A stretch of DNA of 64,000 bases from Halarcobacter sp. (lineage in GTDB: Bacteria; Campylobacterota; Campylobacteria; Campylobacterales; Arcobacteraceae). Location of the stretch: positions 2,914,001 through 2,978,000 of the forward strand of contig NZ_OY780939.1 of NCBI RefSeq assembly GCF_963675975.1. The letters are read 5' to 3'. Of the stretch, positions 1-64,000 are shown one piece after another; the first letter of the stretch is position 1; each line of letters starts with the position of its first letter. The notes beneath the pieces were generated by a model. That model saw only the letters and a list, made by a program, of their open reading frames with translations. It searched no databases and was not told where the DNA came from. The position numbers were made by a program, and so were the translations under genes.

Positions 1-649
1 ATATATCTTGATATAAATGTACATAGTGATAAAAAGGATTATATGTAAGTATCCAAGGATATTTTGCTTGGGTAATCTCTTTCATATAAATAATAGGTGT
101 CATCCAAAACCAAAGTTGCAATGCTATTGGTACAACTACTTTAAGGTCTTTTATAAAAGGGGAAAATAAAGATAAAATTACACCAAAACCAAAAGAAAAA
201 ATAACTTGTAAAACCATAATAGGTAATAACCATAAAAAGTTCCAACTTAAAGGATAATCTACTATTAGTAAAAATATCATTCCTAAACACATAGAGATAC
301 AAAATATCAAAAACTCAGTAATAAATACACTGATTTGGTAAGTGTATGCAGGAACATTTATTTTTTTTATAAGCCCTGCTCTTGCTGTAAAAATATTGTG
401 TTGTCTGTTTATAACAGTACTAAATGCTGTCCATGATAAAATACCTGGTACCACATATACACTATAAGCATAAGGATTATCGTAAATATTTCCTTTTAGT
501 TTCATAAGCTCAGAAAAGATGATACTATAAATTGCAATCATAATTATAGGATGTAATATAAACCATAGTTGACCTAAGCCCATACCTACATACCTTTCTT
601 TAAAATCTCTTGCTGCAAATTGAAATGCTAATAAAATATTACGCTTCAC
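1..649 (-). CDS. wzm: ABC-2 type polysaccharide/LPS export permease (Wzm-like), 3' end outside window
   Basis: Reading the minus strand from a GTG at 649 gives an open frame to the window edge (about 216 residues), beginning MKRNILLAFQFAARDFKERY. Hydrophobic segments and the phrases GQLWFILHPI and WFWMTPIIY are typical of ABC-2 permeases that move lipid-linked polysaccharide across the inner membrane. An in-frame TAA lies directly upstream of the GTG, so no longer start is possible. The start overlaps the end of the upstream transferase gene by 11 bases, implying coupled translation. The partner ATPase (Wzt) should lie beyond the left edge. The family call is by recognised sequence pattern; substrate is inferred from the neighbours. 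Confidence 0.85.
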   Translation of the reverse strand, partial: MKRNILLAFQFAARDFKERYVGMGLGQLWFILHPIIMIAIYSIIFSELMKLKGNIYDNPYAYSVYVVPGILSWTAFSTVINRQHNIFTARAGLIKKINVPAYTYQISVFITEFLIFCISMCLGMIFLLIVDYPLSWNFLWLLPIMVLQVIFSFGFGVILSLFSPFIKDLKVVVPIALQLWFWMTPIIYMKEITQAKYPWILTYNPFYHYVHLYQDI

Positions 650-1670
650 TTATTACCTTTTTAAATAGACTTATATGCTCCAATGCAGAGTTTTGCCAGT
701 CAAATTTTGAAGATTGCATTTTACCTTTATTTACCAAAGACTCTTGTAAAGCATTATCTTCATATAGTGTTTTTATTTTGTTTTTTATATCATCAACATC
801 ATAAGGGTTGCAATATAAAGCTGAGTCTTGTGCTACTTCTTTTAAAGAGGAGGTGTTAGAGCAAATAACAGGAGTCATACAAGAAAAGCTTTCTAAAATA
901 GGTAAACCAAAACCTTCATAAAATGAAGGGTAGATAAATATCTTTGAGCTTTGATATAGTTCAACTAAGCTTTGGTTGTCAACATTTTCTAAAAAATATA
1001 TATTTGAATTTGATTTTGCTTGTTTTAATAGCTCATAAGTGTTTTTATCTAGTTTAAAATTTGAGGAAAAATTTCCTACTATTTTTAACTTTAGAGTATT
1101 TGAATTTAGTGAGATAAAAGCTTTAATTAAATTATTGAAATTTTTTCTTTTGTTTAAACTACCTACATATAAAATCTGGTTTTGTTTTTTTATTTTTTTA
1201 TTTTCTTTAAAGATAGGGTCAACACCATTGTAGATAACCTCAATTTTATTTTTTATATTTGGATAGTATTTTGTTATTTGATTTTTTGAATAGTTTGAAA
1301 CGGTTATAATTTTATTTGCTCTTTTTATGTTAAATGGTACTAAAAAATTGTAATAAAATCTAAAAAACGAAGAAAAACTATCTTTATATGTGATGAATGA
1401 AACATCATGTAAAGTTAGTATTAATTTTATTTTATTAGGTAAAAAAATTGGTGCAATATTTGCTGGACAAAAAAGGATATCGTGATTAAATATTTTAAAG
1501 GGCAAAATAAAATGCTCCCAAAAATGTCTATAATATTTGTTTTTGTATTTTGGTTTAGCTATTGTGATATTGCAAGTGTTTGGGATATTTGCTATTATAG
1601 ATTTTGCATAGTTTTCTACACCTGTAGCTAGGTCATGGGTTAATACCCTTGCGTCTATTAAAATTTTCAT
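639..1670 (-). CDS. Glycosyltransferase family 4 (mannosyltransferase-like)
   Basis: A 343-residue GT-B retaining transferase of the GT4 type. The N-terminus (MKILIDARVL...GVENYAKSI) and the C-terminal nucleotide-sugar motif YEGFGLPILE at residues 251-260, which supplies the EX7E glutamates (E252, E260), are classic. It probably adds mannose or a similar sugar to a lipid-linked polysaccharide at the cytoplasmic face; GDP-mannose is supplied by manC/manB in the same gene run. It overlaps the preceding transferase by 4 bases and the export permease by 11, so all three look co-transcribed. The sugar specificity is inference. Confidence 0.85.
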   Translation of the reverse strand: MKILIDARVLTHDLATGVENYAKSIIANIPNTCNITIAKPKYKNKYYRHFWEHFILPFKIFNHDILFCPANIAPIFLPNKIKLILTLHDVSFITYKDSFSSFFRFYYNFLVPFNIKRANKIITVSNYSKNQITKYYPNIKNKIEVIYNGVDPIFKENKKIKKQNQILYVGSLNKRKNFNNLIKAFISLNSNTLKLKIVGNFSSNFKLDKNTYELLKQAKSNSNIYFLENVDNQSLVELYQSSKIFIYPSFYEGFGLPILESFSCMTPVICSNTSSLKEVAQDSALYCNPYDVDDIKNKIKTLYEDNALQESLVNKGKMQSSKFDWQNSALEHISLFKKVISEA

Positions 1671-2818
1671 ATTTTTTTATTTTTTTCAATATATGAGATT
1701 AGATCTTTAAAACAGATTTCACTATTAAAATATTTTGATATGTAGTTTATAGAGTTTTTTGATAGATTTTCTCTAAAGTTTTCAGAGATAGTTAATGATA
1801 ATATTTTTTCTATCCACTCATCTTTTGTATTTGCCAAAAGAAAAGAGCTGTTGATTTGCTTTTCTAATCCTTTTGAACCTTCATTTGTAGTTATTAAAGG
1901 GATTCCATATGCCAAGGCTTCAATATTTTTTATTTTTAATCCACCACCCATTTGAACTGGATTTATAGCTATTGTAGCTGATTCATAAGCTTTTGTTAGA
2001 TTATCAATTTTCCCATGTAAAAGTATATTTGTATATTTTTCTTCATATGGTTTTAGAGCTTTTGATACTTCTCCATATATATTTAAATATAAGTTTTCTA
2101 TATCTGCAAAAAAAATCCAAACATTATCAATAAACCATTTAATAGAAGTATTATTTGCAATACTAAACCCTGCTATAAAAATTATATTTTTATTTTTTGG
2201 TGATTTTAAAAGTAGATTTTCTGTTTTTACAGGATGTGGACAACAGATACTTTTAATATTTTTTTCAAGTAAATATTTGTGCTCAACTTTTTGGATACAA
2301 ATTACTTTATCATAACAAGCCAATATTTTTAGCTCTTGCTCTTCACTTATATCTATCCAATGTTTTTGATTGTTTTTTTTAAAAGATTCATTTCTTTTAT
2401 TCATTATGTCATGGGTATCTAAAATAGTTATATAATTTTTTAATAAGGGCAAGAGATATGATAGTTTTATATATTCTACAATAACATGTGAAAAATTGTT
2501 TTTGTTTAGTAGTGTCTGAGTTTTTGATACGGTTTTTTTATTATGAAACTGTTCAATAACTGGGTTATCACTTAAAAAACTATTTACTTCTTCTAGATTG
2601 TATGTTGATTCTTCAAGATTTTCTATAAATATTATATTGTGATCTAAAAGTTCAATATATTTATCATCTTCTTCTATTTTTTCTTTTGTATATGCAATTG
2701 TAAGTTTATAATTATGTTTTAGATATTCAATAAGTGCAAATACTCTTTGATGACTTCCTATCTCTTGTTTCCAATAGTTTACATCTGTGATAAGTAATAT
2801 GTTATATGTTTTTTCCAA
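1667..2818 (-). CDS. Glycosyltransferase, GT-B fold (GT4-like)
   Basis: A 383-residue protein with an N-terminal Rossmann-type half (NILLITDVNYWKQEIGSHQR) and a C-terminal nucleotide-sugar half around residues 291-311 (GGGLKIKNIEALAYGIPLI), the pattern of Glycos_transf_1-type enzymes. The invariant EX7E of canonical GT4 proteins is less clear here, so the exact family is uncertain. It sits between another GT4 gene (4-base overlap) and a capsule-type transferase (2-base gap), so it very likely contributes one linkage of the same glycan. Acceptor and donor cannot be read from the sequence. Confidence 0.75.
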   Translation of the reverse strand: MEKTYNILLITDVNYWKQEIGSHQRVFALIEYLKHNYKLTIAYTKEKIEEDDKYIELLDHNIIFIENLEESTYNLEEVNSFLSDNPVIEQFHNKKTVSKTQTLLNKNNFSHVIVEYIKLSYLLPLLKNYITILDTHDIMNKRNESFKKNNQKHWIDISEEQELKILACYDKVICIQKVEHKYLLEKNIKSICCPHPVKTENLLLKSPKNKNIIFIAGFSIANNTSIKWFIDNVWIFFADIENLYLNIYGEVSKALKPYEEKYTNILLHGKIDNLTKAYESATIAINPVQMGGGLKIKNIEALAYGIPLITTNEGSKGLEKQINSSFLLANTKDEWIEKILSLTISENFRENLSKNSINYISKYFNSEICFKDLISYIEKNKKI

Positions 2819-2820
2819 AT

Positions 2821-3675
2821 TTAGCCTATTTTTATTTTTGAAATAAGATATTTAATTTTTGTTTTTATTATATCTTTTAATACTATTTCATCATTTATTT
2901 GATTGTATCCCCAAAAATCATTTAATGATTTTCGTAATCTATTTTGTACAAAAGGTAATTTTATATTTTGGTCATCTGTATCTAAAATATCTGCCCAAAA
3001 TTTTGAATCAAAATAATCTGCATATATCCCTATATCATTTGTATCAAAATCAAAATATTGTTTATAAAGAAAAGTCACCTCTTTTTTAAAATATTTAGCC
3101 TCATATAAAACACTAGAGTTAAGGCCCACTACATGTTTGATTTTATCATTTGCCAAAAGATGGTAAATATTATCTAGTGTGATTTTAATATTGGGAAAAT
3201 TCTTTTTTAAAATCTTAATCACCTTTTTATTATTTTTTGCATAAGGGTGGGGTTTGAAATATATATTTGTGTAATTTGATGAAATTGATTTTATTTCATC
3301 AATATAATCAGTTATTGAGTGATATTTCTTTCCATCAAATATAACTTTATCCATAGATGTTTGACCCACTAATAACAAAGAGTTTTCTTTGATTTTATCA
3401 TGTTTTACTGTTTTGAGATATGTTGCTTTTACAAGATCAGCATAGTAATAAAAAATTTTATAATCTACTTCATATTTTTTTAGACGTTGTTTTATTTTAT
3501 CATCATTTGTTTCAAAATTAAAAAAAATATCATCTGCAAATCTTATTGGATGAATAGAAAGATTTATAGTAGGTTTTTTTTCTTTTAATTTATCTTTTTC
3601 TTCAAAATATATATCTATATTTGTATTTGAAATAAAAGTTGAAAACAACTGCTTTAACCATAATGTATGCTTCAT
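2821..3675 (-). CDS. Capsule-biosynthesis-type transferase (KpsC/KpsS-like half), putative
   Basis: A 284-residue protein with the core layout of Capsule_synth-type GT-B transferases: a strand plus VGQTSMDK, then KPHPYAKN (the HP motif near mid-protein) and GLNSSVLYEAKYF, which matches the 'NSGVGLLGMLW' position of its neighbours. It is shorter than KpsC/KpsS and the N-terminal half is weakly conserved. It lies in the same run as two clearer members of this fold (3683-5860 and 5920-6957). Alternatives are a sialyl/polysialyltransferase-like GT-B enzyme. The fold is moderately supported; the sugar is unknown. Confidence 0.55.
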   Translation of the reverse strand: MKHTLWLKQLFSTFISNTNIDIYFEEKDKLKEKKPTINLSIHPIRFADDIFFNFETNDDKIKQRLKKYEVDYKIFYYYADLVKATYLKTVKHDKIKENSLLLVGQTSMDKVIFDGKKYHSITDYIDEIKSISSNYTNIYFKPHPYAKNNKKVIKILKKNFPNIKITLDNIYHLLANDKIKHVVGLNSSVLYEAKYFKKEVTFLYKQYFDFDTNDIGIYADYFDSKFWADILDTDDQNIKLPFVQNRLRKSLNDFWGYNQINDEIVLKDIIKTKIKYLISKIKIG

Positions 3676-3682
3676 GCAAAAA

Positions 3683-5860
3683 CTACTTCCAATTTAATAT
3701 TTTTTGTTTTATAAATACAAGCATTTTACCTAAAATAGGTATTTTTTTAATTATTCTTAAACTTGAACTGTTGTGAAAATTTAATGTTTTATAATAATAA
3801 TAAAAATCTTTTTTTGCATATAAACTATCTAAATGGTATTTATATCTATCGAATAATACAGATTGGTGTGAGATTCTAGCTTTTTCACCATTATAATAGT
3901 TGATTTTGCTATCTGTTATATTTCGAATTTTATAAAAATCAATTGAATTTGTTACAGTCATTCTTCCACCATCTTTCCATCTTACTTCTTTAGTTCCAAA
4001 AGTTCCAAAAGAGTAAAACTCTTCAAGTAGATAATACAAAAATCTATAAGTTGTTTTAGTATCTGGCTTAAAATTATTGTCTAAATAGTCTAAAAGTTGT
4101 TTAGAAGAAGTGATATTTTTATTTATTCTATTATCTGAATAAAAAACTTCTCCACAATAATAAACTGGTTTATCCCATAACATACCAAGTAGACCCACTC
4201 CCGAATTTATCAAAAGGATTGCATCTGCTGCATCTAAGAGATCTTTAATATTATGAGAGGAGTATATTGCATTTTCTATTTTCCACGCTTCATCTTCTAA
4301 AGGATGCTTTTTTATAACTACTTTCCAAGTATTATCTATGGTGTTTACTACTTCTTGTACAAGATTAATAAAATTTTCATAAGTTCCAATAGAACCACAA
4401 AAATATGTAATAACTGTATCTGAAGGTCTTTGTAATGGTACAAAAAGAACTTTTTCGGAAGCTTTGATATTTAATTCTTTTTTTAATTTTTCTTTTCCGA
4501 TTCTATCATTTTGTTTTTCTAAAGATATATCTAAATCTTTTTCCTCTTCAATATAATCTAATACTATTTTTTCTTGTTCATTGTTTATTGGTTTATCCCA
4601 ATGAATTGAATCGTAACTTGAACTTTCTGCATTAAACCCATTGTAATCAAAAAATACAGAATCTCTTAAAGCACCTCTTTCTGCAATAATAACTTCAATA
4701 TTTTCTTTTTTTAATAATTTGTAAAGTTCTAAACGCTTATCTGTACCATAAGGATTAAACATCAAAACTCTTGAGATATTTTTTTCTTGAATATAATTAA
4801 AAATTGAACTTACACTTGTATTATTTTCATCTAAATAGTGGATTTTTCCTAAAAGTGGTAAAACTTTCCTATTATATATAAAAGGGTTAGTTTTTGAAAA
4901 TAAAAGGGTTGAACCTTTGTCTAAAGAGGGTAAAGGTTCAGGTTCTTTTTTATCATAAAAAAAGTCTTTTTGTTTTTTTTCAAAAAGCTCTTTGTTTTTC
5001 TCTTTTCCTTGTATATAATCAGATTGTTCATCAACTTCATGCCAAATATGAAAAAGAACTATACCTTTATGAAAACTCATATCTCCATAAAGTCTGTAAA
5101 TACTTTTCCAACCCTTATATTGAACTACATTTTGGAAATTTTGATAATCTAAAAAATGGTTTGAAGGCATAGGGAATTTTTTTGAAGAATAGATCATTCT
5201 ACAGTTAAATTCTAAATCTTCATATCCCCATTTTTCAAAATCTTCATCATAACCTCCGTGGGAAAGATAATCATGTCTGTTGTATACATTTACAGAGGTA
5301 CCTGTTGAAAACTTTTCAATATAATCTTTATCATCTTCGAATAGTTTTTGAAGAAAAAGGTTTTTTCTTAAATCTTCATTTGTATTAAAAAAAAGTTCTT
5401 TACCTAATTTTTCAGTTAAATATATTGCTCCAAACATCAAAAAGTCATTTGAATATTTATCTAAATTTGAAATTTTTATTTCATTTAAAACATCATTATA
5501 AAAGCCATTGTATGGATATAAATCTACATCCATAAACATTATATATTTTGATATAGAGTGGATTGCACCAATATTTCTTGCCCTTGACATACAGATATTA
5601 GAATTTTGACTTTTGATATGTATATAGTTGATATTTGATTCTTCACATATTTGTTTATGCTTTAGATGCTCTTTTTCTTCTGAGCCATCATCAACTACTA
5701 AAAAGTCAACTTTTTGTTTGTCTAATAAGTTATCAGATATAGAATATGTAAGTCTGCTTGAGATATCTCTATTTTTTGTAGCACGTATAGGAATTATAAC
5801 TGTTAAAAGTGCTGTTTTATTTAATTTTTTTTCAATATTGTAAGTTTGAATTTCGTACAT
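3683..5860 (-). CDS. Bimodular transferase: N-terminal GT2 (GT-A) plus C-terminal KpsC/KpsS-like domain
   Basis: A 725-residue fusion. Residues 1 to about 300 form a GT-A domain: TVIIPIR start, DDGS, the metal-binding DVD in MFMDVDLYP, and GGYDEDFEKWGYEDLEF, the galactosyltransferase-type C-cap. From about 350 onward a second domain carries AERGALRDS, PLQRPSDTV, KKHPLEDEA and LINSGVGLLGMLW, typical of capsule-type (KpsC/KpsS) Kdo transferases. This C-terminal part is closely similar over its whole length to the stand-alone downstream-strand neighbour at 5920-6957. A protein with two transferase modules could add two sugars in sequence or a sugar plus a terminating residue. Domain assignment is from motifs; function as chain terminator is inferred. 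Confidence 0.75.
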   Translation of the reverse strand: MYEIQTYNIEKKLNKTALLTVIIPIRATKNRDISSRLTYSISDNLLDKQKVDFLVVDDGSEEKEHLKHKQICEESNINYIHIKSQNSNICMSRARNIGAIHSISKYIMFMDVDLYPYNGFYNDVLNEIKISNLDKYSNDFLMFGAIYLTEKLGKELFFNTNEDLRKNLFLQKLFEDDKDYIEKFSTGTSVNVYNRHDYLSHGGYDEDFEKWGYEDLEFNCRMIYSSKKFPMPSNHFLDYQNFQNVVQYKGWKSIYRLYGDMSFHKGIVLFHIWHEVDEQSDYIQGKEKNKELFEKKQKDFFYDKKEPEPLPSLDKGSTLLFSKTNPFIYNRKVLPLLGKIHYLDENNTSVSSIFNYIQEKNISRVLMFNPYGTDKRLELYKLLKKENIEVIIAERGALRDSVFFDYNGFNAESSSYDSIHWDKPINNEQEKIVLDYIEEEKDLDISLEKQNDRIGKEKLKKELNIKASEKVLFVPLQRPSDTVITYFCGSIGTYENFINLVQEVVNTIDNTWKVVIKKHPLEDEAWKIENAIYSSHNIKDLLDAADAILLINSGVGLLGMLWDKPVYYCGEVFYSDNRINKNITSSKQLLDYLDNNFKPDTKTTYRFLYYLLEEFYSFGTFGTKEVRWKDGGRMTVTNSIDFYKIRNITDSKINYYNGEKARISHQSVLFDRYKYHLDSLYAKKDFYYYYKTLNFHNSSSLRIIKKIPILGKMLVFIKQKILNWK

Positions 5861-5919
5861 ATATAAAGTATTCTCTATTTTAATAAGATGGGGATTATTT
5901 TATCCAAAAAAGCTTAATT

Positions 5920-6957
5920 TTAAATATACTTAGCAGTATTTATGTAATTTGAGATATTATTTATTTTATAAAAATTTATTTTTGTTGTGATTGTCCGTTT
6001 TGAATTGTCTTCTAATGTTATTTCTTCTGTAAAGAATTTTCCAAAAGAGTAAAATTCATCAATTAAATATGAGATAAATCTTTCTACTTTTTGTTTATCA
6101 ACTTTTAAGTGATTGTTCTTTAGAAAATCAACCACTTCATTTGATGTTTTTACTTCTTTGTTTATTGAGGGGTGAGAATAAAAAGCATCTCCAAAATGGT
6201 AAACTGGTTTTGAATACATCATAGAGATGAGTCCAACTCCTGAATTTATTAAAACAATAGAATCACAAAGTTCTATTAAATCTTTAAAATGGGTGTCATC
6301 ATCAACATAAAATAATTTGTCTTCATAAAGTCTTTGGGTTTCCAAAGGGTGTTTCTTTACTAAAACAAGCCAATTATCTTTTAGTTTATTTTGAATATCA
6401 ATAATATTTTCAAGAAAGTTTTCCATTTTTTTAACATTTTTAGAAAAATATTTTATAACGGTGTCTGAGGGTCTTTGTAAAGGAACAAAAAGTATTTTTT
6501 TATTTGAAGATATATTTAGTTTTTTTCTTAACTTTTCTTTGCCTATTCTTTTAGATTGTTTTTCCAAAGAGCTTTCGCTTTTTATCTCATTTTGAATATA
6601 TTCTTGTACTTTTTGCTTTTTTAACAAAGATAGGGGTTTATCCCAATATTTAGGGTGATAGGAAGTGCTTTCTGCATTAAATCCATTTGGATCAAAAAAC
6701 CAAGAGTTTGGTAAGGCTCCCCTATCAGAAATCAAAAGTTTTATATTATTTTTTTTTAAATATTTATATATATTTAATCTTTTTTCATTTTGAAAAGGGT
6801 TTTGAATAACAACAATATCTATTTTATTTGTTTTTATAAAATCTAATATATTTTTCGTATTTAAATCATATTCGTTAAAAGTAAATTTTTTCTTAAAAAA
6901 TATATCAATATCACATAAGGCTTTATATTCTTTTTTCCATAAATAAAGTACATTCAT
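5920..6957 (-). CDS. Capsular polysaccharide-type (KpsC/KpsS-like) transferase, single domain
   Basis: A 345-residue protein sharing the blocks SDRGALPNSWFFD, GFNAESTSYH, FVPLQRPSDTVIKYF, KKHPLETQ and LINSGVGLISMMYSKPVYHFGDAFY with the C-terminal half of the gene immediately downstream (3683-5860). The HP motif and the NSGVG loop are the hallmark of this GT-B family, which in capsules and some ABC-exported O antigens transfers Kdo. It is 9 bases downstream of manC. The two paralogues probably arose by duplication, followed by fusion of one copy to a GT2 domain. Donor sugar not proven. Confidence 0.7.
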   Translation of the reverse strand: MNVLYLWKKEYKALCDIDIFFKKKFTFNEYDLNTKNILDFIKTNKIDIVVIQNPFQNEKRLNIYKYLKKNNIKLLISDRGALPNSWFFDPNGFNAESTSYHPKYWDKPLSLLKKQKVQEYIQNEIKSESSLEKQSKRIGKEKLRKKLNISSNKKILFVPLQRPSDTVIKYFSKNVKKMENFLENIIDIQNKLKDNWLVLVKKHPLETQRLYEDKLFYVDDDTHFKDLIELCDSIVLINSGVGLISMMYSKPVYHFGDAFYSHPSINKEVKTSNEVVDFLKNNHLKVDKQKVERFISYLIDEFYSFGKFFTEEITLEDNSKRTITTKINFYKINNISNYINTAKYI

Positions 6958-6965
6958 AAAATATT

Positions 6966-8336
6966 TTATCTTTTAAAATCATCATCAAGTCTTACTATAT
7001 CATCTTCACCGGTATATTCACCTACTTGTGCTTCTATAAGAATAATTGGTATTTTACCATCATTTGCTAATCTATGAACTTCGCCCATTTTTATATATGT
7101 TGATTCATTTGGTTTTAAATAACTTGTTTTATCTCCAATTGTAACAGTAGCTATACCACTTACAACTATCCAGTGTTCATTTCTATGGTAGTGTTTTTGT
7201 AAAGATAATCTTTTCCCTGGTTTTACTTCAATTTTTTTTATTTTATACCCTTTAGTATCTTCTAAAACAGTATAAGTTCCCCAAGGTCTATGTACTTTCA
7301 GATGTATATTTTGAAGCGTGTGGTCTAAATCTTTTAATTTTTTTACAATTGTTTTTACTTTTTGAGAGCTTCCTCTTTTTGAGACTAATAAAGCATCTGC
7401 TGTATCAACTATAATCAAATCATCTACATCAATAGTAGCAATTTTTCTTTCTACTCCATAAATCAAATTATTTTTAGAATCACAAGATATATGGTTTGGA
7501 TTTTGAGTATTGCCAGATTCATCTTTTGGCAATTCATCATACAAAGAATCAAAACTTCCTAAATCTGTCCATTGTATATCGGAAGGTATAACTTTAACTA
7601 TTGAGCTTTTTTCCATAACTGCATAATCTATACTATCTTCAGGTATTTTTTCCATATCTTCAAATTTAATTCTTATCATCTCATCATTTTTTGCATTTTC
7701 ATATGCTTTTAACGAGGCTTCATAAACCTTTGGAGAGTATTTTTTAAGTTCATCTAAGAATACTCCTGCTTTAAAACAAAACATACCACTATTCCAAAAA
7801 TAGTTGCCATGTTCAAAATATAAATTTGCAGTTTTTTCATCTGGTTTTTCATGAAAAGCTTTTACATCAAAATCATTTGCTTCTATATATCCAAAACCTG
7901 TTTCAGGGTATGTTGGAGTTATTCCAAAAGTTACTAAGTTATTTTGTAAAGCTAACTCTTTTCCTGATTGAAGTACTTTTTCATATTCTTTTTGATTTTT
8001 TATTAAATGATCACTTGGGGTTACTAATAATATTTCATCATAAGCTAATGCAAAACAAGCTAAAGCTATTGCAGGTGCTGTGTTTCTAGCTAGTGGCTCT
8101 AAAAGATATTTTGAGTTTTTTGATAAATCTAATTCTTCTAATTGATCTAATGCTAAAAAATATTGTTCAGAATTTGATACAATAAAAGTTTGTGAACATA
8201 AACTTTTATTTCTTTTTACGGTTGATTGAAATAGTGATTGATTGTCAAACATTTTTACAAATTGTTTAGGCATCAAAGTTCTACTAATAGGCCATAACCT
8301 TGTACCATTTCCACCACATAAAATTATATTAGTCAT
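6966..8336 (-). CDS. manC: Mannose-1-phosphate guanylyltransferase / mannose-6-phosphate isomerase
   Basis: A 456-residue bifunctional type II enzyme. The N-terminal nucleotidyltransferase has the signature CGGNGTRLWPISRTLMPKQF at residues 7-26 and LLVTPSDHLI; the C-terminal cupin (from about residue 345) has RPWGTYTVLE, KPGKRLSLQKHYHRNEHW and GEYTGEDDIVRL, which bind the isomerase zinc. It makes GDP-mannose from mannose-1-phosphate and can also interconvert fructose-6-P and mannose-6-P. The phosphomannomutase gene lies just upstream in the same direction, giving a complete GDP-mannose route. Length is slightly below the usual 470-480. Confidence 0.95.
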   Translation of the reverse strand: MTNIILCGGNGTRLWPISRTLMPKQFVKMFDNQSLFQSTVKRNKSLCSQTFIVSNSEQYFLALDQLEELDLSKNSKYLLEPLARNTAPAIALACFALAYDEILLVTPSDHLIKNQKEYEKVLQSGKELALQNNLVTFGITPTYPETGFGYIEANDFDVKAFHEKPDEKTANLYFEHGNYFWNSGMFCFKAGVFLDELKKYSPKVYEASLKAYENAKNDEMIRIKFEDMEKIPEDSIDYAVMEKSSIVKVIPSDIQWTDLGSFDSLYDELPKDESGNTQNPNHISCDSKNNLIYGVERKIATIDVDDLIIVDTADALLVSKRGSSQKVKTIVKKLKDLDHTLQNIHLKVHRPWGTYTVLEDTKGYKIKKIEVKPGKRLSLQKHYHRNEHWIVVSGIATVTIGDKTSYLKPNESTYIKMGEVHRLANDGKIPIILIEAQVGEYTGEDDIVRLDDDFKR

Positions 8337-8364
8337 ATATTATATACCTGTTTTTTATTGTTTA

Positions 8365-8370
8365 ATTATA
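8365..8370 (-). promoter_or_regulatory. Possible -10 box for manC and the downstream transferase genes
   Basis: The minus strand reads TATAAT here, 28 bases before the manC ATG, inside the 95-base gap after manB. A second TATAAT-like hexamer overlaps the start region. As usual in Campylobacterota no clear -35 box is seen, so this is a weak call. Confidence 0.35.
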
Positions 8371-8431
8371 TAAAGATAATATCTAAAAACTTCTTTTTGA
8401 GAGGTTAATAGTTTGTATAAACCTTTCTTTA

Positions 8432-9811
8432 TCAAAAGGTCAAACTTAGCAATTTTTCTTGATAAAATAGTGCTTTTTCTTTAGTATCTGCTTCAAATCT
8501 GGTAACTAGTTTTGGTGTAGTATTACTTGCTCTAATTAAACCCCAACCATCTTCAAAAACTACACGTACTCCATCAACATCAATTATGTTTTTAATTTTT
8601 GGAAAATTTGAAGGGGGATTTTTTAGTTTTTCTTTTAATTCATCGATTATAACGAACTTTTTCTCTTCTGTTGTATTTATATTAATTTCATCTGTAGAGT
8701 AAAGTTTTGGCAATTTTTCATACTCTTTGTCATAATCAAAACCATTTGATACAAGCTCTAAAGCTCTAAGGGTAGAATAAATAGCATCATCATAACCAAA
8801 ATATTTATCATTGAAAAAGATATGACCACTTACTTCAGCAGCAAAAGAGGCATTTGTTTCTTTGATTTTTACTTTTAAATTACTATGACCTGTTTTATAC
8901 ATAATAGCTTTTCCATAACTATTTATAGTGTCATACATAATTTGTGAACATTTTACTTCACCTACTACTATAGGATTTTTGATAAATCTAGAAAAGAAGA
9001 TAGCTAGAACATCACCTTTAAAGTTGTATTTGTTGGATAATACGGCTATTCTATCTGCATCACCATCGTATGCAAAACCTAAAGTAAAATTATCATTTTT
9101 TAATTCTTTTTTTATATCTTCTAAATTTTTTTCATCACTTGGGTCGGGGTGATGATTCGGGAAAGTTCCATCTGGTTTTTCATATATTATTTTAGAATTT
9201 ATATTTAGATTTTCAAGTACTTCTCTTAAAAGCGAGCCTGCTGCTCCATTTCCACAATCAAAAATAAATTTTTTATTTGTAAGATTTAAATCTTTAAATT
9301 CATCTACTAGATAATTTATATATTGTTTTTTTGCATCAATTTTTATATCTTTTTCATTATTAGGTATTTGAATATCACTATTTAATACTTTTTCACCTAA
9401 AGCATAAATACTATCTCCAAAAAAAGGTTGTTTATCAATTGTAATTTTAAAGCCATTATATTCAGGTGGGTTATGGCTACCTGTTATCATAATAGAAGCA
9501 GATACAAGTTTTTCTTTAGTATCTTCTTGGGTGAAAAATTTAGTATAATTTGAAAAATAATTAACAGGAGTTGGAACTAAGCCCATAGTTAAAACTTCTA
9601 ATTTAGCTTCATTTATACCGCTAATAAGCCATTTTTCTAATTGTGGAGAATGTGTTCTAGCATCATACCCTACAGAGATATATTTTGCATCAGGGATTTT
9701 ATCTTTTACTTCTAAAGCAAAATAGAAACCTATTTTTTTAACAGTACTTTCATTTAATTCTGTAGAAAAAATACCTCTTATATCATATTCTCTAAAAATA
9801 TTTTTTGTCAT
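8432..9811 (-). CDS. manB: Phosphomannomutase/phosphoglucomutase
   Basis: A 459-residue alpha-D-phosphohexomutase. The active-site phosphoserine loop is TGSHNPPEYNGFKI, the metal-binding loop is YDGDADR, the sugar-binding region is EVSGHIFF, and the C-terminal phosphate-binding loop is RASNTTPKLVTRFE. All four catalytic elements are intact. It converts mannose-6-P to mannose-1-P (and probably glucose-6-P to glucose-1-P, which would also feed the dTDP-rhamnose and UDP-glucose routes in this locus). Upstream of manC and in the same direction. Confidence 0.93.
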   Translation of the reverse strand: MTKNIFREYDIRGIFSTELNESTVKKIGFYFALEVKDKIPDAKYISVGYDARTHSPQLEKWLISGINEAKLEVLTMGLVPTPVNYFSNYTKFFTQEDTKEKLVSASIMITGSHNPPEYNGFKITIDKQPFFGDSIYALGEKVLNSDIQIPNNEKDIKIDAKKQYINYLVDEFKDLNLTNKKFIFDCGNGAAGSLLREVLENLNINSKIIYEKPDGTFPNHHPDPSDEKNLEDIKKELKNDNFTLGFAYDGDADRIAVLSNKYNFKGDVLAIFFSRFIKNPIVVGEVKCSQIMYDTINSYGKAIMYKTGHSNLKVKIKETNASFAAEVSGHIFFNDKYFGYDDAIYSTLRALELVSNGFDYDKEYEKLPKLYSTDEININTTEEKKFVIIDELKEKLKNPPSNFPKIKNIIDVDGVRVVFEDGWGLIRASNTTPKLVTRFEADTKEKALFYQEKLLSLTF

Positions 9812-9828
9812 AAATCTATCCTAAATTT

Positions 9829-10617
9829 TTATTTTACTATGAACCATGGGTTTAGAAGATTTTCTTTATTATACATTAAAGGTATATTTTTTTCATACTG
9901 GTATGTCATTTTCCCAGCTATTCTAACTATAGCATCGGCTGCTGCTGTATCCCATTCCATTGTGGGCGCCATTCTTGGATAAATATCTGCTATACCTTCT
10001 GCAACCATGCACAGCTTAAGGCTAGAGCCTTTAGAATTTGTAGTTAAAAGAGGGTATTTTTTAGTTAATTCATCTATAAACTCTTGTGTTTCTTTTGAAA
10101 GGTGTGATTTACTTGCAACTACTGTAAAATTCTCATCACTATTTTTTGTAAATGGTAGTTTTTTATTATTTTTAAAGGCCCCTTCATTTTCCTTTGCCCA
10201 ATATAAATCTTCAATAGCAGGAGCATAAACTACACCTAAAACTGGTTTGTTTTTATAAATAAGTGCAATATTAACTGTAAATTCACCATTTTTTTTGATA
10301 AACTCTTTTGTCCCATCTATTGGGTCTATACACCAATAATATTCCCAATTTTTTCTTTCTTCATATTCTACTTGTTTATTTTCTTCTGACATAATTGGAA
10401 TTTGAGGATAAAGTTTTTCTAAGCTTGAACAAATGAGTTCATTTGATAACTTATCAGCTTTAGTTAAAGGGGAATTGTCAGCTTTAAACTCCACTTCAAA
10501 ATCTTCTTTGTATATTTCCATAATAACATCACCAGCTTTTAATGCTATGTTTTTTATATCTTCTATTTTTATATCATCAAATTGCATAATCGTTTTCATT
10601 TCCTTGAATATATCCAT
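9829..10617 (-). CDS. cysQ: 3'(2'),5'-bisphosphate nucleotidase (PAP phosphatase)
   Basis: A 262-residue member of the inositol-monophosphatase superfamily: MSEENK, then [12 protein letters not shown] (metal-binding DPIDGT) and [11 protein letters not shown] near the C-terminus, the standard CysQ set. It hydrolyses 3'-phosphoadenosine-5'-phosphate, the by-product of sulfotransferases, to AMP. It overlaps cysC by 41 bases if the first ATG is used; internal ATGs at 10599 and 10587 lie closer to an AAGGA on the minus strand, so the true protein may lack the first 6-10 residues. Pairing with cysC and a sulfotransferase in the same locus points to PAP recycling during glycan sulfation. Confidence 0.9.
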
Positions 10618-11212
10618 ATTTTATTAGATAATTTATAATTTTGTCTACAGATTCATTTATTGTTAAGGCATCAGTATTTATTGATATTTGGGGCTCTAAA
10701 GGGGCTTCATAAGGGGAATCTATCCCTGTAAAGTTTTTTATAGCTCCATCTCTTGCTTTTTTATATAAACCCTTTGGGTCTCTTTTTTCACAAATCTCTA
10801 AAGGGGTATTAATAAATACTTCAATAAATTCATCATAACCAACAAGAGATCTAGCTATTTGTCTATCTGATTTAAAAGGGCTTATAAATGCTGTTAGGGT
10901 GATTAAACCTGCATCTACAAAAAGCTTACTAACTTCCCCTATTCTTCTGATATTTTCAACTCTATCTGTTTCACTAAAACCTAAATCTTTATTTAATCCA
11001 TGTCTTATATTATCACCATCTAAAAGATAAGTTTTTATACCTCTATTAAATAGTTGTTTTTCAACTGCATTAGCTATTGTAGACTTTCCTGAACCACTTA
11101 GTCCTGTAAACCAAAGGATACATGGCTTTTGGGAAAGAAGTGTGATTCTATCATCTTTATTAACATTTTGTTGATGCCAAACAATATTTTCTTCCAATTC
11201 ATGTTTTTTCAT
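10577..11212 (-). CDS. cysC: Adenylylsulfate (APS) kinase
   Basis: A 211-residue kinase with the Walker A loop GLSGSGKST at residues 37-45, the [15 protein letters not shown] segment, and [11 protein letters not shown] carrying the family's phosphorylatable serine; [18 protein letters not shown] is the substrate lid region. It phosphorylates APS to the sulfuryl donor PAPS. It is stand-alone, not fused to CysN/ATP sulfurylase, and no cysD/cysN/cysH is present in the window. It is immediately followed by cysQ and preceded by an anion permease, forming a sulfate-activation cassette inside a polysaccharide locus. Confidence 0.93.
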
Positions 11213-11282
11213 ATATTTATTTATTCCTATAAATTAATTGCTATAATAGATTTATACTATAATAAATCACTTTACACTTTTG

Positions 11283-12992
11283 TTAAAATGGGAAAAAGAT
11301 AGGAATCAAACCCACTACCAATAAGGAGTAGAATATAGATACAAAAAATCCTGATTTAATAAAAGTTTTAAAATTATAATCACCTACAGCAGAAACCATA
11401 AGATTAGTTTGATAACCATAAGGTGTCATAAAACTTGCACTTGCTCCATAAGCTACAGCAAAAATAAAAGGGGTTACATCTACACCTAAATTTGTAGCAG
11501 TAACATAAGCTATTGGAAAACTCAAGGCTGCTGCTGCATTATTTGTAATGATTTCAGTTAATATGAAAGTTAATAAATAAATAGAGATAAAAGATCCATA
11601 TACACCAAATGAACCAAAACTTGAATTTAAAAAATATGCCAAGCTATCAGCCACTCCACTATCTATCATAACAGAAGCTATTCCCAAAGCAGAACCAATT
11701 ATAATAACTAATTCATAAGGAAATCTTCTTTTTATTTCAGAAATATCTAAAAAGCCCAATAATAGATATAAAACTAACAAAATAAAAAGACCTTTTATTA
11801 GGGGCAAAATATTTATTAGACTAAAAAGCAGTACAGTGAAAAAACTCGCAACAACAAATATACTTTGTTTGAAATCAAGTTTTTTCTGTATTCCAATATC
11901 TCCTAAAATATAAAAATTCTTTTTTAAGTTGTCTCTTTTGTAGAAGTTATTTCCTACTGCTAGTATTAGATTATCTCCTATTTTTAAAGAGATATCCCCT
12001 ATTTTAGATGATAAGCTTTCGTTACCCCTTTTTACAGCCACAATAGAAGCATCAAACTTAGTTCTAAAGTTTGATTCTTTTACTTTTTGACCTATTAAGT
12101 TTGATTCATGGGAGATAATAACTTCAACAAGGTTTTTTGCTTCATGTTTATTGTGTTCTAATATTAAACCATCAAAATGGTTTAATATCTCCACATGTTT
12201 AATATCTCCACTAAACACTAAGATATCATTAGCTTTTATAATCTCATTTGGATTAACAGGAGAGATATTATATCCATCTCTTATAATTTCACTTAAAAAT
12301 AGGTGTTCTAGGTTTCTTAATTTATTTTCTAAAATTGATTTACCAATAAGTTTAGAGTTTTTATCAACTTTTGCTTCTAAAAAATAGTTTTTCTCTTCTT
12401 TTAAATCTTTTGTCTCAGGTAAAAATCTTGCTATAAAAAGTAATACAAATCCACCAATAAGAGCAATGGGAATGCCAACATAAATAAAATCAAAAAGCTT
12501 TAAAGGCTCTAAGCCTTGTTCTATTACAAATCCATTTACTATTAAATTTGTTGAAGTACCTACAAGAGTGATTGTACCACCAAATATTGCGGCATAAGAC
12601 AAGGGTAATAAAAGTTTTGAAGGTGCATGAAATCTATTTTGTCTAATTACACTTATCATTGAAGCTACAACAGCTGTATTATTTAAAAATGCAGAGAAAA
12701 ATGAGACTAAAAAACTCATTTTTATCAGTGATTTATTGTATGATTTTGAAAAAATCTTGTTTGAAAGAGATGCTATAAATGTTGTTTTTTCAAATACGAT
12801 TGAAATAAGTAATAAAAGTAAAAGTGTAACTAATGATTTATTTGTAAAATTATTTAACATACTTTTTACTTCAATTAAATCAAAAAAATAATAAATTAAA
12901 ACCAAACCAAAAAATAATAAAGCTGGTTTTATTCTATTTTTTGCCAATAAAACTAATAGTATTATTATTGAAAGAGCAACAAGTATCTGCAC
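11283..12992 (-). CDS. SLC13-family sodium/anion symporter with two TrkA-C domains, likely sulfate permease
   Basis: About 569 residues. Two blocks of membrane segments flank a soluble region (about residues 200-370) with two RCK_C/TrkA-C modules (KVDKNSKLIGKSI and VIISHESNLIGQKVKESNF). SLC13 signatures are present: FLNNTAVVASMISVI, VGTSTNLIVNGFV, and ITNNAAAALSFPIA. This architecture is that of SAC1/SLT-type Na+/sulfate transporters. I place the start at a GTG (12990-12992), not at the upstream TTG at 13007, because AAGGAG lies 5 bases before the GTG. Next to cysC and cysQ, sulfate is the most likely substrate; this is inferred. Confidence 0.85.
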   Translation of the reverse strand: MQILVALSIIILLVLLAKNRIKPALLFFGLVLIYYFFDLIEVKSMLNNFTNKSLVTLLLLLLISIVFEKTTFIASLSNKIFSKSYNKSLIKMSFLVSFFSAFLNNTAVVASMISVIRQNRFHAPSKLLLPLSYAAIFGGTITLVGTSTNLIVNGFVIEQGLEPLKLFDFIYVGIPIALIGGFVLLFIARFLPETKDLKEEKNYFLEAKVDKNSKLIGKSILENKLRNLEHLFLSEIIRDGYNISPVNPNEIIKANDILVFSGDIKHVEILNHFDGLILEHNKHEAKNLVEVIISHESNLIGQKVKESNFRTKFDASIVAVKRGNESLSSKIGDISLKIGDNLILAVGNNFYKRDNLKKNFYILGDIGIQKKLDFKQSIFVVASFFTVLLFSLINILPLIKGLFILLVLYLLLGFLDISEIKRRFPYELVIIIGSALGIASVMIDSGVADSLAYFLNSSFGSFGVYGSFISIYLLTFILTEIITNNAAAALSFPIAYVTATNLGVDVTPFIFAVAYGASASFMTPYGYQTNLMVSAVGDYNFKTFIKSGFFVSIFYSLLVVGLIPIFFPF

Positions 12993-13047
12993 TATATCTC
13001 CTTGCAAGCTTACGCAGGGCAGTTTCTTCTAAATTAAAACTTTTGTA

Positions 13048-13053
13048 ATTATA
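13048..13053 (-). promoter_or_regulatory. Possible -10 box for the SLC13 permease
   Basis: TATAAT on the minus strand in the 111-base gap upstream of the permease GTG. It would give a leader of about 50 bases. No convincing -35 box. Confidence 0.35.
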
Positions 13054-13103
13054 ATCGAAGCTTGTATTGTACCCTAAAAATACTAAAGTTTGTTTATCAG
13101 AAT

Positions 13104-14321
13104 TTAACTATCACTATTAAAAATATCTCTTGTATAAACCTTCTTTTTCACATCCATAATCTCTTCTGAAATTCGATTTGCAACAATAATATCTGATTTT
13201 TTTTTGAATTTTTCTATATCTTTAATAACTTTTGAATTAAAGAAAATATTGTCATTTAAAGCTGGTTCAAATATTATTACTTTTATACCTTTTGCTTTTA
13301 ATCTTTTCATAACTCCTTGAATTGCAGAACTTCTAAAGTTATCACTTCCACTTTTCATAACAAGTCTATATATGCCAACGACTTTATCAGTATTCATATT
13401 TTCATTTGTAGTTAAATTTAACTTCTCAATAATTGATTTAGCTATGAAATCTTTTCTTGTATTATTTGCATTTACTATGGCCTCTATTATATTTGAAGGA
13501 ACATCTTTATAGTTAGCCAATAATTGTCTTGTATCTTTTGGTAAACAATAGCCTCCATATCCAAAGCTTGGATTATTATAATGATTCCCAATTCTTGGGT
13601 CTAATCCTACACCTTCAATTATATCTTTTGTGTTTAAATTATGTGTTTGTGCATAAGAGTCTAATTCATTAAAATATGCAACTCTCATTGCTAAATAAGT
13701 ATTAGCAAAAAGTTTTATTGCTTCTGCTTCTGTTGAGTTAGTATATAAAATAGATATATCTTTTTTTATTGCACCTTGGGCTAAAAGATTTGCAAATATT
13801 TCTGCCCTTTTTGATTTTTCTCCTACAATGATTCTACTAGGATACAAATTATCATGTAGGGCTTTACCTTCTCGTAAAAATTCTGGAGAAAATATTATAT
13901 TTTTGCAATTAAACTCTTCTTTTATTTTTTCAACATATCCTACTGGAATTGTTGATTTTATTACCATAACTGTATTTGGATTAATATCTAAAACATCTTT
14001 TATAACATATTCAATTGATTTTGTATTAAAATAGTTTGTTTCAGGGTCATAATCAGTAGGTGTTGATATAATTACAAAATCAGCGTTCTCATATGCTTCT
14101 TTTTTATCTAATGTAGCTTTAAAATTTATATCTTTTTTTTCTAAATATTCTTGTATCTCTTTGTCTTCAATTGGTGAGATTTTTTTATTTATTAAATGAA
14201 CTTTTTCAGGGATTATATCTAAAGCTATCACTTCATTATTTTGAGCTAATAATAATCCGTTTGATAAGCCAACATATCCTGTCCCTGCAATTGCTATTTT
14301 ATAGCTTTTCTTTTCCACCAT
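13104..14321 (-). CDS. ugd: UDP-glucose 6-dehydrogenase
   Basis: A 405-residue nucleotide-sugar dehydrogenase. The N-terminal NAD fold begins [29 protein letters not shown] is the substrate loop; the catalytic cysteine is C259 in [14 protein letters not shown]; the C-terminal UDP-binding domain has [20 protein letters not shown]. It oxidises UDP-glucose to UDP-glucuronate, giving an acidic sugar for the surface glycan or for decoration of the LPS core. GGGAG lies 7-8 bases before the ATG. The first 23 bases overlap the end of waaF, so it is the last gene of the core operon. Confidence 0.92.
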
Positions 14322-15258
14322 TTTCTTCTCCCAAAGTCTTTAAAACATCTTCTGCTTTGATTTGTTTCATACAATCATGGTGACCTAAAGGACATTTTCT
14401 TTTCATACAGGGAGCACAATCCAGATTTTTTGTTATTATTGTTTCATTTGGATTATTCCATTGATTTGTTTCTGTAAATTTTGTTGGTCCAAATATTGCT
14501 ACAGTTTTTATTTTGAAAGCTGCTGCAATATGCATTGGTCCACTGTCATTTGTAACAAACAAATCAAGTCCTGCTATTTTTTCTATTAATTCAGATACTG
14601 AAGTTTTTCCTGCTAAATTTTGAAAATTTGTAACTTTATTTTCAATCAATATTTTTTCTATATCAGAAGCAATAGCTGTCTCATTTGGTCCACCAAATAA
14701 AACAATATCATAGTTCTTTGACAATTTGGTTGCAACTTTAGCGAACTGTTCTGGATACCAACGTTTAGCACTTCCATATGTTGCTCCAGGGTTAATTCCT
14801 AAAGTTGGTTTTTTATATGAAAATGGTGTAAAATTTAGTTTTAAATCTCCTGCTTCATTTTTTAAGTTTAATTTTTTGTTTATAAAATCGTTGTATCTAA
14901 GTACTTGATGAATCTCTTTTTTTGTATATCTTTTATATGAAAATGTTTTCTTACTATTAATAAAAAACATCATAAGCTTTGAAGAGAAACTTCTTCTAAA
15001 AGAGATTGCAATATCAACTTTTCCAACTTTTTTAGCCAATTTAATTAGGTTTAAATATCTACTCCCACCTTTTTTACTATCATCAACAATTACTTTTTCT
15101 ATATTGTCAAAGTTTTTTAAAGCTTCTAAAGATACGTAGGAACCCAAAAGTGTAATCTTTGCTTCGGGAAAACTTTTTATAATATTTTCAATAGCGGGAG
15201 TTGTCATAATAGCATCCCCCAACCAAGTTGGAATCTCAATAAATATTTTTTTAACCAT
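14299..15258 (-). CDS. waaF: ADP-heptose:LPS heptosyltransferase II
   Basis: A 319-residue GT9 enzyme with the family start [20 protein letters not shown], the [15 protein letters not shown] loop, the ADP-heptose motif [13 protein letters not shown] and [11 protein letters not shown]. The C-terminal cysteine cluster [17 protein letters not shown] is typical of WaaF. It adds the second heptose to the inner core of LPS at the cytoplasmic face. The order waaF, ugd and a row of core genes on one strand matches a core-assembly operon. Confidence 0.92.
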
Positions 15259-16312
15259 TGTTTTTAATCATCTCTTTATATGCATAAAATTGTGGGTATT
15301 TAACTATTTTACCATCTCTGTTATCAACTAATCCATATCCTGGGGCAATTAACTGATGCCAATAAACTCTTTTTATCTTTTTACTTTTCTTTGCTATATC
15401 AAAATACTCTAACATATATTTTGAATACTCTTCATTACTTACACACTCTTTTTCACTTGTTGGTGCATATGGAGCTGTATTTGAAATAGGCCAATTTGTT
15501 TCTGTAATATATATTTCATTGCTACATTTTGAAGAGAGTTTAACCAAACTATAAAGTAAATCTATTTTATTTTTTGTATCAAAAAGACCATACTGAGTAT
15601 TTGATGGGGCACCTCTTCTATCTACATAAAGAAGAGAGCTTACAATATCATACTTAATATTTTGAAAATTAAACATTGCACTTACATTGTAATAATATTC
15701 AAAATCTATAACGCTAGGTCCTAAAAGTCTAATTTCTGGGTATTTTTCATCTCTTAAATCTTGTGCACATTTATAAAATTGTAAATACTCAGAAACACTA
15801 AAAAATCCCCATTTTGCTCTGTTTATTGTAGATGCTATTTGATATTCAAAAACTATATTCTCAAATTTTTTAAAAACTATTTCCAAATTGTTTTTTAAAA
15901 GTGTCAAATCTTCAATATTTTCCCTATCTTGCATAAGGTTTATTAAAATATTTTTTGAGGATTTGTTATTAAAACTTTTTACAAATTCAACATATTCATC
16001 TATTTTATCAATCTGCCATAAAGGAACTCTAATAATAAGATTTTTAACACCTAACTCTTCAACCAACTCTTGTTGGGCATCACCCTTATCAAGATTTACC
16101 CCTATTCCATAAATATCACTATTATCAAATGTTTTTTTGCCTTTAAATAGTTTCATCACTAAAATAGCAAAAGGCAAAATAAACAATGAAGATAAAACCA
16201 TTTTAATATAATCTTTAAGATACTTTTTTCGCATCTTTTTTTTATATTGTTTATCTTTTATAATATGAGGTTGATCAGAGTATCCATCCCAAAAAAATGG
16301 AGCATTATTCAT
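15251..16312 (-). CDS. Membrane-anchored TIM-barrel glycosidase-like protein
   Basis: 353 residues. A basic cytoplasmic tail of about 37 residues precedes one membrane helix (MVLSSLFILPFAILVMKLF, about 38-56); the remaining 295 residues should be periplasmic. They resemble clan GH-A glycoside hydrolases: strand-like repeats LIIRVPL, KNILINLM, FEYQIASTINRA, RLLGPSVID, and YITETNWP, where the glutamate sits where the GH-A nucleophile is found. It overlaps both waaF (8 bases) and the GT9 gene (8 bases). A role in trimming or rearranging LPS/O-antigen is possible, but no activity is proven and the acid/base residue is not certain. Confidence 0.55.
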   Translation of the reverse strand: MNNAPFFWDGYSDQPHIIKDKQYKKKMRKKYLKDYIKMVLSSLFILPFAILVMKLFKGKKTFDNSDIYGIGVNLDKGDAQQELVEELGVKNLIIRVPLWQIDKIDEYVEFVKSFNNKSSKNILINLMQDRENIEDLTLLKNNLEIVFKKFENIVFEYQIASTINRAKWGFFSVSEYLQFYKCAQDLRDEKYPEIRLLGPSVIDFEYYYNVSAMFNFQNIKYDIVSSLLYVDRRGAPSNTQYGLFDTKNKIDLLYSLVKLSSKCSNEIYITETNWPISNTAPYAPTSEKECVSNEEYSKYMLEYFDIAKKSKKIKRVYWHQLIAPGYGLVDNRDGKIVKYPQFYAYKEMIKNNG

Positions 16313-17225
16313 TAACTAACTCTTTTAGTTTTTTTTCAATTTTAAAATAAACCTCACTGATATAATCTTTTGGAACAATAAAATTATTTTGATTTTCCAC
16401 TTCACTAATAGTTGCCCATCTTTCATAACTAGCAAATTTTGTATTTCCAAAAAATGAGATAGTTTTTGTATTAACTGCACCTGCTAAATGCATGGGTCCT
16501 GTAGAAGTACTAACAAAAACATCTGTAGCACTTAGGTATTTTGTAAACTCAATTAATGACATCTTTGAATCTAGAAGTTTTGCTTCAAAGTCTATATTTT
16601 TTGAGATATACTCTTTTGTTTTTTCATCATCTGGTCCAAAAGTGAAAACTATCTCATAAGAACTATCTTTTATACTTTTAGCAAGTCTTAAATAATCATC
16701 TAAAATCAAATTTCCATCGCTACTTCCACCAAAACCTGGATGAAATACAACCCTTTTTTCTTTTTTGCTTTCAATATTTAATAAAGGTTTTGAAAACTCT
16801 AATTTTATTTCAGGGAAAAGTGCTAAAGCCAAATCAAGATTGTATTGCCATTCTGTTTTTTCAACTTTACTTCTTCTTTGGGTTACTCTTTTATTAAAAA
16901 AAAGTTGGGCAATTTTTGTAGCTGGAGCTACTCTTTTTTTGATTTTTGATAAAAATAAAAGTTTCCCTAAATCAGTATCAATATAGGCACTGATACTTGC
17001 ATCAAATTTTCTTTTTCTTATCTGTTTTTTTGTTTCAAGTAAATCTTCTTTATCAAAAAGAATAACATCATCAATAAAATCAATCTCTTTTGCAAAATTA
17101 AAGTTTATCTTTGAAACTAAAGCTGTAATATTTGTACTTGGATATTGCTCTTTAATAGCTTTAAACAAAGGTAAAGTTACAACAAAGTCCCCTATTTTAT
17201 CATGTCTTGTTATTAGTAAATTCAT
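16305..17225 (-). CDS. Glycosyltransferase family 9 (heptosyltransferase-like)
   Basis: A 306-residue GT-B protein of the heptosyltransferase family: start LITRHDKIGDFVVTLPLFKA, VFHPGFGGSSDGNL, and STSTGPMHLAGAV in place of the WaaF ND-SGPMH motif. Distinct from waaF and waaC in this locus, it is a third GT9 enzyme and probably adds another heptose or a related sugar to the core. It overlaps the next gene by 4 bases. Donor unproven. Confidence 0.82.
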   Translation of the reverse strand: MNLLITRHDKIGDFVVTLPLFKAIKEQYPSTNITALVSKINFNFAKEIDFIDDVILFDKEDLLETKKQIRKRKFDASISAYIDTDLGKLLFLSKIKKRVAPATKIAQLFFNKRVTQRRSKVEKTEWQYNLDLALALFPEIKLEFSKPLLNIESKKEKRVVFHPGFGGSSDGNLILDDYLRLAKSIKDSSYEIVFTFGPDDEKTKEYISKNIDFEAKLLDSKMSLIEFTKYLSATDVFVSTSTGPMHLAGAVNTKTISFFGNTKFASYERWATISEVENQNNFIVPKDYISEVYFKIEKKLKELVNE

Positions 17226-17980
17226 TTTTCTAACTCTTTATTAGCTTCGTAAAGTTTTATATATTTGTAAAAATTGGTTGCCATATGTGAAAATGCTATT
17301 ACAAGTCCAGCATAACCATCCATAAAACCTCTTTTTAAAAAATATGTTTTAAAAAAAGAAAATCCACCATTGAAAAAAGCCTTTGTTGGTGAAGATTTTT
17401 TCTTCCCTTTTTTATCTTGAGCAAATAAAGTTGAGTATCTATCAAGCTTTATTATAAAATCTGTAATATTTGAATAGGGATAGTGTTTTACTTCTCCACT
17501 TAGAAGTTCTACTGTTAAATCTTTTTCTAATACATATTCATGTACTTGATTATCATTAAATGAGGTGAGTTTTCTGTTATAGAGTCTAACTATTTCATCT
17601 TTTCCCCAACAATATTTAACTTCACGGTTTTTATAATAATTGCTTCTTAAAATCTTATATACACAACTCTCATCTAAAGAGAGTTTTGATAAATTTAAAA
17701 TAAAATCTTCAGCTAATACCTCATCAGAATCTAGTGATAAAACCCAATCATTCTTAGCATATGAAGCAGCTTGGTTTTTTGTAGGACCAAATCCAGTGAA
17801 CTCACCCTCAATAATATTTACATTAGTAAATTGTTGTGCAATTTCTATAGTCTTATCACTAGTATCGTTTAAAAAAAGAACCACATCATCAAATGCGTTT
17901 AAACTTTCTAGGGTGTTTTTTATTGTCAATTCTGCATTTTTTGCAATAATTACTAGGGAAATATTTTCAATATTTATCAT
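17222..17980 (-). CDS. LPS-core glycosyltransferase family 2 (WaaE/KdtX-like)
   Basis: 252 residues with a GT-A fold: ISLVIIAKNAELTIKNTLESL, the metal motif DSDE in WVLSLDSDEVLAEDF, then KDEIVRLYNRK and VHEYV, the pattern of the WaaE/KdtX group that adds glucose or a similar residue to the inner-core heptose. One or two C-terminal amphipathic/hydrophobic stretches (FFNGGFSFFKTYFLKRGF) suggest membrane association. It is co-directional, overlaps the GT9 gene by 4 bases and abuts the SGNH gene. Confidence 0.82.
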   Translation of the reverse strand: MINIENISLVIIAKNAELTIKNTLESLNAFDDVVLFLNDTSDKTIEIAQQFTNVNIIEGEFTGFGPTKNQAASYAKNDWVLSLDSDEVLAEDFILNLSKLSLDESCVYKILRSNYYKNREVKYCWGKDEIVRLYNRKLTSFNDNQVHEYVLEKDLTVELLSGEVKHYPYSNITDFIIKLDRYSTLFAQDKKGKKKSSPTKAFFNGGFSFFKTYFLKRGFMDGYAGLVIAFSHMATNFYKYIKLYEANKELEK

Positions 17981-18652
17981 CTAAATCTTCTTTTTAATAA
18001 TATCTGCCCAAATTTTATAACCTTTTTGATTTAGATGAATGCCATCCCAAGTATATTCATTGATTAAAGTATTATTTTGGGATAAGTATTTATTTAAATT
18101 AAGATATTTAAGATTATTTTTCTCACAATAAATACGTAAAAGTATGTCTAGTTGTTTAATCTTTTCATTCATAACTTCTGCACTAAAACCATAATTATTT
18201 TTTCTAATAAAAAGAGTTGATTGAATAATAGGTTTTATACCTTTTTTTTCAAGTTTTTCAATAATATTTTTGTATTTTTCAAAAACATTAGAAACATCTC
18301 TTTGAAATAAAAAATCATTTACGCCAATCATTAAAAAAACATCATCAAACTTTTTATCTAAATTTTCAATTCTATTAATTAAACCATAAGAATCACCATT
18401 TATTTGTACATCTGTAACATCTGAAGCAACACCTAAATTTAAAACATCGTTTCTATTTAATAAACTTTTCCATTTAGCAGCAGCTGTTATAGAATCTCCT
18501 AACATAGCAATTTTATAACTATGATTATCTGGTAATTTCTTTAGTAATTCTTCTTTTGTTTTATACTCTTCAAAATAAATTTTTGGTTGTGTATTTGCAA
18601 ATAATCCTGTTGTAAAAATTATAAAAAACATCAAATACTTGTAATTAATCAT
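17981..18652 (-). CDS. Secreted SGNH/GDSL-family hydrolase
   Basis: 223 residues with an N-terminal signal peptide (YKYLMFFIIFTTGLFANTQ, cleavage probably after GLFA). The SGNH blocks are all present: block I GDSI in AMLGDSITAAAKW, block II GVASD, block III GVND in LMIGVNDFLF, and block V DGIHLNQKGY. It should be a periplasmic esterase or acyl-transferring enzyme. Located between a WaaE-like transferase and a WaaP-like kinase, it may act on O-acyl groups of the glycan or core. Stop and the next gene's start are adjacent. Confidence 0.8.
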   Translation of the reverse strand: MINYKYLMFFIIFTTGLFANTQPKIYFEEYKTKEELLKKLPDNHSYKIAMLGDSITAAAKWKSLLNRNDVLNLGVASDVTDVQINGDSYGLINRIENLDKKFDDVFLMIGVNDFLFQRDVSNVFEKYKNIIEKLEKKGIKPIIQSTLFIRKNNYGFSAEVMNEKIKQLDILLRIYCEKNNLKYLNLNKYLSQNNTLINEYTWDGIHLNQKGYKIWADIIKKKI

Positions 18653-19379
18653 TTATCTTCTCTCCACGCAATTTTTTCTTAAAATTCTTTTTATCTTTAT
18701 GTTTTTGACTAAAAAATAAACCCTTATTTATTATCTCTTTTTTATCAAAATCTACATATTTTGAATATGCTTTTAATATAATAATCAAGTCTTCATCTTT
18801 TGCCCAAAGTTTTGAAAAATTTTTAACTCTTTCCTCAAAAGTTAAATTTTTAAACTTCATCCTATTTATATCAACTATTTTAAAGATATATCCACTTTCA
18901 TCTTTTTTTATTAATATATTTCCAGGGGAATAGTCTTGATGAAAGATACCATTATTGTGTAAATGAAAAGTAAACTTGGCAAACTCTTCAAAAATTTTAT
19001 TTTTATCTGGATAGTTTTCGTCCAATAAAGGTTCCCTTATTGTCAAGTCATATTGAAAATTTTCACTCACAAAAAAACTCTTTTCAAATAAAAAATTTTT
19101 TCTAAACTCTATATATCCAATTGCTTTAGGAGCAAACTTTCCGATTTTTAAAGAGTTTTGATAAGATTTTTTTGCTTTACTATCTCTAAAAAAACTATAA
19201 ATTATTTTGTTTAGAAAGTGAGGTATTTTAAAAGATTTTACTACTAGTTTTTCACCTTCAAAATCTATAATTTTTATCTCATTTCTTGCTTTATGTATAG
19301 AGGTTTCTGAATTTTTAAAAAAATCTTTTATATTTTCTAAAAACTTTAAATATCTATTATTGATTACACTTTTACTCAT
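18645..19379 (-). CDS. LPS-core kinase, WaaP/Kdo-kinase (InaA) family
   Basis: About 244 residues with the protein-kinase-like core of LPS kinases: HNNGIFHQDYSPGNILIK (catalytic HxD...N) and FKIVDINRMKF (metal-binding D). It likely phosphorylates a heptose or Kdo of the LPS core in the cytoplasm using ATP. The frame also has a GTG just before the ATG at 19377-19379; I chose the ATG. The start overlaps the end of the upstream GT2 gene, the end overlaps the SGNH gene by 8 bases. Confidence 0.78.
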   Translation of the reverse strand: MSKSVINNRYLKFLENIKDFFKNSETSIHKARNEIKIIDFEGEKLVVKSFKIPHFLNKIIYSFFRDSKAKKSYQNSLKIGKFAPKAIGYIEFRKNFLFEKSFFVSENFQYDLTIREPLLDENYPDKNKIFEEFAKFTFHLHNNGIFHQDYSPGNILIKKDESGYIFKIVDINRMKFKNLTFEERVKNFSKLWAKDEDLIIILKAYSKYVDFDKKEIINKGLFFSQKHKDKKNFKKKLRGEKIND

Positions 19380-20292
19380 CACTCATCTTTTGTTCATTTC
19401 TCAAACTATATTTTTGTTTATCTTTTTCTAATATGAAATCAAATAGTTTTTTATTTGTTTCATTCTTATTTGCTTTAAATAGATATTTTAGAAATATATG
19501 TAACTTAAGTAGATTTTTTTTAATAAATCCAAAATGCTTATCTACTAATCTAAAATAAGAGATTATAAATTCCCTTTCTACTTTAAAGTTTCTACCAGTA
19601 CTTTTCCCACATAGATGTATTAAATGTGCATTTGGTTCAAAACAAACTTTTAAACCAGAATCACTAACTCTTTTTGATAAATCTTCCTCTTCACAATAAA
19701 GGAAAAAATCTGTATCAAATCCACCTATATTTTCAAAACATTCCCTTTGAAAAAACATAGAAGCTCCACTTACTACTTCAACATCAATAATATTTTCATA
19801 CTCTTTTTTGTTGTTATATCTTTTTTTAGTAGCTATAAAGTTTGCAAAACCTTTTCCAAAAAATTTTTCTGCTACACTTGGAAAATATCTAAATGTAGTT
19901 GTTTTATTTGCATTTTCATCAAAAAGTTGAGGGGAGATTAAACCTATAGAATCATCATCTTTACAATCTTTGTATAATATATCTATAACACCATTTATAA
20001 GTAAAGTATCGTTGTTTAAAAAAAATATATAATCAGATTTTGCTTCTTTGAAGCCTAGCATATTTCCGCCAGCAAATCCTAAATTCAATCTGCTTCTAAT
20101 AAGTTTAATATTATCTATATTTTTTATTACTTCTAATTTTTTATATTCTTCCAGCGAAGAATTATTATCTACTACAATAATTTCATAATTTAGTGTAGTT
20201 TTACTTTTAACACTTTCTATCATGTTTAAGGTGTCATTTGAGCTATTATAATTAACAGTTATTATTGACACATCATACATATACTTCTCCAT
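19372..20292 (-). CDS. Glycosyltransferase family 2 (rhamnosyltransferase-like)
   Basis: 306 residues: VSIITVNYNSSNDTLNMI start, VVDNNSS, NLGFAGGNMLG, the metal site NND in FFLNNDTLLI, and GGFDTDFFLYCEEEDLSKRV, the WbbL-type pattern of dTDP-rhamnosyl and related transferases. The C-terminal 60 residues include basic and hydrophobic parts that may bind the membrane. It is the first gene of the minus-strand core operon, divergent from the plus-strand rml gene set. Confidence 0.83.
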   Translation of the reverse strand: MEKYMYDVSIITVNYNSSNDTLNMIESVKSKTTLNYEIIVVDNNSSLEEYKKLEVIKNIDNIKLIRSRLNLGFAGGNMLGFKEAKSDYIFFLNNDTLLINGVIDILYKDCKDDDSIGLISPQLFDENANKTTTFRYFPSVAEKFFGKGFANFIATKKRYNNKKEYENIIDVEVVSGASMFFQRECFENIGGFDTDFFLYCEEEDLSKRVSDSGLKVCFEPNAHLIHLCGKSTGRNFKVEREFIISYFRLVDKHFGFIKKNLLKLHIFLKYLFKANKNETNKKLFDFILEKDKQKYSLRNEQKMSDE

Positions 20293-20296
20293 ATTT

Positions 20297-20348
20297 AAAG
20301 TTACATTTTAACTACAAAATGATAAAATATAAATAAAAAGGTAACTTT
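20297..20348. promoter_or_regulatory. Divergent promoter region with an 8-bp inverted repeat
   Basis: The 65 bases between the two divergent GT2 genes hold AAAGTTAC at 20297-20304 and its exact reverse complement GTAACTTT at 20341-20348, flanking an A/T-rich core. The region must contain start signals for both operons. The repeat could bind a dimeric regulator, but a chance match in AT-rich DNA is possible. Confidence 0.35.
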
Positions 20349-20357
20349 CTTACACAT

Positions 20358-21206
20358 ATGAGCAACTACGATAACATAACGATTTCAGTTATAGTTTCTG
20401 TATATAAAGATACTGAAGCGCTAGATTTAATCTTACATAGTTTACTAAATCAGACAATTGATGATTTTGAAATTATTATTTCAGAAGATTGCCAATCAAC
20501 TGAAATGCAAACTTATTTAGAAAAATATAAAGATAATAAAAGAATAACTCACCTTTATCAAGAAGATAAAGGTTGGCAAAAGAATATTGCACTAAATAAA
20601 GCAGTTAGACAGGCAAAAGGCGAATATCTTATTTTTATTGATGGAGATATAATTCCATATAGAGATTTTGTGGAAAAACATAAACAAAATATAACCCATA
20701 GCAGAATACTTTGTGGGAAAAGGGTTGAACTAGGAAGTTTTTTTAGTAAACTTATAAGAAAAGGGTATTTAAGCACTTATATTGTTGAAAAATTATATTG
20801 GCTGTTTCTTCCATTTTTTGCACTTGATAAAGCAAGGCATATTGAAGAGGGATTAAAACTAAAAAAAGATTCTTCTTTGGAAAAAAAATTAAATAAAAAA
20901 AGACCAATGATTATTGGTTGTAACTTTTCATGTTTCAAAAAAGATTTAGAGTTTATTAATGGTTTTGATGAGGATTACACTTCTCCGTCAGTTGGTGAAG
21001 ATATAGATTTAACATGGAGATTTCAACATTTTGATATTGATTCAAAATCAGTTAGATATTTGGCTAATACTTTTCATCTATACCACCCAAGAACATGGAA
21101 TAAACAAGCAGTTGATAACAACAACAAAATCATGAAACAGAAATGGGACAATGAAGAGTTTATTTGTTACAATGGATTAATAAAAAAACAAAAGGAGAAA
21201 GCTTAA
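20358..21206 (+). CDS. Glycosyltransferase family 2
   Basis: 282 residues: [27 protein letters not shown], the metal motif DGD in [11 protein letters not shown], and [20 protein letters not shown] as the C-terminal cap, typical of family 2 enzymes that build capsule and O-antigen repeats. First gene of the plus-strand rml operon; its TAA shares one base with the rmlA ATG (TAATG). The donor is unknown; dTDP-rhamnose is plausible given the context. Confidence 0.83.
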
Positions 21207-22096
21207 TGAAAGGGATAATTTTAGCTGGAGGTAGTGGAACAAGACTATATCCAATTACAAAAGGAGTGAGTAAACAATTAACTCCAATATATGATAAACC
21301 GATGATTTATTATCCTCTTTCAGTTTTAATGCTAGCAGGGATAAAAGAGATTTTAATAATCTCTACTCCACATGATTTACCAAGATTTAAAGATCTTTTA
21401 GGTGATGGTTCAGATTTAGGTATTAAGTTTTCATATGTAGAACAACCAAGCCCTGATGGCTTAGCTCAAGCTTTTATTTTAGGTGAAGAGTTTTTAGCTG
21501 GAGATGATGCTTGTCTAATTTTAGGTGATAATATCTTTTATGGTCATGGTATTCCTCAACTTCTTGCAAACTCAATTAAAAATGCAAAAGAAGATAACAA
21601 TGCTACTGTTTTTGGTTATAGAGTTAATGACCCAGAAAGATATGGAGTTGCGCAGTTTGATGAAAACGGAAATGTAACTTCAATAGAAGAAAAACCAAAA
21701 GAGCCAAAATCAAACTATGCAGTGATTGGTTTATACTTTTATCCTAAAGATGTGGTACAAAAAGCAAAACAAGTAAAACCATCAGAAAGAGGTGAACTTG
21801 AAATCACAACTTTAAATCAAGATTTCTTAGATGAAGGAAGATTAAAAGTAGAACTTATGGGTAGAGGATATGCTTGGCTTGATACAGGAACCCATGAAAG
21901 TATGCTAGAAGCTTCAACATTTATTCAAACAATTGAAAAAAGACAAGGATTAAAAGTAGCTTGTCTTGAAGAGATTGCTTATGAGATGGGTTATATCTCA
22001 AAAGAAAAATTAATAGAACTAGCTCAACCACTTAAAAAGAACCAATATGGACAATATCTGATTAAAAGAGCAAATGAAGGAAGAATGACAAAATGA
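21206..22096 (+). CDS. rmlA: Glucose-1-phosphate thymidylyltransferase
   Basis: 296 residues from the ATG at 21206, chosen because AGGAG lies 7 bases upstream and the family begins with MKGIILAGG. Motifs: [49 protein letters not shown]. First step of dTDP-L-rhamnose synthesis. A longer open frame continues 42 bases upstream into the previous gene but lacks a ribosome site. Overlaps rmlC by 4 bases. Confidence 0.96.
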
Positions 22097-22671
22097 ATTT
22101 TATAAGAACAGAGATTCCAGATGTAGTTATTTGTGAACCTAAAGTATTTGGTGACCATAGAGGTTATTTTGTAGAAACATTTAGAGAAGATAAACTTGAA
22201 GAGTTTTTAGGATTTAAAATAGATTTTTGTCAAGATAATGAAAGTAAATCTTCATACGGAGTATTAAGAGGTTTACACTACCAATTAGCTCCTCATGCAC
22301 AAACTAAACTAGTAAGAGTTATTACAGGGAAAGTATTAGATGTAGCAGTTGATATAAGAAAAGGTAGCCCTACTTTTGGAAAATATGTTGCTGTTGAATT
22401 AAGTAGTGAAAACAAAAGACAACTACTAGTACCTAGAGGTTTTGCCCATGGGTTTGTGGTACTAAGCGAAGAAGCAACTTTTGCATATAAAGTTGATAGC
22501 TATTATAGTCCAGAATGTGACAGAGGTATAGCTTTTGATGATAAAGATATTAATATAGATTGGCAAATTCCACATGATAAATTAAGCCTTTCAGACAAAG
22601 ATACAAAGCAGCCAAAATTTAATGAAACTAGTGATTTATTTGAATATAGCGTAGACTATTATAAAAAATAG
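22093..22671 (+). CDS. rmlC: dTDP-4-dehydrorhamnose 3,5-epimerase
   Basis: 192-residue cupin. Signature blocks: [37 protein letters not shown] (catalytic His in GLHYQ), [27 protein letters not shown] (with the second His) and [14 protein letters not shown]. Standard length. Third step of dTDP-rhamnose synthesis. It follows rmlA with a 4-base overlap and is separated from rmlD by 52 bases. Confidence 0.96.
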
Positions 22672-22697
22672 TTTATTATTCATTAGTTTTTAATAGT

Positions 22698-22703
22698 TAT
22701 AAT
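22698..22703 (+). promoter_or_regulatory. Possible internal -10 box before rmlD
   Basis: TATAAT in the 52-base gap between rmlC and rmlD, 20 bases before the rmlD ATG and followed by AAAAGG. It may be a secondary promoter inside the operon; a chance match is possible. Confidence 0.3.
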
Positions 22704-22723
22704 TTTACAAAAGGTTTATAAAA

Positions 22724-23590
22724 ATGATAAATATTTTAGTTACGGGTTCTAATGGACAATTAGGAAGTGAGATAAAAGCTCTTTCAAAAGACTATAGTTA
22801 TAATTTCTTTTTTGCTTCTAAAGATAAACTTGATATTTCAAATAAAGATGAATTGGCACAATTGATTGAAAAAAATGATTTTAATGTAATAATAAACTGT
22901 GCTGCATATACTGCTGTTGATAAAGCAGAAGAAGATTATGATAATGCAGATAGAATAAATAATAATGCAGTTAAAAACTTGGCTCAGATTTCAAAAGAGA
23001 AAGATATAAAATTTATCCATATCTCAACAGATTATGTATTTGATGGTGAAAACTTCAAACCCTATGTGGAAGATGATAAAACAAGTCCTAAAGGTGTTTA
23101 CGGAGAAACTAAACTAGCTGGTGAAAAAACTATGATTGAAGTAAATCCTTTAAACTCAATCATTATAAGAACATCTTGGGTTTACTCTTATTTTGGAAAC
23201 AACTTTGTAAAAACTATGCTTAGATTAGGTGAACAAAAAGACTCTCTTGGAGTTATTTTTGACCAAGTTGGAACTCCAACTTATGCAAAAGATTTAGCAA
23301 AAGCAATTTTAGATATTGTCCCAACTATTAAAAATGATAAAGTTGAAATATATAATTACTCAAACGAAGGGGTTTTATCTTGGTATGATTTTGCTAAAGA
23401 GATTATGAAAATGGCAAAACTAAATTGTAAAATTAATCCTTTAGAAACAAAAGATTACCCAACACCAGCAAAAAGACCACACTATTCCCTTTTAAATAAA
23501 GCAAAAATAAAAAAAGATTTTAAAATAAATATCCCTTATTGGAAAGATAGTTTAGATGATTGTCTTAGAAGATTAGAGGTTAGAAAATAA
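22724..23590 (+). CDS. rmlD: dTDP-4-dehydrorhamnose reductase
   Basis: 288-residue short-chain reductase: NAD(P) loop TGSNGQLGSEI, NCAAYTAVDKAEED, STDYVFDG, the catalytic YGETKLAGEK (YxxxK) and RTSWVYSYFGNNFVKTML. Final step giving dTDP-L-rhamnose. The stop overlaps the start of the following transferase by one base (TAATG). Confidence 0.95.
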   Translation: MINILVTGSNGQLGSEIKALSKDYSYNFFFASKDKLDISNKDELAQLIEKNDFNVIINCAAYTAVDKAEEDYDNADRINNNAVKNLAQISKEKDIKFIHISTDYVFDGENFKPYVEDDKTSPKGVYGETKLAGEKTMIEVNPLNSIIIRTSWVYSYFGNNFVKTMLRLGEQKDSLGVIFDQVGTPTYAKDLAKAILDIVPTIKNDKVEIYNYSNEGVLSWYDFAKEIMKMAKLNCKINPLETKDYPTPAKRPHYSLLNKAKIKKDFKINIPYWKDSLDDCLRRLEVRK

Positions 23591-24381
23591 TGGTATTAAA
23601 AGAGATAGATAGTTTAAAATATGAAAAACTATTTTCTATTTGTATCTTAACTGCAAGGCAAGATGAACTTGAATCAGTTACCCAATCTTTTGAAGAAGCA
23701 GGATTTACAGATGAAAACAGCGAATATTTATATATAGATAATATTTCAAAAAATAAATATGATGCCTATGATGGTTATAATAAATTTCTTAATCTAGCTA
23801 AAGGAGAATACATCATCTTAGCCCATCAAGATTTACTTCTTGATTTTGATAATGTAGAAGTTTTAAAGCAAAGAATAGAACAGATGAATGAGCTTGACCC
23901 AACTTGGGCTATTTTAGGTAATTTTGGATTTTCAAAAGAGAATATAAATAGAAGATATTCAAGAATAACTGACCCTGGTGTTGATAATCTTTTTGAAGGG
24001 CCACTTCCTGCAAAAGTTGGAAGTTTGGATGAAAATTTTTTAGTTGTTAAAAATGATGCAAACCTAACTTTATCTAGAAATATTGGGCACTATCATTTAT
24101 ATGGTACTGATCTTTGTATTCAAGCCCAAAACCAAGGGTACTCAACTTATGTTATAGATTTTCATCTAAGACATAAAAGTGGAGGTTTCCCAAATAAAAG
24201 TTTTTATGACACAAAAGATAGATTAGTTAAACAATATACAAATGCTTTTAAAAGTAGATTTGTAAGAACCCCTTGTACAATAATCTATATTTCAAACAAT
24301 GGGTTTTTAAATAAAATTATGAATAAAAAATTTATTTACAGTATAAAAAAAAGAATTGATAAAATAAAAGGAAAGAAATGA
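23590..24381 (+). CDS. GT2-like glycosyltransferase with HQD in place of DXD
   Basis: 263 residues. It has a GT-A-like outline: SICILTARQDELESV, SEYLYIDN, the central EYIILAHQDLLLDFD where canonical family 2 enzymes have D-x-D, HYHLYGTDLCIQAQNQGY and FHLRHKSGG. It lies between rmlD and rmlB with a 4-base overlap to rmlB, so it is surely part of the rhamnose-glycan pathway. Activity is likely but the altered metal motif makes mechanism uncertain; a closely related group of such proteins occurs in O-antigen loci. Confidence 0.7.
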   Translation: MVLKEIDSLKYEKLFSICILTARQDELESVTQSFEEAGFTDENSEYLYIDNISKNKYDAYDGYNKFLNLAKGEYIILAHQDLLLDFDNVEVLKQRIEQMNELDPTWAILGNFGFSKENINRRYSRITDPGVDNLFEGPLPAKVGSLDENFLVVKNDANLTLSRNIGHYHLYGTDLCIQAQNQGYSTYVIDFHLRHKSGGFPNKSFYDTKDRLVKQYTNAFKSRFVRTPCTIIYISNNGFLNKIMNKKFIYSIKKRIDKIKGKK

Positions 24382-25436
24382 AATCAATATTAGTTACAGG
24401 TTGTGCAGGATTTATAGGAAGCAATTTTGTACCATATTTTCTAGAAAAATTTGAAGAATATCAAATTATAAACATTGACTTACTAACTTACGCAGGAGAT
24501 TTAGAAAATCTAAAAGAGTGTGAAGATAATTCAAGATATAAGTTTATTAAAGGTGATATTTGTAATAGAGAATTGATTGAGTTTATTTTTAAAGAATATG
24601 ATATTAGAGGTGTGATTCACTTTGCTGCAGAATCACATGTTGATAATTCTATTAAAAACCCTGGTGTTTTTGTTGAAACAAACGTAAATGGTACATATAC
24701 ATTAGTTGATGTAGCATATAAATATTGGATGGAGAAACCATTTACTTATAAAGATGAATATAAAGAGTGTAGATTTCACCATATCTCAACAGATGAAGTT
24801 TATGGAACACTTTCTTCAGACCCAGAAGATTTATTTACTGAAACTACTCCTTATGCTCCAAACTCTCCATATTCTGCTTCTAAAGCATCATCTGATATGA
24901 TTATAAGAGCTTATGTTGAAACTTTTGGAATGAATTGTGTTATTACAAATTGTTCAAACAACTATGGACCAAAACAACATGATGAGAAACTAATTCCAAC
25001 TATTATTAGAAATGCCCTAAAAGGGAACCCTATTCCAATCTATGGAGATGGTAAAAACATTAGAGATTGGTTATATGTACTTGACCATTGTAAAGGTATT
25101 GATTTAGTATACCATAATGGGAAAAAAGGTGAAACATATAATATTGGTGGGAGAAACGAAAGAACAAATCTTCAAATTGTAAATAGAATATGTGAAATAT
25201 TAGAAGAGTATCGCAGTCGTGACTTAATGTCACGAGGAGAAACACAATTAAGTTCCTTCCATAATAAACCATATAAAGAGTTAATTACTTTTGTAGAAGA
25301 TAGAGCTGGACACGATAGAAGATATGCTATTGATGCAACTAAGCTAGAAAATGAGCTTGGATGGAAAGCAGATGAAAATTTTGATACAGGTATTGTAAAA
25401 ACTATTCAGTGGTATTTAAATAAATATAAAGGGTAA
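24378..25436 (+). CDS. rmlB: dTDP-glucose 4,6-dehydratase
   Basis: 352-residue extended SDR: TGCAGFIGSNFVPYF, FAAESHVDNSI, HISTDEVYGTL, YSASKASSD (YxxxK), NCSNNYGPKQHDEKLIPT, GDGKNIRDWLYV and DRAGHDRRYAID. Second step of dTDP-rhamnose synthesis, here last of the four rml genes. Residues about 278-292 contain an insertion (RSRDLMSRG...) encoded partly by a 7-bp inverted repeat. All catalytic motifs precede the insertion, and the reading frame is intact. Confidence 0.95.
   Translation: MKSILVTGCAGFIGSNFVPYFLEKFEEYQIINIDLLTYAGDLENLKECEDNSRYKFIKGDICNRELIEFIFKEYDIRGVIHFAAESHVDNSIKNPGVFVETNVNGTYTLVDVAYKYWMEKPFTYKDEYKECRFHHISTDEVYGTLSSDPEDLFTETTPYAPNSPYSASKASSDMIIRAYVETFGMNCVITNCSNNYGPKQHDEKLIPTIIRNALKGNPIPIYGDGKNIRDWLYVLDHCKGIDLVYHNGKKGETYNIGGRNERTNLQIVNRICEILEEYRSRDLMSRGETQLSSFHNKPYKELITFVEDRAGHDRRYAIDATKLENELGWKADENFDTGIVKTIQWYLNKYKG
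25217..25235. repeat. Perfect 7-bp inverted repeat inside rmlB
   Basis: TCGTGAC at 25217-25223, five-base loop TTAAT, GTCACGA at 25229-25235. It encodes part of the segment RSRDLMSR in a variable loop of RmlB. GC content is clearly higher than the surrounding gene, which suggests a small inserted palindromic element or a regulator-binding palindrome rather than ordinary coding drift. Confidence 0.55.
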
Positions 25437-25442
25437 AGTATA

Positions 25443-26369
25443 ATGAAAAAATGTATTGTTGTTTTAGGTATGCATAGAAGTGGTACTTCAGCTTTAACAG
25501 GAGTTCTTGATATTTGTGATATTAAACTTGGAAATAATATCATGGGGGAATCTGAATTTAATGCGAAAGGTCATTTTGAGAATCTTGAAATTGTTAATTT
25601 TAATGAAAAATTATTAGAAGAATTAAACAGTACATGGTATAGCCCTAATGGTGTCAACGAGGAACTGTATAAAGAGCTTTTAAATAATACTCACCTAATT
25701 AATAAAGCAAAAACATTAATCATACAAGAGTTTGGAGATAATGAGCTTATTGCTATAAAAGATCCAAGAATGTGCTTTTTATTTGATTTTTGGGAAAAAG
25801 TATTAACTGAACTTAATTATGAAATTGATGCAATTTTACTTTATAGAGAACCTTTAGATATTGCTAAATCCTTAGAAAGAAGAGATTATTTTGAATATGA
25901 TTATTCTATTCTATTATGGTTAAAGTATGCAATTTATGCAGAAAAACTTTCAAGAAATCATAAAAGAATATTTCTTTCTTATAATCAATTACTAAATGAT
26001 CCAGAGAGTGTATTAAAAATGATATTAGAAAATTTTAATATTGATGATGAAAATATTGACAAAAAAAGTTTATTAAATTTTGTTGATAAAAAATTACAAA
26101 ATTCTCAAAGTGATACACTAAATGATATAAAATTGATTTCATATATTAAAAAATGTATCAAATTATATAAAGAAATTATAGAAAATGGCTATAAAGAAGA
26201 GTTTAAAAAAGATTTTGATGAAATATTTGATGATTTTAATATCACATCTAAATCTTATTTTAATAGTATAATTAAAACTATCCATTATAATGAATTTAAT
26301 AAAGAGATAAAAGATAAAAAACTTCATAGAAAAATAAAGAACTTTTTAAAAAGAAATTCAGGAAAATAA
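25443..26369 (+). CDS. PAPS-dependent sulfotransferase family protein
   Basis: 308 residues. The 5'-phosphosulfate loop is GMHRSGTSAL (H11-L18), the 3'-phosphate site is LLYREPLDIAKSL (residues 132-144, R135 and S143), and IFLSYNQLLNDPESVLKMI matches the C-terminal conserved block of carbohydrate sulfotransferases. It would move a sulfuryl group from PAPS to a sugar hydroxyl in the cytoplasm. It follows rmlB by 6 bases and precedes GT2 genes. With cysC, cysQ and a sulfate-type permease in the same locus, a sulfated glycan is the simplest reading. Confidence 0.8.
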   Translation: MKKCIVVLGMHRSGTSALTGVLDICDIKLGNNIMGESEFNAKGHFENLEIVNFNEKLLEELNSTWYSPNGVNEELYKELLNNTHLINKAKTLIIQEFGDNELIAIKDPRMCFLFDFWEKVLTELNYEIDAILLYREPLDIAKSLERRDYFEYDYSILLWLKYAIYAEKLSRNHKRIFLSYNQLLNDPESVLKMILENFNIDDENIDKKSLLNFVDKKLQNSQSDTLNDIKLISYIKKCIKLYKEIIENGYKEEFKKDFDEIFDDFNITSKSYFNSIIKTIHYNEFNKEIKDKKLHRKIKNFLKRNSGK

Positions 26370-26378
26370 ATTATATCC

Positions 26379-27971
26379 ATGAATAAAATTTCTAACTATC
26401 AATATAGCTTCACAGTTGTTCTTGATTTAGAGGGGTACAAACTTGAAGATTTGGAAAAACTCAAATTATCATTAGATAAGCAATGGATAAAAAATTTCAA
26501 TCTGATTGTTTTAGAAAAAAATAAAGAAACTTTTGAACATTATAATGAAATTATAGAAAATGAAAAAAATGACTATATAATTTTTCTAAAAGAGTATGAA
26601 TATATAGAAAACTCTTTTTTTTATGAGGTTTTAAAAGCAATAAATACTCAAGAGTATGATTTAATCTATACAAATGAAGATTTTATAAAAAACAATCAAT
26701 TCATAGATGTAAGATATAAATCAAATATTTCAAAACAACTTATTTATAGTTTTAATTATATTGGTAAATCTTTGATTCTAAAAACTTCATTTTTAAAAAA
26801 AATCAAGGGTTTTGAAGCTTATAATTCAACTGAAAGTCTATTTTATGATCTAGTTTTAAAAGCTATTGAATCAACAACAAATATACATTTTATTGATTCT
26901 GTTTTGTTTCATCAAAATTTAGATTTAAAAAAGAATCATAATAGTGAGAACAATTTAGTTTTAGAAAACATGATAAATAGAACTAAGATTGATGTAGAAA
27001 TTAAAGAAGGGTTAGTAGCTAATTCATATCATCTTAAATATTTAATAAAAAACAAACCCCTAATTTCAATAATAATCCCCTTTAAAGACCAAGGAAAACT
27101 GCTTCAAACTTGTCTTAATTCTATTATTAACTTATCTAGCTATGAGAATTTTGAAATAATTGGTATTTCAAATAATAGTAAAGAGAAAGAAACTTTTAGA
27201 CAAATGGAAATATTTGAACAAAAAGATTCAAGAATAAAATTTATAGAATATAATGTACCTTTTAACTATTCACATATCAATAATTATGCTGTAAAAAACT
27301 ATTCAAAAGGTGAACATATAGTTTTTTTGAATAATGATATTGAGATTATTTCTTCTGACTGGATTGAGGCATTACTTCAATACTCTCAGCAAGAAGAGAT
27401 AGGATGTGTTGGAGCAAAACTTCTATATCCAAACAATACAATTCAACATTGTGGTATAAAAGTTGGGGGAGAAAATGTAGCCCAACATTTTTTAGCTCAT
27501 TTAAAAATTGAAAATACAGGCTATGAATATAGGGAATCATTAGTTCAAAATGTTACTGCTGTTACTGCTGCTTGTATGATGATAAAAAAAACTCTTTTAG
27601 AAGAGATAGATTATTTTGATGAAAACTTAACAGTTGCATATAATGATGTTGATTTGTGTTTAAAAGCTATTAGAAAAGGTAAAACAAATGTTTTTACACC
27701 TTATTGTACAGCTTACCATTATGAATCAATCTCAAGGGGTTCAGATAAAAATGGTGAAAAATTAAAAAGACTTTTACAAGAACAAGCTATTTTAAAAAAG
27801 AATAACAAAGAGATATTAGAAAAAGAGGATTTATATATTACAGATAATATATTTAATCAAATGCAAGTACAAATTCATGATATAAAAAATAAAAGCATTT
27901 TAAAAAAAATAAGAATTTATTCTAAACCAATTAGAGAAAAAATAAAAAAACTATTTAAAGGTTGTAAATAA
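26379..27971 (+). CDS. Two-module GT2 glycosyltransferase with a degenerate N-terminal module
   Basis: 530 residues. The C-terminal half (from about 225) is a normal family 2 enzyme: PLISIIIPFKDQGKLL, FLNNDIEIISSDW (NND metal site), GCVGAKLLYPNNTIQHCGI and FDENLTVAYNDVDLCLKA. The N-terminal 220 residues retain the outline (FTVVLDLEGYKLEDL, YDLIYTNEDFI) but the metal motif is poorly kept. This two-part layout is common in O-antigen transferases, where the first module may bind acceptor. 9 bases after the sulfotransferase, 1 base before the next GT2 gene. Confidence 0.82.
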   Translation: MNKISNYQYSFTVVLDLEGYKLEDLEKLKLSLDKQWIKNFNLIVLEKNKETFEHYNEIIENEKNDYIIFLKEYEYIENSFFYEVLKAINTQEYDLIYTNEDFIKNNQFIDVRYKSNISKQLIYSFNYIGKSLILKTSFLKKIKGFEAYNSTESLFYDLVLKAIESTTNIHFIDSVLFHQNLDLKKNHNSENNLVLENMINRTKIDVEIKEGLVANSYHLKYLIKNKPLISIIIPFKDQGKLLQTCLNSIINLSSYENFEIIGISNNSKEKETFRQMEIFEQKDSRIKFIEYNVPFNYSHINNYAVKNYSKGEHIVFLNNDIEIISSDWIEALLQYSQQEEIGCVGAKLLYPNNTIQHCGIKVGGENVAQHFLAHLKIENTGYEYRESLVQNVTAVTAACMMIKKTLLEEIDYFDENLTVAYNDVDLCLKAIRKGKTNVFTPYCTAYHYESISRGSDKNGEKLKRLLQEQAILKKNNKEILEKEDLYITDNIFNQMQVQIHDIKNKSILKKIRIYSKPIREKIKKLFKGCK

Positions 27972-27972
27972 T

Positions 27973-28938
27973 ATGAATGAAAAATTGATTTCAGTTGCTA
28001 TGTGCACTTATAATGGAGGAAAATATTTAAAAGAGCAATTAGATTCTATTATAAACCAAACTTACAAAAATATTGAGATTATTATATGTGATGATGGTTC
28101 CACAGATAATACAATTGAAATAATAAAAACCTACTCAAAAAAATATAGTTTCATTAAACTTTTTCAAAATGAAACAAATCTTGGCTTTGTAAAAAACTTT
28201 GAAAAATCTATCTCTTTATGTGAAGGTGATTATATTGCCCTTGCTGATCAAGATGATATCTGGAAAGTAAATAAACTAGAAGCATTTTTATGTGAGATAG
28301 GTGATAATTTACTTATCTATTCTGATGCAATAATAATGGATGGAGAAGGAACTATATCAAACAATGAACTGATAAGACCTAAAGGTAATTTAGTTAAAGG
28401 CAGATGTAATAAAGCTTTTTTATTTACTAATTGTGTATCAGGAAATACATTGATGTTCAAAAATGAACTTATAAAAGATATATTGCCTATTCCAGAAAAA
28501 ATCACATATCATGATATATGGATAGCTTTTGTTGCTTCAAGTTTAGGAACAATAACTTTTACACAAGAAGCACTAACTTATTATAGAAGATATGCCGAAC
28601 AAATAACAAGTACAAGAGAAAAAAACTATAAAAGTTTCATTGATAGATTCCAAACAAAAAAAGCTTCAAATTTAAAATCAGCTAAAGATATTATTGATAA
28701 CCTAAGTATATTTGAAACCCTTGAGTATTTAGATAAAGATATTAAACTAATAATAAAAGAATCATTAATACACTTTAATGATTTTTCAAATAGCTATTTT
28801 AATTATAAATTATTCAAAATATTAAAAAAATATAAAGATGAAGTTTTTGCAATTAAAAAAGATAAAAAAAGATTAAAATATATTAGAAGAATAAGCTATG
28901 GGCTTAAAGCACATATAATCTCTTTATTTACCATCTAA
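27973..28938 (+). CDS. Glycosyltransferase family 2 (rhamnosyltransferase type)
   Basis: 321 residues: VAMCTYNGGKYLKEQLDSI, ICDDGSTDNT, LGFVKNFEKS, the metal motif in IALADQDDIWK and DIWIAFVASSLG. The ADQDDIW motif is characteristic of the bacterial rhamnosyltransferase-like branch. Last gene of the plus-strand operon; its 3' end overlaps the convergent gene by 15 bases. Confidence 0.83.
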   Translation: MNEKLISVAMCTYNGGKYLKEQLDSIINQTYKNIEIIICDDGSTDNTIEIIKTYSKKYSFIKLFQNETNLGFVKNFEKSISLCEGDYIALADQDDIWKVNKLEAFLCEIGDNLLIYSDAIIMDGEGTISNNELIRPKGNLVKGRCNKAFLFTNCVSGNTLMFKNELIKDILPIPEKITYHDIWIAFVASSLGTITFTQEALTYYRRYAEQITSTREKNYKSFIDRFQTKKASNLKSAKDIIDNLSIFETLEYLDKDIKLIIKESLIHFNDFSNSYFNYKLFKILKKYKDEVFAIKKDKKRLKYIRRISYGLKAHIISLFTI

Positions 28939-30009
28939 AACAGATTTTATATCAAATGCTAAAGTTTGTTCTTTAAGTGTATTTAGAAACTTGTCAATAT
29001 TTTCTTCTTTAAGTAAATAATTGTTTTTTGACATTTGTTTTAACATAAGTAAATTGATTTTTTCAGAATAATGTGTTAAATCTTTATAATTTGACAAATT
29101 GTGTGTTATATCTTTTTCAATTTGAAAATCAAATATTTTTATATTATTGTAATTTTTTAATCTATTGAAAATATATTTTTTAAAATCTAAATGGATACTC
29201 AAATAATCTGACATTTCCATAATTTTAAATTGTCCTATGGAATATGGAGGGAAAAAAAGATAAAAGTTTTTATCTGTATTATTTTGTATAAGGGGTAAAA
29301 AAACATTATCAAATCTATCTTTTAGAACATCTAGGGAATATAGATTTTTAGAAACTTTTTTGTTTGTTTTTAAATATGCAAATTGTAATTGGGTATTGTA
29401 ATTCTTTTTTGTAAAACTCATATTGTATTCTTCTTGCCAAGAATATAACTTATTTAGATTATCAGAAACTTTATTTTTATCATAAGGATTAAGTAAAGAC
29501 TTGTAAGAGTTTTTTAGAACATTAAAATTTAATAAATAGGTAAAATCATTGAAGAAATTATCATCATAAAGATATTCAGGAAAATCCTTATTTTTTTCAA
29601 CAGGCTGTGATAAAAAACTAAATGCATATATATCTAAACCAAAAAGTATATTTTTTAATTTTTTATTATTTGATATTGCTGTTTCGAGTGTTTTTACCTC
29701 TTCGTGTATTTTTCCACCTCTTGTTGCAAGCTTTAATACTTTATTAAAACCTAAATAGTTTTCAATATCCTTTGCATAAAAATTTTCTACCATTGATGAT
29801 CCAATTAAAACAGAATCATAATCATAGTTTTTTGCAAGTCCAGCATTTAAATACCTTGGTTTATCATCTAAAAAAGTATAAAGTGTAGCTTTTCTATATT
29901 GTTGAAATGGGTCAATTATATAATTAAATAATATTACAAGAAATAGAACCAATAAGGAAACAAATATAAGTAAAAATGCCCATTTTTTATTATTTATTTT
30001 TTTCGTCAT
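28924..30009 (-). CDS. Divergent SGNH-like protein of the MBOAT acylation cluster
   Basis: About 361 residues from the ATG at 30007-30009; the frame runs further upstream but that part lies within the preceding gene. A single N-terminal membrane helix (WAFLLIFVSLLVLFLVILFNYI) is followed by a periplasmic domain with DSVLIGSSMVENF (a GSS block I, as in DltD-type proteins) and, near the C-terminus, KDLTHYSEKIN (a D-x-x-H-like block). It is the last gene of the MBOAT operon, overlapping the AlgJ-like gene by 20 bases. A partner role in O-acylation is inferred. Confidence 0.6.
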   Translation of the reverse strand: MTKKINNKKWAFLLIFVSLLVLFLVILFNYIIDPFQQYRKATLYTFLDDKPRYLNAGLAKNYDYDSVLIGSSMVENFYAKDIENYLGFNKVLKLATRGGKIHEEVKTLETAISNNKKLKNILFGLDIYAFSFLSQPVEKNKDFPEYLYDDNFFNDFTYLLNFNVLKNSYKSLLNPYDKNKVSDNLNKLYSWQEEYNMSFTKKNYNTQLQFAYLKTNKKVSKNLYSLDVLKDRFDNVFLPLIQNNTDKNFYLFFPPYSIGQFKIMEMSDYLSIHLDFKKYIFNRLKNYNNIKIFDFQIEKDITHNLSNYKDLTHYSEKINLLMLKQMSKNNYLLKEENIDKFLNTLKEQTLAFDIKSVLDGK

Positions 30010-31114
30010 CAACCCTAATCTCTTTTTTAAAATTAAAATCACTAAAAATAATATCAGAAGCTTTATATGACCAATGGGTATCATCTGGATAATATAAATC
30101 TTTTACTCCATCTTCCAATGCTTTACTCAATATATTTTTTGTATCTATAAAAATATATTTTTTAGGTAATTTTCTTAAGTTTTCAAAAAATACACTATTG
30201 GGAAGATTATTATCTTTTATATATTTAGAATACAAATTATATTTATCCGCAGCAGGCATAAAAATTAAAGTTATACCTTTTTTTTCTAGAATCTCTGCTA
30301 GTTTGTTAAAATTATCATTAAGTTTCTCTATGTTTTTCATTGTAGCTTTATAAAGTACATCAATATCTTCTTTGAAAAATAGTAATGAATTTTGATCTTT
30401 TGAGGTAAAAAAATCTTTTTTTAATTCTTTTTTATAACATTTTGTATTAAAAGCTCTATCATCAAAGTTATATAAAATATTATTCTTAACAGCTTTAAAG
30501 TTTTGATTATTTATAAATTTTATATTTTCATCTTTTCCTAAATAAGGGTTGCTAAGTCTATTAAATTCATTTATAGTTGAATCAAGTGGACGAGTTATAT
30601 TAAAGTCTATATTATTTGCAAATCTTCCAATGGAAAATCTTTCTACTGATTCTATTAATATATATTTAGGATTTATTTGTTCAATCAATCCATTATTTGT
30701 AAGGGCTGTAATTGTTTCAATATAATTTAAACCAGAAAGTTGATTTAAGTTTAATACTGAAAAATTGTTATAAGTAGCTATATAGTCTTGATAAAAAGGA
30801 TTAGTTCCTTGAGTTGCTGCATTTGAAAAAGAGTCTCCAATTGTTATCATATCAACATTTTGTTTTGTTTTATACCAAGTTACAAAATTTATATGTTCCT
30901 TAGGAAGATTAACACTTTTAGCAGATGGATAAGCTTGTCTAGGGAAAGAGCTATTAGCATATAAAGACATTCTACCTAAATCACCTGTATATATATCATC
31001 ATGAACTAATAAAACATGACTAGTATACTTTATCCATGCAAAATAGTGAAAGCCTATTGTTAATAATAAAAGAACAACAAAACCAAGTACAAATTTTTTA
31101 TATTTATTAATCAA
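29990..31114 (-). CDS. AlgJ/AlgX-like SGNH acetyltransferase, copy 1
   Basis: 374 residues: N-terminal signal-anchor (FVLGFVVLLLLTIGFHYFAW), then GDSFSNAATQG (block I serine) and, near residue 345, DDTHWSYKAS (the DxH pair used by AlgX/AlgJ). It begins with TTG at 31112-31114, which is nested in the last codons of copy 2. It is closely similar to copies 2 and 3 across its length (YQDYIATYN, ILIESVERF, FFTSKDQNSLLF). Such periplasmic proteins receive acyl groups from an MBOAT partner and place them on polysaccharides. Confidence 0.78.
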   Translation of the reverse strand: MINKYKKFVLGFVVLLLLTIGFHYFAWIKYTSHVLLVHDDIYTGDLGRMSLYANSSFPRQAYPSAKSVNLPKEHINFVTWYKTKQNVDMITIGDSFSNAATQGTNPFYQDYIATYNNFSVLNLNQLSGLNYIETITALTNNGLIEQINPKYILIESVERFSIGRFANNIDFNITRPLDSTINEFNRLSNPYLGKDENIKFINNQNFKAVKNNILYNFDDRAFNTKCYKKELKKDFFTSKDQNSLLFFKEDIDVLYKATMKNIEKLNDNFNKLAEILEKKGITLIFMPAADKYNLYSKYIKDNNLPNSVFFENLRKLPKKYIFIDTKNILSKALEDGVKDLYYPDDTHWSYKASDIIFSDFNFKKEIRVDDEKNK

Positions 31115-32219
31115 ATTTAACCTTTTTAAAAATTAATTCACTTGCCTTATATGACCAGTGTGTATCATCTGAATAGAATATATCTTTTTCACCTTTTTCT
31201 AAAGCTTCTAATAAAATTTTTTTAGTATCTATAAATTCATATTTTTTAGGTAATTTTCTTAAATATTCAAAGAAATTGCTCTTTGGATAAGCATCTTTGT
31301 TAATTAAATATTTAGAATATAAATCGTATTTATCAACAGCAGGCATAAAATAAAGCTTTATACCTTTTTTATTTAAAATTTCTGATAATTTATTGAAATT
31401 ATCATTTAGAATTTTAATTTTTTCTTTTGTTATTAAACTTATATTATCCACATCTTCTTTTAAAAAAAGTAATGAGTTTTGATCTTTTGAAGTAAAAAAA
31501 TCTTTTTTCATTTTTTCAATATATACTCCAGAAATTAAAGATTTATTAGTAAAAGTTAAATAAATATTGTTTCTTATTGCCTTGAAATTGTTTAAATTCA
31601 AAAATGAAAATAAACTATCATCTACAGCTTCTTCGTAACGTAAATTTGTTGATAGTTTTAATAGATTAAAAAGGTTTTCATCCTTTATTTCAAAATCTAA
31701 TTTTTTAGCAAATCTACTTATACCATATCTTTCAACTGATTCTATTAATATATATTTAGGTTTCATTTTATCTAAATATCCCATGTTATTAAGTATCTGA
31801 ACCACTTCTATATAATTATAAGCATCTAAATTTGCACCTTTTACTTTAAATAATCTTGGTATATTTAGTACTTTAATTTCATTAAAAGAAGCAATATAAT
31901 CTTGATAAAATGGATTTAAGCCTTGTGTATCAGCATTTGAAAAAGAGTCACCAATTGTAATCATATCAATCTCTTTTTCATCCCAATTTACTATAGAGGT
32001 GTGTTTGTTTTTTAGATTGATTTTATTGGGATCAAAATAGGAAGGTCTAGGGAAAACACTATCAATCTTATATGATTTTCTTGTTAAGTCTCCTTTGTAT
32101 ACCAACTTATCATTTTGACGAACTTGTTTAGTAAATATGTTCCATACAAAAAAATGGAAAAGTAAAAAAAGAAATATTATTAACAAAAATATTTTTGTAT
32201 AACTTTTATATATTTTCAT
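31107..32219 (-). CDS. AlgJ/AlgX-like SGNH acetyltransferase, copy 2
   Basis: About 370 residues from ATG 32217-32219. I prefer this start over the upstream ATG at 32246 because it begins one base after the stop of the preceding gene and makes the N-terminus line up exactly with the two paralogues (FHFFVW at residues 21-26). Blocks: GDSFSNADTQG, ILIESVERYG, FFTSKDQNSLLFL and DDTHWSYKAS. Signal-anchored, periplasmic. C-terminus KVKFD is the same as in copy 3. Predicted O-acyltransferase of the surface glycan. Confidence 0.78.
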   Translation of the reverse strand: MKIYKSYTKIFLLIIFLFLLFHFFVWNIFTKQVRQNDKLVYKGDLTRKSYKIDSVFPRPSYFDPNKINLKNKHTSIVNWDEKEIDMITIGDSFSNADTQGLNPFYQDYIASFNEIKVLNIPRLFKVKGANLDAYNYIEVVQILNNMGYLDKMKPKYILIESVERYGISRFAKKLDFEIKDENLFNLLKLSTNLRYEEAVDDSLFSFLNLNNFKAIRNNIYLTFTNKSLISGVYIEKMKKDFFTSKDQNSLLFLKEDVDNISLITKEKIKILNDNFNKLSEILNKKGIKLYFMPAVDKYDLYSKYLINKDAYPKSNFFEYLRKLPKKYEFIDTKKILLEALEKGEKDIFYSDDTHWSYKASELIFKKVKFD

Positions 32220-32220
32220 A

Positions 32221-33516
32221 TTATATATGGCTCTCTTTTTTTTCATAATTTGATTGGCTTATAACTACAGATAAAAATAATCCAAATAAAAGCATCATTT
32301 CATAGAAGAAAAACAGATCACAGGCAATAGCTACAAAGGTAAATACTAAACTTGTAATATATGAAATATATTTTATATGTTTATTTTTGATATCTACTTT
32401 AAATATAGAATAAAAAAGCATAACTAAAAGAAAAAGCCCTATTATTCCATTTGAGACTAATATTTCTAAATACATATTATGTAGCCGTCCAAACTTCCAA
32501 AAATCAATTATATTTTTATGTGGATAATTTGTTTCTAATAACCTTTTTTTAACATATTCTTCTTTATTACCCATTCCAACACCATATAATAAATATTTAG
32601 TTTCATAAATATAACTATATGCATTCCAAGATAAAAGTCTATTACCAACACTTGAATTTTTTATCTCTTTATTATAAATAATATTTTTGACATCTTTTAT
32701 TCCAGCATTTATTCTTATGTTAAAGGTATTAATATTGTAATATGCAACTACAAATATAAAAAGAAGTGAACATACAAACAAAATAATCTTTTTAATATTA
32801 TGTTTATAATAAATTAAAAGCAAAGAGCATAGGGTTAAAAACAGAGCAAATTGACCAGTTCGTCCTATTGATATAAAAAGATTAATACTCATTGTTATTA
32901 AAAAAAATATAAAAACACCGTAAATGTATCTATTTTTAATTTGTTTTAGTTTATATATTGATAATAAAATAGCAAAAGCGATATAAACACTATAGGTGAT
33001 ATGACTACCACTTAATTGGAAAGGAACAGGACTAAAGTGGCTACTTTTTGGTATTCCAGTACTCCAAAATTCAAAAAATATCCCATATGAGATAATTTCA
33101 TTAATAAACATTGATATAAGAAAACTATAAATAATCATAGGAATATATTTAGTATTTAATGATGATACAATAATGATTATAGGTAAAATATAAAAATATA
33201 TAAAAGATTTAAAAAAGAAATTTGTATCCCCATATACAGTATTTGGATAACTGTCACTCCATAAATAAGAGAGTAAAATAAAAGAAGACAAAAGTAAAAC
33301 TGATTGAAACACCCTATTTTCTTTTAGAACTTTTATAATCAATTTTAATCTTTCATAATCAAAAGTTAAAATCCACAATAAAAACATAACTTTTACTAAT
33401 TCTTTTGTTATTGTATATTCAAAAGGTATAATAAATGCGTAAAATACAATTAAATAATTTAATAAAAAGTTAATTTTTTCACGTATATTTACTATATTTT
33501 GATTAATACTAATCAA
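32221..33516 (-). CDS. O-antigen polymerase/ligase-like membrane protein (Wzy/WaaL)
   Basis: 431 residues, about ten or more membrane segments and a large soluble loop (about 265-330) between them, the layout of Wzy/WaaL. GNRLLSWNAYSYIYETKYLLYG and RLHNMYLEILVSNGIIGLFLL match the O-antigen ligase block (H in RLHN is the usual conserved histidine). Because the export is ABC-type, a ligase role on lipid A-core is more likely than a polymerase role, but either fits. It starts at TTG 33514-33516, preceded by AAGG, and lies between AlgJ-like copies 2 and 3. Confidence 0.75.
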   Translation of the reverse strand: MISINQNIVNIREKINFLLNYLIVFYAFIIPFEYTITKELVKVMFLLWILTFDYERLKLIIKVLKENRVFQSVLLLSSFILLSYLWSDSYPNTVYGDTNFFFKSFIYFYILPIIIIVSSLNTKYIPMIIYSFLISMFINEIISYGIFFEFWSTGIPKSSHFSPVPFQLSGSHITYSVYIAFAILLSIYKLKQIKNRYIYGVFIFFLITMSINLFISIGRTGQFALFLTLCSLLLIYYKHNIKKIILFVCSLLFIFVVAYYNINTFNIRINAGIKDVKNIIYNKEIKNSSVGNRLLSWNAYSYIYETKYLLYGVGMGNKEEYVKKRLLETNYPHKNIIDFWKFGRLHNMYLEILVSNGIIGLFLLVMLFYSIFKVDIKNKHIKYISYITSLVFTFVAIACDLFFFYEMMLLFGLFLSVVISQSNYEKKESHI

Positions 33517-34585
33517 ATTTTACCTTTTCAAATATGGTTCTACTTGCATTAAAAGACCAGTGAGTATCATCTGAATAAAAGATATCTTTTTTACCTTTTT
33601 CTAACTCTTCTAATAAGATTTTTTTTGTATCAATAAAAATATACTCTTTAGGTAAATCTCTTAAATACTCAAAAAATGTGCTTTTAGGATATTTATTATC
33701 AATAATATATTTTGAATATAAATTATATTTATCAACTGCTGGCATAAAATATAGTTTTATATTTTTTGTTTTTAAAAGTTTAGCAACTTTATTTATATTT
33801 TCATTCATAAGCTCTACATTTTTTTTAGTTGCCATATGTAGTCTTTTTAAATCATCTTTATAAGCTAAAAGTATATTGGAATCTTTTACTGAAAAAAACT
33901 CTTTAGTTAATTTTAACCTATATACATTTGATGAATATGCATTATCTTTAAAATTATAAAGGATGTTATACTTTAATGCATTTACATTAAGATTTGATAT
34001 AAAACTGTTTATATTCTCTTTTGCTAAAGGACCACCTTGAAATTGATTTTTTGAATTATCCAATTTATTTTTAATCTCTTCATTTGATAAAGATAAAGTT
34101 AAATCAGTCTTCATTGTAAATCTTCTTATTGCTTCCCTTTCAACTGATTCAATTAAAACATAATCTACTTTTATTTTGTCAAAAAAACCATTATTGTAAA
34201 GGGCGATAATACTATTTAAATAGTTGTCATTTTTAGTTAATTGTTTTAAATTTAATACTCGAAAATCATTATATGAAGCGATATAATCTTGGTAATAAGT
34301 GTTTTTACCTGCTCCTCCACCATTTGAAAAAGAATCGCCTAAAGTAATTAGATCTGTATCTTTCCAATCCCATTCATGTGATTCCATATGTTTTTTAGGT
34401 AAAGTAACTTCTGAGACTCTAGGGAATAAACTATCTTTTAAATAAGACATTCTTCCTAAATCGCCTACATTATAGTTTTCAGGAAAAACATATTTTGTAT
34501 AGATATTCCAAACAGTAAAGTGAAATAATATTAATAATACTAAAATCCCTATAAATCTATATGTAAACTTTCTATAATTAATCAA
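33509..34585 (-). CDS. AlgJ/AlgX-like SGNH acetyltransferase, copy 3
   Basis: 358 residues: signal-anchor (FIGILVLLILFHFTVW), GDSFSNGGGAG, YQDYIASYN, YVLIESVERE, FFSVKDSNILLAY and DDTHWSFNAS. Starts with TTG at 34583-34585 behind AGGA, 8 bases after the MBOAT stop, and ends in VKFD, with the next gene's TTG inside its final codons. Paralogue of the two AlgJ-like genes further downstream, separated from them by the Wzy/WaaL-like gene. Predicted periplasmic O-acyltransferase. Confidence 0.78.
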   Translation of the reverse strand: MINYRKFTYRFIGILVLLILFHFTVWNIYTKYVFPENYNVGDLGRMSYLKDSLFPRVSEVTLPKKHMESHEWDWKDTDLITLGDSFSNGGGAGKNTYYQDYIASYNDFRVLNLKQLTKNDNYLNSIIALYNNGFFDKIKVDYVLIESVEREAIRRFTMKTDLTLSLSNEEIKNKLDNSKNQFQGGPLAKENINSFISNLNVNALKYNILYNFKDNAYSSNVYRLKLTKEFFSVKDSNILLAYKDDLKRLHMATKKNVELMNENINKVAKLLKTKNIKLYFMPAVDKYNLYSKYIIDNKYPKSTFFEYLRDLPKEYIFIDTKKILLEELEKGKKDIFYSDDTHWSFNASRTIFEKVKFD

Positions 34586-34593
34586 AATAATTC

Positions 34594-36051
34594 CTAGAAA
34601 TTGAAATATAAGAACTCAGATAATTTATTCATATTTGAAACTGTGTAACAAATCAAAATAACACTATAAATTAGATACCAGATATTTGGTTTAAATGTAT
34701 CTTTTAACTGCATTGCATTTTTCATAAATACTGTAATAATAAAAGCAACAGCAATCCAAGTAAAACTCTTATTGCCATCTATATGAATTAGCCATTGTCC
34801 AAACTCTACTCCATGCTCTTTTAAAAACTCTAACTTCTGAGCATATTTATCTGACATTACTATTCCATTTAAACCTACCATACCTTTTAACACTTTTACT
34901 GCATCTTCCCAGCTTAATGCTCTAAAGAACACCCATGTTATATTTATGAAGTTAAAGGTAATAAACCAGGCTAGGTATTTATTCATATTAAAGCCAAAGT
35001 CTTTCCAGATTCTATGTGTTACTAAAGCTATACCATGCAAGGCTCCCCAAGCTATAAATGTCCATCCTGCTCCATGCCAAAACCCTGACACTACTGCTAC
35101 TGTAAACAGGTTTGTATATCCTCTTATATTTCCTTTTCTATTTCCACCCAATGGGATATAGATATAATCTCTCATAAATCTTCCTAAAGTTACATGCCAT
35201 CTTCTCCAGAAGTCTTGTATATCCAAAGATTTATATGGTGAGTTAAAGTTTATTGGAAGTTTTATATTAAACAGCAGTGCTGCTCCCACTGCCATATCAC
35301 AGTATCCACTAAAGTCAAAGTACAATTGGAAGGTATAAGAAAGTGATGTTGCCCATGCTTCAAACAGTTCTAATGTTACAGCGTTATCAAATCCTGCTGT
35401 TGCCCAGATTGCAAATTGGTCTGCTATTATTACTTTTTTAAACAATCCTATTGAGAATATAAACAATCCCATTGCTATATGTTTATAATTTTTTACCAGA
35501 TTCCATCTACTTGCAAACTGTGGCATCATCTCTTTATGGTGTACAATTGGTCCTGCTATTAATTGGGGAAAAAATGTTACAAACAGTGCGTAGTTTAGAA
35601 AATCATATTCACTTGTCTCTCCTCTATAGCTATCTACTAGGTATGCTATTTGTTGGAAGGTAAAGAAAGAGATTGCTAATGGCAAGGCTAGGTGTAGTAG
35701 TTCTACACTTCCATTTGTTACCATATTTATATTATTTATAAAAAAGTCTGCGTATTTAAAGTATCCTAGTAAAGCTAGGTTTGCTATTACTCCTATTGTT
35801 AGTAAGGTCTTCTTTGTTATTTTTATCTTTTTAAAGTTCTCATTTAAGGAGTTCCCTATTACATAGTTAAACAGCATTGAGCTTAATATTAAGGGCAAAT
35901 ATATTGGATTCCACCAGCTATAGAAAAACAAACTCGCGAATACTAGAAACCCTTTTGCTCCTACTACTAGTCTTTTACTTAGCAAAAAGTAATATACAAA
36001 AAACGTGATTGGCATAAATACAAATATAAACTCGTAACTGTTGAATAACAT
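34594..36051 (-). CDS. MBOAT-family membrane O-acyltransferase (AlgI-like)
   Basis: 485 residues, about ten membrane segments. Conserved MBOAT features: FVFMPITFFVYYFLL start, YFKYADFF, AGPIVHHKEMMPQF, FDFSGYCDMAVGAA, FWRRWHVTLGRFMRDYIYIPL and FWHGAGWTFIAWGALHG with the invariant histidine. It moves acyl (usually acetyl) groups across the inner membrane to periplasmic SGNH partners. It is the first gene of a six-gene minus-strand operon with three AlgJ-like genes, which defines the operon as a glycan O-acylation unit. Confidence 0.93.
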   Translation of the reverse strand: MLFNSYEFIFVFMPITFFVYYFLLSKRLVVGAKGFLVFASLFFYSWWNPIYLPLILSSMLFNYVIGNSLNENFKKIKITKKTLLTIGVIANLALLGYFKYADFFINNINMVTNGSVELLHLALPLAISFFTFQQIAYLVDSYRGETSEYDFLNYALFVTFFPQLIAGPIVHHKEMMPQFASRWNLVKNYKHIAMGLFIFSIGLFKKVIIADQFAIWATAGFDNAVTLELFEAWATSLSYTFQLYFDFSGYCDMAVGAALLFNIKLPINFNSPYKSLDIQDFWRRWHVTLGRFMRDYIYIPLGGNRKGNIRGYTNLFTVAVVSGFWHGAGWTFIAWGALHGIALVTHRIWKDFGFNMNKYLAWFITFNFINITWVFFRALSWEDAVKVLKGMVGLNGIVMSDKYAQKLEFLKEHGVEFGQWLIHIDGNKSFTWIAVAFIITVFMKNAMQLKDTFKPNIWYLIYSVILICYTVSNMNKLSEFLYFNF

Positions 36052-36057
36052 ATAAAA

Positions 36058-36122
36058 TGTCCTTATGAAAATTAGGACAATATTATATTAAAAAAAATAT
36101 TTAAATCACATAAAAATCACAT
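36058..36122 (-). promoter_or_regulatory. MBOAT operon promoter with 11-bp-spaced direct repeats and RBS hairpin
   Basis: On the minus strand the region holds two copies of ATGTGATTT (36114-36122 and 36103-36111) whose starts are 11 bases apart, then TATAAT at 36082-36087, then TGTCCT (36074-36079) able to pair with AGGACA (36058-36063), the latter containing the AAGGA ribosome site of the MBOAT gene. The 11-base phase is typical of OmpR-type sites. The -10 box sits so close to the hairpin that the upstream arm may be only partly transcribed. Confidence 0.45.
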
Positions 36123-36127
36123 ATTTG

Positions 36128-37015
36128 CTATTTTGAATAAATCCCTAAATAAATATCTTTCCAACGTCTATGTTGCCAAAACCAATCATCAGGTTTTTCT
36201 AAAATTTGATTAGACATAGCATCAGCTTGCAGTTGAGTGATTTTATTAATATCATTATCATACTTTAAAGGGTCAATTGCTTCACAAAATTTAATTGTAT
36301 ATTTTCTAAAATCATCTTTTATAAAAAAAACTGGAATAATTAAAGCTTCTGTTTTTATAGCAATTCTTGTAGAAGAATCAGTTTGTATCGCATCATGACC
36401 TAAAAATTTAATCTTTTCACCTCTATTAACTGGTACATGTTGGTCTATTGCTAAACCAATTATTCTTCCATTTTTTAAAGCTTTGATTAAACCTTTTGCT
36501 GAACCTTTTTTATCTAGCATTTCACTATTGTGACTCTCTCTTGATTTCCTTAAATCATCATTTAAGTACTTATTATTTAAAGGTCTTCCAACCATTGTAG
36601 TTGGAGCATATTTTAAAGATATATATGAAGTTATATATTCCCAGTTACCATAATGTGCCGATATTAAGATAATATTTTTATTATCTTTTAATGCCTCAGT
36701 TATTATATTTTCATTTTCAAGTGTGATTTTCTTTTCTAACTCTTCTAGTTCAAGATTATTGTTTTCTATTTGTTCATAAAGATTATAAATCAAATTAAAA
36801 TAAGAGTTTTTTATAATCTCTTCTTTTCTCTCTTCAGAAATATTATTTTCATATACTAAATCTAAATTGATTTTTGCGTATTTTCTGTGTTTTTTATCTA
36901 ATATATAAGCTAACTTTGCTAAAAGATTCAAAATGATTTTCATAAAACCTTTTGGTAAAAATAATACAAATCCTCTAAACAACTTATATAAAATATATAT
37001 TAAGTAGTCTTTCAA
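36128..37015 (-). CDS. lpxL: Lipid A acyltransferase (LpxL/HtrB family)
   Basis: 295 residues. The acyltransferase motif HX4E is in LISAHYGNWEYI, followed by TTMVGRPLNN, RIIGLAIDQHVP and the C-terminal PDDWFWQHRRWKD, all typical of lauroyl/myristoyl transferases. Adds a secondary acyl chain to Kdo2-lipid IVA at the inner membrane. It starts at TTG 37013-37015, which overlaps the TGA of waaC; the family's N-terminus (YLIYILYKLF) begins right there and no ATG is available. lpxL next to waaC is a conserved Campylobacterota arrangement. Confidence 0.92.
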   Translation of the reverse strand: MKDYLIYILYKLFRGFVLFLPKGFMKIILNLLAKLAYILDKKHRKYAKINLDLVYENNISEERKEEIIKNSYFNLIYNLYEQIENNNLELEELEKKITLENENIITEALKDNKNIILISAHYGNWEYITSYISLKYAPTTMVGRPLNNKYLNDDLRKSRESHNSEMLDKKGSAKGLIKALKNGRIIGLAIDQHVPVNRGEKIKFLGHDAIQTDSSTRIAIKTEALIIPVFFIKDDFRKYTIKFCEAIDPLKYDNDINKITQLQADAMSNQILEKPDDWFWQHRRWKDIYLGIYSK

Positions 37016-38007
37016 TTTAAAAGTTTCCTTGCCATCTCAATAATGATCTCTTCATCAATCTCTTTAATAGAAAAATCATTTTTGTCTAATTTATAGTGAT
37101 TTACTTTAGATGATGATTTTACCACTTTATTTATTGATGTTTGATAAACTCTATTTATTGGGGTTGGTCCAAAAATAGTAATTGAGGGTTTACACAAAGC
37201 CCAAGCCATATGTGTAGGACCTGTATCATTACCTATCAAAAGGTCACACTTTGAAATAAGTGCTTTTAAACTGTTTAGGTTGATTTTTGGCATTGCTTTT
37301 ATATATTTGCTGTTTTCTTCAAGCCATAGAGCTTTTTCTTTTTCCTCTTCATTTCCCCAAACTATTAAACAATTGTTTTTTAAACTATTAGCAATATTTA
37401 AAAACTTCTCTTTAGGGTAGTTTCTACTCTCCCAAGTTGAACCTATAACAAAAATGATATTTTTTTCATTCTCTTTTAAATACTCATAAATAATCTTATC
37501 TTCATCTTTATAATATAAAAATGGTTTCATATCTAGAATATCAGCTTCTAATATCTCAAAGCCTAAAGGTTTTGATAAAACTTTTGCGTTTCTATCTATA
37601 GTATTTTCATCATAAGCAATAGAAACTTTCTTTTTATAAAAATAAGATGCTGCTTTTTCCCTAATAGAGTTTTTACTAAAGCCTGCAACTTTTTTCCCTA
37701 GAAGCTTTGCTACTATTGCTGATTTTATTAATCCTTGGGCATCTATTACTAAATCATATGTTTTTTTAGAATATCTTTTTACTTGTTTAATTTGAGAAAG
37801 AAGTTGTTTTTTATCTTTTTTAATTGCTTTTAGATTTAAAGAGTATATATTGTCTATATCTGGATTGTTTTCTAAAACTTGAAAAAAAGCTTTTTCGACA
37901 AACCAGTCTATTTCTATATTTGGATTATGTTTTTTAATAAACTGCAAGGCAACCATAGCATGAACTATGTCTCCCATTGCAGAAAGTTTAACTATTGCAA
38001 TCTTCAT
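37012..38007 (-). CDS. waaC: ADP-heptose:LPS heptosyltransferase I
   Basis: 331-residue GT9 enzyme: IAIVKLSAMGDIVHAMVAL start (the WaaC version), IDWFVEKAF, DLVIDAQGLIKSAIVAKLLG, NIIFVIGSTWESRNYPKE and IGNDTGPTHMAWAL with the ADP-heptose motif. Adds the first heptose to Kdo. It overlaps the ppx gene by 20 bases and lpxL by 4. Together with waaF it brackets the 22-kb polysaccharide and acylation region. Confidence 0.94.
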   Translation of the reverse strand: MKIAIVKLSAMGDIVHAMVALQFIKKHNPNIEIDWFVEKAFFQVLENNPDIDNIYSLNLKAIKKDKKQLLSQIKQVKRYSKKTYDLVIDAQGLIKSAIVAKLLGKKVAGFSKNSIREKAASYFYKKKVSIAYDENTIDRNAKVLSKPLGFEILEADILDMKPFLYYKDEDKIIYEYLKENEKNIIFVIGSTWESRNYPKEKFLNIANSLKNNCLIVWGNEEEKEKALWLEENSKYIKAMPKINLNSLKALISKCDLLIGNDTGPTHMAWALCKPSITIFGPTPINRVYQTSINKVVKSSSKVNHYKLDKNDFSIKEIDEEIIIEMARKLLN

Positions 38008-39475
38008 AACAGATTTTAACCTTTAAATTCTTAGGTGTTTCTAACTTCTCTATTTCATTTTCAATCATAAATATTGATTGGTCTAAAGATACTTTTAATT
38101 TATTGCTCTTTAAAGTATATTCTACTTTTGGACAAGATAAATCTTGATTGATTAAAAGATTTAAAGATATCATAAATGACAGCCATTGCATAACTTCAAT
38201 ATCAGGAAGCAATTGTTCATACTCTTTTAAATCTTTTCTTTTTGGTAAAGATTTTTTTGAAAACTTTATAGTGTGAGCTACTATAACTCTAGATGAGTGT
38301 AAAAAGTCATAATTTAAACCACTAATTATAAAATCAAAAGTATTATCATTTGATTTATAAAAGTTTAAAGAATTACCAATAGAATGAACCTTTGAAGCTA
38401 TTACTAAAAGCAATCTATATTTTTCAGGTAAATTATGTCTTGCTTGTAAAGCATCAAAAATAGCCCCAGCATTTCTTCCTAAATAAGCACTTTGTTTTTC
38501 ATCAATTTGAAATCTGTCTAATAAGCTTTTTACACTAATATTAAAATTAGCAGGGAAAACATTATTATTGTTTCTTAATAAATCACTTAAGTAAACACCT
38601 TCTCTAACTCCGGCTCCAGATGTGATTACCCTTTTTGTTTGTAATTCATCTAAAATAGTTTTAAAGATAAATGTACCCTCTTTTATTGTGTCATATCTAT
38701 CTTTTTTTACTCCTAAGGCTTTTAAAGCATCACAATCTTTTGCACTTAGTATTGCATCATAAATATATTTGTTTAAATCTACACTATAACTGTAACCATG
38801 TAATATATCAAGAGGATAATTGTTTTTAGACATTATAACTTTACTTAAAGCTCTTATTGTTCCACCTATTCCTACAACTGTACTAGGAATTTCATGACCA
38901 CAAGTCATTACCTCTTTTAACTTGTCTAATACATACTCTCTTGCACCATCAAAATCATTTTTTCTAAAAAACAATTCATTTAGTCTTACAGTACCTATAT
39001 TTAAAGAAATACATTTTTCTATTTTTCTATTTTTAATAAAAGCAAACTCTGTTGAACCGCCACCAATATCAACAGTAACAAATTCATCTCCATGAATCAA
39101 ATTTAAAGCAGCTACTCCACCATAATAAGCCTCTTTAACACCATCAATAACTTTTATATTTAAGCCTAATTCATTTTTAACTTTATTTATAAAAACTTTT
39201 GCATTTGGAGCATCTCTTAATGCTGAAGTGGCAACACAAATGATTTTTCTGGATTTTAATGCTTTGGAGATATTTAAAAAAGATTGCAAAGAGTTAAATG
39301 CTCTTTGTAAAGCAGCTTCTTGAAGGTTACCAAAATTTTCATAGCAACCTTCAGAAATTTTAACACGACTACGTGTTTCATTAATCAAGTTAAAAGCAAA
39401 TCTACTACTCTTTTCCAAAACAACCATACGCATTGAGTTAGACCCAATGTCTATAATAGTTGTTATTTTAGCCAT
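37988..39475 (-). CDS. Ppx/GppA family exopolyphosphatase/guanosine pentaphosphate phosphohydrolase
   Basis: 495 residues. The ASKHA-fold phosphatase domain has IDIGSNSMRMVV, VATSALRDAPN, VDIGGGSTEFAF and GAGVREGVYL; the C-terminal 180 residues are an HD-like helical domain (YRLLLVIASKVHSIG). It hydrolyses polyphosphate and/or pppGpp, affecting stress signalling. It follows the ferredoxin gene by one base and overlaps waaC. The exact substrate (Ppx or GppA) cannot be told from sequence. Confidence 0.9.
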   Translation of the reverse strand: MAKITTIIDIGSNSMRMVVLEKSSRFAFNLINETRSRVKISEGCYENFGNLQEAALQRAFNSLQSFLNISKALKSRKIICVATSALRDAPNAKVFINKVKNELGLNIKVIDGVKEAYYGGVAALNLIHGDEFVTVDIGGGSTEFAFIKNRKIEKCISLNIGTVRLNELFFRKNDFDGAREYVLDKLKEVMTCGHEIPSTVVGIGGTIRALSKVIMSKNNYPLDILHGYSYSVDLNKYIYDAILSAKDCDALKALGVKKDRYDTIKEGTFIFKTILDELQTKRVITSGAGVREGVYLSDLLRNNNNVFPANFNISVKSLLDRFQIDEKQSAYLGRNAGAIFDALQARHNLPEKYRLLLVIASKVHSIGNSLNFYKSNDNTFDFIISGLNYDFLHSSRVIVAHTIKFSKKSLPKRKDLKEYEQLLPDIEVMQWLSFMISLNLLINQDLSCPKVEYTLKSNKLKVSLDQSIFMIENEIEKLETPKNLKVKICYEDCNS

Positions 39476-39476
39476 T

Positions 39477-39764
<288 letters not shown>

Positions 39765-39807
39765 TTATAACCTAAAAAACTTTAATAATTTCTTTAAGTG
39801 GTGCATA

Positions 39808-39815
39808 ATTGTATA
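39808..39815 (-). promoter_or_regulatory. Possible -10 region for ferredoxin-ppx-waaC-lpxL
   Basis: The minus strand reads TATACAAT here, about 76 bases upstream of the ferredoxin start in the 205-base gap behind gltD. No clear -35 box. Weak but the only good hexamer in the gap. Confidence 0.3.
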
Positions 39816-39894
39816 GTTTTTTAGTAACAATTAAGAATTTAGAAGATTAAGGTACAAAAGGTTACTGAATTTTAAGAAAAAAAAGGGGAAGAAA

Positions 39895-39925
39895 ACACAA
39901 AATGAGAGTCTTTCTCATCTTGTGT
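39895..39925 (-). terminator. Rho-independent terminator of gltBD
   Basis: Minus-strand hairpin just after gltD: arms ACACAAGATGAGA and TCTCATTTTGTGT pair with one mismatch around a five-base loop and are followed by a T-rich run (TTTTCTTCCCCTTTTTTTTC). It sits 12 bases beyond the gltD stop. Confidence 0.75.
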
Positions 39926-39936
39926 AATATTAGTTA

Positions 39937-41310
39937 TTATAATATTGCTTTTGCAATCTCTTTTGCTGCTTCTCTACCATCAGCAGCTGCAGTTACAGCT
40001 AAATGTGCACCTCTTTGGCAGTCACCACCAGCATAAACTTTTTTATTTGAAGTTTGGTAGTTTTGAGTAACTACTCCACCCCATGAATTCATTTCAACAT
40101 TTAAGTCAGTTAAAAATTTTGGAGCTTCAGGAGAGAAACCAAGTGCAAAGATGATAATATCTGCTTCTTCAACAAACTCACTACCTTCAACAATAGTAAC
40201 TCTTTGTCTTCCTGATTCATCAGGCTCACTTAAAGCAGTTTCAAGTAGTTCAATACCAGTTGCAGTATCTCCATCTTTAATCACTTTATTAGGGCTTACA
40301 TTAAAAATAAACTCTACACCCTCTTCTTTTGAGTTAACAACCTCTTTTTTAGAACCAGGCATATTAGCTTCATCTCTTCTGTAAAGACATTTAACAGTAG
40401 CAGCACCTTCTCTAACAGATGATCTTACACAGTCCATTGCTGTATCTCCACCACCAATAACAACTACTCTTTTATCTTTTACATCAATAAATTCACTATC
40501 TTTATTTCCAAGATTTCTTTTTTGAATTCCTGTTAAAAATTGCATTGCTAAATATGTATTAGAAGCATCTTCACCATCAATTCTTGGAAATCTTCCTTGT
40601 TTTGCACCTATTCCTAAATAGATTGCATCAAACTCATCTTCAAGCTCTTTAATTGATTTATCTTTTCCAATTTCACAATTTAAGTGTAATTTCATACCAG
40701 CTTCAAGTAACCAATTGATTCTTCTATCAACTGTAGTTTTATCAAGTTTGAAACCTGGTATTCCATACATTAAAAGTCCACCAGCTCTATCATCTCTTTC
40801 AAACATTTCAACTTGAATTCCCTTTCTTAAAAGGAAAGTTGCAGCAGAAATTCCAGAAGGTCCAGAACCAATCACAGCTACTTTTTTATCTGATTTTGAT
40901 TTAGTAAATGTAGGCTTGAATCCATTTTCAAAAGCTCTTTCATTTAGATGTGTCTCAATTGCTCCAATTGATATAGCACCATGTCCAGTATTTAAAGAAC
41001 ATGCACCCTCACAAAGTACATCTTGAGGACAAATTCTTCCTAAAATTTCAGGGAAAGGAGATGTTTCATTTGATAAAGCAAATGCTAATTCCATATTTTT
41101 TTCAGCAGTTTGTTTTAACCATGCTGGAATAAAATTGTGTAAAGGGCAACCTGTATGGCAATATGGATCTCCACATTGCATACATCTATCAGCTTGCTCT
41201 CTAGCTCTATGTTTTCCAAATACTTGATATACTTCACCATAATCTTTTAGTCTTTGTAAAACATCTCTTTTTTCAGGGTTTATTCTTTCAAATTTTGTAA
41301 AATTTAACAT
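39937..41310 (-). CDS. gltD: Glutamate synthase (NADPH) small subunit
   Basis: 457 residues. N-terminal Fe-S cysteines (CMQCGDPYCHTGCPL and ICPQDVLCEGACSL), FAD loop VAVIGSGPSGISAATFL, NADPH loop VVVIGGGDTAMDCV, and the C-terminal YAGGDCQRGAHLAVTAAADG. It feeds electrons from NADPH to the large subunit for making two glutamates from glutamine and 2-oxoglutarate. 3 bases after gltB and ended by a clear hairpin terminator. Confidence 0.96.
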   Translation of the reverse strand: MLNFTKFERINPEKRDVLQRLKDYGEVYQVFGKHRAREQADRCMQCGDPYCHTGCPLHNFIPAWLKQTAEKNMELAFALSNETSPFPEILGRICPQDVLCEGACSLNTGHGAISIGAIETHLNERAFENGFKPTFTKSKSDKKVAVIGSGPSGISAATFLLRKGIQVEMFERDDRAGGLLMYGIPGFKLDKTTVDRRINWLLEAGMKLHLNCEIGKDKSIKELEDEFDAIYLGIGAKQGRFPRIDGEDASNTYLAMQFLTGIQKRNLGNKDSEFIDVKDKRVVVIGGGDTAMDCVRSSVREGAATVKCLYRRDEANMPGSKKEVVNSKEEGVEFIFNVSPNKVIKDGDTATGIELLETALSEPDESGRQRVTIVEGSEFVEEADIIIFALGFSPEAPKFLTDLNVEMNSWGGVVTQNYQTSNKKVYAGGDCQRGAHLAVTAAADGREAAKEIAKAIL

Positions 41311-41313
41311 CTC

Positions 41314-44300
41314 TTAATCTCCCTCCTCTGGATTAAGTGGTAACACTGTCATATTTTTTGGTTTTACCAGCCAGAAGTTTCTAATCTCAGCTCTGAAGTT
41401 TTCTAAAATATCTTCAGCTCTTTGCGATTCTGTTTCATTTAAATAATCCATAAGTAATCTTTTTAGATACAATCTTTCTCTTTCTGTATCATCTGTATCT
41501 ATTCTAACAGCTTCGATTAACTCTTGATTCATTTTATCAACAAAGTGTTTTTCAGGGTCGTAAACAAATGATAAACCACCTGTCATACCAGCACCGAAGT
41601 TAATACCAGTATCACCTAAAATAACAACTATACCACCAGTCATATATTCACAAGCATTATCACCTGTACCTTCTACTACAGCTGTACAACCTGAGTTTCT
41701 AACTGCAAATCTTTCACCAACAGCAGCTCTAACATAAAGTTTACCACCAGTTGCACCATAAAGACAAGTGTTACCAGCTCCTGCAAATTCAGGACCTTGA
41801 TGAGCAGTGTTTATAATGATTTTACCACCATTCATACCTTTACCAACATAATCGTTTGCTGCACCCTCTAAGTAAAGGTTCATCCCTTTAGATAATAATG
41901 CACCAAATGATTGTCCAGCTATACCTTTTAAGAAGATATTTATTGAACCATCAGGTAATCCTGCATCACCATAATATTTAGCAATCTCACCAGAGATTAA
42001 TGTACCAAACGATCTATTTAAGTTAGAGATAGTTTCTTTAACTTTAATAGGAGTTGTTGGTTGTTCAATTGTTCTATGAACTTTTTTAAGTAACTCTTTT
42101 TCAAATTTGTTTTTATCAAAAGGCTCATTTTTATCCTTTTGACAAGTATCTACACCCTCAATTTTTCTTAATACATTTTGGAAATCAAATTTTTGTGCAA
42201 ATTCATCATCAATTACTTTTAGTAAATCACTTCTACCTACAATCTCTTCTAATGATTTGTAACCAAGTTTTGCAAGAATAGCTCTTACATCTTCAGCAAT
42301 AAATGTAAAGTAAGAGATAAGTCTTTCAACTGTACCATTAAAGTGTTCTCTTAAATCTTCATCTTGTGTTGCTACACCAACAGAACACTTATTTGTATGA
42401 CAAATTCTTAGGATTTTACATCCAAGAAGTGTTAATGAAGCTGTACCAAATGCATAAGATTCAGCTCCAAGCATTGCAGCTTTAACTACATCAAGACCAG
42501 TTTTTAAACCACCATCTGTTTGTACATGCACTGATTCTCTTAAATGGTTAGCTTTTAAAGCATTATGCGCTTCTGCTAATCCAAGTTCCCAAGGGTTACC
42601 AGTGTGTTTGATAGATGTTAAAGGAGCAGCTCCTGTACCACCATCAGCACCTGAGATTACAATTCTATCTGCATAAGCTTTTGCAACACCAGCTGCAATT
42701 GTTCCAACACCAATTGTTGATACTAATTTAACAGTGATTTTAGCTTCTGGATTAATCTGTTTTAAGTCAAAAATTAATTGAGCTAAATCTTCAATAGAAT
42801 AGATATCATGGTGTGGTGGAGGTGAAATAAGTGTAACACCCTCAACAGTATGTCTTAAAGAAGCAATAAGTGCAGTAACCTTGTGACCTGGTAATTGTCC
42901 ACCCTCACCTGGTTTAGCACCTTGAGCAACTTTAATTTGAATCTCTTCTGCACTTCTTAAATATCCTGGAGTAACACCAAATCTACCTGAAGCAACTTGT
43001 TTAATCTTAGAGTTTTTAAGTGTTCCAAATCTAGCTGGATCTTCTCCACCCTCACCTGAGTTACTCATACCACCAATAGTGTTCATAGCCATAGCCATAG
43101 CTTCGTGAGCTTCTGGTGAAATTGAACCACATGACATAGCTGCTGTTGCAAATCTTTTGAAGATTTCATCTTTTGATTCAACTTCACTTACATCAATAGC
43201 TTCTTTGTCTGAATTAAACTCAAAGAAGTCTCTAATAAATTTTTTATCTCTTGTTTCAACTAATTCTCTTAGTTTATCAAAATCAGAAATATCTTCTTTA
43301 TTTTTAGCATGTTTATTATGCATAGCATTAGTAGTAGCTGGACCATAATCATGGTATTCACCACCATCTAAATATTTATAGAAACCACCAAGATTTAATG
43401 GGAACATATGTTTATCATCAAAAAATGCATCAAAGTGTGATTTTTCAATTCTTTTTTCTATATCCTCATATCCAAGTCCTGCTAAATCAGAATGGCTACC
43501 CTCAAAACAATTTTCAATAATCTCATCACTTAGTCCGATAACATCAAATAATCTCGAGTTTCTATATGAAGCAATAGTACAAATACCCATTTTAGACATA
43601 ATTTTAAGAAGTCCAGCATTTACTGCTTTTTGAGTATTTTTAAGAAGTCTTTGCATCTTATATTTTGAAATATCTTTTCTTTCATATAAGGCAACTGTTG
43701 AAGCATACATCATATATGGATAAATAGCTGTTGCACCATATGCAATCATAACAGCTGCCATATGTGGATCATAAACTTCTCCTGATACAGCAACTAAAGA
43801 TACGCTATGTCTAATACCTTCAGAGATCAATTTTTCATTTACAAATCCAACAGCCATAGCCATAGGGATAAGTTTTGATTTTTCATTAATATCTCTATCA
43901 TCTAAAATTACAACTGAAACTTTATCATCTCTTACTGCTTTTACCACATAAGATGCTAATTGTTCTAATGAAGCTTTTAAATCACTTTTAAATGTTGTAG
44001 AAAAAGTTCTATTTTTGTAGTAATTGTCATATCTTGGAGATTTAGAATCACCAAATGAAACTAATACATCAAATTTCTCTTTCATTAAAATTGGACTTGC
44101 AACTTTTAATCTTCTTGCATATTCAGGTTTTTCATCTAAAACATTATGAATATGACCAAATCCAGTCTCTAAAGACATTACAATTTTTTCTCTATATGGA
44201 TCAATTGGTGGATTAGTTACCTGTGCAAATTTTTGTCTAAAAAAGTCTGTAAAATTTCTATTTACTTGTGAAAAACATGCTAAAGGTGTATCATCCCCCA

Positions 44301-45753
44301 TAGAACCAACTGGTTCTTTACCATCTTTAGCCATTGGATCAATCATTTGATCTAATACTTCATAAGTAATATTAAAATATTTTTGTCTTTTTTCTAAATC
44401 TTCAAATTTATAATCATCAGCATCAACAAATGATTCATCAATATATTCTTGAAGATATTCCATATCACCATTTAACCATTTACTATAGTTTTGTGATGAT
44501 TTTAAATAATCATTAATATCTTCTTCTTTTAAAACTTTTCCATGTTTAAGGTCAAGTCCAATCATCTGTCCTGATTGTAATCTACCTCTTTCTAAAATAT
44601 TATCTTCATCTAAAAATACAGTTCCATATTCAGAAGTGATATAGATTTTGTGATCTTTCGTAATAATATATTTTGATGGTCTTAAACCATTTCTATCAAT
44701 TAAACAACCAATATGTCTACCATCTGTTAATGATACAGCAGCTGGTCCATCCCATGCTTCCATAGCAGTCGATGTATATTCGTAGAATGCTCTTAATTCT
44801 GAGTCCATATGTGGTGCATTTTGCCAAGGTGCAGGAATCATGCTTCTTGCAGCTTTAAAGAAATCAACACCATTTACGATTAAGAATTCAAACATATTAT
44901 CTAATGATGCTGAATCTGATCCACCATTTTGAAGAATTGGTAATATTCTTTTAATCTCTTCATCAGTAAATACTTCAGACTCTATCTGTTCAGATTTAAT
45001 TTGTACATTTACCCTATTTGCTTCAACAGAGTTAATCTCACCATTATGAGCTATTGCTCTAAAAGGTTGTGCTAACTTCCATTGTGGCAGAGTATTTGTT
45101 GAAAATCTCTGGTGAAAAAGAGAAAAAGAGATTTGGAAATCTTCATCTCTTAAATCAATATAAAAATGCTTAATATGCGTAGGCATAATTAGCCCTTTAT
45201 AGGCTATTACTTTAGATGAAAACGTTGGAATATAAAAATCACTTTTATCTACTAATTTGTGCTCACACTCTTTTCTTGTTAAGTAAAGCATTGCATCAAA
45301 TCTTTTTAAACTCATTAAAGCATTTGCGCTTACAAATACTTGTATAATATGAGGTAAAGATTCTAAAGCTTGTTTTCCTAAAGCATCCGTATCAACAGGC
45401 ACTTCTCTTGTAAGAAGTACTTTTAAATCATTCTCTTCACATTGTAATTTAAATGTTTCAATATCATTTAAATCTCTTGTAAATATCATTGCAACTGCAT
45501 ATCTTTCTGGTAAATCTATACCACTCTCAGAAGCAATCTTTCTCATAAATTTATCTGGCATAGATAGTAATAAACCTGAACCGTCCCCAGTTTTACCATC
45601 AGCTGCCACTGCACCCCTGTGCATCATTCGCTCTAGCGATGTTATAGCATCTTCTAAATTTTTGTGACTAGGTCTGTTTTTTAAATCCGCAACAAGACCA
45701 AAACCACAGTTATCTTTAAAAGAAGTAAGTAAATCTAAATTACATCCCATCAT
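41314..45753 (-). CDS. gltB: Glutamate synthase (NADPH) large subunit
   Basis: 1479 residues, full family length. The nucleophile of the glutaminase domain is C16 in KDNCGFGLVADL, revealed by removing a 15-residue leader; MMHRGAVAADGKTGDGSG follows. The synthase part has GGMSNSGEGGEDPARF (FMN site), GADGGTGAAPLTSIKHTG, the 3Fe-4S cysteines in GCKILRICHTNKCSVGVAT, and a C-terminal GXXGXXXG beta-helix (AGNTCLYGATGGKLYV). Two ATGs are in tandem; AAGGA is 2 bases from the first and 5 from the second, so translation may begin at 45750. Confidence 0.97.
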   Translation of the reverse strand: MMGCNLDLLTSFKDNCGFGLVADLKNRPSHKNLEDAITSLERMMHRGAVAADGKTGDGSGLLLSMPDKFMRKIASESGIDLPERYAVAMIFTRDLNDIETFKLQCEENDLKVLLTREVPVDTDALGKQALESLPHIIQVFVSANALMSLKRFDAMLYLTRKECEHKLVDKSDFYIPTFSSKVIAYKGLIMPTHIKHFYIDLRDEDFQISFSLFHQRFSTNTLPQWKLAQPFRAIAHNGEINSVEANRVNVQIKSEQIESEVFTDEEIKRILPILQNGGSDSASLDNMFEFLIVNGVDFFKAARSMIPAPWQNAPHMDSELRAFYEYTSTAMEAWDGPAAVSLTDGRHIGCLIDRNGLRPSKYIITKDHKIYITSEYGTVFLDEDNILERGRLQSGQMIGLDLKHGKVLKEEDINDYLKSSQNYSKWLNGDMEYLQEYIDESFVDADDYKFEDLEKRQKYFNITYEVLDQMIDPMAKDGKEPVGSMGDDTPLACFSQVNRNFTDFFRQKFAQVTNPPIDPYREKIVMSLETGFGHIHNVLDEKPEYARRLKVASPILMKEKFDVLVSFGDSKSPRYDNYYKNRTFSTTFKSDLKASLEQLASYVVKAVRDDKVSVVILDDRDINEKSKLIPMAMAVGFVNEKLISEGIRHSVSLVAVSGEVYDPHMAAVMIAYGATAIYPYMMYASTVALYERKDISKYKMQRLLKNTQKAVNAGLLKIMSKMGICTIASYRNSRLFDVIGLSDEIIENCFEGSHSDLAGLGYEDIEKRIEKSHFDAFFDDKHMFPLNLGGFYKYLDGGEYHDYGPATTNAMHNKHAKNKEDISDFDKLRELVETRDKKFIRDFFEFNSDKEAIDVSEVESKDEIFKRFATAAMSCGSISPEAHEAMAMAMNTIGGMSNSGEGGEDPARFGTLKNSKIKQVASGRFGVTPGYLRSAEEIQIKVAQGAKPGEGGQLPGHKVTALIASLRHTVEGVTLISPPPHHDIYSIEDLAQLIFDLKQINPEAKITVKLVSTIGVGTIAAGVAKAYADRIVISGADGGTGAAPLTSIKHTGNPWELGLAEAHNALKANHLRESVHVQTDGGLKTGLDVVKAAMLGAESYAFGTASLTLLGCKILRICHTNKCSVGVATQDEDLREHFNGTVERLISYFTFIAEDVRAILAKLGYKSLEEIVGRSDLLKVIDDEFAQKFDFQNVLRKIEGVDTCQKDKNEPFDKNKFEKELLKKVHRTIEQPTTPIKVKETISNLNRSFGTLISGEIAKYYGDAGLPDGSINIFLKGIAGQSFGALLSKGMNLYLEGAANDYVGKGMNGGKIIINTAHQGPEFAGAGNTCLYGATGGKLYVRAAVGERFAVRNSGCTAVVEGTGDNACEYMTGGIVVILGDTGINFGAGMTGGLSFVYDPEKHFVDKMNQELIEAVRIDTDDTERERLYLKRLLMDYLNETESQRAEDILENFRAEIRNFWLVKPKNMTVLPLNPEEGD

Positions 45754-45792
45754 TATCCTTTATAGTATCTTTATATTCCAAAAAAGTGGACG

Positions 45793-45798
45793 ATTATA
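45793..45798 (-). promoter_or_regulatory. Likely -10 box for gltBD
   Basis: TATAAT on the minus strand 39 bases upstream of the gltB ATG, in the divergent region with dctP. The ribosome site AAGGA lies next to the start codon. Confidence 0.5.
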
Positions 45799-45931
45799 CT
45801 CTTATTTTGTTTAAAACATGGTTAAGGTGGGAATGTGTTACTTTTTATACAATTGCTATTTTAATGCTACGAAAACACCCATTTTTTTTAAAATTTACAC
45901 TTTTATACATAAATCTTACACAACTTTTGAT

Positions 45932-45937
45932 TATACT
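45932..45937 (+). promoter_or_regulatory. Possible -10 box for the first dctP
   Basis: TATACT on the plus strand, 28 bases upstream of the dctP ATG in the 212-base divergent gap shared with gltB. The rest of the gap is AT-rich with no clear sigma-54 (GG-N10-GC) site. Confidence 0.4.
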
Positions 45938-45965
45938 TTTTTTGATACGAAAACAAGGAGTGAAA

Positions 45966-46961
45966 ATGAAAAAACTATTAATGGGAACAGTTGCAGCTAC
46001 ACTTTTAGCTACTTCTGGATTAGCAGCGGAGTATACTTTAAAGTTCTCTCACGTTGTAAGTGCTAACACACCAAAAGGGAAAGCAGCTGACTTTTTTGAA
46101 AAAAGATTAGAAGAGTTATCTGGGGGGAAAATTGATGTTCAAGTTTATCCATCATCTCAGTTATATAATGATAATGCAGTTGTTAAAGCATTAAGATTAA
46201 ACTCTGTTCAAATGGCAGCACCATCTTTTTCTAAATTTGGTAAAATTGTACCAAACTTAGCATTATTTGATTTACCATTTTTATTTAAAGATATTGACCA
46301 CTTACACAGAGTTCAAGATGGTGAAGTTGGTACTAAACTTAAAGATATGGTAACAGCTAAAGGTATTGTTGCTTTAGATTTCTGGGACAATGGATTTAAA
46401 CAATTCTCTTCATCTAAAAAAGCATTAATTATGCCAGAAGATGCTGAAGGTCAAAAATTTAGAATTATGTCTTCAAAAGTACTTGAAGAGCAAATTAAAG
46501 CAGTAGGTGGTAATCCACAAATGATGCCTTTCTCTGAAGTTTATTCAGGGTTACAACAAGGTGTTATTGATGCAGCAGAAAATCCAATCTCTAACATCTA
46601 TACTAAAAAATTCCACGAAGTTCAAAAATACCTTTCTATTTCTGATCACGGATATTTAGGTTACCTAGTTGTTATGTCTAAAAAATTCTGGAATTCTTTA
46701 CCAGCTGATTTACAAGCAAATGTTAAACAAGCTATGAAAGAAGCTACTGCAAAAGAGAGAGAGTTTGCAAAACAATTAAACGATTCTCAATTTGAAGAGA
46801 TTAAACAATATGCAAAAGATACAGGTAAGCTTGAAATTATTGAATTAACTCCTGAACAAAAAGAGGCTTGGAGAAAAAAAGTTAGTACAATTTATCCTCA
46901 CTTTTACAGTGACAGAAAAATTGGTAAAGACTTAATTGAAGGTGCTTTAAATACTAAGTAA
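45966..46961 (+). CDS. dctP: TRAP transporter periplasmic C4-dicarboxylate-binding protein, soluble form
   Basis: 331 residues from ATG 45966, preceded by AAGGAG; an open frame extends 180 bases upstream but has no ribosome site. Signal peptide residues 1-20 (MKKLLMGTVAATLLATSGLA), mature start AEYTLKFSHVV. Conserved DctP features: QVYPSSQLY, the carboxylate-binding arginine in KFRIMSSKV, and FSEVYSGLQQGVIDAAENPISN. The paralogue downstream has GQENTNSN at the last site, so substrate preference may differ. Receives substrate for the DctQM pair. Confidence 0.93.
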   Translation: MKKLLMGTVAATLLATSGLAAEYTLKFSHVVSANTPKGKAADFFEKRLEELSGGKIDVQVYPSSQLYNDNAVVKALRLNSVQMAAPSFSKFGKIVPNLALFDLPFLFKDIDHLHRVQDGEVGTKLKDMVTAKGIVALDFWDNGFKQFSSSKKALIMPEDAEGQKFRIMSSKVLEEQIKAVGGNPQMMPFSEVYSGLQQGVIDAAENPISNIYTKKFHEVQKYLSISDHGYLGYLVVMSKKFWNSLPADLQANVKQAMKEATAKEREFAKQLNDSQFEEIKQYAKDTGKLEIIELTPEQKEAWRKKVSTIYPHFYSDRKIGKDLIEGALNTK

Positions 46962-46970
46962 TTTCAAAAA

Positions 46971-46998
46971 TTAAACTATCGGTTTTCCGATAGTTTAA
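46971..46998. terminator. Perfect 12-bp hairpin between the two dctP genes
   Basis: TTAAACTATCGG at 46971-46982, loop TTTT, CCGATAGTTTAA at 46987-46998, ten bases after the first dctP stop. It lacks a T run on the plus side, so it could be a partial terminator or a 3' stabilising structure that lets the first dctP be expressed above the rest. Confidence 0.6.
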
Positions 46999-47114
46999 AC
47001 TCTATAAAAAATATCACAAAAAAATCCTACAAAGCCCTAAAATGTATGTTTCTAACTATTTTTACAAATTTCAAAATTTCTTCTTATGTACACAATAGAT
47101 ACATAAATTTTAAT

Positions 47115-47131
47115 TATAATTTATCTATAAT
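47115..47131 (+). promoter_or_regulatory. Two -10-like hexamers upstream of the second dctP
   Basis: TATAAT at 47115-47120 and again at 47126-47131, 11 bases apart, just before AAGGAG and the ATG at 47148. Suggests the second dctP and dctQM can be transcribed separately from the first dctP. Confidence 0.45.
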
Positions 47132-47147
47132 AGAATAAGGAGAAAAA

Positions 47148-48206
47148 ATGACGGCAACATTAAAATTAGTAATTTTTAGTATTGTTATTATGCCAATACT
47201 ATTATTTACTGGTTGTGGGGAAAAGAAAAAAGAACAGAAAATTTTAGAAGTTCAAGAAGCTCCAATAATGGGTGAATATATTCTTAAGTTTTCACATGTG
47301 GTAAGTCCAAATACTCCTAAAGGTAAGGCTGCAAGTTATTTTGAAAAAAGACTTGAAGAGCTTACAAAAGGTAGAATTGATGTACAAGTATATCCATCAT
47401 CTCAACTTTATAAAGATAATGCTGTTTTAAAAGCATTAAAACTTGATTCTGTTCAAATGGCAGCTCCAAGTTTTTCTAAATTTGGGAAAATTGTACCTCA
47501 GTTAGCACTTTTTGATTTACCTTTTCTATTTAAAGATATGGCCCATTTACATAGAGTTCAAGATACAGAAGTGGGTCAAAAGCTGAAAGACATGGTTAAC
47601 TCTAAAGGTTATATTGCTCTTAACTTTTGGGATAATCATTTCAAACAATTGTCTTCTTCTAAAAAACCTTTAATTCTTCCTGAAGATGCCCAAGGTCAAA
47701 AATTTAGAATTATGTCATCTAAAGTCTTAGAAGAACAATTTAAAGCTATTGGGGCTAATCCTCAAATGATGCCATTTTCAGAGGTGTATTCAGGATTACA
47801 ACAAGGTGTAATTGATGGACAGGAAAACACTAACTCAAATATCTATACAAAAAAATTTCATGAAGTTCAAAAGTATTTAACAGTGACAAATCATGGATAT
47901 TTAGGATATTTAGTAGTTATGTCTGAAAAATTTTGGAACTCTTTACCAGAGGGATTACAAAATGCTGTTGTGCAAGCGATGAGTGAAGCAACGGTGAAGG
48001 AGAGGGAGTATGCTGAAGAGTTAAATACCAAGCAATTTAACTTGATTAAAGAGTATGCAAAACAAACAGGTAAGTTAGAGATAATAAATCTAACAAAAGA
48101 GCAAAAAGATGCTTGGAGAAAAGCTGTTAGTAAAATCTATCCTGATTTTTATGATAAAAATAAAATTGGGGAAGATTTAATTAAAGGCGCTTTAGCAACG
48201 GAGTAA
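47148..48206 (+). CDS. dctP: TRAP transporter C4-dicarboxylate-binding protein, lipoprotein form
   Basis: 352 residues. The N-terminus is a lipoprotein signal ending in FTGC (C23), followed by a charged linker GEKKKEQKILEVQEAP, after which the sequence is closely similar to the first DctP (YILKFSHVVSPNTPKGKA). Contains KFRIMSSKV and FSEVYSGLQQGVIDGQENTNSN, the form seen in classic DctP. It should be membrane-tethered, near DctQM. 3 bases before dctQ with AAGGAG-type ribosome site. A lipid-anchored DctP beside a free one is unusual. Confidence 0.9.
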   Translation: MTATLKLVIFSIVIMPILLFTGCGEKKKEQKILEVQEAPIMGEYILKFSHVVSPNTPKGKAASYFEKRLEELTKGRIDVQVYPSSQLYKDNAVLKALKLDSVQMAAPSFSKFGKIVPQLALFDLPFLFKDMAHLHRVQDTEVGQKLKDMVNSKGYIALNFWDNHFKQLSSSKKPLILPEDAQGQKFRIMSSKVLEEQFKAIGANPQMMPFSEVYSGLQQGVIDGQENTNSNIYTKKFHEVQKYLTVTNHGYLGYLVVMSEKFWNSLPEGLQNAVVQAMSEATVKEREYAEELNTKQFNLIKEYAKQTGKLEIINLTKEQKDAWRKAVSKIYPDFYDKNKIGEDLIKGALATE

Positions 48207-48209
48207 AAG

Positions 48210-48836
48210 ATGATTATATTTAAAATTATAAGTAAAACTATTGGTTTTATAAACCAATCAATTGCAGCCATTGGTATTTCAGCTGGTGTTGCAGTTGCAT
48301 TTACAAATGTAGTAGCAAGATATGTATTTGATGCCTCACTAGTTTGGGCATCAGAATTAAGTGTATACTTGTTTTTATGGAGTGTATTTTTTGGTGCAGC
48401 ATATTGCTTTAAGAAAGATGCACATATTGCAGTAACAATTGTACTTGATGCTATGCCATCAAGATTAGCAAAAGTGATGTTACTATTGTCTCATATTGTT
48501 ACAATTGTATTTTTAATTGCAGTTGCATATTATGGTTATGAATATCTACTTCTTGTAATAGACTTAGATGAAAGATCTATAGATATGTGGGATATGCCTA
48601 TGTGGATTCCATATTTAGTAATTCCTGTATCATTTGCTTTTGCAGCATATAGAGTTGCTGAAAGAATACATGCAATTTTATCTACACCACATGACAGAAT
48701 TCTAAAAGAGAGTGAAGCTGAACATGTTTTAGCTGAAATGGGTATTGGTGCAAGAAGAAACCAAGAAAATGAAAATGTTAAGGAATTAAATGACATGGTC
48801 AAAGAAGTAGAAAAGAAAACAGGAGGGATGCTATGA
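48210..48836 (+). CDS. dctQ: TRAP transporter small membrane subunit
   Basis: 208 residues with four membrane helices (SIAAIGISAGVAVAFTNVVA, LSVYLFLWSVFFGAAYCF, VMLLLSHIVTIVFLIAVAYYG, WIPYLVIPVSFAFAAYRV) and the DctQ pattern RYVFDASLVWASELSVYL. A charged C-terminal tail of about 55 residues is longer than in many DctQ. Overlaps dctM by 4 bases. Confidence 0.93.
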   Translation: MIIFKIISKTIGFINQSIAAIGISAGVAVAFTNVVARYVFDASLVWASELSVYLFLWSVFFGAAYCFKKDAHIAVTIVLDAMPSRLAKVMLLLSHIVTIVFLIAVAYYGYEYLLLVIDLDERSIDMWDMPMWIPYLVIPVSFAFAAYRVAERIHAILSTPHDRILKESEAEHVLAEMGIGARRNQENENVKELNDMVKEVEKKTGGML

Positions 48837-50116
48837 GTTTAGCTGTATTATTTGCAATATTTTTCTTCCTTGTTATTTTAGGAACACCAATCTCAATCTG
48901 TTTAGGTGCTTCAACTTTTGTAACATTAATGTTATTTACAGATATTTCACCTATTGAAATCTCAGCAATGATTTTTGAGAAAGTTCACCACTACTCATTA
49001 ATGGCAATTCCAATGTTTATTTTTGCAGGTAACTTACTTTCTAAAGGTAGTGCAGCACAAAGAATTATTGAGTTTGCAAAATCTTGTGTGGGACACTTAC
49101 CTGGTGGTCTTCCAATTTCAGCTATTTTTGCATCTATTATTTTTGCTGCTGTTTCTGGTTCATCTCCTGCAACTGTTGTTGCTATTGGTTCAATTATGTT
49201 TGGTGCAATTATGCAAGCTGGTTATCCAAAAAAATATGCAATTGGTACAATTGCAACTTCTGGTTCATTAGGAATTCTGATTCCACCATCAATTGTATTA
49301 ATCGTATATGGTGTAACTGCAGAAGTTTCTATTGGTAAACTATTTATGGCTGGTGTTATTCCAGGACTTATGCTTGGTATTATGTTAATGGCTGTAACAT
49401 ATATTGGTGCTAGAAGACTTGGATTTGAAAGAACAGAACCACAACCTATGAAAGTTAGACTTGCAAAGATGAAAGATGCTTCATGGGGACTATTTACAAT
49501 CGTTCTTGTAATTGGTGGTATCTATGGAGGTATATTTACTCCAACTGAAGCAGCAGCTGTTGCTTGTGTTTGGGCATTTATTGTTTCTGTATTTATTTAC
49601 AAAGATATTAAATTATCAAGAATTTATATTACAGCTTTAGAGTCAGCAAAAACTACAGCAATGATTATGTTTATTATTGCAAATGCTATGTTATTTGCTC
49701 ACTTCTTAACTATTGAGAATATTCCTCATATGATTACTGAAGCATTAGTAGAAGCAAATGTAAATAAATATATGTTCTTACTTATGGTTAACTTACTTCT
49801 AATTCTAGCTGGTTCATTTATGGAACCAAGTGCAATTATTATGATTATGGTTCCATTATTACTTCCAGTTGCCGTTGCACTGGGAATTGATCCAATTCAC
49901 TTTGGTATTTTAATTACAGTAAATATGGAGTTAGGAATGGTTTCCCCACCTGTTGGACTGAATCTGTTTGTTACATCAGGTCTTACAGGAATGAGTATAA
50001 AAGATGTAATCGTCGCCGCATTCCCTTGGACAATGACTATTTTATTTGGACTTATATTAATCACATATATTCCAGATATATCATTGTTCTTACCAAACTT
50101 GATGTATGGAAATTAA
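48833..50116 (+). CDS. dctM: TRAP transporter large membrane subunit
   Basis: 427 residues, about twelve membrane segments. DctM motifs: FLVILGTPISICLG, SLMAIPMFIFAGNLLSKG, AAVSGSSPATVVAIGSIM, GTIATSGSLGILIPPSIVLIVYG, FTPTEAAAVACVWA and ELGMVSPPVGLNLFVTSG. Forms the sodium-coupled carrier with DctQ. Followed by a strong hairpin terminator. Confidence 0.95.
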   Translation: MSLAVLFAIFFFLVILGTPISICLGASTFVTLMLFTDISPIEISAMIFEKVHHYSLMAIPMFIFAGNLLSKGSAAQRIIEFAKSCVGHLPGGLPISAIFASIIFAAVSGSSPATVVAIGSIMFGAIMQAGYPKKYAIGTIATSGSLGILIPPSIVLIVYGVTAEVSIGKLFMAGVIPGLMLGIMLMAVTYIGARRLGFERTEPQPMKVRLAKMKDASWGLFTIVLVIGGIYGGIFTPTEAAAVACVWAFIVSVFIYKDIKLSRIYITALESAKTTAMIMFIIANAMLFAHFLTIENIPHMITEALVEANVNKYMFLLMVNLLLILAGSFMEPSAIIMIMVPLLLPVAVALGIDPIHFGILITVNMELGMVSPPVGLNLFVTSGLTGMSIKDVIVAAFPWTMTILFGLILITYIPDISLFLPNLMYGN

Positions 50117-50128
50117 CATACACTTCTA

Positions 50129-50158
50129 AGATAAAATGGGCTTTTGCCCATTTTATCT
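50129..50158 (+). terminator. Hairpin terminator after dctPQM
   Basis: Perfect 13-bp stem: AGATAAAATGGGC at 50129-50141, loop TTTT, GCCCATTTTATCT at 50146-50158, twelve bases after the dctM stop. The T-rich 3' arm supplies part of the usual T run. Confidence 0.75.
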
Positions 50159-50247
50159 AAATCAAAAACTTAACTACTCAAGCTACTTATTTCCATTTAA
50201 CACTTTTATAGATAAAATTTCGCAAAATAAAACTAAAAGATTATATT

Positions 50248-51186
50248 ATGTCAAAATTAAAAATTGGTGTTATTGGAGCAGGAAATGTTGGTGCAGCTAT
50301 AATAAATGCACTAGTATTAAGAAATATTGGAAAAGAATTAATACTTTTTAATAGGGATAAAGAAAAAGCTATCGCTGAAGCTATGGATATAGATGATACT
50401 ATCCCTTTACTTTCAGAGATGCAAATCAAAGCAACAAATGATTACAAAGATTTAAAAGATTGTTCAATTATTGCTATTACTATTGGAGCAAGACAAAAAG
50501 AGAATGAAACAAGACTAGAGCTTCTAGGAAGAAATGCAAAAATTATGCAAGATGTTGTTTTAAATCTTGATAAATATGCACCTGAAGCTATATTACTTAT
50601 TGTTTCAAACCCAGTTGATATCTTAACACGAGTTGCCCAAGAGGTATCAACAAGAGCTCATAATAAAATCTTTGGTTCTGGAACTGTTTTAGATACTTCC
50701 AGATTAAGATATCAACTTGGAAAAGAGCTAGATGTAAATAGGAAAAATGTTCATGTTCATGTAATAGGTGAACATGGAGATAGTGAATTTGCTGTTTGGT
50801 CTAATGCAATAATAGGTTCAATTAAACTTGAAGATTTCCCACTAGAAGATTTGGCTAGCCTTGAAGACTTAAAAAACAAAGTTTTATCAGTTACAAAAAA
50901 AAGAGCTTATGAGATTATACAAAGAAAAGGTTATACCAACTTTGGTGTGGCTGTTGCAGTTGCAAAACTAATACAATGTGTAATTAGAGATGAGAAGAAA
51001 ATATTTTCTGTATCTGTTAAAGCAAATAAAGAATACAACTTACATGAAAATACAGTTCTTAGTTTACCTTGTGTTATAGGAAAAGATGGAGCAGAAAATA
51101 GACTTATTTTAACTTTAACAAAAGAGGAGAAAGAGAAACTATTAGAAGCCTCTAATAGTTTAAATAATGCCTATAAAAATATTTAA
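50248..51186 (+). CDS. Lactate/malate dehydrogenase family, L-lactate-type fingerprint
   Basis: 312 residues: NAD loop IGVIGAGNVGAAII, GARQKENETRLELL, SNPVDI, GSGTVLDTSRLRYQLG and catalytic H176 in VIGEHGDSE. The specificity position holds Q83 (glutamine in lactate dehydrogenases, arginine in malate dehydrogenases), and T230 in KGYTNFGVA is also lactate-like. By these two residues L-lactate is favoured, although the TRAP dicarboxylate genes upstream would suggest malate and such genes are often annotated mdh. Enzyme activity in this branch has been doubted, so function remains open. Overlaps mntP by 4 bases, tail to tail. Confidence 0.8.
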   Translation: MSKLKIGVIGAGNVGAAIINALVLRNIGKELILFNRDKEKAIAEAMDIDDTIPLLSEMQIKATNDYKDLKDCSIIAITIGARQKENETRLELLGRNAKIMQDVVLNLDKYAPEAILLIVSNPVDILTRVAQEVSTRAHNKIFGSGTVLDTSRLRYQLGKELDVNRKNVHVHVIGEHGDSEFAVWSNAIIGSIKLEDFPLEDLASLEDLKNKVLSVTKKRAYEIIQRKGYTNFGVAVAVAKLIQCVIRDEKKIFSVSVKANKEYNLHENTVLSLPCVIGKDGAENRLILTLTKEEKEKLLEASNSLNNAYKNI

Positions 51187-51737
51187 GATAAAAGAGTATG
51201 TTCTATTAAAATTTTAAGACCAATTCCTATTAGAACTACTCCTCCTATTTTCTCTGCTTTATCTTCTAAAAACTCTCCACCTCTAGTTCCTAAGAAATTT
51301 CCAATAAAAGAAAAAACAAAAGTAACAAGAGCAATAATTATCATCGAATAGTATGGATTTAATTCTAATAAATTTAAGGTAAATCCAGCAGCCATTGCAT
51401 CTATACTTGTAGCAATTGCAAGTATTAATAAAACTTTATTTGTAATAATACTAATTTCATCTTCAGTACTTTCACCAAAACTTTCATATAACATTTTTCC
51501 ACCAATTAAACTTAAAAGGAAAAATGCAACCCAATGATCAATTGATTCAATAAAACTTCCTAATCCAACACTTGCTAAAAACCCAATTAAAGGCATAAAA
51601 CCTTGAAAGAAACCAAAAAATATACCTATTTTTAGTGCTAAAAACTTATTAAATGTTTTATTTTTTACTCCCAAACCTATAGATACAGCAAAAGCATCCA
51701 TAGCTAAAGCAAAAGATAAAAGTAGTACTTCAAACAA
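51183..51737 (-). CDS. mntP: Manganese efflux pump
   Basis: 184 residues, six membrane helices with the duplicated DxxA-type metal motifs: ALAMDAFAVSIGLG near the N-terminus and ATSIDAMAAGFTL in the second half. Exports Mn(II). It starts at TTG 51735-51737, preceded by AGGAG with a 6-base spacer (no usable ATG nearby). Divergent from the ZIP gene. Confidence 0.92.
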   Translation of the reverse strand: MFEVLLLSFALAMDAFAVSIGLGVKNKTFNKFLALKIGIFFGFFQGFMPLIGFLASVGLGSFIESIDHWVAFFLLSLIGGKMLYESFGESTEDEISIITNKVLLILAIATSIDAMAAGFTLNLLELNPYYSMIIIALVTFVFSFIGNFLGTRGGEFLEDKAEKIGGVVLIGIGLKILIEHTLLS

Positions 51738-51759
51738 TATAAACTCCTATAAAAATGCA

Positions 51760-51765
51760 ATTATA
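51760..51765 (-). promoter_or_regulatory. Likely -10 box for mntP
   Basis: TATAAT on the minus strand 22 bases before the mntP TTG. The resulting leader is only about 15 bases. Confidence 0.45.
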
Positions 51766-51835
51766 CCAAAACAATAAAAAATATCTATTATGATAGAATA
51801 TAAAAAATTAAAAGTTTACAGTTAAAAGAGAATAT

Positions 51836-52681
51836 ATGTTTGAGTTATATGGGATAGAAGATTATTTATACGCTTTTTTATTAACTTTATTTGCTGGACT
51901 ATCTACTTCTTTTGGAGCAATTATAGCTTTTTATTCAAAAGCTAAAAGTGATATTTTACTTTCACTTGGTCTTGGTTTTTCAGCAGGAGTTATGATTTAT
52001 GTTTCTTTTATGGAGATATTACAAAAAGCAAAAGATTCATTTATCCAAATTACTTCAAATGAAATTATTTCAGAAACATATGTTTTAATCTGTTTTTTTG
52101 GAGGGATACTTTTAAGTGCTATAATCGACAAGTTAATACCTGAAGATGTAAATCCCCACGAACCAAAATCTTATAATGAATTAGAAGAATTAAAACCAAA
52201 TCATAAAATTAAAAATAAACAAACACTTCATAGAACAGGTGTTTTTACAGCCTTAGCTATTGGTATTCATAATTTCCCAGAGGGTTTTGCTACATTTATC
52301 TCTTCATTAAATGATATCTCAATAGGAATAACTATCGCTTTAGCTATTGCAATTCATAACATCCCTGAAGGAATGGCTATTTCCTTACCTATATATCATG
52401 CAACAAATAATAAGAAAAAAGCTTTTTGGTACTCAACACTTTCAGGCTTTGCAGAACCAATTGGAGCTATTGTAGGATTTTTTATACTTTTTCCAATAAT
52501 GGGACAAGCAACTCTTGGTGTAACTTTTGGGATAGTTGCTGGAATTATGATATATATCTCTTTTGATGAACTATTACCAGCTGCAAGGGTTTATGGAAAT
52601 GCCCATACCACAATATTTGGTCTAGTTTTAGGTATGTTTATAATGGCTTTAAGTCTCTTATCTTTTAATTTTATCTCATAA
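51836..52681 (+). CDS. ZIP-family divalent metal transporter (ZupT-like)
   Basis: 281 residues, about eight membrane helices. The binuclear metal site is carried by HNFPEG in GIHNFPEGFATF and HNIPEG in AIHNIPEGMAIS, and E in SGFAEPIGAI. A histidine-containing loop (residues 95-125) is typical. Brings Zn or other divalent metals into the cytoplasm. Divergently paired with the Mn exporter, which suggests metal homeostasis as a local theme. Confidence 0.92.
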   Translation: MFELYGIEDYLYAFLLTLFAGLSTSFGAIIAFYSKAKSDILLSLGLGFSAGVMIYVSFMEILQKAKDSFIQITSNEIISETYVLICFFGGILLSAIIDKLIPEDVNPHEPKSYNELEELKPNHKIKNKQTLHRTGVFTALAIGIHNFPEGFATFISSLNDISIGITIALAIAIHNIPEGMAISLPIYHATNNKKKAFWYSTLSGFAEPIGAIVGFFILFPIMGQATLGVTFGIVAGIMIYISFDELLPAARVYGNAHTTIFGLVLGMFIMALSLLSFNFIS

Positions 52682-52688
52682 TTTATAA

Positions 52689-52710
52689 TTGATACACTTT
52701 TGATACACTT
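52689..52710 (+). promoter_or_regulatory. Two tandem 11-bp direct repeats, probable regulator site
   Basis: TTGATACACTT at 52689-52699 is repeated exactly and without gap at 52700-52710, 43 bases before the small ORF. Two identical 11-mers in head-to-tail phase are the classic binding geometry of OmpR/PhoB-type regulators, several of which are encoded nearby. Confidence 0.55.
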
Positions 52711-52752
52711 CCTTAGTATAGTTAATAATATATAAAGAGGAAAGGATTTTTT

Positions 52753-52941
52753 ATGGAACATAATGTAAGTAAAAATAAAATCTTAGAGATGAAAAATATC
52801 TTAACAAAAAAAGAGATAAGAATGTTACAAAATGTGGGATATGTATTATTATCTGAAAACATAGTAAAAAAAGCAGAAAACTCTGAAAACTATAAAATTA
52901 AAAAAATTGATAATATACTTCTTCTACAACTAAATAGTTAG
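52753..52941 (+). CDS. Small protein of unknown function (62 aa)
   Basis: 62 residues, lysine-rich and without a membrane helix: a helical N-terminal part (SKNKILEMKNILTKKEIRML) followed by NVGYVLLSENIVKK and a C-terminal strand IDNILLLQLNS. Not recognised. It is a plausible gene because AAAGAGGAAAGGA precedes the ATG, a tandem 11-bp repeat lies in the promoter position, and a hairpin follows the stop. It might be a small regulatory or adaptor protein controlled by one of the neighbouring regulators. Confidence 0.6.
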   Translation: MEHNVSKNKILEMKNILTKKEIRMLQNVGYVLLSENIVKKAENSENYKIKKIDNILLLQLNS

Positions 52942-52968
52942 TAGTTTATAGTAATATTAAACTACTAA
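52938..52968. terminator. Bidirectional hairpin between the small ORF and the receiver-kinase
   Basis: TTAGTAGTTTA at 52938-52948 pairs perfectly with TAAACTACTAA at 52958-52968 across a nine-base loop. It overlaps the stop codon of the small ORF and lies 16 bases beyond the end of the convergent kinase gene. AT-rich, so strength is uncertain. Confidence 0.5.
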
Positions 52969-52983
52969 ACTATTTGTTTAAAA

Positions 52984-54102
52984 CTATTCTTGAATTTTAT
53001 CAAACTCCATTATAAACTTAACACCAACATTTGAATTTTCTAAAGTTAAATTACCCTCAAAAGAGTTTTTAACAACAAGTTTAACCATATAAAGTCCAAT
53101 ACCAGTACCTTCAGATTTAGTTGTATAATAAGGGTCAAATACTTTTTCTAAATCTTGTTCATCTATTCCTCCAGCGTTATCGCTGATTGTTAAATAGTTT
53201 TTATCATCTTTTGAATAAACTTCTAATGCTATTTTTCTATCATCTATATTTCTATCTTGAAAAGCTTGAATTGAGTTTGTTACTATATTCATTAAAACTT
53301 GTGTTAACTCCATCTCTACACCTTTTAGTGTAAAGTCATTTTGAAAGTCTATTTCAAGTTGAACATTGTTTTTCTTAATAACCGAATCAACCAATTCAAA
53401 ACTTCCATCAAGAGTTTTTCTAATTGAAAAACTTTTTTTATCTTTATCAGCTTTGAAAAACTCTAAGAAACCATCAATTGTATCTCTCATATGGTGTATT
53501 TGAAGTTTAGTATTCTCAGAAAATTCATCAATAGCTTCTTTATCTAGTTCTCCATAATCATATGAATATTTTATATCATCACAATATAAAGATAAGATAT
53601 TTAAAGGCTGTTTCAATTGATGTGAAATCACCCCTATCATCTCACCAATAGAAGCCATTTTTGTATTATGAACAACTAGTTTATTTGCTTCTTGTAAAGA
53701 CTCTTTTGTTTCTTTATTTTTATGAAATAAATCAATATAAACTTTTAATTTAGAACTTAAAAGGTTTACATCAATTGGTTTAGAGATATACTCAATAACA
53801 CCTAAATCATAACCTTTTTGTTGGTAAGCATCTTTATCATAAATACCTGTGATAAAAATAATAGGTATATCTTTTAGCTTATCAATCCCTTTTATATATT
53901 CCACAAATTGGAAACCATCTATATCTGGCATTTGGATATCACTTAAGATTAAATCTACATCATTGTCCATTAATATTTGAATGGCATCTGTTGCATTTAA
54001 TGCTGTATAAATATCAACATCAAACTCTTCAATTAACAGTTGTAAAGAGTAAATATTCTCTTCAACATCATCTAAAATTAAAATTGAGAACTTATTTTTC
54101 AT
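52984..54102 (-). CDS. Receiver-histidine kinase hybrid (N-terminal REC)
   Basis: 372 residues. An N-terminal receiver (ILILDDVEENIYSL, phosphoacceptor in LILSDIQMPDIDG, K in EYISKPI) is joined directly to a kinase core with H-box VISHQLKQPLNIL, N-box NIVTNSIQAF, DNAGG and TTKSEGTGIGLYM. No membrane helix, so cytoplasmic. The arrangement fits a kinase that is itself controlled by phosphorelay from the kinase encoded 2 bases upstream (54105-55604). Confidence 0.9.
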   Translation of the reverse strand: MKNKFSILILDDVEENIYSLQLLIEEFDVDIYTALNATDAIQILMDNDVDLILSDIQMPDIDGFQFVEYIKGIDKLKDIPIIFITGIYDKDAYQQKGYDLGVIEYISKPIDVNLLSSKLKVYIDLFHKNKETKESLQEANKLVVHNTKMASIGEMIGVISHQLKQPLNILSLYCDDIKYSYDYGELDKEAIDEFSENTKLQIHHMRDTIDGFLEFFKADKDKKSFSIRKTLDGSFELVDSVIKKNNVQLEIDFQNDFTLKGVEMELTQVLMNIVTNSIQAFQDRNIDDRKIALEVYSKDDKNYLTISDNAGGIDEQDLEKVFDPYYTTKSEGTGIGLYMVKLVVKNSFEGNLTLENSNVGVKFIMEFDKIQE

Positions 54103-54104
54103 CG

Positions 54105-55604
54105 CTATCTCCCTATAAAATCTATTATATCTGGTATATCTACAATATTATCTTTTATTACATAAATATCATTTTTATATGTTTCTTTTATAATATTTAA
54201 TTCATGTTTTGATAAACCTTTACTATCAACAATTAAAACATCAAAGCTATTATCTATTTTTTCTAAAAGTTCCTCCATATTTCTAACTTGAGTTAGTTTA
54301 TGATTTTTTTGTAAAGTTATAACTATATTTATAAACTTAACTGCATCAGTATTATAAATAAGTATATTTTTACTAGCTACTTGTTTATCAACCTCAACTG
54401 CTTTTTTTATTTTATTATTTTCATCATCTAAAGTTAAAATATCTAAACACTTAATTGCATCATCATTTTTAGGAATAGTTACATAAAAAGTTGTACCCAT
54501 ACCAACTTTACTTTTTACAAAGATTGAACCTTTTAAAAGTTCCAATAACTCTTTTGTAATAGCTAAACCTAAACCTGTACCACCAAACTTTCTTGTTGTG
54601 CTACTATCTGCTTGTTTAAATCTATCAAATATATCGCTTAACCTATTTTCTGGGATTCCAATCCCTTCATCTTTTACTGAAATGTTTATTTGTTCATCTT
54701 CATCTTTTACACACAGATAAATAGACTTACCCTTCTCTACAAATTTTACAGCATTACTTAACAAATTTTTTACAATCTGTTTTATTTTTTTCTCATCACT
54801 ATATATTAAAGGGTCTATATTTTTATCAAATTCAAAATATAAATTTACACCTTTTTCTTTTGTTTGAGGAAGAAACATATTATAAATATCTTCTAATAAT
54901 TTTTGTAAGTTTACTTCTGAATAATCAACTACAATTCTTCCTGATTCTAATTTTGAAAGATCTAAAACATCATTTATCAAATCCAATAAATAATTACCTG
55001 AACTTTGTATAATCTCAAGGTTTTTTATATCTCTAGGAGATAGGTTTCCATTTTTATTCTCTTTCATCACAGAAGAGATTACATTTATAGAGTTTAGAGG
55101 TGTTTTTAATTCATGGCTCATATTGGCCAAAAAATCATCTTTTGATTTATTTGCAAGTTCTAACTCTTTTTTTTGTTCCCTTAAAAGTTCATTGTTTTTT
55201 TTCATTTTATGTACATTTAGACATGACTTTATACTAAGATTTAATTTTGTGATAAAACTTTCAAACATAGAAATAAAAAAGTCTACATCTGAATCTAATT
55301 GTTTTACAACTAGATACATAGAACCATGTTCTAATCTTAAAATCAAAATTATCTTATCCTCTTCATAAATCTTGTTTATTACCTCTTTATAATCATCATA
55401 TAAAGATGGATCAAAACTATCAATCTTTCCAAAAGATGCAAACTCTTTAATATCTTCATCTTCAATAATTGAATAAAGACCATAAACAGCATAAGTTTCA
55501 CTTACAAATGTTCTTAGTACTTCTTTCATCATTATTGAAAGATCTAAAGAGTTTCCTATTGAACTGTAACATTTATATGTTATAGCTAAATTATTTACTA
55601 GCAT
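54105..55604 (-). CDS. Cytoplasmic histidine kinase with degenerate C-terminal receiver
   Basis: About 499 residues from ATG 55602-55604, chosen because GGGAG precedes it by 5 bases; the ATG overlaps the FIST-gene stop as ATGCTAG. The N-terminal 170 residues are an unrecognised sensor domain followed by a coiled coil; kinase core: H-box MSHELKTPLNSI, DEGIGIPE, FKQADSSTTRKFGGTGLGLAI. The C-terminal 90 residues resemble a receiver (FDVLIVDSKGL) but the acidic pocket is lost (ILIYNTDAV). Likely signals for the FIST protein translated just before it. Confidence 0.88.
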   Translation of the reverse strand: MLVNNLAITYKCYSSIGNSLDLSIMMKEVLRTFVSETYAVYGLYSIIEDEDIKEFASFGKIDSFDPSLYDDYKEVINKIYEEDKIILILRLEHGSMYLVVKQLDSDVDFFISMFESFITKLNLSIKSCLNVHKMKKNNELLREQKKELELANKSKDDFLANMSHELKTPLNSINVISSVMKENKNGNLSPRDIKNLEIIQSSGNYLLDLINDVLDLSKLESGRIVVDYSEVNLQKLLEDIYNMFLPQTKEKGVNLYFEFDKNIDPLIYSDEKKIKQIVKNLLSNAVKFVEKGKSIYLCVKDEDEQINISVKDEGIGIPENRLSDIFDRFKQADSSTTRKFGGTGLGLAITKELLELLKGSIFVKSKVGMGTTFYVTIPKNDDAIKCLDILTLDDENNKIKKAVEVDKQVASKNILIYNTDAVKFINIVITLQKNHKLTQVRNMEELLEKIDNSFDVLIVDSKGLSKHELNIIKETYKNDIYVIKDNIVDIPDIIDFIGR

Positions 55605-56668
55605 AATGCTCCCACCACACAAGTTTTATTATAGAAATTTATGTATTCATTTCCATTATTTGCAATTTCACCTAATGTTAAGGCACCAAAAACTCTTCTG
55701 TTTGGCATTGGCTCTTTTATACTTGCAAGCTCTTTTTTAAAATCTTTTTCTAAAAATATTGTTCTAGATATACAATCAAAAAGTACAAAATGTTTTATTC
55801 TATTTTTATCATCTACTTTTTTTATTGCATTATCTATAGCAATAGCTGAAGAGTTTATTAGCTTCTCTTTTTCACCTTTTAAAATATTTATAGTTGAATT
55901 TTGTTCAATATCTCCAACAAGTATAATATTTCCATTATCATCTAAACCTATTGGGTCTCTTACAACAATTTCATTATTGAATTTTACAATTCCCAATGGA
56001 TATGCTTTTGCAATATCAAAAAAATCCATCTCATCAAATTTTAAACCACTACTTTTTTCAACAAACTCTTTATATACATCAAAAGCATTTTTAAAATTAA
56101 GTGATTTTAAAATATTCTTTTCAGCAGAAGTTACTATAAATGGACCTTCTAAATATTCCCAGCCATTTTCAACCCCAACATTTAAAGTTGATTTTCCTGC
56201 TAATATTATAGCAGCATCTTTAAACATACCATTTTTTGAAAAAATAACTGGTTCTTGCTTTAATGTTAATTTCCCTGCTCCACCGCCAATAATTTCACTT
56301 TTCATTGGTAAGGTTTGAAATACAGCTTCTAAAAAAGTAGTTATATGTTTACTAAGACCATCAACAATAAGCATAATTGAATCAAACGCTTGTAACTGCT
56401 CTTTATCTATATCAATACTTGTCATATCTTCTAAAATAAAAGCTCCAATACTATCATCTAATTCACAAGCAACCATCCCTTTATCTGTATTAAAATCTTC
56501 ATATACAATTTGAGGAACAATTGCTCCTTTAAAATCTAAGCCTGTACTATTTAATAAATCAAAATTGAAATTAAAATTCTCAGAAACTAAAAGAAAAAAT
56601 TTACTTTTGCTGTTTTTATTTGTTTCAATAAAAACTTCTAGTTTTTCATAATATTTAATACTTTTCAT
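55598..56668 (-). CDS. FIST-domain sensor protein
   Basis: 356 residues made of FIST_N (VSENFNFNFDLL through GGGAGKLTLKQEPVIFSKNG) and FIST_C (VLFDCISRTIFLEKDFKKEL to ALTLGEIANNGNEYINFYNKTCVVGA). FIST proteins are cytoplasmic small-ligand sensors linked to two-component systems and chemotaxis. This one overlaps a histidine kinase gene by 7 bases with coupled translation, so the two probably work as sensor and kinase. Ligand unknown. Confidence 0.88.
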   Translation of the reverse strand: MKSIKYYEKLEVFIETNKNSKSKFFLLVSENFNFNFDLLNSTGLDFKGAIVPQIVYEDFNTDKGMVACELDDSIGAFILEDMTSIDIDKEQLQAFDSIMLIVDGLSKHITTFLEAVFQTLPMKSEIIGGGAGKLTLKQEPVIFSKNGMFKDAAIILAGKSTLNVGVENGWEYLEGPFIVTSAEKNILKSLNFKNAFDVYKEFVEKSSGLKFDEMDFFDIAKAYPLGIVKFNNEIVVRDPIGLDDNGNIILVGDIEQNSTINILKGEKEKLINSSAIAIDNAIKKVDDKNRIKHFVLFDCISRTIFLEKDFKKELASIKEPMPNRRVFGALTLGEIANNGNEYINFYNKTCVVGALC

Positions 56669-56682
56669 ATTTTTCCTTCTTT

Positions 56683-58458
56683 TTAGTCTTTAAAGTTTTC
56701 TTTTATTTTCAAAACTTTATCTATATTTTTAAAAAATAGTTCAACTAATTTTGGTTCAAATTCAGTTCCTGCTTTCTCAAACATATATTTTTTAATATCA
56801 TCCAAAGACCAACACTCTTTATAGCATCTTTTAGAACTTAAAGCATCAAAAACATCTGCAACTGCGGTTATTCTTCCAAAAATATGAATTTGCTCACCTT
56901 TTAAACCCCTTGGATATCCTGATCCATCCCATTTTTCATGGTGTTCATGGGCAACTATTGAAGAGCTTCTTAAGATTTTTCTATTTGAATTTTTAAACAT
57001 ATTAAAACCAATATCTGTGTGAGTTTTCATAATCTCATACTCTTCAAAAGTTAATTTACCCTCTTTTTTTAATATAGAATCAGGAATTCCAATTTTTCCA
57101 ATATCATGCATAGGAGAAGCTAATTTAAGTAGATTTGCCTCCTCTTCACTAAGTCCATACTCTTTTGCTAACATATAAGAGAATAAAGCAACACGAGTTA
57201 CATGATTTGCAGTTTCTTTACTTCTTGACTCTCCAACTGAACCTAAAGTTAAAATCAAATCTTTTTGAGTATCTTCTATCTCATGCTGTAATTCTATAAT
57301 CTCACTTACATCATGTCCAACAGCTAAATATTCAATAATTTGTTTATTTTCATTAAATACTGGAGAGAATGTAAAGTCAATGTATTTATGTTCATTGCCG
57401 TTAAAATCTAATTTTATTACTTTATTTTTACTTTTACTCTCTAATAATTCTTCGACTATTTCATTATATAGATCTTTATCTTTTAATATATCTTTTAATG
57501 TTTTATCTTTAAAACTCTCAATAGGTTTTTTTGCAAGTTCTAAGAATCTACTATTTAAATTAGTTATCTTAAAATTTTTATCTAAATTAATTAATATAGA
57601 AGAGATATCTAAACATCTTTTATATTCATTTAAAAGATAACTCTTGCTTGTTAAATCATCTTTTGATTCTTCAAGTTTGGCTTTTAAAACTTCACTTAAG
57701 CCCTCTTCTTCTGTAATATCATTAGAGATACATAAGTATTCCAATATTTTTTTATTATTATCTACTATTGGTATAGTTGTAGAGTTTAAAATATATTTTT
57801 TATCTTCTGAAGTTCTTCCAAATATTTTACCTTCCCAAATCTCATCATTTTCTAATTTTTCCCAAAGTTCTGAAAAAGTAGCTGATGAAGTATCATCTAA
57901 TGTATTAAAGTTAAAAAATCTATCTTTTACTTCACTAAACTTATATCCTGTGATTTTTTCATATTGATTATTTACAAAACTAATTTTGCCTTCAACATCA
58001 AATTTCAATACAATTGAACTTTCATCAATTGCATCTTTATATTGTTCTAATAATCTTCTTGATTGGCTAGCTTCAATTTTATCTGCAATAGCATATATCT
58101 TATCTATTAATATATCCAATTCAATTGGTTTTAAAAGATAACTATCAATATTTAACTCTATTGCTTTAATTAAGCATGGTGTTTCTGTTCTTGCAGTTGT
58201 CAAAATAATTGGGATATTTGGATTTATCTCTTTAATTTTTTCAGACATTTCTAATCCATCTATTAAAGGCATATTTAAATCACTAATAACTAAATCAATT
58301 CTTCTTTTTGAAAATATATCTAAGGCATCTTTTCCATTAGAAGAATAATATACATTATTAAATACTCTATCTAAAAACTTTGAAAGCTTATTTGCGGCTT
58401 CTAGTTCATCTTCAACATATAAAACATTTAATCGTTTCAAAAAACCTTTATTTACCAT
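56683..58458 (-). CDS. Response regulator with two PAS domains and HD-GYP phosphodiesterase output
   Basis: 591 residues: receiver (VLYVEDELEAAN, phosphoacceptor in LVISDLNMPLIDG, LKPI), PAS 1 (SSIVLKFDVEGKISFVNNQY... about 145-270), PAS 2 (about 290-395), and HD-GYP from about 400 with MHDIGKIGIPD and HHEKWDGSGYPRGLKG, both metal and GYP motifs intact. It should hydrolyse cyclic-di-GMP in response to phosphorylation and to PAS ligands. 14 bases before the FIST gene and transcribed with it. Confidence 0.92.
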   Translation of the reverse strand: MVNKGFLKRLNVLYVEDELEAANKLSKFLDRVFNNVYYSSNGKDALDIFSKRRIDLVISDLNMPLIDGLEMSEKIKEINPNIPIILTTARTETPCLIKAIELNIDSYLLKPIELDILIDKIYAIADKIEASQSRRLLEQYKDAIDESSIVLKFDVEGKISFVNNQYEKITGYKFSEVKDRFFNFNTLDDTSSATFSELWEKLENDEIWEGKIFGRTSEDKKYILNSTTIPIVDNNKKILEYLCISNDITEEEGLSEVLKAKLEESKDDLTSKSYLLNEYKRCLDISSILINLDKNFKITNLNSRFLELAKKPIESFKDKTLKDILKDKDLYNEIVEELLESKSKNKVIKLDFNGNEHKYIDFTFSPVFNENKQIIEYLAVGHDVSEIIELQHEIEDTQKDLILTLGSVGESRSKETANHVTRVALFSYMLAKEYGLSEEEANLLKLASPMHDIGKIGIPDSILKKEGKLTFEEYEIMKTHTDIGFNMFKNSNRKILRSSSIVAHEHHEKWDGSGYPRGLKGEQIHIFGRITAVADVFDALSSKRCYKECWSLDDIKKYMFEKAGTEFEPKLVELFFKNIDKVLKIKENFKD

Positions 58459-58562
58459 AATAATTTCCTTATAAATCCTTCGGAAAATTATAACGATAAA
58501 TAGTATTCCAAAGGTATCATATTATGTTAGAAAAAAAATACTTTTGAAATATTTTTTATTGT

Positions 58563-58568
58563 TATAAT
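58563..58568 (+). promoter_or_regulatory. -10 box for the atypical regulator
   Basis: TATAAT 21 bases before the ATG of the 58590-59270 gene, with AAGGAG (58577-58582) in good position. It lies in the 131-base gap with the divergent HD-GYP gene. Confidence 0.55.
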
Positions 58569-58589
58569 TTTGAAAATAAGGAGTTTATT

Positions 58590-59270
58590 ATGACAATGAA
58601 AGCAAGTACTTATCAATTTATAGAAGATAAATCAGTTTTAGTAATAGGAAAAGATAACTCTGTAAATAAAAGAGTTAAAAGATCCCTATCAGGCCATATA
58701 TCAAACATTGATATATTAACAGATATACCAAGTTATCTAAATCTTTCTAAATATGATTTAGTGATAATAGATATTGAGTATTATGATAATAAAGATTTGG
58801 TTCATACCTTTTCAAATGACTTTTATAATACCCCAATTATCTTTTTAACATCAGATTTAAATAGTATAGATTTTAATGCACTATTTAATATAACAGTTAA
58901 AAATATACTAACTAAAGATGAAACATTAAATAATATTTTTATCTATAGTTATATTATCCTTCAAAAAAAGGATAAATTGATATTTAAAAATGGTTATCTG
59001 TACTCTTTAAAAGATAATAGATTCTATTATCAAAATAGAGAGGTTGCATTAACTAAACTAGAATTAAAACTATTTAAATATTTAGTAAAAAATATCAATA
59101 GAATAATTAGTTATGAAGAGATTAGAGAAAATGTATGGGATAACAATCCATGTACAATTTATAGTGTAAGAAATGTAATTAATAAAATTAGAGAAAAATC
59201 ATATTACGAAATAATCAATAATATTTCAAAACAAGGTTATACAATAAATAATGATTATATCTATATTTAG
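58590..59270 (+). CDS. OmpR-family response regulator with degenerate receiver
   Basis: 226 residues. The N-terminal domain follows the receiver fold, and D61 in LVIIDIEYYD could be the acceptor, but the paired acidic residues of strand 1 are replaced by G20 and K21 (VLVIGKDNS), and the K-P of strand 5 is K-D. The C-terminal winged helix is normal: LTKLELKLFKYLVKN, ISYEEIRENVW, SVRNVINKIR and ISKQGYTI. It probably binds DNA without phosphorylation-dependent switching. Separate promoter; not overlapping neighbours. Confidence 0.85.
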   Translation: MTMKASTYQFIEDKSVLVIGKDNSVNKRVKRSLSGHISNIDILTDIPSYLNLSKYDLVIIDIEYYDNKDLVHTFSNDFYNTPIIFLTSDLNSIDFNALFNITVKNILTKDETLNNIFIYSYIILQKKDKLIFKNGYLYSLKDNRFYYQNREVALTKLELKLFKYLVKNINRIISYEEIRENVWDNNPCTIYSVRNVINKIREKSYYEIINNISKQGYTINNDYIYI

Positions 59271-59278
59271 TGAAATAT

Positions 59279-59295
59279 GGTATTATTATAATACC
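59279..59295. other. Small perfect hairpin upstream of a response-regulator gene
   Basis: GGTATTA, loop TTA, TAATACC in the 46-base gap between two response-regulator genes. It could act as a weak terminator for the first gene or an operator for the second; chance is possible. Confidence 0.35.
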
Positions 59296-59316
59296 TTATT
59301 AAAATAGAATAGAGCC

Positions 59317-60051
59317 ATGGAAAATTTTAAAGATTATGAAAAAAACATTAGGATATTGTTAGTTGAAGATGATTATCACACACAAGTTAAGTTAGTGAAA
59401 ATCTTAAATAGAGTGTATGATGATATTGTTGTTGCAAAAAATGGAGATGAAGCTTTAACCATTTTTAGAGCATACCACTTACAAAACAAATCTTTTGATT
59501 TGGTTATTAGTGATATAAATATGCCTATTATGGATGGGATTAATCTTCTAGAGAATGTAAGACAAATAGATGAACTTCTGCCTTTTATATTTGTAACTGC
59601 ACAACTTGATGTAGATACTCTTTTAAAGGTGGTAAAACTAGATATTGATAATTATATTTTAAAACCTATTGATGTAAATACTTTATTACAAAGTATTGAT
59701 AAAACAATTAAAAAGAGTTTTAAAAGAAGATTCTTTGCAAGTGATAAAGAGAAACTTTATCTAAATGAAGAATTATATTGGGATCCAGTTGAAAAATCTA
59801 TTTATAAAAAAGAAGAGCAAATAAAACTAACAAAAAAAGAGATGATGTTTTTAGATATGTTATGTAGTAGAATAAATCAAGTAGTAAGTACAGATGATAT
59901 CATCTACACTTTATGGGAGGATTCCATTGAATTTGATTCTTCTATATCAAATCTAAAAAACCTAATTTCAAGAATAAGAATTAAAATTCCAAATTTAAAC
60001 ATAGAAAATGTCTATGGACTAGGATATAAATTAAGGATGAAACATGAATGA
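59317..60051 (+). CDS. OmpR-family response regulator
   Basis: 244 residues. Receiver with intact acidic residues (RILLVEDD, E17 D18 D19), phosphoacceptor D66 in FDLVISDINMPIMDG, and LKPI; then a winged helix: LTKKEMMFLDMLCSR, DIIYTLWED, SNLKNLISRIRIKI and VYGLGYKLRM. It overlaps the next gene by 8 bases, so the two receivers are made together. Partner kinase could be the Cache kinase at 61320-62876. Confidence 0.9.
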   Translation: MENFKDYEKNIRILLVEDDYHTQVKLVKILNRVYDDIVVAKNGDEALTIFRAYHLQNKSFDLVISDINMPIMDGINLLENVRQIDELLPFIFVTAQLDVDTLLKVVKLDIDNYILKPIDVNTLLQSIDKTIKKSFKRRFFASDKEKLYLNEELYWDPVEKSIYKKEEQIKLTKKEMMFLDMLCSRINQVVSTDDIIYTLWEDSIEFDSSISNLKNLISRIRIKIPNLNIENVYGLGYKLRMKHE

Positions 60052-61318
60052 GATTGATACTTCAACATTTAGAGTTTTATATATCGAAGATGAAGACTTA
60101 GCAAGGGAAAAATTTGGTAAGTTTTTAAATAGAAGATTTGGTGAAGTTGTTTTGTGTGCAAATGGAGTTGAAGGTTTTATGAAATTCCAAGAGTACTTTA
60201 CAAAAGATTCTAAATTTGATTTAATAATTAGTGATATAAATATGCCTAAAATGGATGGATTAGAAGTTTTAGATGGGATAAGACAATATGACAAAGAAGT
60301 GCCTGTAATACTCATAACAGCACGTTCAGAATCAGAGCAAATGCTAAAAGCCATAAACCTACATGTAGAAAGCTATATTTTAAAACCTATTGATTTTGAT
60401 GTAGTAAATTTAACTTTAGACAAAGTATCTAAAGAGATTTATTATAAAAAAATGTTTGAAAAACAAAATCAAGAGATGGAAACATATTTAGAGATTATTG
60501 ACCAAGAAGCTTTAGTTTCTAAAACAGATACAAAAGGTAAGATAACTTTTGTAAATGATGGTTTTTGTGAAGTTTCAGGATATACTAAAGAGGAACTTAT
60601 AGGAAGTGCACACAATATTGTAAGACATCCTGATGTTCCAAAAAACTACTTTGAAGAGATGTGGCAAACAATAAAAAGTGGTAATGTTTGGAATGGTATA
60701 CATAAAAACTTAGCAAAAGATGGTACAACATATTTCGTGAACTCAAAAATATTTCCAATCTTTGAACTTGATAAAACAACTATAAAAGAATATATGGCAG
60801 TTAGATTTTTAGTAACTGATTTAGAAGAACAAAAAAGGGAAAGTCATAAAAACTTTTTAACTCAATTAACAAATTTAAAAAAATTAATAAATACTTTGAG
60901 TAAAGAAAAAGAGTCTTTAGAAAAAACTGTTAGAGATTTAGAATATAGAATATCAGGTTTTGATGAAAAGTATAAAATTAGTGAAACAAAAAGAAAAGAG
61001 TTACACAGTCAACTTGAAGCCTATGAAAAAAACAGTCTAGAATACAATAAAATGGAATTAATGACGAAAAAAGATAAAACTAAACAGTTTGAAGAGATTT
61101 ATAAATCATACAATCAGTTAAAAACAAAACTATCAAAAATTGAAAAAGAGAAAGAAGAGAGAGATAAACAATATGAAAGTAAAGTTCAACAAATAGATGA
61201 ATTACTTTCAAAAGAGATAAAACTTACAAAAAGAATCTCTGATTTAAAAGATTTAGTAAGTAATCTCCAAAAAGAAAATACACAAGTTATAAAAAATAAA
61301 AAGATATTACCTTTTTAA
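60044..61318 (+). CDS. Receiver plus Aer-like PAS plus coiled coil protein
   Basis: 424 residues. Receiver at 1-125 (VLYIEDEDLAREK, LIISDINMPKMDG, LKPI). A PAS domain at about 145-265 has the Aer/redox-type pattern: DGFCEVSGYTKEEL, NIVRHPDVPKNYFEEMW, GNVWNGIHKNLAKDGTTYFV. From about 275 to 415 there is a long, highly charged coiled coil and no DNA-binding, GGDEF, HD-GYP or methyl-accepting domain. It may be a scaffold or adaptor with redox/oxygen sensing. 8-base overlap with the upstream regulator. Confidence 0.85.
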   Translation: MNEIDTSTFRVLYIEDEDLAREKFGKFLNRRFGEVVLCANGVEGFMKFQEYFTKDSKFDLIISDINMPKMDGLEVLDGIRQYDKEVPVILITARSESEQMLKAINLHVESYILKPIDFDVVNLTLDKVSKEIYYKKMFEKQNQEMETYLEIIDQEALVSKTDTKGKITFVNDGFCEVSGYTKEELIGSAHNIVRHPDVPKNYFEEMWQTIKSGNVWNGIHKNLAKDGTTYFVNSKIFPIFELDKTTIKEYMAVRFLVTDLEEQKRESHKNFLTQLTNLKKLINTLSKEKESLEKTVRDLEYRISGFDEKYKISETKRKELHSQLEAYEKNSLEYNKMELMTKKDKTKQFEEIYKSYNQLKTKLSKIEKEKEERDKQYESKVQQIDELLSKEIKLTKRISDLKDLVSNLQKENTQVIKNKKILPF

Positions 61319-61319
61319 A

Positions 61320-62876
61320 TCATTTTGGCAAGATTATTTCAAATCTTGCCCCAAACTCACCCTCTCTTACTTTTAATTTACCATGCATACTTTTTTCAAC
61401 AATAATTTTTGACATATAAAGTCCTATTCCTGTTCCATCACTATCATTTTTAGTAGTAAAATATGGTTCAAAGATTTTTGATTTTGGTTCAACTATTATA
61501 CCACCACCATTATCTTCAATATATATTATTACCCTACCCTCATCATCAACAACAGCATCTATCTTTATCCAAGGATTTTCAATATTGTTTTCAATTAATA
61601 CATCTTTTGCATTACTGATTATATTTAAGATAACTTGTTGAAATTCATTTAGATAAGTATTTAGAACCACTTCATTATCTATGCAGATAGTTATATTTAT
61701 ATTGTTGTTTGATAAAGAGCTAGAGATAATAGTCATAATAGAATCCATCGCCGTTTTTAAACTAAATTTTTCTTTCTCTTTTTTAGGCATAAAGAAATTT
61801 CTAAAATCATCAATTGTATGAGACATATACTCTAAAACAGCATCAGCCTCTTTTGATTTTTTCTTCATTAACTCTTCATCTAACTGCCCTAGATTATATT
61901 TAAATTTTATAAACATAAATATTGTAGATAACTCAGATAAAGGCTGTCTCCACTGATGAGCAATATTTGAAATCATTTCACCAAGAGCTATAAATTTTGA
62001 TTTTTGTACTAAAAGCTGTTCATGTTCTCTGTTTTTATCTATCTCTTCTTCAACTCTTTTTTCTAGAGTTTCATTTAACTCTTTTAAGGCTTTAGATTTT
62101 AGTTGTACACTTTTTTTATATCGTTTTAATACCTCATCTATTTTTTGTGAAACTATAATTGAAATCACTATTGCCATTGATAAAAACAGTAAAAAAAGTA
62201 AAATATTTTGAAAAACTTGATTTTGAACTCTTTTTGTTAAATGTTCTTTATTTTTTGCAATCTCTTTTTCAATATCATCTACATAAACTCCAACAGCAAT
62301 AACCCAATTCCATCTTGGAAAATATTTAAAATAAGAAAGCTTTTGTCTAGCCTCATTTGTATAAACTTTATTATATGAATATTCAGTATAAGACTCGCCA
62401 AAAATCCTAATCTCGGTCATAAACTCTTCTCTAAACCTTTTGCCATTGCTATCTTCATAATTTGTAGAGATTGGTTTACCTAAAAGATCTGGACGATTTG
62501 GATTAACTAAAAGTTTAGCAAAATCATCTCCACCTTTCATATTTAATATTTCATACACAAAAATATAATTACTTTTATCTCTATCAAAAGTGATATTATT
62601 TAAAAGTCTTACGGTATCTGCTTTTAACTCTGTTTCATCCTCATCACTTTTTGTAGCATTATAATTTATAATATCTATAATAGTATTTATCTCTTTTTTT
62701 AAAATACTTTTTTGACTTCTATATTGGTCTTGAACAGACTTTTCCATTTGTCTTTCAAAGTCTTCATAGGTATTTTTAACATAAAAATATGAGATTAAAA
62801 ATATCATTGTACTCATAATGATAATGAAAATATAGATTATCATTTTTGAGATATTTTTTTCGGTAATAAACTTCAC
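61320..62876 (-). CDS. Transmembrane sensor histidine kinase with single Cache domain
   Basis: 518 residues. Two membrane helices (about 13-33 and 225-248) flank a periplasmic sCache-type domain containing DKSNYIFVYE, LLVNPNRPDLLGKP and FPRWNWVIAVGVYVDDIE. A coiled coil leads to the kinase core: H-box NIAHQWRQPLSEL (typical of Campylobacterota), N-box NIISNAKDVL, DNGGG and TTKNDSDGTGIGLYM. Detects a periplasmic small molecule. Divergent from a canonical response regulator, its probable partner. Confidence 0.92.
   Translation of the reverse strand: MKFITEKNISKMIIYIFIIIMSTMIFLISYFYVKNTYEDFERQMEKSVQDQYRSQKSILKKEINTIIDIINYNATKSDEDETELKADTVRLLNNITFDRDKSNYIFVYEILNMKGGDDFAKLLVNPNRPDLLGKPISTNYEDSNGKRFREEFMTEIRIFGESYTEYSYNKVYTNEARQKLSYFKYFPRWNWVIAVGVYVDDIEKEIAKNKEHLTKRVQNQVFQNILLFLLFLSMAIVISIIVSQKIDEVLKRYKKSVQLKSKALKELNETLEKRVEEEIDKNREHEQLLVQKSKFIALGEMISNIAHQWRQPLSELSTIFMFIKFKYNLGQLDEELMKKKSKEADAVLEYMSHTIDDFRNFFMPKKEKEKFSLKTAMDSIMTIISSSLSNNNINITICIDNEVVLNTYLNEFQQVILNIISNAKDVLIENNIENPWIKIDAVVDDEGRVIIYIEDNGGGIIVEPKSKIFEPYFTTKNDSDGTGIGLYMSKIIVEKSMHGKLKVREGEFGARFEIILPK
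61327..61350. terminator. Bidirectional hairpin at the convergent gene ends
   Basis: GGCAAGATT at 61327-61335 pairs with AATCTTGCC at 61342-61350. It lies in the last codons of the Cache kinase and just beyond the stop of the plus-strand receiver-PAS gene, so it could end both transcripts. No strong T run is seen. Confidence 0.45.
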
Positions 62877-62937
62877 TTCAACTTCCGTAAAATGGTTTTT
62901 TGTTATGATACCACTATCTTTATTAATAAGGCTTTGT

Positions 62938-63621
62938 ATGGATAAAACAATAATATCAAAACTTAGTAGCTTTTCTGTTCTTTATGTGGAAGATGAAGAG
63001 GGAATCAGAAACAATATATATGAGATATTAAGACATCTTTTTAAAAAAACATTTCTTGCTAAAAATGCAAAAGAAGCATTTAATATGTATGAATCTAATA
63101 AACCAGATTTAATCATAACAGATATTAAAATGCCAAATGAAACAGGAATTGATTTAATTAAAAGAATTAGAAAAAGAGATAGTAAAGTAAGAGTTATTAT
63201 AACTTCTGCACACACTGATTTAAACTATATGTTAGATGCAACTGAACTTCATCTTGTAAAATATATTATTAAACCCATTACAGAAGATAAACTTGATGCA
63301 GCATTCGAAGCATTTATTAAAAGTTATGATGATTCAAAAATCTTTAATTTAAAAGAAGGCTGGCTTTTTGATGCGAGTAAATCTATAATTCAAAATGAAA
63401 ATACAGAGTTTAAATTAACAAAAAAAGAGAATCAATTTTTAAAACTACTAATCAAGAAAAATAGAATTATAACCTATGAAGAGATGGAAAATGTAATTTG
63501 GAATGAAGACAATATTATGACTCCAAATGCTATGAGACTATTTATTAAAAACTTTAGAAAAAAACTACCAAATGATGTACTTAGAAATGTACAAGGAACA
63601 GGATATAGATTAGTTCTATAA
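62938..63621 (+). CDS. OmpR-family response regulator, probable partner of the Cache kinase
   Basis: 227 residues from ATG 62938, preceded by AAGG with a 6-base spacer; an in-frame ATG at 62905 has no ribosome site. Receiver intact: VLYVEDEEGIR, phosphoacceptor D62 in LIITDIKMPNETG, and IIKPI. Winged helix: LTKKENQFLKLLIKKN, EEMENVIWNE, NAMRLFIKNFRKKL and VQGTGYRLVL. Divergent from the Cache kinase with a 61-base shared region, the usual sign of a two-component pair. The stop overlaps the convergent gene. Confidence 0.9.
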   Translation: MDKTIISKLSSFSVLYVEDEEGIRNNIYEILRHLFKKTFLAKNAKEAFNMYESNKPDLIITDIKMPNETGIDLIKRIRKRDSKVRVIITSAHTDLNYMLDATELHLVKYIIKPITEDKLDAAFEAFIKSYDDSKIFNLKEGWLFDASKSIIQNENTEFKLTKKENQFLKLLIKKNRIITYEEMENVIWNEDNIMTPNAMRLFIKNFRKKLPNDVLRNVQGTGYRLVL

Positions 63622-64000
63622 TTCCTGTTCAATTAAATTATTATCATCTTTAATATCTCTTATTTTATTTAACTCTTGAAAATATCCATGTCCTAAATAT
63701 ATTATAAAAAATACAGCAGAAAAAAGCATTAATGAGGGAATCATTGATAAAAAATATAATAACAATGATCTCATTCTAAAACTATTAGCCTTTTTATAAT
63801 GTATATATTTATATTGCTCTTCTGTTAAAATAGTTGAAGCAACATCATAATTTAACATCTTATGAAAGAAATAGTAAAAAGGTAAATTAATAGCTATGAT
63901 ATTTACTAAAGGGATAAAATATAAAGGGATAAAAAGTATAAAAAGCAGAACCATTATAATTAAACTCTTAACGGCTATAAATATTGGACTTAAAAGGGAA
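63616..64000 (-). CDS. EI24/CysZ-like membrane protein, 5' end outside window
   Basis: At least 127 residues; the frame is open to the window edge with no stop (LLSPIFIAVKSLII before the first internal ATG), so the start lies beyond 64000. Two or three long hydrophobic helices (VLLFILFIPLYFIPLVNIIAI, LLLYFLSMIPSLMLFSAVFF) with the sequence NLPFYYFFHKMLNYDVAS between them are typical of the EI24/CysZ family C-terminal half. Possible sulfate-related or general membrane role; family call moderate. Confidence 0.6.
   Translation of the reverse strand, partial: SLLSPIFIAVKSLIIMVLLFILFIPLYFIPLVNIIAINLPFYYFFHKMLNYDVASTILTEEQYKYIHYKKANSFRMRSLLLYFLSMIPSLMLFSAVFFIIYLGHGYFQELNKIRDIKDDNNLIEQEL

Follow-up and report, generated by a model that had tools for sequence, protein, structure and literature searches.

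A probable variable cassette between manC and wzm

The window, a 64,000-nucleotide stretch of Halarcobacter sp. DNA, opens within a permease gene and contains three open reading frames whose products are referred to here as proteins A, B and C. All three are encoded on the minus strand and lie where the first-pass annotation had placed them. The features of the locus are as follows.

2..649, minus strand: Wzm-type ABC permease, cut at the window edge (complete at L004:17876-18649)
639..1670, minus strand: GT4 glycosyltransferase of the A/B/C cassette (PF00534, E 4.2e-35)
1667..2818, minus strand: GT4 glycosyltransferase of the A/B/C cassette (PF13692, E 1.1e-14)
2821..3675, minus strand: protein A (284 aa), a shortened homologue of retaining Kdo transferases of the KrkA type (GT140)
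3683..5860, minus strand: protein B, 725 aa, GT2 domain (PF10111) plus KpsS-like Kdo-transferase-type domain, basic C-terminal tail
3911..4831, minus strand: KpsS-like domain of protein B, residues 344-650 (identity to protein C; Foldseek match to KpsC)
4967..5803, minus strand: GT2 domain of protein B, residues 20-298 (MDVD at 110-113, WGYED at 211-215)
5920..6957, minus strand: protein C, 345 aa, stand-alone KpsS-like Kdo-transferase-type domain
6966..8336, minus strand: manC-type gene, right cassette border (by sequence; genes of relatives match by phmmer)

The gene at the right border, which we take to be manC, lies only 5 bp from wzm in a same-genus relative (L090), with no cassette between the two. 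Beyond the window edge, the genes that come after wzm encode a Wzt that ends in a carbohydrate-binding domain (CBD), a protein with hexapeptide repeats and a methyltransferase-GT4 protein. Positions 639-6957, with A, B and C among their genes, are best explained as a variable cassette between manC and wzm, and the locus as one for an LPS O-antigen that depends on an ABC transporter. The permease beside which the three genes had been placed earlier is genuine (ABC2_membrane, E 1.1e-17), but two GT4 genes separate it from A. Across the whole genome, matches to PF05159 were restricted to A, B and C, and a kdsB gene, which bears on the supply of CMP-Kdo, was detected at 243.5 bits. All three proteins are probably enzymes that add Kdo to a surface sugar chain.

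Domains, folds and motifs of proteins A, B and C

Protein B unites a hexose-type and a Kdo-type glycosyltransferase module in one polypeptide. As first noticed from a DVD motif in a GT-A domain, its N-terminal part is a GT2 domain (Pfam PF10111, residues 20-298, E 5.6e-34), and the second domain matches Capsule_synth (PF05159, residues 453-612, E 7e-8), which bears out the earlier description of a GT-A and KpsC/KpsS-type fusion. The best VIA-align matches of the GT2 domain were LARGE1 (Z 19.9), heparosan synthase 2 (Z 18.5) and K4 chondroitin polymerase (Z 17.5); because all rows returned for the whole B model were GT2 enzymes, this search does not address the second domain. By Foldseek, the B model matched KpsC (6mgd_B) with an E-value of 1.0e-8. 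The KpsS-like domain carries E394-R-G, QRPSD (477-481), KKHP (517-520) and NSGVG (552-556), so that both the QXXXD motif with its nucleophilic Asp (Q477-D481) and the HP motif are present. No close homologue of B was found at E 1e-10 in 103 other genomes of the family.

Protein C (PF05159, E 3.3e-11) is 47% identical to residues 344-650 of B, in agreement with its initial description as a stand-alone close paralogue, and might perform the same step as B in view of this identity. A recent duplication of the B domain was considered as its origin but is not borne out by the tree, which placed B with L008 (98/74) and left C unplaced near the base. The predicted model of C (pLDDT 86.9) aligned to KpsC with Z 20.2 over 262 residues at 3.2 A and to WbbB with Z 17.6, above the next other GT-B enzyme (13.8), and the Kdo-transferase fold proposed from sequence thus held up in structure comparison. 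At the profile level, KpsS was nearest to B and C (hhalign probability 99.2, E 1.6e-19 for C). Models and motifs together, including D78-R-G, QRPSD (161-165; Q161-D165) and KKHP (201-204) in C, support a retaining Kdo-transferase fold for C and the second domain of B. QXXXD, KxHP and NSGVG were kept in all 37 homologous domains compared, a set from which L012 (represented by L047) and L082 were left out, and [DE]RG[AG] was found in 36 of the 37 (ERG[AG] in 14, DRGA in 22, one without a match). Characterized KpsC and WbbB enzymes have a Glu as general base. In hhalign alignments, the position of KpsC Glu66 is occupied by Glu394 in B and by Asp78 in C. Among the 36 domains that matched the motif, 22 likewise have Asp here; this departure from the characterized enzymes counts against the reading of B and C given below. 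The position of KpsC Asp67 is Arg in both B and C.

Protein A had been described as a third, more distant relative of the other two. It is indeed of Kdo-transferase type, matching PF05159 (E 3.1e-6) and PF07388 (E 3.3e-6), but rather than a distant KpsC/KpsS paralogue it is a homologue of KrkA (9yfx; phmmer E 1.5e-33, over KrkA 113-353). Pairwise BLAST gave no similarity of A to B or C (E 0.38-0.41), and their relation is visible at the profile level only (hhalign probability 65.7, E 5.7e-5). Its sequence places A with KrkA, the GT140 enzyme of the E. coli K13 capsule. Its motifs are QTSMD (105-109), KPHP (141-144), R45 and E25/E26, and the catalytic Asp193, His227 and Arg127 of KrkA correspond to D109, H143 and R45 in both an eight-homologue GT140 alignment and the phmmer alignment. 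The KrkA general base Glu102 aligned with E25 in 9/9 rows, although the interval between E25 and the Arg strand is 18, versus 23 in seven of eight homologues (L071 was scored at the wrong motif). In contrast to KrkA, A is not fused to a ribosyltransferase, starts near the equivalent of Asn21 and has no segment bearing Lys71; its N-terminal domain is missing the initial strand as well as some 60 residues beyond the first helix. Because this leaves the N-terminal domain with Asn21 and Lys71 incomplete, we file A as a shortened GT140 homologue and not as a proven member enzyme. The missing half was also sought upstream and in other reading frames, and tblastn found no remnant there (best E 0.18 over all queries). 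Homologues of A in GT140 adjoin kdsA/kdsB in L073 and L076, and none was found in viral contigs. If the reading set out below is right, the locus adds a second, independent context for this recently described family.

The Wzt carbohydrate-binding domain and the chain end

A Wzt with a C-terminal CBD just left of the window, which the first-pass annotation had suggested looking for, is present (PF14524, E 1.6e-25). Neither outcome that the annotation named as refuting its proposal, a C-terminal domain falling outside the Kdo-transferase family in structural comparison or a Wzt without a glycan-binding domain, was obtained. Its nearest solved relative is the CBD of Aquifex aeolicus Wzt, a reader of 3-O-methyl caps (E 5e-29, 38% identity), the direct comparison being with this methyl-cap domain. 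All four methyl-pocket residues are identical in the two proteins. Two further cap contacts are changed (His350 to Thr and Asn313 to Ser), and the capped sugar may therefore differ from that of Aquifex. The O-antigen of Aquifex is a rhamnose/mannose chain, and no fused Kdo-type polymerase is described for it in the literature consulted.

The methyltransferase-GT4 gene adjoins wzt. In the stretches read around Wzt in relatives with the same Wzt type, a methyltransferase was present in five of six, versus none of six with A/B/C homologues. The chain is thus more likely to be capped by a methyl group supplied by another gene than by a product of A, B or C.

A candidate polymerase and its alternatives

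The best reading of B draws on an analogy with CsaA of the Kingella kingae type a capsule, a single protein with GalNAc-transferase and Kdo-transferase domains that is reported to suffice for both linkages of the GalNAc-Kdo repeat (PMC5070880). By this reading, B would be a [sugar-Kdo]n polymerase of the CsaA kind that has moved into a methyl-capped O-antigen locus. The two proteins are similar in size (811 aa in CsaA, 725 aa in B) and are likened by described architecture; CsaA is a capsule enzyme, whereas B lies in a Wzm/Wzt-CBD O-antigen locus. Domains, fold, motifs, gene context and the relation of the Wzt CBD to a methyl-cap reader are computed results; donor sugar, alternation, order of action and capping chemistry we infer as follows. 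In B, most likely a polymerase with two modules, a sugar would be added by the GT2 domain and Kdo, or an ulosonic acid like it, by the KpsS-like domain, and alternation of the two would give a [sugar-Kdo]n backbone. C would probably contribute one more Kdo-type transfer or a priming one; A may be a third Kdo transferase in minimal form or one in decay. The chain would probably be ended, not by A, B or C, but by methylation through the methyltransferase-GT4 protein next door, and the Wzt CBD would read this cap before export. For this reading as a whole, comprising the cassette, the polymerase and the methyl-capped locus, we consider the chances about even.

Relatives of B, which occur widely in group 2 capsule loci of other genomes, bear on this reading. 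Group 2 capsule genes were found in the stretch read around 13 of 34 fusion loci, a set that omits L047, which duplicates the stretch of L012 (each has a 728-aa fusion), and L082, a weak match with no GT2 domain; a weak KpsT-type match in a 327-aa protein of L058 and L059 was not counted as a kps gene. In L050, the cluster reads kpsMTED-fusion-KpsC-KpsS, and in L086, on a Citrobacter plasmid, the fusion accompanies permease, ATPase, O-acetyltransferase, KpsS-, KpsC- and export-type genes. In the stretches read at both loci, the fusion was the only glycosyltransferase seen other than KpsS/KpsC. Fusions also lie beside kps-type genes at Sinorhizobium pSymB loci, and several Sinorhizobium capsules are listed as hexose-Kdo disaccharide repeats (PMC4881576). 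The relatives of B in capsule loci therefore look like chain builders. In the stretches read, many of the fusions from Campylobacterota were not in capsule clusters, so some fusions may do something else.

A more specific proposal, which we regard as tentative, is that an O-antigen locus has acquired, by a swap, a GT2/KpsS-like polymerase of the capsule type. Each backbone repeat of the O-antigen would then hold a Kdo, and the exporter would read a methyl cap in place of the Kdo-lipid anchor on which capsule exporters rely. If true, polymerase and export code would be interchangeable modules between capsule and O-antigen pathways. If the polymerase reading is right, one polymerase class would serve both capsule-type and O-antigen-type export, and chain building and capping by Kdo-type transferases, previously thought of together, would be two separate jobs. 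It would also single out the numerous GT2/KpsS-like fusions of Campylobacterota and rhizobia, on which we found no study in the literature sampled, including none on such a fusion in an O-antigen locus, and would predict that the glycans of these loci contain Kdo or a relative.

An unlikely alternative is that B and C prime or link, placing Kdo-type residues where the lipid-linked primer meets the chain or in a side branch, and that the backbone is built and ended by the two GT4 enzymes together with the methyltransferase-GT4 protein. In its favour, KpsS, as noted the closest profile to B and C, starts capsules by transferring Kdo, and the cassette holds two GT4 genes, with a third GT4 module in the neighbouring protein. 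B and C share QXXXD and HP motifs with both KpsS and KpsC (GT107), with KpsC as the nearest fold. KpsS and KpsC build the capsule lipid anchor. In this genome, however, no match was obtained to a KpsC query (a search run without a positive control) or, for KpsE, to TIGR01010 (a profile that detected 3 of 14 controls), and the known poly-Kdo anchor route thus looks absent. At L050 and L086, KpsS and KpsC are present alongside the fusion, which therefore does not replace them.

It is quite unlikely that the donor of the Kdo-type domains is a different CMP-ulosonic acid, for instance one with pseudaminic acid (Pse). A precedent exists in the GT118 enzyme KpsS1, which is reported to transfer Pse and to share 30% identity with E. 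coli KpsS (PMC12887879); Pse-containing repeats also appear in the Sinorhizobium capsule tables (PMC4881576), and two weaker cytidylyltransferase-type matches lie elsewhere in this genome. KpsS1, however, is said in the same source to be without the WbbB-equivalent glutamate, whereas hhalign alignments show a Glu in B at the position of KpsC Glu66, and the A-type GT140 homologues of L073 and L076 sit with kdsA/kdsB.

The first-pass annotation had proposed that the fusion both extends and caps the chain, fixing its length ahead of export; WbbB works in this manner in Raoultella/Klebsiella O12. This is very unlikely here, and it was dropped as the leading reading on the basis of the Wzt domain and the locus comparison. 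In its favour, GT2 and Kdo-type modules share one polypeptide, a Wzt with a CBD is present and Kdo caps are known (PMC9445017). Against it, the transporter ATPases of fusion capsule loci are, where seen, short and without a CBD. The characterized terminators carry a coiled coil (PMC11231755). With a crude, home-made heptad score, the value for B was equalled by 54 of 60 shuffles in a 42-residue window and by 6 of 100 in a 28-residue window. For the methyltransferase-GT4 protein, the same score was reached by 11 of 100 shuffles (28-residue) and 1 of 60 (42-residue), which decides nothing since a globular-looking region in L090 was also flagged. WbbB (GT99-GT102-GT103) has in common with this locus the Kdo-transferase fold, its GT99 domain being of the same superfamily as B and C, as well as the O-antigen setting and a Wzt with a CBD; it caps and carries a coiled-coil ruler, whereas in this locus the Wzt domain resembles a methyl-cap reader and B shows no long coiled coil by the crude test.

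Domain architecture of A, B and C

Genome-wide (one contig, 3.27 Mb), PF05159 was matched only by three proteins, A, B and C, which are encoded in a cassette between a manC-type gene and wzm:

639-1670, GT4 gene
1667-2818, second GT4 gene
2821-3675, minus strand, A, 284 aa, shortened homologue of KrkA (GT140)
3683-5860, minus strand, B, 725 aa, GT2 domain fused to a KpsS-like Kdo-transferase-type domain
5920-6957, minus strand, C, 345 aa, stand-alone KpsS-like Kdo-transferase-type domain
6966-8336, manC-type gene

Sequence, domain searches and pairwise comparison confirmed the open reading frames, domains and identities proposed for these proteins in the first-pass annotation: B joins GT2 and Capsule_synth domains, C is a stand-alone relative of the second domain of B, and A is more distant. 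The NCBIfam KpsS model matched C at E 6.2e-13, yet far below its cut-off (48.8 of 600 bits). In profile comparisons, C matched KpsS (probability 99.2, E 1.6e-19, 264 columns), KpsC (E 9.3e-8) and GT140 (E 5.7e-5). Modelled with AlphaFold2 (pLDDT 86.9, alignment of 11 sequences), C came closest in structure to KpsC (6mgd_B; Z 20.2, 262 residues, 3.2 Å), followed by WbbB (Z 17.6), the first other GT-B (13.8) and KrkA (12.4). The B model (pLDDT 74.5; residues 630-725 under 50) was searched with Foldseek: its GT2 half resembled chondroitin polymerase and heparosan synthase 2, and its second half KpsC and WbbB.

Retaining Kdo transferases are described, in the portions of the reports available, as using the nucleophile Asp of QXXXD, the His of HP and a general-base Glu (PMC9587256; PMC10148158; PMC12887879). 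QXXXD, KxHP and NSGVG were kept in all 37 domains compared, those of B and C included, and [DE]RG[AG] in 36, with the general-base position being Asp in 22 (Asp78 in C) and Glu in 14 (Glu394 in B). The Kdo-transferase-type fold is borne out for C and the second domain of B.

Export route and the predicted Wzt methyl pocket

Neither a KpsC query nor the KpsE family found a match in this genome, whose gene content therefore seems to lack the pathway for capsule anchoring and export. LPS genes in the window, which spans contig positions 2914001-2978000, comprise heptosyltransferases I and II, a lipid A acyltransferase and dTDP-rhamnose genes, and a Wzy_C/O-antigen-ligase-type protein is also encoded. 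Beyond the left edge of the window the locus continues with genes for Wzm, for a Wzt whose C-terminal domain is PF14524 (E 1.6e-25), for a hexapeptide-repeat protein and for a methyltransferase-GT4 protein of 702 aa. The Wzt domain matched that of Aquifex aeolicus (E 5e-29, 52 of 136 aligned residues identical), which, according to excerpts of PMC9445017, binds 3-O-methyl-mannose and houses the methyl group in a pocket of Leu300, Thr346, Ala348 and Trp362. The equivalents here are L307, T354, A356 and W370; His355 is kept, whereas His350 is replaced by Thr and Asn313 by Ser.

This Wzt domain type occurred in seven of 104 family genomes, the present one counted; across the seven proteins the pocket Trp and Ala are invariant, with Leu in four and Thr in two. 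A methyltransferase was encoded in the stretch read for five of the six others (L087-L091), the sixth (L092) being a contig of 3.5 kb. No match to the B domains, C, A, KpsC, KpsS or the GT140 query turned up in any of these six stretches, and no B homologue was found at E 1e-10 in the other 103 family genomes. In L090, from the same genus, neighbours correspond to window ORFs (phosphomannomutase-, UDP-glucose-dehydrogenase- and heptosyltransferase-like genes) and manC and wzm are 5 bp apart; C-B-A-GT4-GT4 is therefore a cassette dispensable to the locus. The suggestion that B caps chains with Kdo is not supported, given the methyl-cap-type Wzt domain and the relatives' loci.

Methyltransferases adjoining such Wzt proteins carry long N-terminal extensions, DUF4214-like by eye (L088:9451-11010, L089:10810-12234, L090:6192-8663). 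Close to the O-antigen genes left of the window are a DUF4214 protein of 1131 aa and genes resembling those of type I secretion (L004:10355-13750 and L004:1327-5682), and similar large proteins adjoin Wzt in L091; a surface layer anchored to O-antigen glycan is conceivable. A single ORF there (L004:5694-7064) is an odd fusion, with matches to a Y1 (IS200-type) transposase as well as to SapC.

Fusion proteins in capsule loci

B-type fusions were compared across 34 loci, of which 13 had genes of a group 2 capsule system within the stretch read (L008, L009, L010, L012, L048, L049, L050, L052, L062, L067, L068, L069, L086). Such genes were not seen in the other 21; some of those stretches are short, and many hold the fusion gene alone amid housekeeping genes. 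A genome_contigs scan gave five loci, every one a fusion. The fusion locus at G345:C59 (32,785 bases) shares its gene order with Helicobacter valdiviensis NBIU01000025. At E 1e-10 the domain profile matched 61 of 397 Campylobacterota genomes, many matches being KpsS-sized (390-450 aa) and the fusions scoring far higher. Some Campylobacterota fusion genes (L063, G283:C101) are fragmented or carry in-frame stops, a pattern that would fit decay or on-off switching.

L050 reads kpsMTED, fusion, KpsC, KpsS. L086 reads permease, ATPase, fusion, O-acetyltransferase, then annotated capsular biosynthesis and export proteins; these last are read as KpsS, KpsC, KpsD and KpsE from size and order and, in the case of KpsS and KpsC, also from alignment (77% to E. 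coli KpsS, 66% to the KpsC N-terminal module). Pfam recognised both domains of the L086 fusion, and its C-terminal part matched B at E 1e-21. In both loci the fusion is the sole glycosyltransferase seen besides KpsS/KpsC, which suggests that it makes the capsule repeat. L086 is a conjugative IncX5 plasmid of Citrobacter freundii (NZ_CP056211.1) with an apparently whole group 2 capsule locus and a single fusion polymerase.

Kingella CsaA is a precedent for a repeat-making fusion, and Sinorhizobium capsules with hexose-Kdo repeats, as far as the source text consulted describes them, for its product. The best account, which we hold at about even odds, is that B would act as a capsule-type two-module polymerase within a methyl-capped O-antigen locus, with donor and product predicted. 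Its weak points are the Asp at the base position of C, the likening of B to CsaA by description only, and the doubtful activity of A.

The shortened GT140 homologue and plasmid relatives

A matched KrkA, the GT140 founder, at E 1.5e-33 over KrkA residues 113-353, and Q105, D109, H143, P144, R45 and E25 are common to the nine homologues aligned, A included. Missing from its N-terminal domain are the first strand and about 60 residues that the other eight possess, and a search upstream found no remnant. KrkA N21 and K71, important in that enzyme according to part of PMC12887879, could not be clearly matched to residues of A, which may be either a minimal enzyme or a gene in decay.

Among six GT140 plasmid loci compared, two (L073, L076) carry kdsA and a CMP-Kdo synthetase gene with kpsF, one (L072) carries kpsF and three have none of these. 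L073 and L076 are Rhodobacterales plasmids whose GT140 homologues stand alone, with no ribosyltransferase fusion, beside the kdsA and CMP-Kdo synthetase genes. On the mobilizable Escherichia fergusonii plasmid NZ_CP125353.1 (L072), the homologue adjoins the KpsF gene, a sugar transporter and GDP-mannose genes.
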